This document shows, in pieces, positions 1-40,559 of a DNA stretch of 40,559 bases. Each line of letters begins with the position of its first letter. The stretch's first letter is position 1. The position numbers and the translations under genes were made by a program. The notes beneath the pieces were generated by a model, which saw nothing but the letters and a program-made list of their open reading frames with translations, did not search any database and was not told the origin of the DNA. Source of the stretch: Chloroflexota bacterium (GTDB lineage Bacteria > Chloroflexota > Limnocylindria > Limnocylindrales > CSP1-4); contig PMYK01000033.1 of the NCBI GenBank assembly GCA_003171255.1, positions 1-40,559 on the forward strand, read 5' to 3'.

Positions 1-2
1 CG

Positions 3-245
3 CGCGCCCTGGACCCACTCGTCGCCTGCCTCATTGACGCGAGCTGGAGTGTCCGTCGAGCTGCTGCCGAAGCTCTGGGCCGGATCGGTGACCCGCGCGC
101 GGCCGAGTCCCTCAAGGTCGCGTTCAAAGACAGCGACTCGAACGTGCGGAGTGCTGCGGCCGAAGCCCTCGGGGCGCTTGGCTGGCGGCCGAAGGGCACA
201 GTCGATGAGTCGGCCGGAAGGGCCACGACGGCGGACCGAGACTAG
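3..245 (+). CDS. HEAT-repeat protein, C-terminal fragment (5' end outside window)
   Basis: An open frame enters from the left edge and stops at TAG 243-245. It reads as two HEAT/PBS-lyase-type helical repeats, with the typical pattern SVRRAAAEALGRIGDPRA followed by SNVRSAAAEALGALG, and ends in a short polar tail. HEAT repeats form a superhelical scaffold for protein contacts; no enzymatic residues are visible in this fragment, so its role cannot be named. The same repeat style recurs in the gene at 11635-12912. Only about 80 codons are present and the start lies outside the window. Confidence 0.75.
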   Translation, partial: RALDPLVACLIDASWSVRRAAAEALGRIGDPRAAESLKVAFKDSDSNVRSAAAEALGALGWRPKGTVDESAGRATTADRD

Positions 246-443
246 TCGACGCCGGTTCCCGAGCGGTGGGCACCGCCTGACCTCTATCGACGCATCTGGC
301 CGCCCGAACTGTGAGACGCGCTCAGATGCCCGTTCCAGGCTCCGCTGTCGGCCGCTGAACGCGCCCGGCGGGAGCTGGTCAGCCTTGCGGCATTGGGAGT
401 ACTGGCCGCCGCCGAAGGGGCCCGAGCCTGCGACTGACTGAGG
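246..443. other. Stretch after the HEAT gene with decayed coding look
   Basis: No intact gene is supported here. The HEAT-gene frame continues beyond its TAG with coding-like G/C-ending codons, a second stop at 315-317 (TGA) and then about 40 more codons ending at TGA 438-440, for example the stretch LSAAERARRELVSLAALG. There is no good start codon. It could be an eroded C-terminal part of the HEAT protein or chance in GC-rich DNA. Confidence 0.3.
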
Positions 444-776
444 TCAGCGGCGCGTCTTGGAGTGGCAGGCGACGCAATCGGTGGCCCAGGGCAGGGCCTC
501 GAGCCGTTCCGGCGCGATCGGCTGGCCGCAGGTCTGGCAGCGCCCGAAGGTCCCCACCTCGATGCGTCGAAGCGCGCCCTCGATCGCGACGAGGTGCTTC
601 GAATCGCGCTCGCGCATCTGCTCGCCGCGCTGGCTCTCGGTGACCTCGGTGGCGGCGGCGGTCTGCGCGCCGTGGGCGACGCGCGGGTGGTCGACCTCCT
701 CGGCCAGCTCCAGCTGCAGCCTCTCACGCTCAGCTTCGAGCGTTCGACGCGCGTCCTCGACCAATTTGGGCTCCAT
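444..776 (-). CDS. TraR/DksA-family C4 zinc-finger protein
   Basis: A 110-residue protein when started at the ATG at 776; another ATG at 785 adds three residues, and the longer frame upstream looks non-coding. Residues 1-75 are charged and helical (EAERERLQLELAEEV, later SQRGEQMRERDSKHLVAIEGALRRI), as in the coiled-coil arm of DksA/TraR proteins. The C-terminus has the C4 finger C80-x2-C83-x17-C101-x2-C104. Family members bind the secondary channel of RNA polymerase and modulate initiation. The conserved DxxDxA tip of true DksA is not obvious; VTESQRGEQ sits near that position, so this is a DksA-like regulator rather than certain DksA. It is convergent with the HEAT fragment. Confidence 0.85.
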   Translation of the reverse strand: MEPKLVEDARRTLEAERERLQLELAEEVDHPRVAHGAQTAAATEVTESQRGEQMRERDSKHLVAIEGALRRIEVGTFGRCQTCGQPIAPERLEALPWATDCVACHSKTRR

Positions 777-960
777 GGCTCGCATCGTACGCCGCTCGAT
801 GAGGTAGCGCGAGCCCATCCGAGTACCGCCCGCCGGTCCGCAGACGCATTCGGACGCGCGCGAGGGACGACCTGCGGGTTCGGGCTTAGACTCGACCGGG
901 CGTTTCCCGCCACTGCGGGCGCCGACGAAACACGACCGACCTGTCGGCCGAAGGAGAACC

Positions 961-1128
961 ATGGCGAGCGCCAAGGATCCCGTCTGCGGGATGGAAGTCG
1001 ACACCGCGAGCGACCTCAAGTTCGAATACGAAGGCGAGACCTACTACTTCTGCAGCCGCGGCTGCAAACTCGACTTCGAAGAGGACCCGGAGAAGTACCT
1101 GGACCCGGAGTACGAGCCCCATATGTAG
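961..1128 (+). CDS. Small YHS-domain protein (55 aa)
   Basis: ATG at 961 follows a clear ribosome binding site (AAGGAGAACC). The product begins MASAKDPVCGMEVD, the signature of YHS domains (DPVCGM), and continues with EYEGETYYFCSRGCKLDFEEDPEKY, the standard C-x3-C-x2-F ending of the fold. YHS domains are small metal-associated modules found alone or in copper/heavy-metal ATPases. Alone it is a plausible cytoplasmic metal-binding or metal-sensing protein; the specific metal cannot be told. It lies 120 bp upstream of the ferredoxin gene on the same strand. Confidence 0.88.
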   Translation: MASAKDPVCGMEVDTASDLKFEYEGETYYFCSRGCKLDFEEDPEKYLDPEYEPHM

Positions 1129-1248
1129 GCGACGCCCGCGTAGCCGGCCCCGCCCGTGACCGGCTTGCGTGGTACGCTCACAGGCAGCGTTGGGAGTGCC
1201 GCTGGGCCTCCAGCCTGTTGAAGAAACCACGACTCCAGGAGAAGCCCG

Positions 1249-1536
1249 ATGGCCTATGTGATCGCCGAGCCCTGCGTCGACGTCAAGGACCAGGCGTGTG
1301 TGTCCGTCTGCCCGGTCGACTGCATCCATTTCGATGACGGCGTGGACCGCACCCTGTACATCGATCCGAACGAGTGCATCGACTGCGGCGCTTGCGAGCC
1401 CGAATGCCCGGTCAATGCCATCTTCACAGAGGACGCCCTCCCCGCCCAATGGGCCGGATACACGGAGATCAACGCCCTCTGGTTCACGGACAAGGATGCT
1501 GCCCGCAAGCTGGTCGACGCCGCCAAGCCGGCCTGA
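1249..1536 (+). CDS. fdxA: Bacterial 7Fe-type ferredoxin
   Basis: A 95-residue protein starting at an ATG preceded by AGGAGAAG. Cysteines at 9, 17, 21, 25, 43, 46, 49 and 53 give the double-cluster pattern C-x7-C-x3-C-P ... C-x2-C-x2-C-x3-C-P. The missing cysteine at the position equivalent to residue 11-12 (V12 here) is the usual mark of one [3Fe-4S] plus one [4Fe-4S] cluster, as in FdxA. The 30-residue C-terminal extension (YTEINALWFTDKDAARKLV) is also typical of this family. It is a cytoplasmic one-electron carrier; its redox partner is not encoded nearby. A terminator follows 20 bp after the stop. Confidence 0.9.
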   Translation: MAYVIAEPCVDVKDQACVSVCPVDCIHFDDGVDRTLYIDPNECIDCGACEPECPVNAIFTEDALPAQWAGYTEINALWFTDKDAARKLVDAAKPA

Positions 1537-1555
1537 CCCTCGCGCCAACTCGACG

Positions 1556-1584
1556 AGCGCCCGGCCCGATGGGTCGGGCGCTTT
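1556..1584 (+). terminator. Intrinsic terminator of the ferredoxin gene
   Basis: Perfect 8-bp arms AGCGCCCG (1556-1563) and CGGGCGCT (1575-1582) enclose an 11-nt loop and are followed by TTTC. It is placed 20 bp after the ferredoxin stop codon. The U-run is short, as is common in GC-rich genomes. Confidence 0.65.
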
Positions 1585-1677
1585 CGAATCCGGGCTCCTC
1601 TGGGGCGGCCGCGGCCGTGGCCGCCGGCGCGCCCGCCGGCGATCGGGACGGTTGATCGGCGGTTTGTCCACCGCGGC

Positions 1678-1683
1678 TAGACT
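1678..1683 (+). promoter_or_regulatory. -10 box of a probable leaderless promoter (BtuF-like gene)
   Basis: TAGACT ends six bases before the ATG at 1690, so the expected transcription start falls on the start codon. No ribosome binding site is visible. The same arrangement recurs upstream of several other genes in this window. No convincing -35 is seen at the right distance. Confidence 0.45.
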
Positions 1684-1689
1684 TCCCCG

Positions 1690-2688
1690 ATGCGTATCGT
1701 TTCACTGCTCCCTTCGGCGACCGAGATCGTCTGTGCCCTGGGTCTGCACGAGCAGCTCGTGGGCGTGAGCCATCGTTGCGACTTCCCGCCGGAGATCGAG
1801 GGAGTGGCCGTCGTCACGAGACCCGCCGCGGGGCCCGGCGCGAACGCCACGTCCGCAGCCGGCGCCACGTCCGCAGCCGGCGCCACGTCCGCAGCCGGCG
1901 CCACGTCCGCAGCCGGCGCCACGTCCGCAGCCGGCGCCTCGTCCGCGTCGGTCATGAGCCTCGACGATGAGCTGGGGCCGTGCGAGCTGGACCGAGTCGC
2001 GCTGCTTGCGGCGCGCCCCGACCTGATCCTCGTGCGAGATACCGGCTTCGGCCCGACCTCCCGCCAGCTCGAGGCCGTCCTTGTCGGCGCTGATTTCACG
2101 CCCGCCATCGTCGTCCTGGACCCGATAACCCTCGAGGGCATCTTCAACACCATCTCCACGCTCGGAGCAATGACCGAGGCCGAGGACGATGCCATCGAGC
2201 TGCTCGGGGACCTGCGCGAGGACATCGGCGAGATCGAGCAGCAGGTCGTCGCCCGTCAGGACCTGGGGACCCGGCCGATGCGCGTGGTGGTGCTGGAGGG
2301 TTTCTCGCCACTTGTGGCCAGCGGCCGTTGGATCCCCGAGCAGGTCCGCCGATCCGGCGGCTGGGAGCTGCTCGGACGCGAAGGCGAGCCTGCCTCGCCG
2401 ACGACCTGGGAGGCGATACGCGAAGTCGACCCGGAGATGCTGATGTTCGCCCCGGCCGGGCTGACCCTGCGCCAGACGAAGGCGGCCTGGCGCGAGGTCG
2501 AGCGGCCCGACTTCTGGGAGGACCTCGAGGCCGTTCGACGCGGCCAGGTCTTTTTCCTCGAGTCCGTCTACTTCTGCCGGCCGGGTCCCCGCGTGGTTGA
2601 CGGAGTGGCCATGCTGGCCGAGATCTTCGACCCCGACGGCTTCATCGACACGTCGCCGCCGAACAGCTGGACGCCCTTCTTCGAGTAG
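1690..2688 (+). CDS. BtuF-like cobalamin/iron-siderophore substrate-binding protein
   Basis: 332 residues beginning MRIVSLLPSATEIVCALGL, the N-terminal signature of the class III periplasmic-binding fold (helical-backbone type used for vitamin B12 and Fe-siderophores). Later stretches such as LDRVALLAARPDLILV, WEAIREVDPEMLMF and RRGQVFFLESVYF match the second lobe and hinge. There is no signal peptide or lipobox, so it may be a cytoplasmic cobalamin-binding relative rather than a transporter receptor; no permease or ATPase is adjacent. A five-copy ATSAAG repeat (residues about 53-82) is inserted in the first lobe just after the HRCDFPPEI motif, where related proteins normally have a short loop. 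It should be exposed and flexible. Confidence 0.8.
   Translation: MRIVSLLPSATEIVCALGLHEQLVGVSHRCDFPPEIEGVAVVTRPAAGPGANATSAAGATSAAGATSAAGATSAAGATSAAGASSASVMSLDDELGPCELDRVALLAARPDLILVRDTGFGPTSRQLEAVLVGADFTPAIVVLDPITLEGIFNTISTLGAMTEAEDDAIELLGDLREDIGEIEQQVVARQDLGTRPMRVVVLEGFSPLVASGRWIPEQVRRSGGWELLGREGEPASPTTWEAIREVDPEMLMFAPAGLTLRQTKAAWREVERPDFWEDLEAVRRGQVFFLESVYFCRPGPRVVDGVAMLAEIFDPDGFIDTSPPNSWTPFFE
1846..1935 (+). repeat. Perfect 18-bp tandem repeat, five copies, in frame
   Basis: The unit GCCACGTCCGCAGCCGGC is repeated five times without a mismatch (1846-1863, 1864-1881, 1882-1899, 1900-1917, 1918-1935) and followed by a degenerate partial copy. Each unit encodes Ala-Thr-Ser-Ala-Ala-Gly. The absence of silent differences indicates recent slippage or ongoing copy-number variation. 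Confidence 0.95.
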
Positions 2689-2805
2689 CGCAGTAGCGTT
2701 CTGCGAATTCGCCGGAATTCAATGAGCGCGCGGCTCTACTTTCAGGATAAGTTCAGCAGCTCGGGCGAATATACGCATCAGCTCCTCCCTCTCCTCCCAG
2801 GGCAA

Positions 2806-2858
2806 AGACGAGATCCCCCAGCCGGTCGCTTTCCTCCCTCAGCGACCGGCTCTCGTCT
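2806..2858 (+). other. Long bulged hairpin upstream of proC
   Basis: Outer arm AGACGAGA (2806-2813) pairs with TCTCGTCT (2851-2858), and inner arm GCCGGTCGCT (2821-2830) with AGCGACCGGC (2841-2850). The 3' strand is continuous, giving an 18-bp stem with a 7-nt 5' bulge (TCCCCCA) and a 10-nt loop. A GGGGG run at 2862-2866 could instead pair with the bulge. The element sits in the 280-bp gap between the BtuF-like gene and proC. It lacks a U-run, so it may be a terminator remnant or a structured RNA. Confidence 0.55.
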
Positions 2859-2955
2859 GCCGGGGGCCCCGCACGGCCAGGGGCCTTCTCGCCGAGCAGC
2901 TCGCACACGGCGCAATTACGCGCGAAACCGGCCTTCAGCGGCCCTCAACCGCGCC

Positions 2956-2961
2956 TATACT
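2956..2961 (+). promoter_or_regulatory. -10 box of a probable leaderless proC promoter
   Basis: TATACT ends seven bases before the proC ATG at 2969. There is no ribosome binding site between them, so the transcript probably begins at or next to the start codon. The -35 region (around TTCAGC, 2934-2939) is weak. Confidence 0.5.
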
Positions 2962-2968
2962 CGCCGAC

Positions 2969-3898
2969 ATGTCGCCGCTTTCCAACCGAACCGTCGCAAC
3001 AATCGGCTCTGGAGTCATGGCCGAGTCGATCATCGCCGGGCTGCTCCGGGGCAAGCTGGTGGAGCCCGGGCAGATAGTCGGAAGTGAGCCTCGGGCCGAT
3101 CGGCGTGAGGAGCTGGCGGGCCAATACGGCGTGCGCATGGTCGCCGCCAATCTCGAGGCCGCGCGCGACGCCGACGTGATCCTCCTTTCGGTCAAGCCCC
3201 AGACACTGACCAAGGTCGGTCATGAGCTGGGTGGTCATCTCCGGCCGAACCAACTCGTCGTGTCGATCGTCGCGGGCGCCAATTGCAATGTGCTGACGAA
3301 CCTGCTGGAGCACCGCGAAGTCGTCCGCAGCATGCCGAACACGCCCGCCCAGATCGGCCGCGGCATAACCGTCTGGTACGCCACCCCGGAGGTGACGGAA
3401 CTCCAGTGCGACCAGGCCCGCGTCCTGCTGCGCGCCCTCGGCACCGATCTCCAGGTCGAGGACGAGCGCTACGTCGAGATGGCAACGGCTGTCAGCGGCA
3501 CCGGCCCGGCCTATGTCTTCCTGGTCATGGAGGCGCTCATCGACGCGGCCGTCCACCTCGGCTTCCCGCGCCACATCGCCCACGATCTTGTCATCGAGAC
3601 GCTGGAGGGCAGCACGGCCTTCGCCAAGGCGACGGCCCAGCATCCCGCGGTTCTGCGCAACATGGTCACGTCGCCCGGTGGAACCAGCGCCGCAGCCATC
3701 CACGAGCTCGAGTCGGGCCGGCTCCGAACGGTTCTGTCGGAAGCGGTCTGGGCCTCGTATCGGCGGACGGTCGAGCTTGGCGCCGAGCTCGAGAAGGGGC
3801 TCGGACTCAACGAGGGTCGGCCCGAAGGATCGACCGACGGCACGGCTGCGAATGGCGCGGGACCAAAGGCGTCGGCCGCCCGGCGATCCGGCCGCTGA
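2969..3898 (+). CDS. proC: Pyrroline-5-carboxylate reductase
   Basis: Catalyses the last step of proline synthesis, reducing 1-pyrroline-5-carboxylate with NAD(P)H. The N-terminal Rossmann fold carries GSGVMAE (residues 13-19). The motifs VVRSMPNTPAQIGRG and, in the dimerisation domain, SGTGPAYVF and TSPGGTSAAAIHELE are family hallmarks. At 309 residues it is about 35 longer than typical ProC because of a polar Gly/Ala-rich C-terminal tail. No ribosome binding site precedes the ATG, consistent with a leaderless start. The PIG-L deacetylase gene begins one base after its stop. Proline dehydrogenase, the catabolic counterpart, lies 4 kb downstream on the same strand. Confidence 0.95.
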   Translation: MSPLSNRTVATIGSGVMAESIIAGLLRGKLVEPGQIVGSEPRADRREELAGQYGVRMVAANLEAARDADVILLSVKPQTLTKVGHELGGHLRPNQLVVSIVAGANCNVLTNLLEHREVVRSMPNTPAQIGRGITVWYATPEVTELQCDQARVLLRALGTDLQVEDERYVEMATAVSGTGPAYVFLVMEALIDAAVHLGFPRHIAHDLVIETLEGSTAFAKATAQHPAVLRNMVTSPGGTSAAAIHELESGRLRTVLSEAVWASYRRTVELGAELEKGLGLNEGRPEGSTDGTAANGAGPKASAARRSGR

Positions 3899-3899
3899 C

Positions 3900-4775
3900 G
3901 TGCCCGGCGCAAGCGAACCCAACCCGACCGTGACGCCCAGGGGTCTGCTCGCGATATTCGCGCACCCCGACGACGAGAGCTACGGCGCCGGTGGCGTGAT
4001 GGCATTGGCCGCGGCCGCGGGAAATCCGGTATGGGTCCTGTGTGCCACGAACGGCGACCAGGGCGGGCGTCCCGGAGAGGTCGGCGTCGACCACTCGCTC
4101 GATCCCGAGATTCGACGCAACGAGCTGGCTTGCGCCTGCAGCGAGCTCGGCGTCGCCGAACCCATATTTCTCGGCTATCGCGACTCGGGCATGGAAGGCT
4201 GGGGTGCGCCCGAAGGTGCGCTGAGCCTGGCCCCCGAAGCGGAGGTCGTGGAGCGGATCCTCACCGTGATCCGCCGGCTGCGGCCCGCGGTTGTCGTCAC
4301 CTTCGACCCTGGCGGCGTGTACGGCCATCCCGACCACACCGCCTGTTCGGCCACGGCCACGGCCGCGTATCGGGGAGCGGCGGCGGAGCCGGGCGGGCCG
4401 GTGGCGCTGTACCACCAGGCGATGCCACGCTCGGCGGTGGCGGCGATGCAGGCCGCGATGGCGGAGGAGCAGCGCCGCTCCGGCAACGATTCCCCTCCCA
4501 CCGAGGACGACATTCGCCAGCAGGAGGCCTTCCAGAAGCTGGCCCGACTTGACGAGGAGATAACCACGGTCATCGCGATCGCCCCGGTCCTGGAGCGCAA
4601 GATCGCGGCCCTCGCCTGCCACGACAGCCAGATGCGCGGCCGCCGTTGGGACGATCCCGAGCAGCGGGCCCAGCTCGAGGCGATGTTCGGGCGCGAGACT
4701 TTCGTTCGCGTCGACCCGCCGCCGCAACCGGGCGAGAGGGAGGATCGGTTCATGTCTCTGAAGTGGGCCGATTGA
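3900..4775 (+). CDS. PIG-L/LmbE-family deacetylase
   Basis: Zinc-dependent N-acetyl-sugar deacetylase family (MshB, BshB and PIG-L relatives). The zinc motif AIFAHPDDESYGAGG (A-H-P-D-D-E) lies near residue 18, and the second histidine motif YGHPDHTACS near residue 140. The start is chosen as GTG at 3900, one base after the proC stop; GTG at 3930 would also fit. About 290 residues, a normal size. The insertion around EEQRRSGNDSPPTEDDIRQQ and the MshB/Mca-like ending (ALACHDSQMRGR) suggest a thiol-conjugate or glycoside substrate, but the substrate is not determined. Its stop codon overlaps the next gene as TGATG, so the pair is probably translationally coupled. Confidence 0.88.
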   Translation: MPGASEPNPTVTPRGLLAIFAHPDDESYGAGGVMALAAAAGNPVWVLCATNGDQGGRPGEVGVDHSLDPEIRRNELACACSELGVAEPIFLGYRDSGMEGWGAPEGALSLAPEAEVVERILTVIRRLRPAVVVTFDPGGVYGHPDHTACSATATAAYRGAAAEPGGPVALYHQAMPRSAVAAMQAAMAEEQRRSGNDSPPTEDDIRQQEAFQKLARLDEEITTVIAIAPVLERKIAALACHDSQMRGRRWDDPEQRAQLEAMFGRETFVRVDPPPQPGEREDRFMSLKWAD

Positions 4776-6799
4776 TGACGGACGTTGCGGCCGGCATCTC
4801 CGACATCTCCGGCTGCGCGGCCTCCACGTCCCGTCGAGCCGTGACGGACGTCACGCGCGGTGCCATCGAGAACGGCCGCGGGCGGCGGCCCTCACGCGAC
4901 GGGTTGACGATAGAGCAGGCCGCGGCCGTCGAGTCGCCGCGCGAGTTCCGGCTGTCGCCGGACGGCCGCCACGTCGCCTTCACTGCCGAAGCCGCCGGCG
5001 CCCGCCAGGTCTTCGTCATGCCCATTCGCGGCGGCTACCCGGATCAGCTGACCGCCAGCGAACTGCCGGTGTCCGATCCGCAGTGGTCGCCGGACGGCCG
5101 CCGCGTCGCCTTCGTCCGCGAAGAAGCCATCTGGATGATCGACGTCGAGGGCTCCCATCAGGTCCTGGTCACCCAGCACCCGGCCGGCAACCGCTCGCCG
5201 CGCTGGTGTGCCGACGGGCATCAGATCGCCTTCATATCGCGCCGTCGCGGCTGGGATCAGCTTTGGACCGTCGATGCACCTGTGCCCCGCCGCGGCCGTC
5301 CCGCGACCCGGCCTCGCTCGGCCGAGCCCGCCGCGCTCACCGAAACCGGCGTCGACATCGAGGACTTCGTGTGGTCTCCCGACGGCCGCCGCATCGCCGT
5401 GACCTCGCAGCGGCTGCCCGACCTGATGACTGTTCAGGTCCACATCATCGACGTGGCTACAGGTCGGGATCGACTGGTCGCGGGCGAGTCGGCCTGGGAA
5501 ACCGGTCCGCGCTGGCTGCCCGACGGCTCGGGGCTGCTGATGATCTCGGACGCCGACGGCTGGTTCCAGGCCGTCCGAGTCTCGGCCGACGGCAAGGAAC
5601 GGACGGTCCTGACCGCCGGCAATCGAGAGCACGGTGAGCCGGGTGGCAGCTGGGGCTACGTGCCGCTGGCCTCGCCGGATGGCAGGCGGTTCGTCCACAT
5701 CGAGATCCACGATGGCCTGGTCGACCTGCTCGTCGGCGACATCACCGCCGGCCCGGCCGCCCCGGGCGCCGGGGCAGCTCCGACCGACCGCCGGAACCCG
5801 GCGATCGTCAGCCCGTTCGATGGCGTCTGGCTGGCCGTCGGCTGGCTGCCCGACTCATCGGCCATCCTGGCCGTCGGCTCGAACGATCGCCTGCCGGACG
5901 ATCTGTGGCTGCTGCCCATGCCCGAAGCCGTCGCCGATGGTGCCAAGCCGCGCCAGCTGACTCGTTCGTTGCCCACCGTCGTTGATACGCTTCACTTTGC
6001 GGCCGGAACGCGCATCGCCTTCGAAGCTCGCGACGGGTTGGTCGTCGAAGGGACCCTCTACCTGCCCGCGAGCGCCGTTGGGGAGGAGGCGACGCGCGTC
6101 CCCTGCGTGGTCCACTCGCATGGCGGACCCACCCATCAGGCGCTGCGAGACTGGCTGCCCTTTCGCCAGCTCGTCGCCGAAGCGGGCATGGCCTTCCTGT
6201 CAGTCGACTTCCGGGGCTCCACCGGCTACGGCCGTGGGTTCCGTTGGGCAAACCGCGGCGAATGGGGCCACGCCGACGCCTTCGACGTCATCGACGGCGC
6301 TCGCTGGGCGGCGGCCCAGCCGTGGTGCGACGGTCGTCTGGCTCACTACGGCGCCTCGTACGGTGGCTACATGACGCTCTGCGTTCTCACCGAGGAGCCC
6401 TCGCTGTGGCGCGCCGGCATCGATTTGTTCGGCGACTCGGAGATCGCGGAGAGCTACCGGCACGGCGACCGCCCGGGTCGGATCGATCTCGAGCGGATGA
6501 TGGGCAAGCCGGACGACCCCGAGGCCGCGGCTGCCTACCGGCGCGGTTCCCCCTTGTACAAGGCCGAGCGTATCGAGGCGCCGCTGCTGATCCTGCATGG
6601 CCGCAAGGACAAGCGTGTGGTGCCGCTGATGACGGAGAAGATCGTCGAGGCGCTCGAGATCGAGGGCAAGCACTACCAGGTCCATTGGTACGATGAAGAA
6701 CTGCACGGCTGGAAGAAGCGCGAGAACCGGCGCGACGCCTGGAAGCGCTGCATCGAATTCCTGCGGCGCCATCTACTCGACCAGGTAGACGAGGACTGA
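4775..6799 (+). CDS. S9-family prolyl oligopeptidase / acylaminoacyl-peptidase
   Basis: A 674-residue serine peptidase. The N-terminal half is a beta-propeller with repeated PD40-type blades (FRLSPDGRHVAF, QWSPDGRRVAFV, VWSPDGRRIAVTS). The C-terminal alpha/beta-hydrolase domain starts near HSHGGPTHQ and contains the nucleophile motif G-A-S528-Y-G-G-Y, aspartate D612 in HGRKDKRVVP and histidine H644 in ELHGWKK, the complete catalytic triad. These enzymes cleave short peptides or N-acylated residues; no signal peptide is present, so it should be cytoplasmic. The start is taken at the ATG overlapping the PIG-L stop. The first 45 residues are poorly conserved-looking, so a later start is possible. 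Confidence 0.9.
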   Translation: MTDVAAGISDISGCAASTSRRAVTDVTRGAIENGRGRRPSRDGLTIEQAAAVESPREFRLSPDGRHVAFTAEAAGARQVFVMPIRGGYPDQLTASELPVSDPQWSPDGRRVAFVREEAIWMIDVEGSHQVLVTQHPAGNRSPRWCADGHQIAFISRRRGWDQLWTVDAPVPRRGRPATRPRSAEPAALTETGVDIEDFVWSPDGRRIAVTSQRLPDLMTVQVHIIDVATGRDRLVAGESAWETGPRWLPDGSGLLMISDADGWFQAVRVSADGKERTVLTAGNREHGEPGGSWGYVPLASPDGRRFVHIEIHDGLVDLLVGDITAGPAAPGAGAAPTDRRNPAIVSPFDGVWLAVGWLPDSSAILAVGSNDRLPDDLWLLPMPEAVADGAKPRQLTRSLPTVVDTLHFAAGTRIAFEARDGLVVEGTLYLPASAVGEEATRVPCVVHSHGGPTHQALRDWLPFRQLVAEAGMAFLSVDFRGSTGYGRGFRWANRGEWGHADAFDVIDGARWAAAQPWCDGRLAHYGASYGGYMTLCVLTEEPSLWRAGIDLFGDSEIAESYRHGDRPGRIDLERMMGKPDDPEAAAAYRRGSPLYKAERIEAPLLILHGRKDKRVVPLMTEKIVEALEIEGKHYQVHWYDEELHGWKKRENRRDAWKRCIEFLRRHLLDQVDED

Positions 6800-6815
6800 G
6801 GAAGGGGATCGACCG

Positions 6816-7232
6816 ATGTGGGGACGGCGACGGGGCGTGAGCCTGGTCGACACCGAGGCCATGGAGGCCTTCTTCGAGCAGCTCGACCGTCTGAACAAGG
6901 AGCAGCTGCTGAGCATGAGCGCGGCCTGGCGATCGACTATCCGGCAGATCCACGAGGACGCCTGGACGTCGGTCCGGGCTGCTGGAGCCGTACAGGGGCT
7001 CGGCCCGGAGATCGAACGGGTCCGCAGGAAGGCCCTGGCCTGGACGACCCGCAACTCCAACGCAATCCCGTACCAGCTCAACAACGACCGGATGTGGCAG
7101 CAGATCAAGATGGAAGCGAGCGAGGCCATCGTCGACGCGGCCCTGGCCGTTGCGCTTGGCACGCGCCTGGACGCAGAGAGCCACAACATCCTGATCGAAC
7201 CCTGGCTGCGCGCCACGGAGATCCAGCGCTAG
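6816..7232 (+). CDS. Conserved-looking hypothetical protein (138 aa)
   Basis: ATG follows GAGGAAGGGGATCG, a good ribosome binding site, 16 bp after the S9 peptidase stop, so it is probably in the same operon. The product is mainly alpha-helical (MEAFFEQLDRLNKEQLLSMSAAWRSTI; IVDAALAVALGTRLD) with no cysteines, membrane segment or signal peptide. The motif WQQIKMEASEAIVDAALA and the Trp content suggest a compact helical bundle. I do not recognise the family. Codon use matches its neighbours. Confidence 0.75.
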   Translation: MWGRRRGVSLVDTEAMEAFFEQLDRLNKEQLLSMSAAWRSTIRQIHEDAWTSVRAAGAVQGLGPEIERVRRKALAWTTRNSNAIPYQLNNDRMWQQIKMEASEAIVDAALAVALGTRLDAESHNILIEPWLRATEIQR

Positions 7233-7317
7233 CCGGGCCACTCCCTGGGGCCGGGTTCGGTCACCCGGACCCGTGATACGGCATCTCGGTCGGCCAGCCT
7301 GTTTTGACGGGCGGATG

Positions 7318-7323
7318 TAGGCT
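7318..7323 (+). promoter_or_regulatory. -10 box of a probable leaderless promoter (thioredoxin-like gene)
   Basis: TAGGCT ends six bases before the GTG at 7330. TTGACG at 7304-7309 is nearby but only 8 bp away, too close to act as its -35. No ribosome binding site is present. Confidence 0.45.
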
Positions 7324-7329
7324 GCGGCC

Positions 7330-7782
7330 GTGGCAGACCTTCGAGTCGAATTGCTGGCCGTCGAGGATTGCCCGCACCTCGAGCAGGCGCGTCGCGATCT
7401 GGAGAGTGTCCTCCGCAAGGGGATCATCGAGGTCCCGATCCAGCTCATCTTCGTGACCGGGGTCGAGGACGCCGAGTTCCTCGGATTCCAGGGCTCGCCG
7501 ACCATCAGGATCAACGGCGACGACGTGGTCCCGGCGCCCGAGCTACCGATCGCCTTCGGCTGCCGGATATACCGCGACGCCGAAGGTCGAATGCTCGGCT
7601 CTCCGCCAATCGAATCGATCAAGGCGGCCGTCGATGCTCACCGACGCGACCGACTCGAAGCCTTCCAGCGCGAGGAGGCAGCCAGGGTCGCCGAATTCGC
7701 CCGCGAGGCCGATGCAGCCGATCCCTCGACTGGATCAGGCGGCTCGAGTGACGCGAGCCGGGGCAAGTCTCGGGAGGACTGA
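7330..7782 (+). CDS. Thioredoxin/glutaredoxin-fold protein
   Basis: 150 residues from a GTG start. The order beta-strand (VELLAVEDCPHLEQARRDLESVL), strand (PIQLIFVTG) and cis-Pro region (EFLGFQGSPTIRINGDDVV) is that of small thioredoxin-like proteins in which a single N-terminal Cys (C14) replaces the CxxC pair. The segment GSPTIRINGDD closely resembles the conserved loop of that group. A second cysteine occurs in FGCRIYRDAEG. The last 45 residues are a charged helix and a Gly/Ser tail, probably disordered. Likely a thiol-binding or thiol-transfer protein of unknown partner. It ends 3 bp before the proline dehydrogenase start, so the two are co-transcribed. Confidence 0.72.
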   Translation: MADLRVELLAVEDCPHLEQARRDLESVLRKGIIEVPIQLIFVTGVEDAEFLGFQGSPTIRINGDDVVPAPELPIAFGCRIYRDAEGRMLGSPPIESIKAAVDAHRRDRLEAFQREEAARVAEFAREADAADPSTGSGGSSDASRGKSRED

Positions 7783-7785
7783 GCC

Positions 7786-8760
7786 ATGGGTATCGCCCAG
7801 AACGTCCGGTTGGTCCCGAATCGAGCGATGCGCTCGCTCTTGATCGGGTTGTCGCACCGGCGGTCGGTGGCTCGCCTCGCGGTTCGGAGCCCGCTGACTC
7901 GCCCTGTGGTGGCGCGTTTCGTCGCCGGAGAGACGCTCGGCGAGGCGCTGCCGGCTATCGCCGCGCTCAAGAGGGCGGGCCTTCGGACCACCGTCGACGT
8001 CCTTGGCGAGTCCGTCACGTCGCCCGAACTCGCGACGGCCGCGGTCGATCGATACCTGGCCACCATTGCCGCGCTCTCGGAGCAGGGCCTCGACCCGAAC
8101 GTCAGTCTCAAGCTGACGCAGATGGGCCTGGAGATCGGCCGCGACGTGTGCGAGGCCAACGTGATGCGGATCGTCGAGGCGGTCCACGGCGCCGGTGGCT
8201 TCGTCCGGTTCGACATGGAGGACCACACCCGCACCGACTCCACTCTCCAGATCTGGCGGGCGGCTCACGATCGCTACCCGAACGTCGGCGTGGTGATCCA
8301 AACGGCCCTGCGTCGCAGCTCGGCCGACGTCGACGCGATCATCGCCGTCGGCGGCCGCGTCCGACTGTGCAAGGGCGCATACGACGAGCCCGGCAGCGTC
8401 GCCTATCGAACCAAGGCGGCCGTGGACGCCAACTACGCGCGCCTCACTGAGCGGCTGCTGCTGGCGGACGTCTACCCGGCCCTGGCCACCCACGACCCCA
8501 AACTGATCGCCAAGGCGATCGAGATCACCGAGCGCGAGGGAATCGGCCGCGACCGTTTCGAGTTCCAGATGCTGTACGGGGTTCGCCGCGATCTGCAGCG
8601 GACCCTCGTCGACCGCGGCTACACGGTCCGCATCTACGTGCCGTACGGGCAGGAGTGGTATCCGTACTTCATGCGCCGCCTGGCCGAGCGACCCGCCAAC
8701 GTTGGCTTCATGCTGCGGGCGATCGTCAAGGAGGAGGGGCGTCGGATCCGCGGCCGGTAG
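7786..8760 (+). CDS. Proline dehydrogenase (monofunctional)
   Basis: 324-residue FAD-dependent (beta/alpha)8 barrel that oxidises L-proline to pyrroline-5-carboxylate and passes electrons to the quinone pool. Signature segments are seen in order: VSLKLTQMGLEIG, VRFDMEDHTRTDSTL, VRLCKGAYDEP, ALATHDPKLIAKAI, FEFQMLYGVRRDLQ, and the substrate-carboxylate motif near the C-terminus (PYGQEWYPYFMRRLAERPAN, the R-R of PutA). Length matches stand-alone PRODH as in Deinococcus, Thermus and Bacillus. No P5C dehydrogenase is adjacent. It is preceded by the thioredoxin-like gene with a 3-bp gap. The PRODH and ProC genes in the same 6 kb could make a proline/P5C cycle, but their separate promoters argue against a single regulon. 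Confidence 0.95.
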   Translation: MGIAQNVRLVPNRAMRSLLIGLSHRRSVARLAVRSPLTRPVVARFVAGETLGEALPAIAALKRAGLRTTVDVLGESVTSPELATAAVDRYLATIAALSEQGLDPNVSLKLTQMGLEIGRDVCEANVMRIVEAVHGAGGFVRFDMEDHTRTDSTLQIWRAAHDRYPNVGVVIQTALRRSSADVDAIIAVGGRVRLCKGAYDEPGSVAYRTKAAVDANYARLTERLLLADVYPALATHDPKLIAKAIEITEREGIGRDRFEFQMLYGVRRDLQRTLVDRGYTVRIYVPYGQEWYPYFMRRLAERPANVGFMLRAIVKEEGRRIRGR

Positions 8761-8823
8761 GCTAGCGTCCGCCCGTTGTGCGCTGGCGCCTGTGGCCGCG
8801 TCCGTCCGGCCGCTCGGTGAGAG

Positions 8824-9324
8824 TCACGCCCTGACGGCAGCCTCGGCGTCGAGCACGGCGGCCATCTGCTTGCAGTGCTCCTCGAGGTGTTCGGCCAGCA
8901 TGACGTCGACGATCTGCCTGATCGTCATCTCGCCTCGCTGCTTGTGCAGGCCCCGCCGGGCGACCTGGCGCTCGTCGAGCTCGAGCAGCCGGCGCAGCGC
9001 CCGCTCGAGCGAATTATCGAGACGCGCGTACAGCTCGTATACCGGCAGCGTCCGATCGCGATCGATCGTTAGGATCCGCAGGAGGTCGGTCGGCTCGCGC
9101 CCAAATGGCACGGGCTCGAGGTGGCCCGCGATGACGCGTTCGATCTCGCCCAACCAGTAGGGGAGCATCTCGTCGATGTGGGCGAGCACTTCGCGGCCGA
9201 CCCATTCGCGGCGCCGTGGGAGATCCTCCGGCGGCAGTGCGCTCAGCTCGACTCGGTTGCGGACCCGAACCAGATTGTCGCGGGCCGTTCGCATCCGTTC
9301 GACCTGTGCGTAGAGAGTGGCCAT
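8824..9324 (-). CDS. DinB-like four-helix-bundle protein
   Basis: 166 residues from ATG at 9324. The pattern of an N-terminal helix (MATLYAQVERMRTARDNLVRVRNRV), a helix containing VLAHIDEMLPYWLGEIERV and a late helix with LAEHLEEHCKQM fits the DinB/YfiT superfamily. These proteins bind a metal through histidines such as H in LAHIDE and the two in AEHLEEH, and some act as thiol-dependent transferases. WVGREVLAHIDEM is the usual W-x6-H core. The specific function is unknown. It is transcribed away from proline dehydrogenase's 3' end (convergent, 63 bp apart). Confidence 0.75.
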   Translation of the reverse strand: MATLYAQVERMRTARDNLVRVRNRVELSALPPEDLPRRREWVGREVLAHIDEMLPYWLGEIERVIAGHLEPVPFGREPTDLLRILTIDRDRTLPVYELYARLDNSLERALRRLLELDERQVARRGLHKQRGEMTIRQIVDVMLAEHLEEHCKQMAAVLDAEAAVRA

Positions 9325-9463
9325 CTGCTGGGTGTTTCTCCATAGGCGGGCCGATCCGCGCCGGCCGCAGGCGGAAGCGTAGCGACTTCCCGGCCTCGTG
9401 TGACCCCCCCCGCCGTCGATCGGTTCGCCCGAGCACCGGAACGGTTCCTCGGCGCACCGGCAC

Positions 9464-10432
9464 CTACGGCTCCTCGAGCACCACCGCTCGGGCTTCGGAT
9501 GGCGTCGCGAACTGGGCCAGAAGCACGCCGGCCAGGACGATCGCCGCCCCGACCGCGCGAATCGGAGCGAAGGCTTCGCCCAGGAATGTGATCCCGAGGA
9601 AGATCACCACGATCGGCTCGACGGTAGCCATCAGGGATGCCTGGGCGGCGCCGATCCTCGCGGCCGAGGCGTAGAACGCCTGGATCGCTACCGCGGCGGC
9701 AAAGACACCGATGCCGATCAGACCCGGCCACGCGGCCGAGGGGATCTGTGTCGGCAGCATCGGCTCGCTGGTCAGGACCCCCAGCACCAGAGTCGCGATC
9801 CAGGTCCCGGTCATCATGATTGCCCCGGCCACCGGTGGTGGGACCTCGGCCCCTTTGCCTCCTGACCGCATGTCCGCGGTCTGGCCGGGCCGCTCGCCGG
9901 CCGTCCAGGCCGTCAAGACGATGTACCCGGCGTACGCAACGGGAGACAGCAGCGCCAGGATGATCCCGCCCTGGTTCGTGTTGGGATTGACGCCGCCGAC
10001 GGTTAGGATCGTGCCGAACACGACGATGGCCAGCGATCCCCAGGCCAGCTTGCCCTCGAACTTGTACCCGAGGCGGAGCGACATCACTGCGACGAGGGCC
10101 GGGTACGCGCTCATGAGAAGAGCTACCAGCGAAGTGTCGATCCTCTCGATGGCGGCGTAGTAGACACTGGCGTTGACGAGGAAGAATGCGCCGTTGAAGA
10201 GCAGCCGAGCGACAGTTCGGCGGTCGAGCTCTCGAAGGCCCTGTCGTGCGCGAGGCTGGGCGAGCAGCCAGACCCAGCTCACCAGCGTGGCGAAGGCGAA
10301 GCGCCACGCCAGCATGGCGATCCAGTCCACACCGGCCGGATACACGTAGCCCTTGAAGAAGAGCGGACCCGTGCCATAGGCGGCCCCGGCCAGGGCGCCC
10401 AACCCGATGCCAACGATGCGGCGGCGATCCAT
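9464..10432 (-). CDS. EamA/DMT-family permease
   Basis: 322 residues with about ten hydrophobic segments arranged as two EamA repeats. The first is residues 1-150, for example GALAGAAYGTGPLFFKGY and SLVALLMSAYPALVAVMSLRLG. The second covers roughly residues 165-310, ending SLMATVEPIVVIFLGITFLGEAF and AIVLAGVLLAQF. The motif ...EP..V...G...LGE near the end of repeat 2 is characteristic of drug/metabolite transporters. A polar loop of about 30 residues separates the repeats. It is an inner-membrane exporter of metabolites or amino acids; the substrate cannot be deduced. A TAGCCT box six bases before the ATG suggests leaderless transcription. Confidence 0.9.
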   Translation of the reverse strand: MDRRRIVGIGLGALAGAAYGTGPLFFKGYVYPAGVDWIAMLAWRFAFATLVSWVWLLAQPRARQGLRELDRRTVARLLFNGAFFLVNASVYYAAIERIDTSLVALLMSAYPALVAVMSLRLGYKFEGKLAWGSLAIVVFGTILTVGGVNPNTNQGGIILALLSPVAYAGYIVLTAWTAGERPGQTADMRSGGKGAEVPPPVAGAIMMTGTWIATLVLGVLTSEPMLPTQIPSAAWPGLIGIGVFAAAVAIQAFYASAARIGAAQASLMATVEPIVVIFLGITFLGEAFAPIRAVGAAIVLAGVLLAQFATPSEARAVVLEEP

Positions 10433-10438
10433 TCGGGA

Positions 10439-10444
10439 AGGCTA
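10439..10444 (-). promoter_or_regulatory. -10 box of a probable leaderless EamA promoter
   Basis: On the minus strand TAGCCT ends six bases before the ATG at 10432, the same geometry as at 1678 and 7318. No ribosome binding site is seen between the box and the ATG. Confidence 0.45.
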
Positions 10445-10506
10445 TCAGGAGGTCCCCGGGTACTGCTGCGGGCTCGTCAGATCGGGTTGATGGTCGCCGC
10501 TCGACA

Positions 10507-10548
10507 GGGTGGTGACAGGACGCACTCGGGTGGTGACGGCACGCACGA
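10507..10548. repeat. Two imperfect 21-bp direct repeats between divergent genes
   Basis: GGGTGGTGACAGGACGCACT and GGGTGGTGACGGCACGCACG head two adjacent 21-bp units (10507-10527 and 10528-10548) matching at 17 of 21 positions. The 21-bp period places both copies on the same DNA face. They lie between the EamA gene (leftward) and the YgiT-like gene (rightward) and could be an operator. The same 280-bp gap also contains a hairpin, GTACCG/CGGTAC at 10607-10624. Confidence 0.5.
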
Positions 10549-10711
10549 TGCGTTCGGATTAGTACTCATCCCACCTGTGGACCCCTCCATCGAGATTACT
10601 AACTGAGTACCGTCGAAGCGGTACGAGTGAGTCATATGCCCCGCGAGACTCCACCCCTAGCATCTTCCCATCGAAGCGGTTGAATGACCGCCACGTCTGA
10701 GGTCGGATGCG

Positions 10712-10966
10712 ATGACTCGGGCCCGCGAAAGCTGCCCCCGCTGCGAAAGGCGCCTGGTGAGCACGCGCTTCGACACTACGTTCCGACTGCCCGATAGAAG
10801 CGAGCGACTCTGCTTCGGCATCCCGGGTGGTCTGTGCGAGGACTGTCACCAGCTGTACATCGACCCGGAGCTGATCGAGCTGCTCGATCTCGGCCAGGGC
10901 CGCTGCGTCTTCGCAATCGAGAGCGATCTCGTCGTTCAGGAGCAGGCCTGGTCCAGCGCCGACTGA
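10712..10966 (+). CDS. YgiT/MqsA-type zinc-finger protein (84 aa)
   Basis: Short protein beginning MTRARESCPRCERRLV with a second pair in GGLCEDCHQLYID, giving C-P-x-C ... C-x2-C, the C4 zinc-binding arrangement of YgiT-type domains (the N-terminal part of MqsA antitoxins). No HTH domain and no adjacent toxin gene are present, so a toxin-antitoxin role is not supported. The remainder (LIELLDLGQGRCVFAIESDLVVQEQAW) is a short strand-helix tail. It has no clear ribosome binding site. It is possibly expressed from the repeat-bearing region upstream. Confidence 0.65.
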   Translation: MTRARESCPRCERRLVSTRFDTTFRLPDRSERLCFGIPGGLCEDCHQLYIDPELIELLDLGQGRCVFAIESDLVVQEQAWSSAD

Positions 10967-10997
10967 CCTCGGCGCCCGCTCGTCTCTGTCGCTCGTG

Positions 10998-11020
10998 GTC
11001 GGGCGTTCGGCGCGCCCGAC
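10998..11020 (+). terminator. Possible terminator hairpin after the YgiT-like gene
   Basis: GTCGGGCG (10998-11005) and CGCCCGAC (11013-11020) form a perfect 8-bp stem with a 7-nt loop, 31 bp after the stop codon. It is followed by TCGTTCC, not a U-run, so function is uncertain. Confidence 0.35.
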
Positions 11021-11066
11021 TCGTTCCGGGCGATAGCCTACGGTCGGCCGACTTGCGCAGGCGGCG

Positions 11067-11072
11067 CACAAT
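11067..11072 (+). promoter_or_regulatory. Possible -10 box of the PAS-like gene
   Basis: CACAAT ends seven bases before the ATG at 11080, again without a ribosome binding site. It is a weaker match than the other leaderless candidates. Confidence 0.3.
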
Positions 11073-11079
11073 CGACCGC

Positions 11080-11532
11080 ATGAGTGAGCTAGATCGCGCC
11101 CCCGCGGTCCCGATCCAGGACGGCGTGGCCCCTGCCCGACGACCTGCGGGCATCTGTCATGGGGCGGGCCTCATCGTCGTATACGGCAACCCTGCCTTCA
11201 TCGCCACGTTCGGTAGACAGGCAGTCGGGGTGCCCGCCCGCGAGAGCCTGTTGGACCTGCCCCGCGGCGCATTCTCCCTCCTGGACACGGTGCTGGCGCG
11301 TGGCAAGCCGCTGGTCCGATGGATCCGCTTCGGTGGCGAGGAATGGCGTATGACCGCCGCGCCCCGCTCTGATCCGGGCACAGGCGAGGCCTACGGAGTG
11401 GCATTTCATCTGAGGGCCCGGTCTGACACGGCCGACGCGTCTGACACGGCCGACGCGTCTGACACGCCTGAGCGGCCCGACGGTCCCAGCCTGATCGAAC
11501 CAACATCAGGCATTCGAGGGTTCGTTGGGTGA
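11080..11532 (+). CDS. PAS-like sensory domain protein (150 aa)
   Basis: Start chosen at ATG 11080; the same frame is open upstream but overlaps the preceding gene. Residues 25-110 read as a PAS fold: GAGLIVVYGNPAFIATFGRQAVGVPARE resembles the usual VNPAFCELTGY strand-helix part, and RWIRFGGEEWRMTAAPRSDPGTGEAYGVAFHL the central beta-sheet. No output domain follows. Instead there is an Asp/Ser/Thr-rich tail carrying a short tandem repeat (SDTADA). Stand-alone PAS proteins can bind ligands or partner proteins; no partner is evident. Confidence 0.6.
   Translation: MSELDRAPAVPIQDGVAPARRPAGICHGAGLIVVYGNPAFIATFGRQAVGVPARESLLDLPRGAFSLLDTVLARGKPLVRWIRFGGEEWRMTAAPRSDPGTGEAYGVAFHLRARSDTADASDTADASDTPERPDGPSLIEPTSGIRGFVG
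11422..11466 (+). repeat. 18-bp tandem repeat, two and a half copies, in frame
   Basis: TCTGACACGGCCGACGCG occurs at 11422-11439 and 11440-11457, followed by a 9-bp partial copy at 11458-11466. It encodes Ser-Asp-Thr-Ala-Asp-Ala in the tail of the PAS-like protein. Copies are identical, so the duplication is recent. Confidence 0.9.
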
Positions 11533-11634
11533 CCTCGCGGCGACCCGTCGCGGGCGCGACAATGGACAGCGAGCGAAGCGGCGCCAGACTCGTTGCTCGC
11601 CGACTGCCTCGCCTGTCGTAGTTGGGGACCGCCA

Positions 11635-12912
11635 ATGGCCACAACCGATGAGTTGATCGCCCAGCTCAGCCTCCGGGCCCAGGGCCTCGAGATGATGAAC
11701 CCGCTCAAGTCGGCGGCTTACGCTGAGCTCAAGGCGCGCGGCAACTCGGTCGTGGAGCCGCTCATGGGTGCGCTGCCCGGAGCCGATCCGGAGGCCGCCT
11801 CGCCGATACTGAGTCTCCTCGGCCAGGCCGGCGACACGCGGGCGATCGGCCCGATCATCGGTCGCCTGTCGGACCCGAACAGCAATGTCAGGTACGAGGC
11901 CATCACGGCCCTCGGGCTGTTCACGACGTCCGACCTGGCGGTTGCCGGGGCGGCACCGGCGCTGGCCGGCCGGGCCCAGGACCCGGATCGGTATGTCCGC
12001 GAAGCCGCGGCGGCCCTGGCGGCGAAGCTCGGAGCGCTTCCCTCCGGCTCGCCCTGGTACTCGGGCGCGGCGGGTTGGGAGCCGCTCGCGAGGGTTTTTG
12101 TGGAGCGAGAGCTGACCAGACGCGACCCCGACTTCCGTTCGCTCGCCGACCAGCTGGCCGCGTGCTCAGCTGCCGAGCGCCACGCCGCATGGATCGGGGT
12201 GGCCCAGGAGGCGCCGACGCGCATGGGCCGCACCCGGGCCTATCTAGAGGCGCTCCACAACGATCCCGATCCGACCTCGGTGGCGTGGGGCTGGCTCGAT
12301 GGCGACTTCGATCTCATGGGCAAAGTCGAGCACGTCATCGGTCCCGCCGATGCCCGAACACTCGCGACGGTCGAGGCCCAGCGCGACCGGCTCGGTTCGA
12401 TCATCGAGGCAGGAGGCGGCGAGCTCGCCGACGCCGCGGCCAAGGCTGCCGCTCCCCAGCAGAAGGGAGTGACGCAGGTCGCCTCGCCGACGCTGTCGTT
12501 GACCCCGCAGGCGGTCGTGGCCGAACCCGTCGCGGCCCGGCAAGTGGCCGAACCGGTCGCGGCCCGGCCGGCCGCGGCCCAGCCGGCCGCGGCCCAGCCG
12601 GCAGTCGTCCAGCAAGTGGCGGCCCAGCCGGCGGCAACTCAGTCAGTTGGAGCCCAGGGCCCCGCCGCAGCACAGGTCGCCGGGCCCACCCCGGGCTCGC
12701 TGACCACCGCAGCCTGGTCGCCGACCCACTTCGTGCCGGCGGGCGGGCTGCCGGCATGGGACTACCCCGATCCCGCTCGTCCGCCACGGGTCGCGCTCAA
12801 CGTGGGACTTGGCCTCGTCGTCGAATCCGTCGCGGGCGACTGGGCCCTCGTTCGAGCGGTCAACGGTTGGCGCGGTTGGGTCGACGGTCGCCGCCTGAAC
12901 CGGCGCGCCTGA
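11635..12912 (+). CDS. HEAT-repeat protein with Ala/Pro/Gln linker and C-terminal SH3-like domain
   Basis: 425 residues from ATG 11635, preceded by GGGGACC. Residues about 15-135 are HEAT repeats (SPILSLLGQAGDTRAIGPII; NSNVRYEAITALGLF; DPDRYVREAAAALAAKLG). Residues about 140-270 form a helical segment of unknown type. Residues about 280-365 are a low-complexity linker of AAQPAAAQ, VAEPVAAR and similar repeats. The last 60 residues (LNVGLGLVVESVAGDWALVRA, NGWRGWVDGRRL) have the look of a bacterial SH3 domain. No signal peptide or membrane segment is seen, so it is probably a cytoplasmic adaptor. The combination suggests a protein-interaction scaffold, with no specific partner indicated. Confidence 0.8.
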   Translation: MATTDELIAQLSLRAQGLEMMNPLKSAAYAELKARGNSVVEPLMGALPGADPEAASPILSLLGQAGDTRAIGPIIGRLSDPNSNVRYEAITALGLFTTSDLAVAGAAPALAGRAQDPDRYVREAAAALAAKLGALPSGSPWYSGAAGWEPLARVFVERELTRRDPDFRSLADQLAACSAAERHAAWIGVAQEAPTRMGRTRAYLEALHNDPDPTSVAWGWLDGDFDLMGKVEHVIGPADARTLATVEAQRDRLGSIIEAGGGELADAAAKAAAPQQKGVTQVASPTLSLTPQAVVAEPVAARQVAEPVAARPAAAQPAAAQPAVVQQVAAQPAATQSVGAQGPAAAQVAGPTPGSLTTAAWSPTHFVPAGGLPAWDYPDPARPPRVALNVGLGLVVESVAGDWALVRAVNGWRGWVDGRRLNRRA

Positions 12913-13002
12913 CCGCAGTCGGCAGTGGGCCCGTCGGCTCGACGTTCATGGTCTAGCATTCGGACCGCAACGGGCTCGGCCCAGAGCTCGAGGGAGGAAG
13001 CG

Positions 13003-13524
13003 ATGGCTCAGACTGCGTGCTCCGGCTGTGGAGCGGTCCTGGTAGATGGGGCTCCACGTTGCACCGCGTGCGGCTTGCCGGCGGACGCCCTCGGTGCGCG
13101 GGTCGTGACCCTGTCCGAAGAGCCTGAATCCGGCTCGTCGCGGCGAGCTCTCCAGGTCTTCACTCTGGGCATCGTCGCGGCCGCCGTCCTGTACCTCTCG
13201 AGTGGACTCGCGGGAGTGCTCATCCACGATATCCAGCATCCTCCGGCGCCCGTCTGCGATGGCGTGGCAATGGCCCCGCACAGCCAGTGCCAGCCCGTTT
13301 ACGGAACTGACTTCTCGGGACCGAGCTATTCCTACGAGGACGAGCAGTTGCACTACCAGGTCGCTCGCTTCTTGGAGGCCGCCATCGTCGTGACCGTCTC
13401 GGTCGTCAGCGGCGTGCTGGCAGCGACCTTCCTGTTCATTGCAGGCCTCAGCCTGGTCTTCGGTGTCCCGGTGTCGGCCGCCGACATTGCGAGTGCGTTC
13501 AAGCGGGGCGTCCGGGATGCCTAG
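13003..13524 (+). CDS. Zinc-ribbon membrane protein
   Basis: 173 residues; the ATG at 13003 has a strong ribosome binding site (GAGGGAGGAAG), and a TAGCAT -10-like box lies at 12954-12959. The N-terminus is a rubredoxin-like zinc ribbon (CSGCGAVLVDGAPRCTACG). Two membrane segments follow, at about residues 49-69 (FTLGIVAAAVLYLSSGLAG) and 126-154 (AAIVVTVSVVSGVLAATFLFIAG). Between them lies an external loop with two cysteines (APVCDG and HSQCQP) that could form a disulfide. The function is unknown. Its stop codon shares the palindrome CTAG with the stop of holA on the other strand. Confidence 0.8.
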   Translation: MAQTACSGCGAVLVDGAPRCTACGLPADALGARVVTLSEEPESGSSRRALQVFTLGIVAAAVLYLSSGLAGVLIHDIQHPPAPVCDGVAMAPHSQCQPVYGTDFSGPSYSYEDEQLHYQVARFLEAAIVVTVSVVSGVLAATFLFIAGLSLVFGVPVSAADIASAFKRGVRDA

Positions 13525-14549
13525 CGAGCACCGGGCCGGCGGACGTAGTCGGCGATCCAGAGACTGACAGCGGCGCGGCGGCGGAGATCGCCGCCGGCGT
13601 GGCCCTTCAGAGTCGCGTCCAGGTCCAGCAACCCGACGAGGGCCGCGTCGAGCTCCGGCAGGGCCCATGTCCGGGCCTGTTCGGCCAGTCTCTGGGCCCG
13701 ATACGGGTTCAGCTTCAAGATGCGCACCAGCGTCGCCGCCGGAGTGCCTGAGGCCAGCAGGTCCGCGATGTCGATCAGCTCCTTGACCCGCCGGTGGAGA
13801 TGTGTGACGAGGAGGGGAGCTGGAACGTCTTCGAGACGGTCCGCCAGCTCGGCTGCCTCGCCGGCCCGGCGCATGCCCACGGCATCGAGAAAGGCCCAGG
13901 TGGATCCGGGCACGGCGTCGGCCACGAGCGCCTTGACGTCGTCCGGGCCGATCTGGCCGTCGAGGCGGTACAGCGCCAGCTTCTCGAGCTCGGCCACTGC
14001 CAGCTCGCCCTGCCGGCGGCGGTCGACGTCCCGCTCGCGGACGTTGGCCCCGACTCGCTCGGCCAGGAGCGCCGCCGCGGCCGGAGATATGCGGATGTCG
14101 CGCTCGCGGGCCCGGTCGCCGATCCAGCGGGCCATCTGATCGCGGGTCGGCGCGATGAACTCACGCACCTCGCCGCCGGCGTCCGCAACGGCCTTGCGCA
14201 GAGCCTCGAGCGAGGCCGGGCGGCGGGCGGTCCCATCGACGGTGTCGAGAAAGGCCATCCCGTTGCCCGGGGCAACCGCCGCCAGCGCCTCTGTCAGGCG
14301 CGCGGCCAGCGCCTTGGTGGCCACGAGCGGCGCGGGATCCAGCACGACCACGAGCGTGCCGCCGCCGAAGAGTGTGGCTGTGGCCACCTTCTCGGCGATC
14401 TCGTCGGCAGACGTGGCCGCGCCACTCAGCCGGACGCGATCCAGTGGCGGCCCGTCCCCCGCCAGCCGAGTGGCCAGCGCGTCGGGGCCGCGGCTGACGC
14501 CGTACGAGTCGTCGCCCCAGTAGTAGCCGAGCGGTGCGGTTGCGGGCAT
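13521..14549 (-). CDS. holA: DNA polymerase III delta subunit
   Basis: 342 residues from the ATG at 14549, which overlaps the HD-gene stop as TGATG. HolA is the clamp-loader subunit that opens the sliding clamp. The N-terminal domain (YYWGDDSYGVSRGPDALATRL; ATLFGGGTLVVVLDPAPL) and the delta-type AAA-like domain III region (WAFLDAVGMRRAGEAAELADRL, LLVTHLHRRVKELIDIADLL, LKLNPYRAQRLAEQARTW) match the family. ELAVAELEKLALYRLDGQIGPDDVKALV is the typical linker helix. As is normal for delta, no Walker A motif is present. The final helix ends at the convergent stop. Confidence 0.88.
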   Translation of the reverse strand: MPATAPLGYYWGDDSYGVSRGPDALATRLAGDGPPLDRVRLSGAATSADEIAEKVATATLFGGGTLVVVLDPAPLVATKALAARLTEALAAVAPGNGMAFLDTVDGTARRPASLEALRKAVADAGGEVREFIAPTRDQMARWIGDRARERDIRISPAAAALLAERVGANVRERDVDRRRQGELAVAELEKLALYRLDGQIGPDDVKALVADAVPGSTWAFLDAVGMRRAGEAAELADRLEDVPAPLLVTHLHRRVKELIDIADLLASGTPAATLVRILKLNPYRAQRLAEQARTWALPELDAALVGLLDLDATLKGHAGGDLRRRAAVSLWIADYVRRPGAR

Positions 14550-15184
14550 CAGCGGTGCCACCCGGCAGCGACCGCGGCGATCGCGCGGCCAGTCCATTCG
14601 AGCCGGCGCACTTCATCGGGCCTTATGCCCGAGAGCTCGCAGACCCGACTCTCCAGTTCTTCGGCCCGATGCCACACCTGCTCGACCGTGTCGGCTGTCC
14701 AGCTGCCACGGGGACGCTCGGCGCGTACTGCCGGTGGGTAGCGATGCTCCCAGGACGCGAAGCGCTGCGCCATCGACTCGAGGCGCTGGCCGGCCCGTTT
14801 GTCGGCATAGGAAACGATCAGCGTCTCCGGAGTCGACGAGGCGATCCAGGTCTCGAACCAGGCGCGATCGGCCAGGAGCGTCACCGGGTGCCCGGAGATG
14901 GCCGGCCCCAGCTCAGCGTAGCCCCGCCGCGCCAGCCAGTCGGCCGAGCCCTGGGCGTGAGTCAGGCCATTCACATCGGGCTTCACCCGGTCGAGCTTGT
15001 CGACGTCATGCAGCAAAGCGGCAGCCTCGACGAGGGGGCGGTCGAGCGATCGACCCGCCGAATACGCTCGCCACGCCAGCCAGGCCGCCGTCTCCGCGAC
15101 GGCTCGCGAATGGCGGAGGTGCCAGATCGGCGGATCGAGTGAAAGAAGTAATGCCGCGCTCTCGCGACGGCTCGGGACGGACAT
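14549..15184 (-). CDS. HD-domain hydrolase-like protein
   Basis: 211 residues with the HD metal-binding pattern: H25 in WHLRHSRAVAE, H59-D60 in LLHDVDKLD, H76 in GLTHAQGS, H99 in ISGHPVT, and a distal D in VSYADKRAG. HD proteins hydrolyse phosphoester bonds, often of nucleotides. The remaining sequence is helical, and the protein ends with AIAAVAAGWHR. The start overlaps the 3' part of comEC by 179 nt, which is unusually long. No alternative start would keep the first histidine. A TACGAT box seven bases before the ATG may give the HD-holA pair its own promoter. It is translationally coupled to holA by the TGATG overlap. Confidence 0.85.
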   Translation of the reverse strand: MSVPSRRESAALLLSLDPPIWHLRHSRAVAETAAWLAWRAYSAGRSLDRPLVEAAALLHDVDKLDRVKPDVNGLTHAQGSADWLARRGYAELGPAISGHPVTLLADRAWFETWIASSTPETLIVSYADKRAGQRLESMAQRFASWEHRYPPAVRAERPRGSWTADTVEQVWHRAEELESRVCELSGIRPDEVRRLEWTGRAIAAVAAGWHR

Positions 15185-17678
15185 CGATCGAATCGTACAG
15201 GACCCCGACCGCCCGGTCCGCGGCGGCCGACGCGATCGAGGCAGCGCCCGCTCCCCGGGCCGCCGCAGATGAAGCGACCGTGACCGCCGCCCGGTCGATC
15301 GTCGTTTCGACGGTGCCGTCCTGGTCTGTCCTGAGCACGCGCGACGAATGCGCCCGGAGCCGCGCTATCGTCGCGGCGTTCGGGTGTCCATATGGGTTGT
15401 TGGCTCCGACCGAGACGACGGCGACGCCCGGCCGGAGAGTCGCCAGCAGCACGTCCGATGAAGCGGTGGCACTGCCGTGGTGGGCCACCTTGAGCATGTC
15501 GACCGCCGGCAGCCCGCGGCTCACGAGGATCGGGTCGACGTCTTCCTCCGCGTCGCCGGTGAGGAGGAACCGCCGACCCTCGTATTCGCCGAGCAAGACG
15601 ATCGAGGCGTCGTTCGTCTTCCGGTTGTCCGTTGCATTCGTGTCGAGATAGCCCGGCCGGGTGGGGCCGTCGTCGGGCCACAGAACGCTGAGAGTGGCGT
15701 CGTCGAGACGCAGGACCTCGCCCGTTGCCAGGCGTTGCGCCTGCAACCCGCGAACCGCAAGGGCCGACTTCCAGGCTCGATACGCCGGAGTAGTTGCCGG
15801 CCAGCCCGACTCGAAGGCCTGACCGACCTGGTATCGCTCGACCACCGCCACGAGGCCGGCCACGTGGTCATCGTGGGGGTGGGTGAGAACGATGGCGTCG
15901 AGCCGGCGATCCCAGGTCGGAATGTAGCGGTCCAGGTCCGACATCAGGACGTTCGGATCGGGGCCGCCGTCGACGAGGATGCGTCCGCCTCGGTCTCCTT
16001 CGAGCAGGATGGCGTCGCCCTGGCCGACGTCGAGGACGATGACGTGGACGCTGCCGTCGGGCCTTGCCGCGACAACGGACCCGCTCAGGAAGACCAGAAA
16101 TGCGGCGCCGGCCAATGCCCACCGATACCTGGTGGGGACGCGAGGCCGGGCCTGGCGGTCAGGGATGGGGAGTGCCGGGCGGGCTTGCAGCTTCCGCCTG
16201 CCCGTCCTCGACAGCGCCCGGTTCATCAGCACCAGCAGGCCGATCGCTGCCGCCGCCGCGGCCACGTTCGCCGGGAACGGCAGCGTCTCGTTGGCGCCGG
16301 GAACCGCGGCCGCGACCCGAACCACGGCGATGAGGGCGGCGAGAAGCACCGCCGCCGGCATGGCCAGAATGCCGGTAGCCCAGGCCGGCGCCCCGAGCGT
16401 GGCCAGCCAGCCCGCAGCGAACGCCAGTGCGCCCGCGGCCATGGTCGGTGGCACCAGCGGGACCGCGACCAGGTTCGCCGCCGGAGCGATCACCGCCAGT
16501 CGCCCGAAGGTTAGGAGCACAATCGGCAGGGTCGCCGCCTGGGCCGAGAGCGAGACGCCCAGACTCTCGCGCAGGGCGCCGGGTATGCGCGGCGCGCGCG
16601 CCGCCAGCCAGGCGGTGAGGGGCGTCGCCCACGCCACAAGCCCCGCGGTTGCGGCGGCGGACAGCTGGAACCCAACGTCCGTGACGGTCGCGGGCTCCAC
16701 CAGGACCATGATCGCCACGGCCCAGCCCAGCCCCACGATCACCCTCGACCCGCGGCCGCTCTCCACGGCTCCGAGAGCGACGCCGGCCATGACCGCGGCC
16801 CGCACCACGGACGGCGAGGCTCCCGCGAACACCGTGTAGCCGACGATCGCCAGGATGGTCACGAGCGCCCGACCGCGCCGGCTCAGGTGTCCGCGCAGCA
16901 GCGCCGCCACCGTGGCGGCGACGATCGCGATGTTCCAGCCCGAGATGGCAACGATGTGGCTGACGCCGGCCGTGGTGAAGGCCGCGGCCAGGTCTCGATC
17001 CACGCGGTCGCGCAGCCCGATCAGGATCGCAGCGGCCAACCCGCCCCCGGGCTCGGGCAGTACTCGCTGCAGGGCGTCGCCCGACGCCTGCCTGATGGCC
17101 TCGAGCCGCCCGGCTGGGGAGTCGTCGTGGCTCAGGACCGTAAGGTCCGTTGCCTCGCAGCTGGCGACGATCCCCTGGGACGCGAGGAACCGGTCGTAGT
17201 CGCCGTCGGTCAGCGGCCGGATCCGGCCGGACCACGAGATCGCGTCCCCGGCGATCAGTCGGGGGTAGGCGGGCATCAGCGCCGAACAGAGTACCGGCGG
17301 GTCGGTCGATGAGATCGCGATCGAGATCGTGGCAATCTGCTGCCCCTTGGCCTCGTGAGCGCTCTGTGCCGTGGCCGGCCACGGGCCCGTGCCTGCCGGC
17401 AGCACCGTGGGCCCGGGCGGGCCCGAGCCCCCGCCAACGACGAGCCCGATCGCAAGTCTCGCCGCCACGAGCGACGCCCCGAGCGAGGCTGCCGCAAGCG
17501 CGGAACCCAGCCCGCGGCGACCCACCGCGCGGGCCGCGTAGCACGCCACCGCCAGCGCAACCGACGCGAAAGTGGCCACGACCACCGCCACGGCCGAATC
17601 TCCGTCGAGCGGCCAGTAGGAGGCAGTTCCTGCGGCGACCAGCACACCGAGGGCCAGCCAGGCAGGCCTGGGCAGCAT
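15006..17678 (-). CDS. comEC: ComEC/Rec2 DNA-uptake channel protein
   Basis: About 890 residues from ATG 17678, four bases after the comEA stop. ComEC transports single-stranded DNA across the inner membrane during transformation. The N-terminal domain (DUF4131-like) has three membrane segments and an OB-like region (IAGDAISWSGRIRPLTDGDYDRFL). The competence domain contains AGVSHIVAISGWNIAIVA and some eight further segments. The C-terminal metallo-beta-lactamase domain has LDVGQGDAILLE, LTHPHDDHVAGL, LLTGDAEEDV and KVAHHGS, i.e. the complete metal ligand set. The last about 75 residues after TVETTIDR are Ala- then Arg/Pro-rich, unlike family ends, and overlap the HD gene by 179 nt. An original stop may have been lost. 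Confidence 0.92.
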   Translation of the reverse strand: MLPRPAWLALGVLVAAGTASYWPLDGDSAVAVVVATFASVALAVACYAARAVGRRGLGSALAAASLGASLVAARLAIGLVVGGGSGPPGPTVLPAGTGPWPATAQSAHEAKGQQIATISIAISSTDPPVLCSALMPAYPRLIAGDAISWSGRIRPLTDGDYDRFLASQGIVASCEATDLTVLSHDDSPAGRLEAIRQASGDALQRVLPEPGGGLAAAILIGLRDRVDRDLAAAFTTAGVSHIVAISGWNIAIVAATVAALLRGHLSRRGRALVTILAIVGYTVFAGASPSVVRAAVMAGVALGAVESGRGSRVIVGLGWAVAIMVLVEPATVTDVGFQLSAAATAGLVAWATPLTAWLAARAPRIPGALRESLGVSLSAQAATLPIVLLTFGRLAVIAPAANLVAVPLVPPTMAAGALAFAAGWLATLGAPAWATGILAMPAAVLLAALIAVVRVAAAVPGANETLPFPANVAAAAAAIGLLVLMNRALSRTGRRKLQARPALPIPDRQARPRVPTRYRWALAGAAFLVFLSGSVVAARPDGSVHVIVLDVGQGDAILLEGDRGGRILVDGGPDPNVLMSDLDRYIPTWDRRLDAIVLTHPHDDHVAGLVAVVERYQVGQAFESGWPATTPAYRAWKSALAVRGLQAQRLATGEVLRLDDATLSVLWPDDGPTRPGYLDTNATDNRKTNDASIVLLGEYEGRRFLLTGDAEEDVDPILVSRGLPAVDMLKVAHHGSATASSDVLLATLRPGVAVVSVGANNPYGHPNAATIARLRAHSSRVLRTDQDGTVETTIDRAAVTVASSAAARGAGAASIASAAADRAVGVLYDSIDVRPEPSRERGITSFTRSADLAPPPFASRRGDGGLAGVASVFGGSIARPPPRRGCRFAA
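15192..15197 (-). promoter_or_regulatory. Possible internal -10 box for the HD-holA pair
   Basis: On the minus strand TACGAT lies inside the end of comEC and ends seven bases before the HD-gene ATG at 15184. It matches the leaderless pattern seen elsewhere in the window. Confidence 0.35.
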
Positions 17679-17682
17679 CGTC

Positions 17683-18363
17683 TCAGACCGTGACCTGATC
17701 GCGGAACTTGGCCAGGACCGAGGCGGACAGGATCTTGCGCGTGACCAGGTCATCGACCGACGCGAACGGAAGCTGCTGGCGAGAGGCGATCATCTTGGCC
17801 GCGGTGGCCGGACCGATCCCGGGCAGGGAGTCGAGCTGCTCGGCGCTTGCTGTGTTCAGGTTGAGTAGCCCGCTCGGCGCCGCGGAGGCGCCGCCGCCCG
17901 GCGAACTCGCGGCCGAGTCGCCGCGCCGCGGCACGACGATCATCTGGGCGTCCTGTAGCCTCGCCGCCAGGTTGAGCTTCGACTCCGCGCCGCGCGGATC
18001 CACCTCGGTGGAGTAGCCGCCGGCCGCCTGTATGGCATCGGCCACGCGCGAGCCCACCGGCAACGAATAGACGCCCGGTCGAGCCACGGCTCCGGCAACT
18101 TGCACGACAACCAAACTCGGCGAGGCCGATGCCCCGGGTCGAGCCGAGACGCCGGGGCCGGAAACTACCTCCACCTGTCCACCCGGCCGAAGCTCGACGA
18201 ACGCCGCCACCGCCAGCGAAGCCACAGCCACGACCATCGCCGCGGCCAGCATCAGGCGATGCGCGGACGGCGAGGACGGGGTCGCGCGGCTGCGGGCCGC
18301 CTCAGCCTGGGCTTGATCCGTCGCATCCAACGCCCGCCAGGGCGCGCTCGTATCCATCGGCAT
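17683..18363 (-). CDS. comEA: ComEA competence DNA receptor
   Basis: 226 residues, membrane-anchored DNA-binding protein that hands DNA to ComEC. It has a short cytoplasmic N-terminus, a single membrane segment at about residues 37-56 (LMLAAAMVVAVASLAVAAF) and an SLBB domain (VQVAGAVARPGVYSLPVGSRVADAIQAAGG). A Ser/Gly linker leads to a helix-hairpin-helix domain (LNLNTASAEQLDSLPGIGPATAAKMIASR). The order and length match Gram-positive-type ComEA. comEC follows four bases after its stop, forming the usual comEA-comEC operon. Other competence genes (pilus, DprA) are not in the window. Confidence 0.93.
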   Translation of the reverse strand: MPMDTSAPWRALDATDQAQAEAARSRATPSSPSAHRLMLAAAMVVAVASLAVAAFVELRPGGQVEVVSGPGVSARPGASASPSLVVVQVAGAVARPGVYSLPVGSRVADAIQAAGGYSTEVDPRGAESKLNLAARLQDAQMIVVPRRGDSAASSPGGGASAAPSGLLNLNTASAEQLDSLPGIGPATAAKMIASRQQLPFASVDDLVTRKILSASVLAKFRDQVTV

Positions 18364-18525
18364 CTCCGATTGCGTGCACGGCGGGTTTCAGGCCAAACGC
18401 TATCGGGCGCCGCTAAACCGCGGCTTATCGCGCGCTTATCGAGCAGTCAGAGCCGTCGGCGACAGCCATCTCGCGGCGGCGTCGTACGCCACGGCCGGAT
18501 GCGTGGCCGCGGCACCAGCCACTGG

Positions 18526-19902
18526 CTACGGCGCCCTGGCGACGATCTCCTTGAGGTACGCGTCGATCGTGGGGACCGAGCGGAGCGCCCGCTCGAAGTA
18601 GTCGTTGACCGCCTTCATGGCCGCGTTCTGAACGTCCGCCATGTCCTCGGCTCGGTCGGCTTCGACGCCGCGCTGCTGGATCGAATTCCGCAGCTTCAGC
18701 AGATGGCCGACCATCTCGGCCTCTTCGGGCCCATCGAGCGCCTGGATGGCCGACATGATCAACGTGTCAACCTGGGCCGTCATCGTCTCGACCTCGAAGT
18801 CCTCGCCCGCGCCGGCCGCGTCGTCCAGGGTCTGGATCAAGGCCGCCACCTGGTAGAGCGCGGTGATCGGCTCATCGAAGAGCTCGCGAATGAAGGCCGC
18901 CTCGGCGTAGTGGCCGTTCATGCGGAAGACGTTGTACAAGCGCCGCGCGACCTTGCCGTAGCTCGGATGCTCGACCGTGTACTTCCAGACCTCGTGCTCG
19001 AGCGCGTCGACATAGTCGTCGACCGTGTCGGCGGAAAGCTCCTTGACCAGCTTGGAGAAGATCGGGATCGAGGCGGCGTCGAGATAGACCTCCTGGAAGT
19101 AGGGATCGAGAAAGCCGTCGAGCGGCACGATCTTGCCGTCCGGCCCCTCCCAGGTTGCGTCCAGGACGTTGCTGGCGTTGGCCAGCTTGCCGCGCGCCTT
19201 GTCGGAGATCACCCAGTCGAGCTTGCACCAGCCGGGGTCGCGGGTCGCGTCGGCCCAGGTGTACACGGCGGTCGAGCCGTCGGTCAGCGTGACCTCCATC
19301 TTGCCGGCGCGGATCTCATCGATCGTCCACGACATCGGCGACTTCACGCCTACCGGCTTGCCGCCCTTGGTCCCCTCGCACGGATGCTGGCCGAACTTGA
19401 CTTCCCACAGTCGATGGCCGGGCCCGCTCGCGGTCGCGAGGGCCTTCTCGTGGATCATGTCGGCCAGGATCGCGCAGGCCTCCTCGCGGGTGGCGGCCTG
19501 GATGTTGATGCGCTCGAAGAAGTCGCAGTCGGCGGGGAACGAGTTGATCTTGCTCTGGGCGGCCGAGCCCGAGATCGAAAGCGCGGTCAGGACGTTGGGT
19601 GGCCGGTCGTCGAAGCCGACGATCCTGCCCATCTCGCGGAACCGGGCCAGGTCCTGCGGCTGGAAGTCCAGCATCGAGACTCGATGGCCGTACACGCCCG
19701 TGTTGACATCGACGAGCAGGTCGCCACCGGCCGCCTCGTTGGCCATTGCCTCGACCCACTCCCGCGCCTCGCGCTCGTCGAGCTCCACGCCCAGGCGCTG
19801 AGCCGATTCGATCACCATCGCGATTGCGTCGGGACCCTCCACGACCTTGCCCTTCGCGGCGCCGCCCGGCGCGGCCGGCTGGCTGACGGTGCCTGGCTCC
19901 AT
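18526..19902 (-). CDS. Unrecognised protein with a pol-beta-type nucleotidyltransferase signature
   Basis: 458 residues; the ATG has a textbook ribosome binding site (AAAGGAGGATCC). I do not recognise the family. Residues 108-130 read LSISGSAAQSKINSFPADCDFFE: a G-S dipeptide (112-113) followed after eleven residues by D-x-D (125-127), the spacing of the metal-binding motif of polymerase-beta-like nucleotidyltransferases. The middle part (CEGTKGGKPVGVKSPMSW; YTWADATRDPGWCKLDWVISDKARG) is mixed alpha/beta. Residues from about 280 on are helical (VDDYVDALEHEVWKYTVEHPSYGKVARRLYNVFRMNGHY; AALIQTLDDAAG). No signal peptide or membrane segment is seen. It is transcribed toward comEA but separated by 162 bp. 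Confidence 0.7.
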   Translation of the reverse strand: MEPGTVSQPAAPGGAAKGKVVEGPDAIAMVIESAQRLGVELDEREAREWVEAMANEAAGGDLLVDVNTGVYGHRVSMLDFQPQDLARFREMGRIVGFDDRPPNVLTALSISGSAAQSKINSFPADCDFFERINIQAATREEACAILADMIHEKALATASGPGHRLWEVKFGQHPCEGTKGGKPVGVKSPMSWTIDEIRAGKMEVTLTDGSTAVYTWADATRDPGWCKLDWVISDKARGKLANASNVLDATWEGPDGKIVPLDGFLDPYFQEVYLDAASIPIFSKLVKELSADTVDDYVDALEHEVWKYTVEHPSYGKVARRLYNVFRMNGHYAEAAFIRELFDEPITALYQVAALIQTLDDAAGAGEDFEVETMTAQVDTLIMSAIQALDGPEEAEMVGHLLKLRNSIQQRGVEADRAEDMADVQNAAMKAVNDYFERALRSVPTIDAYLKEIVARAP

Positions 19903-19920
19903 GGCGGATCCTCCTTTGCC

Positions 19921-20483
19921 ATGCCCCGACTCCCGGGCTGCGCCGATTGTACGGCCGGGGAGGAAGGATTCGGCCCGCTATCTGCCGACGTGCGCGTTCT
20001 ACACGCTGGTGTGTGCGTCCGTCGATACATGTTCGACCAACTTCTCCTTTGCCGGCCCGGGAGGTTGTCGAGATGGCGCGTCCACAGCTGTCGATCCGAC
20101 CGGGAACGCCCGGGAGAGTCGATCTTGCGCGTCGCGGAGCACACACTCGACCGATGTAAGCCGGCCGTGAGAGCGACGTATCCAACATGCATCTCCCGAC
20201 GCGGACTCAAGCCGCGCAAGGGGAGTCCGGGTCGACATTGCATTCCGCGACGCGCACGAGCGACCGACCTGGCCAGGTGCCTGCAACGCGCCCGCCTGCG
20301 CGTCGCCGGAGGCGGGCCTGCGTCAGCCGAGCTGTACCAGCCGGAGGACGCGGCGTTGCTTCTGATTCGCTGAGCCGCCCGTCTGCGAGTGTCCTTCGGC
20401 ACTAGGCCGCCGAAGCCTTGCGCAGCGAACATATCGGGCCAGCGGCCAGTCTGCCGTGGTGTCTGGTTGAGTGAGGGCGGACG
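19921..20483. other. 560-bp gap without a supported gene
   Basis: Frames here give only Arg-rich translations with no start or ribosome binding site, so I call no gene. Two stems are visible: CGGACTC/GAGTCCG at 20202-20208 and 20223-20229, and GCCCGCCT/AGGCGGGC at 20290-20297 and 20310-20317. I compared the region mentally with RNase P, tmRNA and 6S RNA cores and saw no convincing match. It separates the divergent nucleotidyltransferase-like and zinc-ribbon genes, so it must hold both promoters. Confidence 0.5.
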
Positions 20484-22784
20484 GTGTCCACTACGTGTAT
20501 CGCCTGCGGGCAGCCCCTAGCTCTGAATTCGGCATTCTGCATCGGGTGCGGACAGCCAGCGCCGCGGTGGTGCATCTTTTGCGGAGGCCCCCTCAGCGTC
20601 GGGGCAAGTTGGTGCGGCACCTGCGGTTCGAAGGTAGGCGCCGCCGTTGGCCCGGCGACCGCGACTGTGCCGCAACCGCTGGCTCAACCGCCGGTCCCGC
20701 CGGCACAGCCGAACCCGCCCGTCTGGGGTGCCCCAGCCACCGTTGCCGGCCGGCCGGGCGGCCTGATGCGCTCCGCCCGGCGGCGTCCCATGCTCATCGC
20801 CGGGGCGGCCGTGGCAGTTGTCGCCGTGCTCGTAGCAACCACCGTGTTCGGTGGCCGTCTGCCATGGAACTCGTCGGGCATCCCGCTGGTCGAGACGCCC
20901 ATGGTGGCCCCGACCGTCATCGACGTGCCCACAGAGGACGCAAGCCTGGCCATCGCGCCCGGCAAAGCAGGCCGGTTGGATGCAGATGGAGTTTCGCTCA
21001 TCGTGCCCGCCGGCGCCGCCCTCTCGAATTCCACCGTCACCATGAAGGAATTCCAGGAGCCCTTCCACATGACCATGTGGCAATCGCCCCAGGAGGCCGG
21101 AACCAACCCCACGGTCGTCGGCCCGGTGGTGGACTTCGGACCTGAAGGCACAACCTTCAGTGAGCCGGTGACCGTATCCGTTCCCTACTCCCAGATGGCG
21201 CTGCCGGCCGGCGTGTCGGAGGACTCGATCGTGGCCGCCTATTGGAATGGGCAATCGTGGGTGGCGGTCTCCGGGACCGTCGACAAGAGCGCGGACACGG
21301 TGAGCGTCAGGCTCAAGGACTTCAGGGGAACCGCCTTGGTTACCGTCGCGGCTTTGGGGGCCGTGATCGTGGGAACGTTTGGCTATGTAGGCTACCAAGG
21401 CTATAAGTGGTTGAAGGGCGATGCGATCACGCAGGGCAACGCCAGTGACTGGGTCACCCCCGGCACCGCCACCGTCCAGAAGTACGCCAAACAGGCGGTG
21501 ATCACGGACGCCACCACGAATGTCCAGATGTCGCTTCAAGATCCCCAGTTGCCGGCCTGGCTCGCCGCCGGCAGCGCGCAGGGCCACGCGATGAACATGG
21601 GCTACATCTCGAACGTCGGCCAGGTTCAGGCGATCGGACATGATGAAAAGGGAGAGGGCTGGCAGACGCCCGATCACTTCTTCCTGACCGGCGACGACAA
21701 GGGGCCGCTGAATGGCGACTGCACCGACGCAGCGAATTCGTCAGTCAGTGTCTTCATCGCCTCCGGGTTCAAGGCAAAGGGGGTCTTCGGCTACGCCGCT
21801 GACAATGGCGCGGCCCACGCATACGCCGAGGTCGCCATCGGTGGCCAGCTATATCGGATGGACGAAGGCGGCCTCTACACAGAGGAGAACTGGAAGAAGG
21901 GGAACTTCCCGACCTACAACCCGCCCTCCTCGTGGGACCGGCGCTCCGACTCGATGTGGGACAACGTCGGGCAACAGCCTTACAACAAGGACTGGTGGAG
22001 AGAGCTGAAGCTGACCCTCGACCCGCCCACGACGAGCGGCATGACGGCCAAATTCAAGGTCACCGCGGATGGGATCCCACTCATCACGCAGGATCTCTCC
22101 TTCTACTGGGATTACGGGGACGGGGCCACAGATACGAGCGATGACATCAAGGCTCCGTACACCCAGCCGTTGTCTTCGGAGATAAGCCACACGTACGCGA
22201 AGCCAGGCGACTACACGGTCAAGGTGACCCTGTACGACGACACTGCCTACAACACGATCGCTGGGGCCACCATGGACAAGCTCACCGAGACCACCGTGAC
22301 CGTGAAGATCGCAGCGGCGACCGGCGGTCACTGGGAGCTGGACAAGATCAAGTCCGTAAAACCTCCGACGGGGGGGGCCGGAAACACGTACGACCTGTCC
22401 GATGGCGGAGTCGCCATGTCCTTCCAATGGCAAACGTCCGGCGGGAAGGGCTCCGGGTCTTGGGCGCCACCTCCCGCAAGTGCGGTCCCAGGCGACACCT
22501 GGACGACGACCCTCTCCGCCAAGATGACCTGTACCGGTGACACCGGCCTAAGCGCGAATCCGCGCCTTCGCATCATTACCCCGGATGGTAGCGGCGCCAT
22601 TACCCCGGATGGTAGCCGCGGGGTTGAGGCGACTTGCTGGAACGGCCCGCAATCATCGCCTCTGTCCCTCGTCTTCCCAAGTGCCCCGGGCGCGGATGAA
22701 CCAAGCTCGTTCGATTGGTTCCTATACATAGATGGGCAAGTGGCCAGCGGCAGTTGGCAGTACCACTACACATGGCAGCCTTGA
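20484..22784 (+). CDS. Membrane protein: double zinc ribbon, transglutaminase-like domain and PKD domain
   Basis: 766 residues from a GTG start. Residues 1-50 are two zinc ribbons (CIACGQ..CIGCGQ and CIFCGG..CGTCGSK). A Pro-rich linker and a membrane segment (about 103-123) follow. Residues 155-290 contain a ZU5-like module (GVSLIVPAGAALSNSTVTM). A second hydrophobic stretch is at about 287-305. Residues 405-465 carry a transglutaminase/cysteine-peptidase core: C413 in LNGDCTDAANSSVSVFIASG, H445 in AAHAYAEV and D460 in LYRMD, the classic Cys-His-Asp order. A PKD domain follows (FYWDYGDGATDTSDD ... HTYAKPGDYTVKVTLYD), then a C-terminal beta-domain with a small repeat (ITPDGSGA). Probably a cell-surface enzyme or sensor; substrate unknown. 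Confidence 0.78.
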   Translation: MSTTCIACGQPLALNSAFCIGCGQPAPRWCIFCGGPLSVGASWCGTCGSKVGAAVGPATATVPQPLAQPPVPPAQPNPPVWGAPATVAGRPGGLMRSARRRPMLIAGAAVAVVAVLVATTVFGGRLPWNSSGIPLVETPMVAPTVIDVPTEDASLAIAPGKAGRLDADGVSLIVPAGAALSNSTVTMKEFQEPFHMTMWQSPQEAGTNPTVVGPVVDFGPEGTTFSEPVTVSVPYSQMALPAGVSEDSIVAAYWNGQSWVAVSGTVDKSADTVSVRLKDFRGTALVTVAALGAVIVGTFGYVGYQGYKWLKGDAITQGNASDWVTPGTATVQKYAKQAVITDATTNVQMSLQDPQLPAWLAAGSAQGHAMNMGYISNVGQVQAIGHDEKGEGWQTPDHFFLTGDDKGPLNGDCTDAANSSVSVFIASGFKAKGVFGYAADNGAAHAYAEVAIGGQLYRMDEGGLYTEENWKKGNFPTYNPPSSWDRRSDSMWDNVGQQPYNKDWWRELKLTLDPPTTSGMTAKFKVTADGIPLITQDLSFYWDYGDGATDTSDDIKAPYTQPLSSEISHTYAKPGDYTVKVTLYDDTAYNTIAGATMDKLTETTVTVKIAAATGGHWELDKIKSVKPPTGGAGNTYDLSDGGVAMSFQWQTSGGKGSGSWAPPPASAVPGDTWTTTLSAKMTCTGDTGLSANPRLRIITPDGSGAITPDGSRGVEATCWNGPQSSPLSLVFPSAPGADEPSSFDWFLYIDGQVASGSWQYHYTWQP
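22574..22621 (+). repeat. 24-bp in-frame tandem duplication
   Basis: Two adjacent 24-bp units (22574-22597 and 22598-22621) share CATTACCCCGGATGGTAGC exactly and differ only near their ends. They encode ITPDGSGA and ITPDGSRG near the C-terminus of the PKD-containing protein. Confidence 0.85.
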
Positions 22785-22859
22785 GCGTCCAACAAGCAGC
22801 GCGAGTCCATTGGCGCGTCAACCGGGCAACGTCATCGTCACTGGCATGAGGTGCGGGAT

Positions 22860-23711
22860 ATGAGACATTCACGGACGTCTTTGGCCGGCTTGGCCGCGGT
22901 CTCACTGATGCTCGCGGCCTGCACCTCGAGCGGGCGCTCGCTGGCGCCGCTCGTGACGCCGGCTCAGGCCGGCGCGCAGTCGGCGGCAGTGGGGGCGCCG
23001 CCCGCCCCGACCAACTTCACCGCGACACGCAAGAGCGGATCCGTTCCGTGCCCCAGCGCCGACGACTCCTGCTCCCAGACCGACCTCGCATGGCAGTCGA
23101 CCGCCGGCGCGGGAACGTGGTTCAAGATCTACTCGACGGGGACGGGCGAGGATCCGGCAGCCACCTGCCTCAGCGTGCAATCCCAGGCGGTCAGCAAGCT
23201 CAACACCAAGCCCGACGCCACGAACGCTCAGGTCTTCGACCCGATGGCCGTGGGCGGCGGTCAGACCTGCTGGTGGATAACCGCCGTCACCGGTTCGGGC
23301 GAGTCGGCGCAGGCTCCGGCCGCGAGCAACTCGTCGTCGGCAGTGGCGCCGTCGTCGGCAGCTGCGGCGCCACCTGCGCCCACCGGCTTCACCGCCGCAC
23401 GCAAGACTGGCGTCACCTGCCCCAGCGCGGATCCCAACGGCGACCACTGCTACCAGGACGATTTTGCCTGGCAGGCGAGCGCCGACCCGGAGACGGGGTT
23501 CAGGATCTACTCGGCGGCGACCGGGTTTGATCCCGCCGCCACCTGCGCCACCGAGCAGGCAAACGAGACTGTCCAGTTGGAGGCGAAGCCGGCCGACCGT
23601 AGCGCCCAGGTCTTCAGCCCGATGGCCGTGGGCGGAGGCAAGATGTGCTACTGGATCACGGCCGTCAGCAGCTCGGGCGAGTCGGCGCAGGTGCCCGCAG
23701 CGGGCAACTAG
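22860..23711 (+). CDS. Lipoprotein with two tandem beta-sandwich (FN3-like) domains
   Basis: 283 residues from ATG 22860, which has GAGGTG upstream; GTG 22851 is an alternative. The signal peptide ends in the lipobox LMLAAC, so the mature protein is lipid-anchored outside the membrane. Two homologous domains of about 105 residues follow (from PAPTNFTATRKSG and PAPTGFTAARKTG). Each contains two conserved cysteine pairs (CPSADD..C, TCLSVQ.., CWWITAV / CYWITAV) and the ending VTGSGESAQ or VSSSGESAQ. The opening PPAPTxFTAxRK and the closing WITAV..SGES are fibronectin type III-like. They are joined by an Ala/Ser linker. It follows the PKD protein by 75 bp and may be part of the same surface system. 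Confidence 0.8.
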   Translation: MRHSRTSLAGLAAVSLMLAACTSSGRSLAPLVTPAQAGAQSAAVGAPPAPTNFTATRKSGSVPCPSADDSCSQTDLAWQSTAGAGTWFKIYSTGTGEDPAATCLSVQSQAVSKLNTKPDATNAQVFDPMAVGGGQTCWWITAVTGSGESAQAPAASNSSSAVAPSSAAAAPPAPTGFTAARKTGVTCPSADPNGDHCYQDDFAWQASADPETGFRIYSAATGFDPAATCATEQANETVQLEAKPADRSAQVFSPMAVGGGKMCYWITAVSSSGESAQVPAAGN

Positions 23712-23752
23712 TCCGGAGCTTCACTGCGCCGTTGATCGGGCGCACACAACAA

Positions 23753-23782
23753 GAGACGGCGAGCGTAGTGGCCCGCCGTCTC
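23753..23782. terminator. Hairpin between convergent lipoprotein and leuS genes
   Basis: GAGACGGCG (23753-23761) and CGCCGTCTC (23774-23782) form a perfect 9-bp stem with a 12-nt loop. It lies between two convergent stop codons, as expected of a bidirectional terminator, but has no U-run on either side. Confidence 0.45.
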
Positions 23783-23817
23783 CGGCTGCAGGGGCGAGTC
23801 GACGTCGGCCGCGTGGC

Positions 23818-26394
23818 CTACCGCACGACGATGTTGACCAGCTTGCCGCCCGCGTGGATCACTTTGAGGGGCGGCTTGCCCTCGAGGGCGGCGACGATCT
23901 TGGGCCGGGCCAGGACCAGCCGCTCCAGCTCCGCTTCGGCGATGCCGACCGGGACCATGACGCGGTCGCGGAGCTTGCCGTTGATCTGTACCGGAATCTC
24001 GCGCTCGTTCTCGGTCGCGGCCGCCTCGTCTACGGCGGGCCAGGCCTGCGTGTGGATCGACGACCACGCCTCGCTGCCGCTCGGTGCTTCGCCACGGGCC
24101 TCGGCCAGTCGCGACCACAGCTCCTCGGCGATGTGCGGCGCCGCCGGCGCGAGCATGAGCAGCAGCAGCCGGACCGCTTCGTTCCAGGCCGCGCCGCCGG
24201 CGATCTCCGTGCCGCGGTAGCGCTGGAGCAGGTTCGATAGCTCCATCAGGTGCGCGACCATGGTGTTGAAGCGCAGCTCGGCATATTCCTCCGACACCAC
24301 GCGCAGGGTCCGGTGAGCCGCGGTGCGGAGCGCCTTCTCGGCCGCGGCGGCGTCCTGGCCGGCCGGCAGCACGCCCGACTCCGGATCGCCGCTATCGACG
24401 CCGTGCGGATCGAGCGCCGAGTACCAGACGCGGTTGAGGAAGCGGCTGATGCCGCCGATGCCGCTCGGGCTCCACGGCCCGCCCTGGTCCCACGGTCCCA
24501 TGAACATCAGAAAGATCCGGACTGCGTCGGCGCCGTGGCGAGTCACAAGCTCGTCGGGATCCTGGACGTTGCCGCGGCTCTTGCTCATCCGCTCGCCGTC
24601 GGTGCCCAGGATCTGGCCCTGATTGAAGAGCCGCTTGAACGGCTCGCGCTCGTGGACCAGGCCCACGTCGGCCATCGCCTTGGTGAAGAAGCGGGCGTAG
24701 AGCAGGTGCATCACGGCGTGCTCGGCGCCGCCGGTGTACTGAGCGACCGGGCACCAGCGAGCCTCGATCTGGCGGTCGACCGGCGCGCTCGGGTTGGCCG
24801 GTGACAGGTAGCGGAACCAGTACCAGCTCGAGTCGATGAAGGTGTCCATCGTGTCGGTCTCGCGCCGCGCCCGCCCGCCGCACTTCGGACACGTGGCGTT
24901 GACGAAGGACGCGTCGTGCTTGAGCGGGTTCTCACCGCGGCCGCCGTAGTCGACCGTGTCGGGCAGCCGCACGGGTAGCTGGTCGTCGGGGACGGGCACG
25001 ATGCCGTCTCGGTCGCAATAGACCACGGGGATCGGCGTGCCCCAATACCGCTGGCGGCTGATCAGCCAGTCGCGCAGCCGGTAATTGACCGCAGCCTTGC
25101 CCTTGCCCTGGGCTTCGAGCATGGCCACGATGGCCGCGAACCCTTCCTTCGCCGGCAGCCCCGCGTGCGGTCCGGAGTTGACCATCCGGTCGGTGGCGTC
25201 GTGGGCGATATAGGCGGCCTCCAGCGGCGTCTCGACTTCCGCGTCCGAAACCTCGGGACCGGCGATGACGCGGCGGATCGGGAGGCCGAACTTGCGGGCG
25301 AACTCGAAGTCGCGCTCGTCGTGGGCGGGCACGGCCATGATCGCGCCCGTGCCGTAGCCGGCCAGCACGTAGTCGGCGATCCAGATTGGGATGCGCTCGC
25401 CGTTGACCGGGTTTGTCGCGTGGGAGCCCGTGAAGACGCCGGTCTTCTCGCGCTCGGTCGACATCCGTTCGATCTCGGTCGCCCGACCGGCAGCCGTCAC
25501 GTAGGCCTCGACTTCGGCCTTTCGATCCGCGTGCGTGAGCTTGGGCACCAGCGCGTGTTCGGGCGACATGACCATGAAGGTCGCGCCGTACAGCGTGTCC
25601 GGGCGGGTGGTGAAGACGCGCAGTTCGTCGCCGCCCGGCTGGAAGTCGTCCGGGGCGGTGGTGAATACGACCTCGGCGCCCTCCGACCGACCGATCCAGT
25701 TGGTCTGCATGATCCGGATCGGCTCCGGCCATTCGATGCCGGTGAAGTCGAGCAGCTCGTCGGCGTATTTCGTGGTTCGCAGATACCACTGCTCCAGCTC
25801 GCGCTTCTCGACCCTCGCGCCGCAGCGCCAGCAGTGGCGGTCAGTGCCCTCGACCTGCTCACGCGCCAGCGTCCCGTCGTTGGGACACCAGTCCACGGGC
25901 GAAGTGGTGCGATACGCCAGCCCGGCCTCGAGGAACCGCAGGAAGATCCACTGGTTCCAGCGGTAGTAGCCGGGGTCGCAGGTGACGACCTCGCTCTTCC
26001 AGTCGAAGGTGGCGCCCATGGACCGAACCTGGCGCCGCATGTTGTCGATGTTCTTTAGCGTCCACTCGCGCGGGTGGATCTTGTTCTTGATCGCGGCGTT
26101 CTCGGCGGGCAGCCCGAACGAGTCGAAGCCTATCGGCAGGAAGACGTTCTCGCCGTGCATCCGGTGGAACCGGGCCAGCGCGTCGGTTGGAGTCATGATG
26201 TACCAGTGACCGATGTGCAGATCGCCCGACGGATAGGGGTACATGGTCAGCAGGTAGTACCTGGGCCGGGTGTCGTCGAGCAGATCCGTGTCGTGAAGGC
26301 CGAGCTCGGCCCAGCGCTTCTGCCAGCGCGGCTCGAAGGCCGCGGGATCATAGCGATCGATGCGGGTACGCTCTGAGCGCTCTGCAGCCGACAC
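23818..26394 (-). CDS. leuS: Leucyl-tRNA synthetase
   Basis: 858 residues from a GTG start with AGAGG upstream. Class I synthetase that charges tRNA-Leu. The catalytic domain has YPYPSGDLHIGHWYIM (HIGH at 60-63) and the late KMSKS-type loop ERMSKSRGNVQDPD. The editing domain CP1 shows FTTRPDTLYGATFMVMSPEH and GTGAIMAVPAHDERDFEFA. A zinc-binding module (CWRCGARVEKRELEQWYL; also CPKCGGR) is present. The C-terminal anticodon-binding and Leu-specific domains end in EGKPPLKVIHAGGKLVNIVV, the normal end. I looked for a T-box or leucine leader in the 275 bp upstream and saw neither; that stretch has only a GCCCCC/GGGGGC hairpin at 26470-26485. Confidence 0.97.
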   Translation of the reverse strand: MSAAERSERTRIDRYDPAAFEPRWQKRWAELGLHDTDLLDDTRPRYYLLTMYPYPSGDLHIGHWYIMTPTDALARFHRMHGENVFLPIGFDSFGLPAENAAIKNKIHPREWTLKNIDNMRRQVRSMGATFDWKSEVVTCDPGYYRWNQWIFLRFLEAGLAYRTTSPVDWCPNDGTLAREQVEGTDRHCWRCGARVEKRELEQWYLRTTKYADELLDFTGIEWPEPIRIMQTNWIGRSEGAEVVFTTAPDDFQPGGDELRVFTTRPDTLYGATFMVMSPEHALVPKLTHADRKAEVEAYVTAAGRATEIERMSTEREKTGVFTGSHATNPVNGERIPIWIADYVLAGYGTGAIMAVPAHDERDFEFARKFGLPIRRVIAGPEVSDAEVETPLEAAYIAHDATDRMVNSGPHAGLPAKEGFAAIVAMLEAQGKGKAAVNYRLRDWLISRQRYWGTPIPVVYCDRDGIVPVPDDQLPVRLPDTVDYGGRGENPLKHDASFVNATCPKCGGRARRETDTMDTFIDSSWYWFRYLSPANPSAPVDRQIEARWCPVAQYTGGAEHAVMHLLYARFFTKAMADVGLVHEREPFKRLFNQGQILGTDGERMSKSRGNVQDPDELVTRHGADAVRIFLMFMGPWDQGGPWSPSGIGGISRFLNRVWYSALDPHGVDSGDPESGVLPAGQDAAAAEKALRTAAHRTLRVVSEEYAELRFNTMVAHLMELSNLLQRYRGTEIAGGAAWNEAVRLLLLMLAPAAPHIAEELWSRLAEARGEAPSGSEAWSSIHTQAWPAVDEAAATENEREIPVQINGKLRDRVMVPVGIAEAELERLVLARPKIVAALEGKPPLKVIHAGGKLVNIVVR

Positions 26395-26669
26395 GGTGGA
26401 CCTCTTACTGGCTCGTGACCTCGGGCCTTGCCCATCGGGCGCGGCGCTGAGAGCGTCAGTTTATCCGACGCCCCCCACCGGGGGCTCGCAACCCGCCAGG
26501 TCCCGTGGCCCCGCCCGAGGTTCGTGGCGCGGCCGGGACACCAGGTCGCGCCTCACGCCCGCCACCGCCAGCCGGCCGCAGCTGGCCCGCCTCGCTGTCG
26601 ACATGCCTCGCAGAGCCCGAGACTTGGACAGATGCCAACCCCCGTAGCGCCGGTCGAAGTCGGTGGTCG

Positions 26670-27455
26670 TCAACAGGTCGAATCTGGGCCCGCCGCACCA
26701 TCCTGGGCCGCGTTTCGGCCCGTCCGAGGCCGCAGGGGAGCCGTTGACTGCCCTCGGACGGGGCTCGCTTTCGGTCTCGCGCCACCCGGGTTGGAATCTG
26801 TCCAGAATGCCAGGCCCGTGGTGGCCTTCAGGGGGTGTCTCATGAGCACGCGCAGCTGCCGGCCGTCCAGCTGGAACCTAGTCTGCAGCAGCGTCGAATG
26901 CTCGGCCGCGTGCCGCCTGTTCGTCTTCGAGTCTGCCACGATCAACCAGGCGCTTATGGCGGTTGGGTGCCAGCCGCGCGTAGCGGAGATCGCGCCGGCC
27001 AGGCGCCGCTTGCGGTCGAACGTTCCGAGCATCTCGTTGACGTCCACGAATCCGGTCTTGAGCTCGACCACGAGCAGGTGCCCGGTCGCGGGGTGCCATG
27101 CCAGCTGGTCGACGACGCCGCGCGCCCCGTAGAACGAGAAGGAGACCTCCGGCTCGACTATCCGGCCTGGCTGCGCGGCGAGGAATGCCGCGAAGCTCTC
27201 CGCGAGGTTCGAGTGCCGGCGGCTCAGCAGCCGATCGGCGTCACCACCGCGCCATCGACCGAGCAGGTCGACCCGAATGTCGGTCGCGCCGGCCACCCGT
27301 CTGAGTGTTGCCAGCGAAAGGGTCTCGCAATAGCCGCGCTCGATCGGCGAGACCGTGGCTCGCGACACCCGAGCGGCCGCCGCCAAGTCCTGTTGTCGGA
27401 GACCGCGGCGCAGTCTGACCGCGCGAACGAGCGCTCCGAATCGAAGGTCATCCAC
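26670..27455 (-). CDS. XRE-type HTH protein with a PD-(D/E)XK-like domain
   Basis: 261 residues. Residues 5-60 are a cro/XRE helix-turn-helix (GALVRAVRLRRGLRQQDLAAAARVSRATVSPIERG), with SRATVSPIE as recognition helix. Residues 85-160 look like a restriction-type nuclease core: E103 region (IVEPEVSFSFYGARG), D116 in GVVDQLAWHP and E131-L-K133 in LLVVELKTGFVDVNEMLGTF, i.e. the E..D..ExK order. A further strand-helix (HPTAISAWLIVADSKTNRRHAAEH) follows, then a low-complexity tail. The domain may be catalytic or only structural. It sits between a tRNA-Ala and leuS, with no methylase or toxin gene adjacent. Two 10-bp-spaced repeats just upstream of its ATG may be its operator. Confidence 0.75.
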   Translation of the reverse strand: MDDLRFGALVRAVRLRRGLRQQDLAAAARVSRATVSPIERGYCETLSLATLRRVAGATDIRVDLLGRWRGGDADRLLSRRHSNLAESFAAFLAAQPGRIVEPEVSFSFYGARGVVDQLAWHPATGHLLVVELKTGFVDVNEMLGTFDRKRRLAGAISATRGWHPTAISAWLIVADSKTNRRHAAEHSTLLQTRFQLDGRQLRVLMRHPLKATTGLAFWTDSNPGGARPKASPVRGQSTAPLRPRTGRNAAQDGAAGPDSTC

Positions 27456-27471
27456 GGCGGGATCGTCTCAG

Positions 27472-27490
27472 GCGCCGGTTCGCGCCGGTT
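27472..27490. promoter_or_regulatory. Possible operator of the XRE gene
   Basis: GCGCCGGTT occurs at 27472-27480 and again at 27482-27490, a 10-bp period (one helical turn), starting 17 bases upstream of the XRE ATG on the minus strand. The placement fits autorepression. The GC-rich sequence makes chance possible. Confidence 0.35.
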
Positions 27491-27558
27491 TATCCGCGGA
27501 TCACACTTGCCGGCCGGGGACGCGCGCAGCCGCAACCGCGGACGGTGTCAGTGGGGAT

Positions 27559-27634
27559 TGGTGGAGCTACAGGGACTCGAACCCTGGACCTCCTGCATGC
27601 CATGCAGGCGCTCTTCCAGCTGAGCTATAGCCCC
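27559..27634 (-). tRNA. tRNA-Ala (anticodon GGC)
   Basis: Folds as a full cloverleaf on the minus strand: acceptor GGGGCTA/TAGCTCC with one G-U pair, D arm AGCTCAGCTGGAAGAGC, and anticodon stem CCTGC/GCAGG with loop ATGGCAT, giving anticodon GGC. The T arm contains GGTTCGAGTCC. Discriminator A and an encoded CCA are present (76 nt in all). Confidence 0.97.
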
Positions 27635-28025
27635 ACGCGACCGCGAATGTTACAGCAACCGGACCGCGCTGCGCGCGATCAGCTTGCGATGGCTCCGCAT
27701 CTCGGCACCCCTTCTCTCGTGGCGTCCACCACGGCCGACACCACCACTCGTGAAGGTTGCGACGAGCAAGGGTCTGGCTACATGGGTCTATTGCGCTGTT
27801 CAGTCTGCCAGGCAGGACACCGAATTCTCCGACACGATGACGTTCCCGACAACTAGCTCCGGCTAGCTCCGGCTCGGCGACCCCGGCGGCGGCGCCGGCA
27901 TCTCCTTGGTTCGGTGGCCGATGCGGCCGGCGTTCTTGTGGGGCCGCCCCTGGGCGGCGTCGCCAGGCGCGCCGACCGATCCGGCACGATCGCCGGCGCC
28001 GATGGGCGTTACCCTTGGGCCCGTG
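27635..28025. other. 390-bp gap upstream of tRNA-Ala
   Basis: No gene is supported. It should contain the promoter of the tRNA (minus strand) and of the metalloprotease gene (plus strand). A tandem 10-bp duplication, TAGCTCCGGC, occurs at 27855-27864 and 27865-27874. A short plus-strand frame with CSVC (27777-27856) has no start signal and is not called. Confidence 0.5.
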
Positions 28026-28814
28026 ATGGCGACGGCAACGACCGAATGGCGGGCGAACCTGCGACTTCCGGGCGGCCGCCTCGAGTGCACGGTTCGGCGA
28101 TCGACTCGCGCGCGGAATCTCCGCCTGACCGTCGATCCCCGACACGTGGCAATCGTGACGGTGCCGGCCCGCGCGGCCCGAAACCGAGGCGAGGCCGAAC
28201 GGGTGGCGGAGTCGTTTGTGGCCGAACGCGAGGCGTGGCTGCGCCGGCACCTCGACCGGCAGGCCCGCCAGCGTGAGGAGCTGGCGGCGCTGGGCCCTCT
28301 CCGCGACGGAGGCTTCATCAAGTTCCGCGGCGAAACCCACCGTCTGCGGGTAGTGGCCGCGGCCGAGCGGCGGCGCACGATCGTGAGCCGCGAGGGTGGC
28401 GATGCCGGAGACGAGCTGGTCGTACGTCTGGGCGGTTCGGAGCGCCGCGGCCTGGACGCGATCCTCGAGCCGTGGCTTCGCGAGAAGGCTCGGGCCGCGA
28501 TCCATCGCGAGATCGAACGCCACGCGACGGCGTTGGACGTGACCCCGGCCGCGATCACGATCCGCGATGCCCGGACTCGCTGGGGCAGCTGCTCGCGGGC
28601 GCGGCGCCTCTCGTTCTCGTGGCGCCTGGTCCTGGCGCCGCCGGAGGCGCTCGAGACCGTCGTCGTCCACGAACTGGCCCATCTCCGCGTCTTCGGCCAC
28701 GGCCCGGGCTTCTGGGCCATCGTGGCCAGTCGAAGGCCCGACCATCGGCGCTGGCGGCGCTGGCTGCGCGACCACGCCATGGAGCTGCACGGCGCGCTGG
28801 CCTCGGCCGAATAG
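28026..28814 (+). CDS. YgjP/SprT-like zinc metalloprotease (M48-related, DUF45)
   Basis: 262 residues from ATG 28026; earlier in-frame starts lie in non-coding-looking sequence. Residues 1-90 (TVRRSTRARNLRLTVDPRHVAIVTVP; AEREAWLRRHL) match the conserved N-terminal part of the YgjP group. The C-terminal part has RDARTRWGSCSRARRLSFSWRLVLAPP followed by the zinc site H215-E-L-A-H219 and H225 in GHGPGFW, a complete HExxH...H. Members are cytoplasmic metal-dependent hydrolases of uncertain substrate, often linked to protein quality control. It is a little longer than usual because of a 30-residue basic insertion (RVVAAAERRRTIVSREGG). Confidence 0.88.
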   Translation: MATATTEWRANLRLPGGRLECTVRRSTRARNLRLTVDPRHVAIVTVPARAARNRGEAERVAESFVAEREAWLRRHLDRQARQREELAALGPLRDGGFIKFRGETHRLRVVAAAERRRTIVSREGGDAGDELVVRLGGSERRGLDAILEPWLREKARAAIHREIERHATALDVTPAAITIRDARTRWGSCSRARRLSFSWRLVLAPPEALETVVVHELAHLRVFGHGPGFWAIVASRRPDHRRWRRWLRDHAMELHGALASAE

Positions 28815-28965
28815 GCCGCCCGGGTCGACCTCGTTGCGCGTAGCTCATCCGGTTCGGACGGCCCTTGGCGGGGGCTGGACGAGGGGAATAGAGTGAAATG
28901 GTGCCGATCGAGGAGCCGCTCAACGGCCTTCCGAGGATCGACGCGTGCGGACGAAGGAGCCCGAG

Positions 28966-29607
28966 ATGCCCATCGTCACCATCTCTCGGCAGTTCGGCGC
29001 AGGTGGCTCCAGTGTGGCGGGTATCGTCGCTGCCGAGCTCGGCGCCGAGGTGGTCGACAAGAAGCTGATCGAGGAGGTCGCGAAGCGACTCTCGCTTCGA
29101 CCGAGCGATGTCGAAGCCGAAGAAGAGCGACCCCGCTCCCTGCTGGAGCGCCTGGTCAGGTCCTTCTCATCGCTGGAGCCTGGCCTGGGAGCGGGCTGGA
29201 CCCCGCCCTATCCTGACCCGCTCTTCGATCCCCGCAAGGAGATCATCCATCTCACCGAGCAGATCATCGGCGAGGTGGCCGACACCGGGAACGTGGTGAT
29301 CGTAGGCCGCGGCGCCGGCTTCGTCCTGCACGAAAGGCCCGGCGTGTTCCGTGTCTTCCTGCGGGCGCCCGACGGCGCTCGAGTCAAGACACTGATGTCC
29401 CGGGACGGGCTGGGCGAAGCCGAGGCCCGGCGAAAGATGCACGAAACCGATTCGAATAGGGCCGCCTATATCAAGCAGCTGTACGGCCGCGACTGGTGCG
29501 ATCCCGATGAATACGACCTGGTCGTGAACACCGGCCGGGTCAGCTACGCGACTGCCGCACACATGATCCTGCTGGGAGTGCGAGAGCGATCTCTGGCGCC
29601 GGCCTGA
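28966..29607 (+). CDS. Cytidylate kinase-like family protein
   Basis: 213 residues from ATG 28966, chosen because AAGGAG lies eight bases upstream; an in-frame GTG at 28945 is an alternative. MPIVTISRQFGAGGSSVAGIVAAELG is the P-loop opening of the cytidylate-kinase-like (AAA/NMP kinase) family that is common next to unknown genes. NVVIVGRGAGFVLHERPGVFRVFLRAP matches its second conserved block, and DGLGEAEARRKMHETDSNRAAYIKQLYG the lid helix. The end, YDLVVNTGRVSYATAAHMIL, is the usual terminal strand-helix. Family members are presumed to phosphorylate a small molecule, but the substrate is unknown. Confidence 0.87.
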   Translation: MPIVTISRQFGAGGSSVAGIVAAELGAEVVDKKLIEEVAKRLSLRPSDVEAEEERPRSLLERLVRSFSSLEPGLGAGWTPPYPDPLFDPRKEIIHLTEQIIGEVADTGNVVIVGRGAGFVLHERPGVFRVFLRAPDGARVKTLMSRDGLGEAEARRKMHETDSNRAAYIKQLYGRDWCDPDEYDLVVNTGRVSYATAAHMILLGVRERSLAPA

Positions 29608-29634
29608 TCGTTCGGCAACCGCGCCGGTCGGTCG

Positions 29635-29811
29635 CTATTGGACCTGATCGCCGCCGGGGACCACCCAGGCCGGGCCGCTCTGCGGCGCCGATGACCACTG
29701 ATCGGCCGACAGGCTCGCCCTCGAAAGAGTGACCATGGACCAGCCGACAGCGAGCGCCAGGATCCAGATGACGACTACGAGGTCGAAGCGGCGGCCGAGC
29801 GCCTCACGCAT
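29635..29811 (-). CDS. Small single-span membrane protein (58 aa)
   Basis: ATG at 29811 preceded by TAGGAATTCGCC (AGGA at a suitable distance) and stop TAG at 29635-29637. The product starts MREALGRRFD, basic, followed by a membrane segment LVVVIWILALAVGWSMVTLS (residues 11-30) and a short polar tail rich in Ser, Gly and Pro. The basic N-terminus predicts an N-in topology with the tail outside. I do not recognise a family. It lies downstream of cysK on the same strand and is separated from it by the three-way palindrome at 29983-30067. Confidence 0.6.
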   Translation of the reverse strand: MREALGRRFDLVVVIWILALAVGWSMVTLSRASLSADQWSSAPQSGPAWVVPGGDQVQ

Positions 29812-29982
29812 GGCGAATTCCTATGGGACGCCTTCGCGGCCGGGTCCGTGCCCGACCCTGACCGAAGCATCGGCTCCGCCGAAAAGGTGAGACAGTGCTC
29901 TACGGGTCGATTCGCCGGGTAGGAGGCCTCTTAGTAAACCGGTAAACCTTGAGCGAGTCAGTGGGTGCTCAGGGGCCCGGAG

Positions 29983-30067
29983 CGTCGCAGAAACGAGGCG
30001 GCCGCCCTCTCGGGCGGCCGCGAATGGGCTCCGTTCGGCCGCCCTTTTGGGCGGCCACTCTGCGACG
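29983..30067. repeat. 85-nt three-way palindromic element downstream of cysK
   Basis: Outer arms CGTCGCAGA (29983-29991) and TCTGCGACG (30059-30067) are perfectly complementary and enclose two hairpins. These are GCGGCCGCCC/GGGCGGCCGC (29998-30007 and 30012-30021, loop TCTC) and GGCCGCCC/GGGCGGCC (30037-30044 and 30049-30056, loop TTTT). All 27 pairs are Watson-Crick. It lies 13 bases past the cysK stop. No U-run follows on either strand. The same gap also has GTAAACC twice at 29934-29948. It could be a terminator, a REP/REPIN-like palindromic repeat, or a 3'-UTR stability element. Confidence 0.75.
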
Positions 30068-30080
30068 GGCAGAACCGCCA

Positions 30081-31025
30081 TCACCCCACGGCCACGGCCT
30101 CGGGCTCGACGTCGAAGAGACCGGGCACGGACAGGTACCGCTCACCGGTGTCGTAGGTGAAGGCCAGAATGCGAGCCCCGTCCGCGATGTCGGGCAGCTT
30201 GTTCGCTACGGCGGCGAGGACCGCGCCGGACGAAACGCCGACGAGCAGGCCTTCCTCGCGAGCGAGACGCTGGGTGTACTTGAGGGCATCGGGGGCCGAG
30301 ACCTGGACGATGCCGTTGACCGCGGCGGCGTGGAAGTTGCCCGGCACAAAGCCGGCGCCGATGCCCTGGATCGGGTGCGGGCCCGCGGTTCCGCCGCTCA
30401 GCACGGGGGACAGTTCGGGCTCCACGGCAAAGACCTTGAGCTTTGGCCAGCGCGGTCGCAGGACCTCGCCGACCGCCGTGGCATGGCCGCCCGTGCCGAC
30501 GCCCGCAAAGATGTAGTCGAGGCCGTCCGGGAAGTCGCGGGCGATCTCCTCGGCCGTGGTCCGCTTGTGGGCCTCGACGTTCGCCGGGTTGTCGAACTGC
30601 ATCGGCAGCCAGGCGTTGGGGGTCGAGGCCACGATCTCACGGGCCTTGGCGATGGCACCCTTCATGCCGAGCTCGCGGGGCGTCAGCTCGAAGGTGGCGC
30701 CGTATGCAGCCATGAGCTTGCGTCGCTCGACAGAGAACGACTCGGGCATCACCAGGATCAATCTATAGCCCTTGACGGCTGCGACGAGAGCCAGGCCCAC
30801 GCCGGTGTTGCCGGATGTCGGCTCGACAATGATGCTGTCCGGCCGAAGGATGCCGCGCTTCTCGGCGTCTTCGATCATCGACAGGGCGATGCGGTCCTTG
30901 ATCGAGCCGCCCGGGTTCTGTCGTTCGAGCTTAACCCAGACCTCCACACGCGGGTCGAAGAGCTTGTTGATGCGAAGCTCGGTTGTGTTGCCGATGGTTT
31001 CGAGAATGCTGTTGGCCTTTGCCAT
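30081..31025 (-). CDS. cysK: Cysteine synthase A (O-acetylserine sulfhydrylase)
   Basis: 314 residues; the ATG has GGAGGAG upstream. PLP enzyme that makes cysteine from O-acetylserine and sulfide. The PLP lysine is K43 in [22 protein letters not shown] (residues 69-79) and [15 protein letters not shown] bind the cofactor phosphate and substrate, and [11 protein letters not shown] and [10 protein letters not shown] are typical later blocks. The opening [12 protein letters not shown] differs slightly from the usual IGNTPLVRL. It follows cysE by 68 bp, so the two probably form an operon and a cysteine synthase complex. Expression of the pair is probably set by the cysteine leader upstream of cysE. 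Confidence 0.96.
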
Positions 31026-31093
31026 GGGATCTCCTCCGGAATGTGGGACGCACGCGGACGGCAGACCGACTGCGTAGGGGTTGGATGCGATTG

Positions 31094-31984
31094 CTATATG
31101 ACCCAGTCGAGCGTGTCGGCTTCGTCTCGGCCCTGCCGGACATGGACTTCGCTGCGCTGGTAAACGATGGAATTGGACGGGACACTCGAGGTGATCCAGG
31201 TATTGCCGCCGATCACGCTGCCCCGACCGATGACGGTCTCGCCGCCGAGGATCGTGGCGTTGGCGTAGATCACCACGTCGTTTGCGATGGTCGGATGACG
31301 CCTCGTCGAAGCGAGCGACTTGGTCACGGAGAGCGCGCCGAGGGTCACGCCCTGGTAGAGCTTCACGTTGTTGCCGATCACCGCGGTCTCGCCGACGACG
31401 ATGCCGGTGCCGTGGTCGATGATGAAGGGGTGGCCCACAGTCGCCCCGGGGTGGATGTCGATGCCCGTTCGCTCATGAGCCCACTCGGTCAGCACGCGCG
31501 GCAGGATTGGCACGCCAAGCTCGCGGAAGCGGTGGGCGATGCGATGGACGGCGATGGCCAGGAACCCTGGGTATGCCACGATTACCTCGTCGACGCTCTC
31601 GGCCGCGGGGTCGCCGCGCTCGATTGCGGTGGCGTCGATCATCAACTGGCGGTGGATCTCAGGTAGTGACTGGAAGAACGCGGCGGCGATCGCGGCGGGA
31701 TCCTCGATATCGTCCTCGAGTGGCCGCAGCAGGGCTCGAAGCTCGGCCGCCGACGCGTCGAGCGCGTCGCGCACCTCGCCCGCCGTGGCGTATGTCTGCT
31801 CGGCGGCCTGCGGGAAGAGCGTGTCGATCAGGGCACGGATCCACGCCGCAACGCGTGCCTTGGCCAACCGCTTGCCACCGTCCTCGCCCAGGACGTTGTG
31901 GAGACGCGTCGCCAGGCCGTCGAGCGGATCGCTCGGTGCGTGACCGGCCTTCTGGGTCTTGATCGATCGAAGCGGGAGAGCCAT
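31094..31984 (-). CDS. cysE: Serine O-acetyltransferase
   Basis: 297 residues from ATG 31984 (GAGG upstream); the frame is open further up but runs into the leader's terminator. It acetylates serine with acetyl-CoA, the first step of cysteine synthesis. The N-terminal helical domain ([54 protein letters not shown]) is of the EpsC/SAT type. The C-terminal left-handed beta-helix carries the hexapeptide repeats and catalytic residues ([56 protein letters not shown]). It ends in LDWVI; the C-terminal Ile is the residue that in other SATs inserts into the CysK active site. Confidence 0.95.
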
Positions 31985-32110
31985 TTCTGCCTCTGAGCTG
32001 GGGCCGAGAGGGAGCGGGCCGTGGGGCGCCGGCTGCTCCTGGCAAGGGTTCGGGAGCGGGCGCGCTCGGAAGCGCGCTTTGCTGTGTTGCGCGGCGCGTC
32101 CGGTGGGAGG

Positions 32111-32147
32111 AAACAAGAAAGCCGCGGTTCCTGACTAGGACCGCGGC
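32111..32147 (-). terminator. Attenuator terminator in the cysE-cysK leader
   Basis: On the minus strand GCCGCGGT (32147-32140) and ACCGCGGC (32128-32121) form an 8-bp stem extended by CCT/AGG across one bulged A, with a 4-nt loop. It is immediately followed by TTTCTTGTTT (32120-32111), the best U-run in the window. It lies between the cysteine-rich leader peptide and cysE with no gene ending just before it, so it serves as an attenuator and not as an end-of-gene terminator. Confidence 0.85.
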
Positions 32148-32195
32148 CCCTGGAGCGACTCGGCGAGCTCCCGGCGGGGAGCGCGATACAGCCGG

Positions 32196-32252
32196 CTACC
32201 TCCTGCGGCGGGGCCGCCGGGGACAGAAGCAAGCGAAATCGCACGAGTTCAT
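32196..32252 (-). CDS. Cysteine-rich leader peptide of the cysE-cysK operon (18 aa)
   Basis: ATG at 32252-32250, stop TAG at 32198-32196; sequence MNSCDFACFCPRRPRRRR, with Cys at positions 4, 8 and 10. Its position just upstream of a terminator and the cysteine biosynthetic genes is that of a classic attenuation leader. Segment CCCGGCGG (32221-32214) can pair with CCGCCGGG (32177-32170). The overlapping segment GCGGCCCC (32217-32210) can instead pair with GGGGCCGC (32150-32143), which includes the 5' arm of the terminator. Stalling of a ribosome at early Cys codons would leave the second segment free to block the terminator. No ribosome binding site is seen; the promoter geometry suggests a leaderless start. 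Confidence 0.8.
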   Translation of the reverse strand: MNSCDFACFCPRRPRRRR

Positions 32253-32258
32253 TGGTGA

Positions 32259-32288
32259 ATCATGCCTGTAGCCAGGTGGACTCGTCAA
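32259..32288 (-). promoter_or_regulatory. Promoter of the cys leader operon
   Basis: On the minus strand TTGACG (32288-32283) is an almost consensus -35. An 18-bp spacer separates it from CATGAT (32264-32259) as -10. Six bases then separate the -10 from the leader ATG at 32252, so transcription should start on or next to that codon. Confidence 0.6.
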
Positions 32289-32483
32289 GGCCGGGGCTTT
32301 GGCGCGGCTTCTCGGCTCGCGGCGCGCGACGCGAGCAGCGCAACCATCCAGGCAATCCACGCCCCCGGGACTCCCACAACGCTCTCCACGCCGCGGTGGG
32401 CCCGACCTGCCGTTGTCGTGATAACTTGGTCGCGAGCCGGCGTTCTCATGAGCAGCCGGCACACGGGACACGGGGAGGTCTGA

Positions 32484-33263
32484 ATGGTCCGGTTCGTCCA
32501 GGGGCAAGGCCGCGGCTTGCTCGTCCTGTCGGCCGTCATCGCGGTTGCCCTGGCCGGTTGCTCCGGCGGCTCCGCCACGGTGGCGCCAAGCGGCACCGGC
32601 GCTACGGGGGCGACCGGCGCCCCGACCGACAGCACCCAGCCGGCGAGCGTGGGTCTCGGCGGAGCGGCAAGCGCCCTCTCGGCGCTGGACAGCTACAAGT
32701 ACACCATGACCCTGGTCGGTGGCTCTGTTGTCACCCAGATCGAGATGCTCCCCGGCGTGTCGATCTCGGACCCGAACACCCCCGTCACGATCAAGGGCAC
32801 CGTGGTCAACCAGCCCGACAAGGGCGTCGACATCAAGATCGCCGACTTCCACATGATCGCGATCGGCGGCTTCGACTACTTCGACACCGGCGCCGGCTTC
32901 ACCCAGGCCTCTGACACCGGCCTCGTCGACACGCTCCTGCCGGTCCAGGCGTTCTCCACGGCAATCGACCCGACCGCAGTGTCCGGCTACGACAAGATCG
33001 GGACCGAGTCCAAGAACGGTGTGCAGGCCGATCACTACCAGGCCTCGAAATCGGCTCTCGGATACCTGGCATCGATCGCCGGAGTGGAGGGCACGTGGAC
33101 CTCTGACGTCTGGGTTGCCACGGATGGCGGCTATCCGGTGAGCATGGCTGTCGTGGCCAAAGCCAGCGACAACACCATCGCCTACGAGATCCTGTTCGAC
33201 ATCACCGCCATCAACGCCGCCTCGAACAACGTGGCCGCCCCCACCAACGTGACGGGCGCGTAG
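32484..33263 (+). CDS. LppX/LprG-like lipoprotein, paralog 1
   Basis: 259 residues from ATG 32484 with GGGGAGG upstream. The signal peptide ends at the lipobox VALAGC. A Gly/Ala/Thr linker follows, then a domain of about 200 residues beginning ALSALDSYKYTMTLVGG and containing GTVVNQPDKG, FHMIAIGGFDYFDT, GTESKNGVQADHYQ, SDVWVATDGGYPVSMAVVA and FDITAINAASNNVAAPTNV. The layout resembles the LolA/LppX-type half-barrel lipoproteins that bind a lipid or other hydrophobic ligand at the cell surface. That assignment rests on layout alone. Two paralogs lie downstream (33397-34170 and 37324-38043). Confidence 0.82.
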   Translation: MVRFVQGQGRGLLVLSAVIAVALAGCSGGSATVAPSGTGATGATGAPTDSTQPASVGLGGAASALSALDSYKYTMTLVGGSVVTQIEMLPGVSISDPNTPVTIKGTVVNQPDKGVDIKIADFHMIAIGGFDYFDTGAGFTQASDTGLVDTLLPVQAFSTAIDPTAVSGYDKIGTESKNGVQADHYQASKSALGYLASIAGVEGTWTSDVWVATDGGYPVSMAVVAKASDNTIAYEILFDITAINAASNNVAAPTNVTGA

Positions 33264-33293
33264 CCCGACTCTCCGGCTCCCGAAGGCTGGCGG

Positions 33294-33299
33294 TACAAT
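33294..33299 (+). promoter_or_regulatory. -10 box upstream of lipoprotein paralog 2
   Basis: TACAAT is a near-consensus -10 about 100 bases before the GTG at 33397. The predicted 5' leader contains two stems, GACTGGG/CCCAGTC (33313-33319 and 33340-33346) and GCTCCG/CGGAGC (33364-33369 and 33379-33384). No known riboswitch core is recognised in it. Confidence 0.4.
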
Positions 33300-33396
33300 C
33301 GGGAAGAGGAGTGACTGGGCCTATCCGCTCGTGTGGAGTCCCAGTCCCGCCGGAGGGTGTCGCGCTCCGGCAGTAGAGCGGAGCGGAGGATAGCCG

Positions 33397-34170
33397 GTGG
33401 TTACGTCTCAGCGATCGATTCGTGGTCTCGTCGCAATAGGTCTGGCCGTGGGGCTCGTGGTGGCCGCGTGCGGCGGCTCGACCTCGACCTTGAACCCCTT
33501 CAACCTGCCCGGCGGAAACACCGGCGCGGGCACCAGCAATGCGCCGGGCGGCGGCAGCTCGCTCACCTCGGGCCTGTCGTCCAACCTCGACCAGCTGGAC
33601 AGCTACCAATTCACTGAGTCCATCGGCGGCTCGACGTTGGGCGGAGCGGCTTCGCCCGGCGAAAGCGCATCGACCTTCCTCATCACCGGAACGGTCATCA
33701 ACAAGCCCACCAAGGCGATCTTGGTTAACGACCTTGGCGTGCAGTTCATCGTGATCGGCAATGAGGCCTGGAGCTCCTTCGACGGCAGCACCTGGTACAC
33801 CAGTAGTCCGACGGACACGAGCCTGGCCAATCTTCTGCCCGGTCATGACTACTCGACCTGGTTCGATTCCAACTCGACCGGCTTCAGCGTTGTTGGCGAC
33901 GAGTCGAAGAACGGCGTCCAGTGCGTCCACTACAAGGGCAGCGACTCGCTTGGCAGCCTCTACTCCGGCATGACCGGAGTCTCGGCCAACTTCCAGGCCG
34001 ATCTCTGGATCTCCAAGGATGGCAACTACCCGGTGAGCGGCATCTACGGCTTCTTCGCGACGTCCGGCGGAGAGGGCGGAAGCTTTGGCTATCGCTTCGA
34101 CGTCACCCATATCAATGACGCGAGCAACGCGGTGACCCCGCCCACGAACGTCGTCGCCCTCCCGAGCTGA
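33397..34170 (+). CDS. LppX/LprG-like lipoprotein, paralog 2
   Basis: 257 residues from GTG 33397 (CGGAGGATAGCCG upstream). The signal peptide ends in the lipobox VVAAC. The Gly/Asn/Ser linker is followed by a domain with the same order of motifs as paralog 1: NLDQLDSYQFTESIGG, GTVINKPTKA, VQFIVIGNEAWSSFDGSTW, GDESKNGVQCVHYKG, ADLWISKDGNYPVSGIYGF and FDVTHINDASNAVTPPTNV. Compared with paralog 1 it has an extra segment, GSTWYTSSPTDTSLANLL, and a GGEGGS loop near the end. Probably extracytoplasmic ligand binding. A strong terminator follows 40 bp after the stop. Confidence 0.82.
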   Translation: MVTSQRSIRGLVAIGLAVGLVVAACGGSTSTLNPFNLPGGNTGAGTSNAPGGGSSLTSGLSSNLDQLDSYQFTESIGGSTLGGAASPGESASTFLITGTVINKPTKAILVNDLGVQFIVIGNEAWSSFDGSTWYTSSPTDTSLANLLPGHDYSTWFDSNSTGFSVVGDESKNGVQCVHYKGSDSLGSLYSGMTGVSANFQADLWISKDGNYPVSGIYGFFATSGGEGGSFGYRFDVTHINDASNAVTPPTNVVALPS

Positions 34171-34209
34171 TAGCGCGGTGCAGTCGCACCTCCGGCCACT
34201 CAGTTAGAG

Positions 34210-34239
34210 CGAAACCCCGGTCGGTCGACCGGGGTTTCG
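34210..34239. terminator. Strong bidirectional terminator
   Basis: CGAAACCCCGGTCG (34210-34223) and CGACCGGGGTTTCG (34226-34239) are fully complementary. With the innermost pair opened this is a 13-bp stem with a tetraloop. The A and T runs inside the stem suit termination on both strands. It lies 40 bp after lipoprotein paralog 2. Confidence 0.85.
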
Positions 34240-34276
34240 TCTTGATGTGCTGCCGCGGCACGGGCGCCGGCGATGC

Positions 34277-34282
34277 TAGACT
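34277..34282 (+). promoter_or_regulatory. -10 box of the Kelch lipoprotein gene
   Basis: TAGACT, identical to the box at 1678-1683, lies 82 bases before the GTG at 34365. A stable -35 is not evident. Here a leader of about 75 nt and a ribosome binding site (GAAGGGAG) are present, unlike the leaderless cases. Confidence 0.35.
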
Positions 34283-34364
34283 GGGCGGGAGGGGTCAACC
34301 CGTCCCGACCTAGAGTTCGGATTCTTGTGGGCCGATTTGTCGGTCGCCGACGAAGGGAGCCACA

Positions 34365-35573
34365 GTGACGATCTGGGCGCGAGCCACCGGCTGCATGGTC
34401 CGGATCGGCTTCGGCGCATCGACAAGGCGACACGGCAAGACTCGTCGGGCGACCCTCCTTGGCCTGGCGGGCCTTCTGGTTGCCTTCGCCGTGGTCGGTT
34501 GCGCCGAGGAATTGCCGGCAGGCTCGCCGTCGGACGGCCCGACCGCCGTCCCTTCGGCGGAGGGTTCGGTGACGCCGATGGGCGGGTTCATCGCAACCGG
34601 CTCGATGAAGACCCGTTACTACCAGAGTGCGGCCCTGCTCTCGAATGGTCGCGTGCTCATCGCCGGCGGCAGCACCGACATTACCGGTCTGGGCGACACC
34701 TCGGCCGAGCTGTTCGACCCCGCGACAGGCACCTTCACGCAGACCGGCTCGATGGCCGTCGCCCGCATGAACCAATCCGCCACCCGGCTGCTCGACGGCC
34801 GCGTCCTGATCGCCGGAGGGTCGGGCGACGCCTCGGCCGAGCTTTACGATCCGGCATCCGGCACCTTCCGTTCCATCGGCCCGATGACCGCAATTCGCTC
34901 CCAACCGACCGCTGTGCTTCTCCTGGACGGTCGCGTCCTGTTGGCGGGAGGCTCGGCGGACCTCACCTCAGTTGAGCTCTACGACCCCCAGACCGGCAAA
35001 TTCACCAAGACGGGATCCATGACGACCGCCCGCGCCGGAGCCACGGCGACGCTTCTCTCCGACGGCCGCGTGCTGGTCGCCGGAGGCTCGGGTCTCGCCT
35101 CGGCCGAGGTCTACGATCCCAGGACGGGTGCCTTCACCGCTACTGGACCGATGGCCGTCAGTCGCTCTGACCATACGGCGACGCGGCTGGCGGACGGCCG
35201 CGTCCTCATCGCCGGTGGCCGGGTGATAGGGCTGTCGAGCCTCGACTCGGCGGAGATCTATGACCCGATGACGTACGACCCAAAGACACGGACGAACGGC
35301 TCATTCAGTCCCGCCGGCACGATGACCACGAGGCGTTCTTCGCACACGGCTACGGCGCTGGCCGACGGCCGGGTCCTACTCGTCGGCGGGGCCGGATCGG
35401 GCGCCTCGGCCGAGGTCTACGTGCCCAAGACCGGCCAGTTCATCGCGACCGGCTCTCTGGTTTCCGAGCACTCCGTCCAAACGGCAACGCTGCTCGGCGA
35501 TGGTCGGGTCCTGATCGCCGGTGGCAACGGTGGTTATGGCGGGAGTGCTCCGGCCGAGTTGTACAAGCCGTAG
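34365..35573 (+). CDS. Kelch-repeat lipoprotein (seven-bladed propeller)
   Basis: 402 residues; GTG 34365 follows GAAGGGAGCCACA. A hydrophobic stretch (ATLLGLAGLLVAFAVVGC, about residues 29-46) ends in a lipobox-like VVGC. Seven repeats with the core L-x-D/N-GRVLIAGG follow (residues about 93, 137, 178, 220, 263, 319 and 357). Each is followed by SAE-L/V/I-YDP and a GS/PM motif, as in Kelch or galactose-oxidase-type propellers. Seven blades of about 45 residues make a full closed ring. No catalytic residues are visible, so a carbohydrate- or protein-binding surface role is likely. It stands between lipoprotein paralogs 2 and 3. Confidence 0.88.
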   Translation: MTIWARATGCMVRIGFGASTRRHGKTRRATLLGLAGLLVAFAVVGCAEELPAGSPSDGPTAVPSAEGSVTPMGGFIATGSMKTRYYQSAALLSNGRVLIAGGSTDITGLGDTSAELFDPATGTFTQTGSMAVARMNQSATRLLDGRVLIAGGSGDASAELYDPASGTFRSIGPMTAIRSQPTAVLLLDGRVLLAGGSADLTSVELYDPQTGKFTKTGSMTTARAGATATLLSDGRVLVAGGSGLASAEVYDPRTGAFTATGPMAVSRSDHTATRLADGRVLIAGGRVIGLSSLDSAEIYDPMTYDPKTRTNGSFSPAGTMTTRRSSHTATALADGRVLLVGGAGSGASAEVYVPKTGQFIATGSLVSEHSVQTATLLGDGRVLIAGGNGGYGGSAPAELYKP

Positions 35574-35871
35574 GCACGCAGCCTTTGACGGACGCGAATG
35601 CACCCTGCCGGGGCCCAAGATGGTCCCGCGACGACAGAGGTACCCCGTTCACTCCCGGCGAGGCCGTACGTTACGACAGCATCTCCCGGTACCTTCGGCG
35701 TAGTGCTCGGACACGTTGGCCGCCCCATGATCGCCCAGAGGCCCACACCCCTCATCATGTAAGGGTGGGCCGAGCCCATTGGGCGCGGGACTTTACTCAA
35801 CGCCCCGCGCCGGATACCAGCGTGTCCTTCGTCGTCCGAGTCAGGACGGGGACCGAGACCATGGAGATCGC
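35574..35871. other. 300-bp gap with two hairpins and a 17-codon frame
   Basis: No gene is called. GGCCCA/TGGGCC arms with a bulged CCC/GGG extension lie at about 35739-35772, and GCGCGGG/CCCGCGC at 35790-35811 surrounds an A/T-rich loop. A 17-codon frame from GTG 35822 (VSFVVRVRTGTETMEIA) ends in TGA overlapping the GTG of the next gene as GTGA. It may couple translation or be coincidental. Confidence 0.4.
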
Positions 35872-36804
35872 GTGAGCGAGTTGGCGCCGCACCGCCTGAA
35901 CTCATTCCTTGCGAACCTGACGCAGGCCATGCGTTCGACCGCTGAGACGGCCAGGGTGGCGTCGATCGAGCGGTGCCGTATTGACGCGAAAGCGTACGTC
36001 GAGCAGGTCCAGGCCCGAACTGTGGACGAGGCCGGGGCCCTCCGCAGCGACTCTGAGGCCGATGTCGTCACGATCAGAGCACGCGCCAAGGCGCAAGTCG
36101 ACCGGGTCCGCGTTGAGACCGAGGAGCGGGTCGCCCGACGTCTGGATCTCCTTCAGCAGGAACTGGCTGACTACAACTCAAGCATCGAGCTCGAGGTCGT
36201 GCGCGTACAGGAGCGCGTCGCGGCCTTCCAGGACGAAGTGGCCCGGTTCTTCGAAGAGATCCAGGGGGCCGATCCATCGGCCCTGGCCAACATGGCCTAC
36301 GAGATGCCGAGTCCGCCTGAGTTCGATCCGGAGCGCGAGGCGCTGGCGACGGAGCCCGAGAAGTTGGATCGGGAGATCGACAGCGGGCCACGAGCGGAGA
36401 TGGTTCCCCCAGGTGGGCCTCGGGCGCCTTCTGGTGGGCGCGTCGCGCCAGCCAGAGGGGCTCTTGCGCCAGGCACGTTGTCTGGCGCGGGGGCAGTCCG
36501 AGGGCGGCTCTACTCTGAGTGGTACGGCGAAGTCGAGCGTCTACGGCAGATTGGCGACGAAGACGACGCCATAACCCTGCTCTTTGACATCGTCGCGGGT
36601 GCGGAGGCCGAGTCACAAGCCGACGGCTCGCCTGTCGCGCCCCGGGCCTACGAGGAGCTGGCGGCCATCTATCTTGGTCGTAATGACGCCGAGGAGGAGC
36701 AGTCGATCCTCGAACGCTTCGCCCGCCAGGAACACGCCCCTGGCGTTGTGGCATCGCGGCTCCAGGAGCGCCTGAAGACACTCAGGAAATCGTCCAGGCG
36801 TTGA
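35872..36804 (+). CDS. Coiled-coil protein with C-terminal TPR-like helices
   Basis: 310 residues from GTG 35872 (GGAGA upstream). Residues about 10-135 are a long charged coiled coil (FLANLTQAMRSTAETARVASIERC; AKAQVDRVRVETEERVARRL; LEVVRVQERVAAFQDEVARFF), reminiscent of V-type ATPase subunit E or DivIVA-like stalks. Residues 136-210 are Pro/Gly-rich and probably disordered. Residues 215-305 are helical pairs (YGEVERLRQIGDEDDAITLLFDIV; YEELAAIYLGRNDAEEEQSILERF) that look like tetratricopeptide units. No signal peptide or membrane segment is present. It is the last intact gene before the recombinase remnant. Function unknown; a structural or scaffold role is plausible. Confidence 0.75.
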   Translation: MSELAPHRLNSFLANLTQAMRSTAETARVASIERCRIDAKAYVEQVQARTVDEAGALRSDSEADVVTIRARAKAQVDRVRVETEERVARRLDLLQQELADYNSSIELEVVRVQERVAAFQDEVARFFEEIQGADPSALANMAYEMPSPPEFDPEREALATEPEKLDREIDSGPRAEMVPPGGPRAPSGGRVAPARGALAPGTLSGAGAVRGRLYSEWYGEVERLRQIGDEDDAITLLFDIVAGAEAESQADGSPVAPRAYEELAAIYLGRNDAEEEQSILERFARQEHAPGVVASRLQERLKTLRKSSRR

Positions 36805-36888
36805 CGTCGGGTCGGAGTGCGCGAGCCCGCTGAAGTTGGTTCGAGCGGCACTCATCGTTGCCGCAGTCGAGCCGAGCGCGGCCGGTAG

Positions 36889-37274
36889 GAACGTAACCAC
36901 GAACCGCTGATCCAGCAAGCCATATTCGACGCGGCTCAGGCGATCTTGGAGCACCCCTCAGCTGAGCCCAGGCTGCGACGAACCGACGGATCGGATTACC
37001 TGCTCTAGGGCTTGGTGCTCGTGTGCGACCGGTGGGCCACACCCTTATTGGGGCCAGCGCCAACGGACGCCACGGCAAGCGCTACGCCTACTACGGAAGC
37101 TCTGGCCGACGTTCGCAAGGCCACGCCGACGGCCGCGGAGCATGGCTCTGCTGCGGCTGCTGATCGAGGAGATCCGGGTCGTGTCGCCAATGGACATCCG
37201 GCCCACGTATCGGGTACCCGCCGTACCTGCTCCGGTGGAACCGCCACTTGGAGCGGTTCGTCTACCGGAGGCTA
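36889..37274 (+). pseudogene. Decayed large serine recombinase (C-terminal half) next to tRNA-Ala
   Basis: Pieces of a site-specific serine recombinase occur in order but in different frames. From 36889: NHEPLIQQAIFDAAQAILEH and SDYLL, the end of the recombinase domain, interrupted by TAG at 37006-37008, then GLVLVCDRW, the start of the zinc ribbon with one Cys changed. From 37035 in another frame: GHTLIGASANGRHGKRYAYYG, the rest of the ribbon. From 37142 in the third frame: ALLRLLIEEIRVVSPMDIRPTYRVPA, the usual C-terminal strand of such integrases, with much of the region between missing. The catalytic N-terminus is absent. The remnant stops at the 3' end of tRNA-Ala(CGC), the geometry left by an integrated element. 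Confidence 0.75.
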
Positions 37275-37350
37275 TGGTGGAGATGAGGGGACTCGAACCC
37301 CTGACCCCCGCGATGCGAACGCGGTGCTCTTCCAGCTGAGCTACATCCCC
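37275..37350 (-). tRNA. tRNA-Ala (anticodon CGC)
   Basis: Full cloverleaf on the minus strand: acceptor GGGGATG/CATCTCC with one G-U pair, D arm AGCTCAGCTGGAAGAGC identical to the other tRNA-Ala, and anticodon stem CCGCG/CGCGG with loop TTCGCAT, anticodon CGC. T arm with GGTTCGAGTCC, discriminator A and encoded CCA (76 nt). Its 3' end faces the recombinase remnant. Confidence 0.97.
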
Positions 37351-38043
37351 ACGCGAGCGAGGAGTCTAGCACAGCCCCCACGGCGCCAACCCAGGAACGT
37401 CAGTCCCGCGGCCGTTCTGCTCGCGGCTGCCGTGGCCGCCTGCAGCGGCGCCGCGTCCACTCCGCAGAACGCGGGTCTGGCCACGAATGGCGCCGCCACG
37501 AACCCGGCCGTCACGCCAACCGCCCGCGCCACCTCTGCCACGGCGGCATCGCCGGCCGCTGCCGGAGCTACGGCGGACCCCGTCCTGGCCAACGTCCTGA
37601 CGCAGCTCAATGGGCTCAGCAGATACCAGTTCAAGTTCACGCTCAAGGGCGGCAGATACGCGTCGTCGGTCGGACCGGAAGGCGTCGTCGGGACCGTGGT
37701 CAACAGCCCGAGCTTCGCCGTCCAGTTCTCCTACGTGGACGTCGAGATCATCGAGATCCACGGCAAGAATTGGACCAGGAACGGGTTCGCGTGGGACCTG
37801 AGCCCGTATCCCGATTCGCCCACGACCTACGACAGCTATGGCCCGGCGATCCTCAACAGCATGGCGAGCTACTGGGGCGTCAAGCCCGGAGCCACGCTGG
37901 CGGGCGACATCTGGATCGCGAAGTCGGGCGGCTACCCGGTCCACTGGAAGGTCACCGGTACCGGCACCGACGACTTCGAGTTCCTGGTCGACATCACCAA
38001 GGCCAATGACGCGGCCAACGTGATCGCTGTTCCGGCTTCCTAG
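37324..38043 (+). CDS. LppX/LprG-like lipoprotein, paralog 3, with unclear start
   Basis: The mature part is clear: the lipobox VAAC (Cys codon at 37441) is preceded by a hydrophobic stretch AAVLLAAAVAA and a basic RRQPR. After an Ala/Thr linker come LNGLSRYQFKFTLKGG, GTVVNSPSFA, VEIIEIHGKNWTRNG, GDIWIAKSGGYPVHWKV and FLVDITKANDAANVIAVP, in the same order as in paralogs 1 and 2. It lacks their SKNGVQ segment. There is no ATG, GTG or TTG between the tRNA end (37350) and the signal peptide; the nearest in-frame start is GTG 37324, inside the antisense of tRNA-Ala. The 5' end may be eroded or replaced by the insertion event next to the tRNA. Confidence 0.65.
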   Translation: MLFQLSYIPTRARSLAQPPRRQPRNVSPAAVLLAAAVAACSGAASTPQNAGLATNGAATNPAVTPTARATSATAASPAAAGATADPVLANVLTQLNGLSRYQFKFTLKGGRYASSVGPEGVVGTVVNSPSFAVQFSYVDVEIIEIHGKNWTRNGFAWDLSPYPDSPTTYDSYGPAILNSMASYWGVKPGATLAGDIWIAKSGGYPVHWKVTGTGTDDFEFLVDITKANDAANVIAVPAS

Positions 38044-38068
38044 CCGGGCCGCCGGCTGAGTCCGCAAC

Positions 38069-38096
38069 CGGGCCACTCGCGGGAGCTAGTGGCCCG
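38069..38096. terminator. Hairpin between convergent lipoprotein 3 and ABC genes
   Basis: CGGGCCACT (38069-38077) and AGTGGCCCG (38088-38096) form a perfect 9-bp stem with a 10-nt loop. The 3' arm overlaps the last codons of the ABC permease on the minus strand. It can act on both strands; no U-run is seen. Confidence 0.5.
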
Positions 38097-38898
38097 TGCT
38101 CTCGTAGCGGCTCAGGCCGCGTCGGAAGACCCAGACGGCCACGAGCAGGCAGTAGACAGCCACGAGCGGCGTCAGCAGCCCCAGCGCGCTCCAGGCCTCT
38201 ACGTTGAATAGATAGGCCGTCGGGAAGAAGCTCACGAAGGCGAACGGGATGGCCACCACGACAAGAGCCTGGACCGCCATCGAGTAGATCGTGATCGGGT
38301 ACTTGGCGAACTCGCCGAGCTGGTGAACGAAGAAGGGCACCATGCTCCAGGGCGTCCTGATCCAGAAGGCGCTGGCTGCGGTGCCAAGGTTGATCGCCAC
38401 GCGGATCGTGGCCGCGCTGACGATCAGGATCGCGAGCATCAGCAGCCGCCCCGGCGTCCATTGGACCTGGACGTTCCCGAGGGCGATCAGCATGAGAACG
38501 CCGCCGGTGATGATGTTGCCCAGGCCGTTGAAACCGACGTCGGCCGCCAGGACCTGCACGATGGGCGAGACGGGCCGCAGAAGCATCTGGTCGAAGTTGC
38601 CGTTGTAGATCAGCCTCGAGACACGCCACGTCCCCTCGAAGAACAGCGACCCCACACCTTCGGTGATGAAGATCAAGGAGTACATCATCACGACCTGCCA
38701 GAAGGTCCAGCCGTTGATATCGGGGATGCGCTGGAAGATCGTCCAGATGAAGAGGAAGCCCGTGATCTGCACCAGACCCGCCGAGATCATCAGGATGACG
38801 AAATCGGCCTCGTAGGCCAGGATCGCCTTCATCTGCTGGCCCAGGCAGCGAAAGTAGATGTACACAAGCCAGCGAGCGTGCCGCAGCCTAGCCGCCAT
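38086..38898 (-). CDS. ABC-2 type exporter permease (DUF990 family), second subunit
   Basis: 270 residues, six predicted membrane segments (FVILMISAGLVQITGFLFIWTIF; VVMMYSLIFITEGVGSLFF; NIITGGVLMLIALG; LLMLAILIVSAATIRVAINLG; and others). The cytoplasmic segment WRVSRLIYNGNFDQMLLRPVSPIVQVLA (G-x-F-D-x-x-L-L-R-P) is the hallmark of the ABC-2 DUF990 family. It overlaps the upstream permease by 11 nt. With it and the ATPase it forms an exporter; family members are found with antibiotic and lipid exporters, but the substrate is not evident. Confidence 0.9.
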   Translation of the reverse strand: MAARLRHARWLVYIYFRCLGQQMKAILAYEADFVILMISAGLVQITGFLFIWTIFQRIPDINGWTFWQVVMMYSLIFITEGVGSLFFEGTWRVSRLIYNGNFDQMLLRPVSPIVQVLAADVGFNGLGNIITGGVLMLIALGNVQVQWTPGRLLMLAILIVSAATIRVAINLGTAASAFWIRTPWSMVPFFVHQLGEFAKYPITIYSMAVQALVVVAIPFAFVSFFPTAYLFNVEAWSALGLLTPLVAVYCLLVAVWVFRRGLSRYESTGH

Positions 38899-39691
38899 TG
38901 ATCGTCACCGCCTTGACTGCGCTGCGCCACAGCAACCTGCCGCAGAGGAGCAGGCCAAACGCCCAGACAGCCTGCGTGCCGATCATGAATGCCGTGGTCG
39001 GGCCGTCCATGGCGCCGAGGTATGTCAGGGCCGGTGTCGAGATCATCCCCTGGAACGGCAGGACTGAGGCCAGCCCGCGCAGCCAATCGGGGAAGAACAC
39101 GAGCGGGATCAGAGCGCCAGAGAAGATGTTCTGAACGGCCATCCGCGCATTGCTGACGCCCTGCATCCCGGTCGTCCAGAACGCGGTCATGGACACGCAA
39201 TAGATGATCGAGAACTTGAGCAGCGTGGCCAGGGCGGCACTCACGATGAAGAGTGCCAGGTGGACCGGATCGGCCGGGAGGGCGATGCCGCCGAACACGA
39301 AGGCGACCACGGCCCCGATTGCCACCGCCGAGATGAGCTCGAAAGGAACGGGCCCGGTCGCCTCGGCGAAGCGCTTCAACTGGAAATCGATGGGCCGGGC
39401 GAGGTCTATTGCCACGCGGCCTTCGCGGACGTCCTGACCCATTGAAGACTCGTCGAACCAGGTCATCGTCGAGTTGAGGATGAAGGCCACTATCAGGTAG
39501 GCCTTCATCTCTGGCCAGGTGAAGACGCCGAGCGCGCCCGGCTTGACCAGGAAGATGGTCTGCCACAGGTAGAACATGGCCACGACGTAGAAGACCGAGC
39601 CGATCAGGTTGACGGTGAAGCCGGCGCGGTAGACGAAGATGACCTCGAGCGACGCTTTCGCGATGGCGAAGTACTTGTTCAAGCCGTGCAC
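38888..39691 (-). CDS. ABC-2 type exporter permease (DUF990 family), first subunit
   Basis: 267 residues from ATG 39691, one base after the ATPase stop. Six membrane segments (FTVNLIGSVFYVVAMFYLW; AYLIVAFILNSTMTWF; LISAVAIGAVVAFVFGGIAL; LALFIVSAALATLLKFSIIYCV; TAFMIGTQAVWAFGLLLCGRLLW and others). The conserved cytoplasmic motif appears as DVREGRVAIDLARPIDFQLKRFA, equivalent to G.fd..LlRP in the partner. It is a paralog of the next gene; the two probably make a heterodimeric membrane domain. Confidence 0.9.
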   Translation of the reverse strand: MHGLNKYFAIAKASLEVIFVYRAGFTVNLIGSVFYVVAMFYLWQTIFLVKPGALGVFTWPEMKAYLIVAFILNSTMTWFDESSMGQDVREGRVAIDLARPIDFQLKRFAEATGPVPFELISAVAIGAVVAFVFGGIALPADPVHLALFIVSAALATLLKFSIIYCVSMTAFWTTGMQGVSNARMAVQNIFSGALIPLVFFPDWLRGLASVLPFQGMISTPALTYLGAMDGPTTAFMIGTQAVWAFGLLLCGRLLWRSAVKAVTINGG

Positions 39692-39692
39692 G

Positions 39693-40559
39693 TCAGGCCT
39701 CCGCGGCGACCGCGGGCTCGGGCGTGTCGGCGATCGGCCCGGGTGCAGCCAGGCTGAGCTGGCCGAGATAGACCTTCCGGATCAGGTCCTCGACCTCGGG
39801 CTCGTCGATGTGGAAGTCGATGACCTCGACATACGGCATCACCGCCGCGGCGATCTCGCCCGCCGCGTACTCGAATCGATCGAACCGGACGGACAGGCGC
39901 AACCCGTCGTCCACAAGATCACAGGCCGGCAGTCCGGCGCAGATGGGCTCCATCGACGCCGGCGGTCGAGCCAGCTGGAAGTGGATGACTCGATCGCGGG
40001 CGTAGTTGTCCTTGAGGGCGGTCAGGTCGCCGTCATGGATGATCTTTCCGCTGTCGATGATGACGATGCGATTGCAGATGTCCTCGATGTCGCCGAGATC
40101 GTGGGTCGTCAGCATCACCGTGGTCCCGCGCTCCTCGACCAGGCGCCGGATGAACTTGCGGATGCTGTCCTTGACGGCAATGTCCAGACCGATCGTCGGC
40201 TCGTCGAGGTAGAGCATCTTGGGATCGTGGAGAAGGGCCATGCACAGGTCCGCCCGCATCCGCTGTCCGAGCGAAACCTTGCCCGCGGGGATGTTCATGA
40301 ACTCGGCCAGACCGAGCAGCTCGGTGAACTCGGCGAGGTTTTGCTTGTAGCGCTTGGCCGGGATCTCGTACATGTCACGAGCCAGGTTGAACGACTCGAT
40401 GACGGGGATGTCCCACCAGAGTGTGGTCCGCTGGCCGAACACGACGCCGATGTTGCGGGCGTTCTGCTGGCGTTTCTCGTGCGGAACCAGGCCGTCGACG
40501 ATGAGGCTGCCCGAGGTCGGCACGAGGATGCCGGTGAGCATCTTGATCGTGGTCGACTT
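39693..40559 (-). CDS. ABC exporter ATP-binding protein (5' end outside window)
   Basis: The frame is open to the right edge and starts within Walker A: KSTTIKMLTGILVPTSG (the first lysine is the Walker lysine), so the first about 50 residues are missing. Further motifs are the Q-loop GVVFGQRTTLWWDI, the ABC signature KVSLGQRMRADLCMAL (SLGQ in place of SGGQ), Walker B KMLYLDEPTIGLD and the H-loop MLTTHDLGD. After residue 190 a C-terminal regulatory domain follows, as in ATPases paired with DUF990 permeases. The ATP-hydrolysing subunit drives the exporter made by the two following genes. Confidence 0.93.
   Translation of the reverse strand, partial: KSTTIKMLTGILVPTSGSLIVDGLVPHEKRQQNARNIGVVFGQRTTLWWDIPVIESFNLARDMYEIPAKRYKQNLAEFTELLGLAEFMNIPAGKVSLGQRMRADLCMALLHDPKMLYLDEPTIGLDIAVKDSIRKFIRRLVEERGTTVMLTTHDLGDIEDICNRIVIIDSGKIIHDGDLTALKDNYARDRVIHFQLARPPASMEPICAGLPACDLVDDGLRLSVRFDRFEYAAGEIAAAVMPYVEVIDFHIDEPEVEDLIRKVYLGQLSLAAPGPIADTPEPAVAAEA

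Follow-up and report, generated by a model that had tools for sequence, protein, structure and literature searches.

A predicted Cys-tRNA-sensing attenuator ahead of cysE-cysK in Chloroflexota and a cassette family joining Cys, Met and Lys codons to one switch

Classical ribosome-mediated attenuators are known for the amino-acid operons trp, his and leu. Like the locus described in this work, they consist of a leader peptide with regulatory codons and of an antiterminator that competes with an intrinsic terminator; however, the cassette analysed here is predicted to be leaderless, the 5' arm of its antiterminator is located inside the leader ORF, and the same cassette is shared by Cys, Met and Lys leaders. 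According to the relevant passage of a 2010 survey, leader-peptide systems were known only in Proteobacteria and Actinobacteria, to which the Bacilli were then added (PMC2965389). In the open-access literature searched, which takes in few subscription journals, and with the matches judged by title, no leader-peptide attenuation was found for Chloroflexi or Chloroflexota, and neither were Lys and Met leaders of such a cassette.

Leaderless polycysteine sORFs have been described in mycobacteria (Canestrari et al. 2020, as cited in PMC9031893, PMC9094748 and PMC13236596). By the description of the citing papers they are similar to the present locus, being short leaderless ORFs with Cys codons ahead of cysteine or sulfur genes, but their Cys codons are contiguous and their effect is on translation, whereas a Cys-x-Cys motif and a covarying terminator are found here. 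Actinobacterial Cys leader peptides are also encoded by short ORFs with Cys codons ahead of cys operons; on the other hand, the corresponding passages present them as devoid of obvious terminators and report no conserved terminator hairpin (PMC1262725). In Rhodobacterales, uORFC-8-2 is located ahead of cysS and combines two Cys codons in a uORF with a terminator placed after it (PMC8632094). It is set apart by that description: its Cys codons are in tandem and it belongs to cysS of Rhodobacterales, while the locus studied here has Cys-x-Cys and cysE. Streptomyces lividans has leaderless leader peptides, e.g. metL and leuL2, and metL ends in a Cys/Met/Arg-rich stretch, but a typical terminator is reported to be absent from metL (PMC8079986). 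The mycobacterial and Streptomyces leaders, as their sources portray them, are precedents for a leaderless regulatory leader.

The locus is located on the minus strand of a stretch of 40,559 nucleotides (the window) from a genome assembly of 2.56 Mb in 55 contigs. Judging from sequence, it is highly probable that this locus is a ribosome-mediated transcription attenuator which senses charged tRNA-Cys and controls cysE-cysK. The near-consensus promoter proposed by an earlier sequence-only reading was recovered by a motif scan: a -35 element TTGACG (32288-32283) is followed, after an 18-nt spacer, by a -10 element CATGAT (32264-32259). It agrees with the consensus at 9 of 12 positions and is the sole such site in 31500-33000 (mean of shuffles 0.0, sd 0.1). 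The ATG of the leader ORF, at 32252, is found 6 nt past the -10 element and coincides with the predicted +1. This ORF (32252-32196) has 18 codons ahead of its stop, encodes MNSCDFACFCPRRPRRRR and is predicted to be leaderless; as had been read, it contains three Cys codons (TGC, TGC and TGT). Two of them are the conserved sensor codons, Cys8 (TGC, 32229-32231) and Cys10 (TGT, 32223-32225), which lie 14 and 8 nt, respectively, from the octamer GCGGCCCC (32217-32210), the putative 5' arm of the antiterminator, itself within the leader ORF. Its 3' partner, GGGGCCGC (32150-32143), overlaps the 5' arm of the intrinsic terminator.

The terminator, delimited by folding and covariation, is a bulged stem-loop (32121-32147) directly followed by the U-tract TTTCTTGTTT (32120-32111). 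Stem and U-tract together reach -21.9 kcal/mol (z -3.3), a value equalled by none of 200 shuffles, and the site ranks first of the five detected by a hairpin-plus-T scan of both strands; the earlier reading had taken its U-run as the best of the window. A simple terminator scanner reported no site in 31500-33000, probably because the stem is bulged. The stability of the whole leader is not unusual compared with shuffles (z -1.39). Between the octamers there are a hairpin with conserved pairing in the genus (GCTCCC/GGGAGC, 32167-32182) and a CGAGT stretch (32158-32162), which is predicted to pair with ACTCG at the leader start (32248-32244) when the ribosome is absent. Downstream of the terminator, a block conserved across the genus, CCTCCCACCGGACGCGCCGC (32091-32110), precedes the genes cysE (serine O-acetyltransferase family, 31094-31984) and cysK (cysteine synthase A, 30081-31025). 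The proposed gene pair stands for cysK, which is above the NCBIfam cut-off; cysE is the best NCBIfam match of the first downstream protein (E 8e-46), with a score below the equivalog cut-off. All 16 of the nearest named relatives of this CysE, at 75-90% identity, come from Chloroflexi MAGs, and the names of 14 mark them as fen isolates. On the plus strand, the neighbouring genes at 32484-33263 and 33397-34170 look by eye like paralogous lipoproteins, with a Cys after a signal-like stretch.

Conservation was analysed in 21 genomes of the same genus, the source genome included, of which 20 gave a cysE match; the counts of 20 given below include the window. In the remaining genome (G052) the leader is present and the contig ends before any gene. 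The promoter is kept as TTGAC-N18-CATGAT in 19 members and TTGAC-N18-CATCAT in one, and the distance from the -10 element to the start codon is exactly 6 nt in 20/20. The start codon is ATG in 15 and GTG in five, with no other type, and it is on this constant spacing and these start codons that the leaderless prediction is based. Cys-x-Cys at codons 8 and 10 is present in all 20 leaders, while the first Cys codon of the window (codon 4) is Cys only there and in one other member and is probably incidental. The C-terminal PRR(x)PRRRR, an Arg-rich end, is nearly invariant, and the only indel inside the leaders is a 3-nt CGG insertion, found in five sequences. Directly after cysE, cysK is found in 16 members; in the other four the sequence stretch is too short. 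The Cys-codon attenuator reading is in this way supported by codons, frame, spacing and octamer pairing, all of them conserved throughout the set of 20.

The pairing of GCGGCCCC with GGGGCCGC holds in 159 of 160 cells (20 members by eight positions), and the octamers are so nearly invariant that no covariation is seen within the genus. Of the two mutually exclusive pairings that the sequence-only reading had drawn, both exist in the window and only this one is conserved: the other, between CCCGGCGG and 32170-32177, fails in the middle of the helix in most relatives and is probably incidental. The alignment of cysE upstream regions that had been suggested likewise gave Cys-x-Cys and octamers kept together, without covariation of the octamers in the genus. 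The terminator is paired in 93.1% of cells, with two pairs changed on both sides, and the intervening hairpin in 97% of cells over five pairs, one of them double-changed in two sequences. Several other features of these leaders were recorded. A Shine-Dalgarno-like GGAGG (32196-32204, minus strand) is found just ahead of the leader stop in 19/20 genus leaders, and GAGG-like stretches recur in the Met and Lys leaders described below. By eye, a CTCCG...GCCGCC block resembling the post-terminator block is located after many metY terminators. A pairing of the leader GGAGG/GCGGC with the post-terminator block is suggestive, but its duplex energies were no better than those of shuffles (mean z 0.13, -0.03 and 0.27 by class).

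From this anatomy we infer a mechanism in which transcription would start at or adjoining the leader start codon and termination would respond to cysteine through the stalling of the ribosome. When Cys-tRNA is scarce, the ribosome would halt at Cys-x-Cys, best at codon 8, and would leave GCGGCCCC just past its edge, free for GGGGCCGC. This pairing would capture the 5' arm of the terminator, and the RNA polymerase would read into cysE-cysK. When cysteine is plentiful, the ribosome would run on and cover the octamer, so that the terminator would form. It would also form when no ribosome is present, the octamer of the cysE leader then being predicted mostly in other pairings.

The folding of the 20 genus leaders was calculated from the predicted +1, with the nucleotides covered by the ribosome held unpaired (from 15 nt upstream to 12 nt downstream of the first nucleotide of the A-site codon); the nascent RNA was taken as the transcript before the 3' arm of the terminator. 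In this nascent RNA the mean probability of the antiterminator is 0.08 for ribosome-free RNA, 0.94 when Cys8 is in the A-site (above 0.5 in 19/20 leaders), 0.20 at Cys10 and at most 0.01 at the codons beyond. With two alternative footprint sizes the value at Cys8 is still 0.94, and that at Cys10 is 0.06 and 0.25. The three codons ahead of Cys8 are nearly as favourable (0.82-0.92), the sharp loss occurring only beyond Cys8. Stopping at Cys10, 8 nt away, the ribosome is predicted to mask the octamer in part; even so, this codon is conserved to the same degree as Cys8. At full-length equilibrium the terminator is always favoured (0.89-0.93, compared with at most 0.05 for the antiterminator), and antitermination must therefore win kinetically, during transcription.

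The switch is not exclusive to cysE. A covariance model (R1) built from the 20 genus leaders, Cys codons included, matched in 67 of 107 family genomes, many with a second copy that has the same octamer and terminator and other codons: Met-Met-x-Met or Met-Cys-Met, and Lys-Pro-Lys-x-Lys or Lys-Lys-Lys. A second model (R2), made from 37 sequences (second copies and cysE leaders), starts right after the last sensor codon, or one codon later in leaders with the CGG insertion, and hence excludes the sensor. At E up to 0.01 it matched in 91 of the 177 genomes that represent the class, some matches being marginal. Among 400 genomes sampled over the phylum 33 match, and the four outside the class are all marginal (E 0.0019 to 0.0092), about the chance level at the cut-off. 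The source genome has three clear R2 matches: a Met leader before metY (C50, L142), the Cys leader of cysE in the window and a Lys leader before dapB-dapA (C22, L204). The metY leaders span 13 genera of two families, and the dapB leaders nine genera.

The aligned set comprised 100 R2 matches at 99 selected loci, of which R1 had been the first to detect 60 and R2 the other 39; the loci inspected (40+40) are a chosen part of the R1 and R2 matches, and L158 and L205, which are weak and have no octamer core, were left out of the 99. Three pairs among the 100 matches are identical in sequence. The leaders of L168 and L169 are identical although assigned to different genera, perhaps owing to a misbinned contig, and in five metY leaders (L211, L213, L215, L216 and L219) an inverted repeat of the GAGCGAAAGCAAGCTTTCGC type is inserted into the terminator loop. 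The idea that cysE of other genera shares the switch was dropped: among 10 loci inspected, of about 25 matches, four have a Cys-x-Cys sORF without the switch and six have none by the filter. The four sORFs (L025, L026, L028 and L031; e.g. MASQRLTCACPGRH, followed by a stop) look leaderless.

A BLAST comparison with five reference proteins was used to assign the downstream genes, examples being named with NCBIfam and Pfam. This placed 88 of the 100 matches in four gene classes, all 88 with fitting sensor codons; 87 of the genes were verified, and L125, whose contig ends before the gene, was placed in the cysE class by leader similarity. In that class 21/21 leaders have at least two Cys codons within the six codons before the switch, 16 of them at 14 and 8 nt and five shifted one codon by the CGG insertion. 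The four leaders of the cysK/CBS-like class have Cys at both places. Met is found at 8 nt in 44/44 leaders of the metY class and at 14 nt in 42/44, with a Cys between the Mets in 22 and two Cys within six codons in three; Lys occupies both places in the 19 leaders of the dapB class. At the 14- and 8-nt places no class carries either of the other two amino acids. The Cys leaders found by R1 are not independent evidence, since that model contains the Cys codons, whereas the Met and Lys leaders are. The example metY product is a homocysteine synthase above the cut-off, the example DapB is just below its NCBIfam cut-off and above that of Pfam, and the example cysK-like product is cystathionine beta-synthase-like, just below the cut-off.

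As a group, the 12 remaining genes match sulfur or Met metabolism only partially. One is a sulfite/nitrite reductase-like gene whose leader has Cys and Met codons; another belongs to the carbonic-anhydrase family (Pfam, L177), and three more resemble it by eye. A Met-Cys-Met leader lies about 1 kb ahead of the gene for an SsuA-like sulfonate-binding protein, and a leader with Met codons precedes a threonine synthase gene (L234). Of the others, two are OsmC-like, one is AhpD/CMD-like, one is weakly acyl-CoA-dehydrogenase-like and one is unassigned. The two OsmC-like loci (L212 and L220) have cassette-like leaders in which a partner octamer and a clear U-tract are missing; these may have decayed or may work in another way. 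The leaders of L218 and L234 depart from the usual frame. A concern of the sequence-only reading had been homologous leaders that lack Cys codons and keep the terminator. They were encountered only with codons fitting another pathway (Met for metY, Lys for dapB), 12 of the 100 matches being without class; as such leaders carry codons matching their own downstream pathway, the attenuator idea is strengthened. In this bacterial class the same switch would operate ahead of metY with Met codons and ahead of dapBA with Lys codons. It seems likely that copies of a single ancestral cassette were placed ahead of several operons and that the exchange of two codons changed their specificity, which would yield modular leaderless Cys, Met and Lys sensors with one shared switch.

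Terminator and antiterminator each show compensatory changes across the cassette family. In 37 family sequences, seven of the nine terminator pairs have double changes, a level reached in none of 500 shuffles. Over the 100 matches, the best partner window for the octamer gives 8/8 pairs in 94, seven in four and six in two, counts that are biased upward because partners were chosen as best match; the best other window of the same stretch gives eight pairs in two, seven in nine and fewer in 89 (range over the remaining 98, 4-7). The last octamer pair (leader-partner) is C-G in 78 matches, T-A in seven, T-G in nine and C-A in one, two further T-G occur in sequences without a real partner, and T-A is also seen once at the adjacent pair. 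The compensation at the last pair gives a Fisher p of 7.5e-6, calculated ignoring relatedness (three pairs of matches are identical) and omitting C-C, T-C and A-A (one each) as well as L212 and L220. As this last position lies outside the modelled terminator stem, its compensation is an argument for the antiterminator as such.

Folding of the other classes used the same mask, 43 of the 44 metY loci (one was dropped) and an RNA start 75 nt before the octamer, an arbitrary choice that lowers the cysE peak to 0.59. The highest mean probability of the antiterminator at upstream codons is predicted at 14 nt in every class (cysE 0.59, metY 0.62, dapB 0.78 and cysK-like 0.95), and it falls to 0.00-0.02 in all four with the ribosome at 8 nt. 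With no ribosome the values are 0.09, 0.25, 0.38 and 0.42, respectively. When the A-site is placed 25 nt beyond the beginning of the octamer, they rise again to 0.28, 0.73, 0.73 and 0.68, the metY value exceeding its own upstream peak. As modelled, the high no-ribosome values and this rebound count against a clean switch in the metY, dapB and cysK-like classes.

Other explanations have to be weighed. The one that survives best, although we regard it as unlikely, is that the hairpin is not the decisive switch and that the sORF works through translational attenuation or Rho-dependent polarity, the mode of action proposed for Cys sORFs of mycobacteria. The mycobacterial leaders are described in the passages concerned as regulating downstream translation (PMC9031893, PMC13236596), the account of the Actinobacterial ones gives no obvious terminators (PMC1262725), and Cys-x-Cys sORFs without the switch precede cysE in four of the 10 upstream regions inspected in other genera. 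However, in the locus studied here both terminator stem and U-tract are kept, with covariation in the stem, the partner of the octamer is the terminator arm and not the ribosome site of cysE, and the U-tract ends 90-169 nt ahead of the cysE start in 19/20 genus members and 47 nt ahead in one.

Still less probable, to the point of being very doubtful, is a reading in which the sORF is incidental and the hairpin either terminates constitutively or belongs to a T-box or riboswitch. RNAs that sense tRNA do exist in the lineage, as indicated by T-box-like matches in 101 of 107 family genomes; all are below the Rfam cut-off, which suggests divergent T-boxes. In the window, on the contrary, Rfam at the gathering threshold gives two tRNA genes only, and between 31900 and 32400, at E up to 10, there is no T-box or riboswitch match at the leader and only two unrelated Rfam matches far below threshold, while a constitutive terminator is at odds with the agreement between sensor codons and pathway in every assigned leader. 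SAM riboswitches occur in 58 of the 107 family genomes (two in the genus, none in the source genome), and the lysine riboswitch in none of them, four control genomes being positive. Finally, the conserved peptide, Cys-x-Cys plus the nearly invariant Arg-rich tail, can hardly be credited with acting in trans or arresting the ribosome by its sequence, since its Arg and Pro codons are the octamer region, tails vary by class (RPRSAEDGV, RPCREARP) while octamer and codon distance are constant, and in L234 the octamer is read in a shifted frame and is still preceded, by our own reading, by two Met codons at 13 and 7 nt.

The Cys-tRNA-sensing attenuator thus remains the preferred reading, and its chief interest lies beyond the coordinates first given, in one switch that would serve several amino acids; what would be new is a modular, apparently leaderless form of ribosome-mediated attenuation in Chloroflexota. 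If this is true, leader-peptide attenuation would be added to this phylum, attenuation with a leaderless leader would be suggested, and the cassette would be a rare case of sensor and switch separable by evolution. The Lys leaders precede a set of genes that is under lysine-riboswitch control in many other bacteria. Under the same condition, the cassette would predict the codon distance needed by a stalled ribosome and would constitute a natural programmable attenuator.
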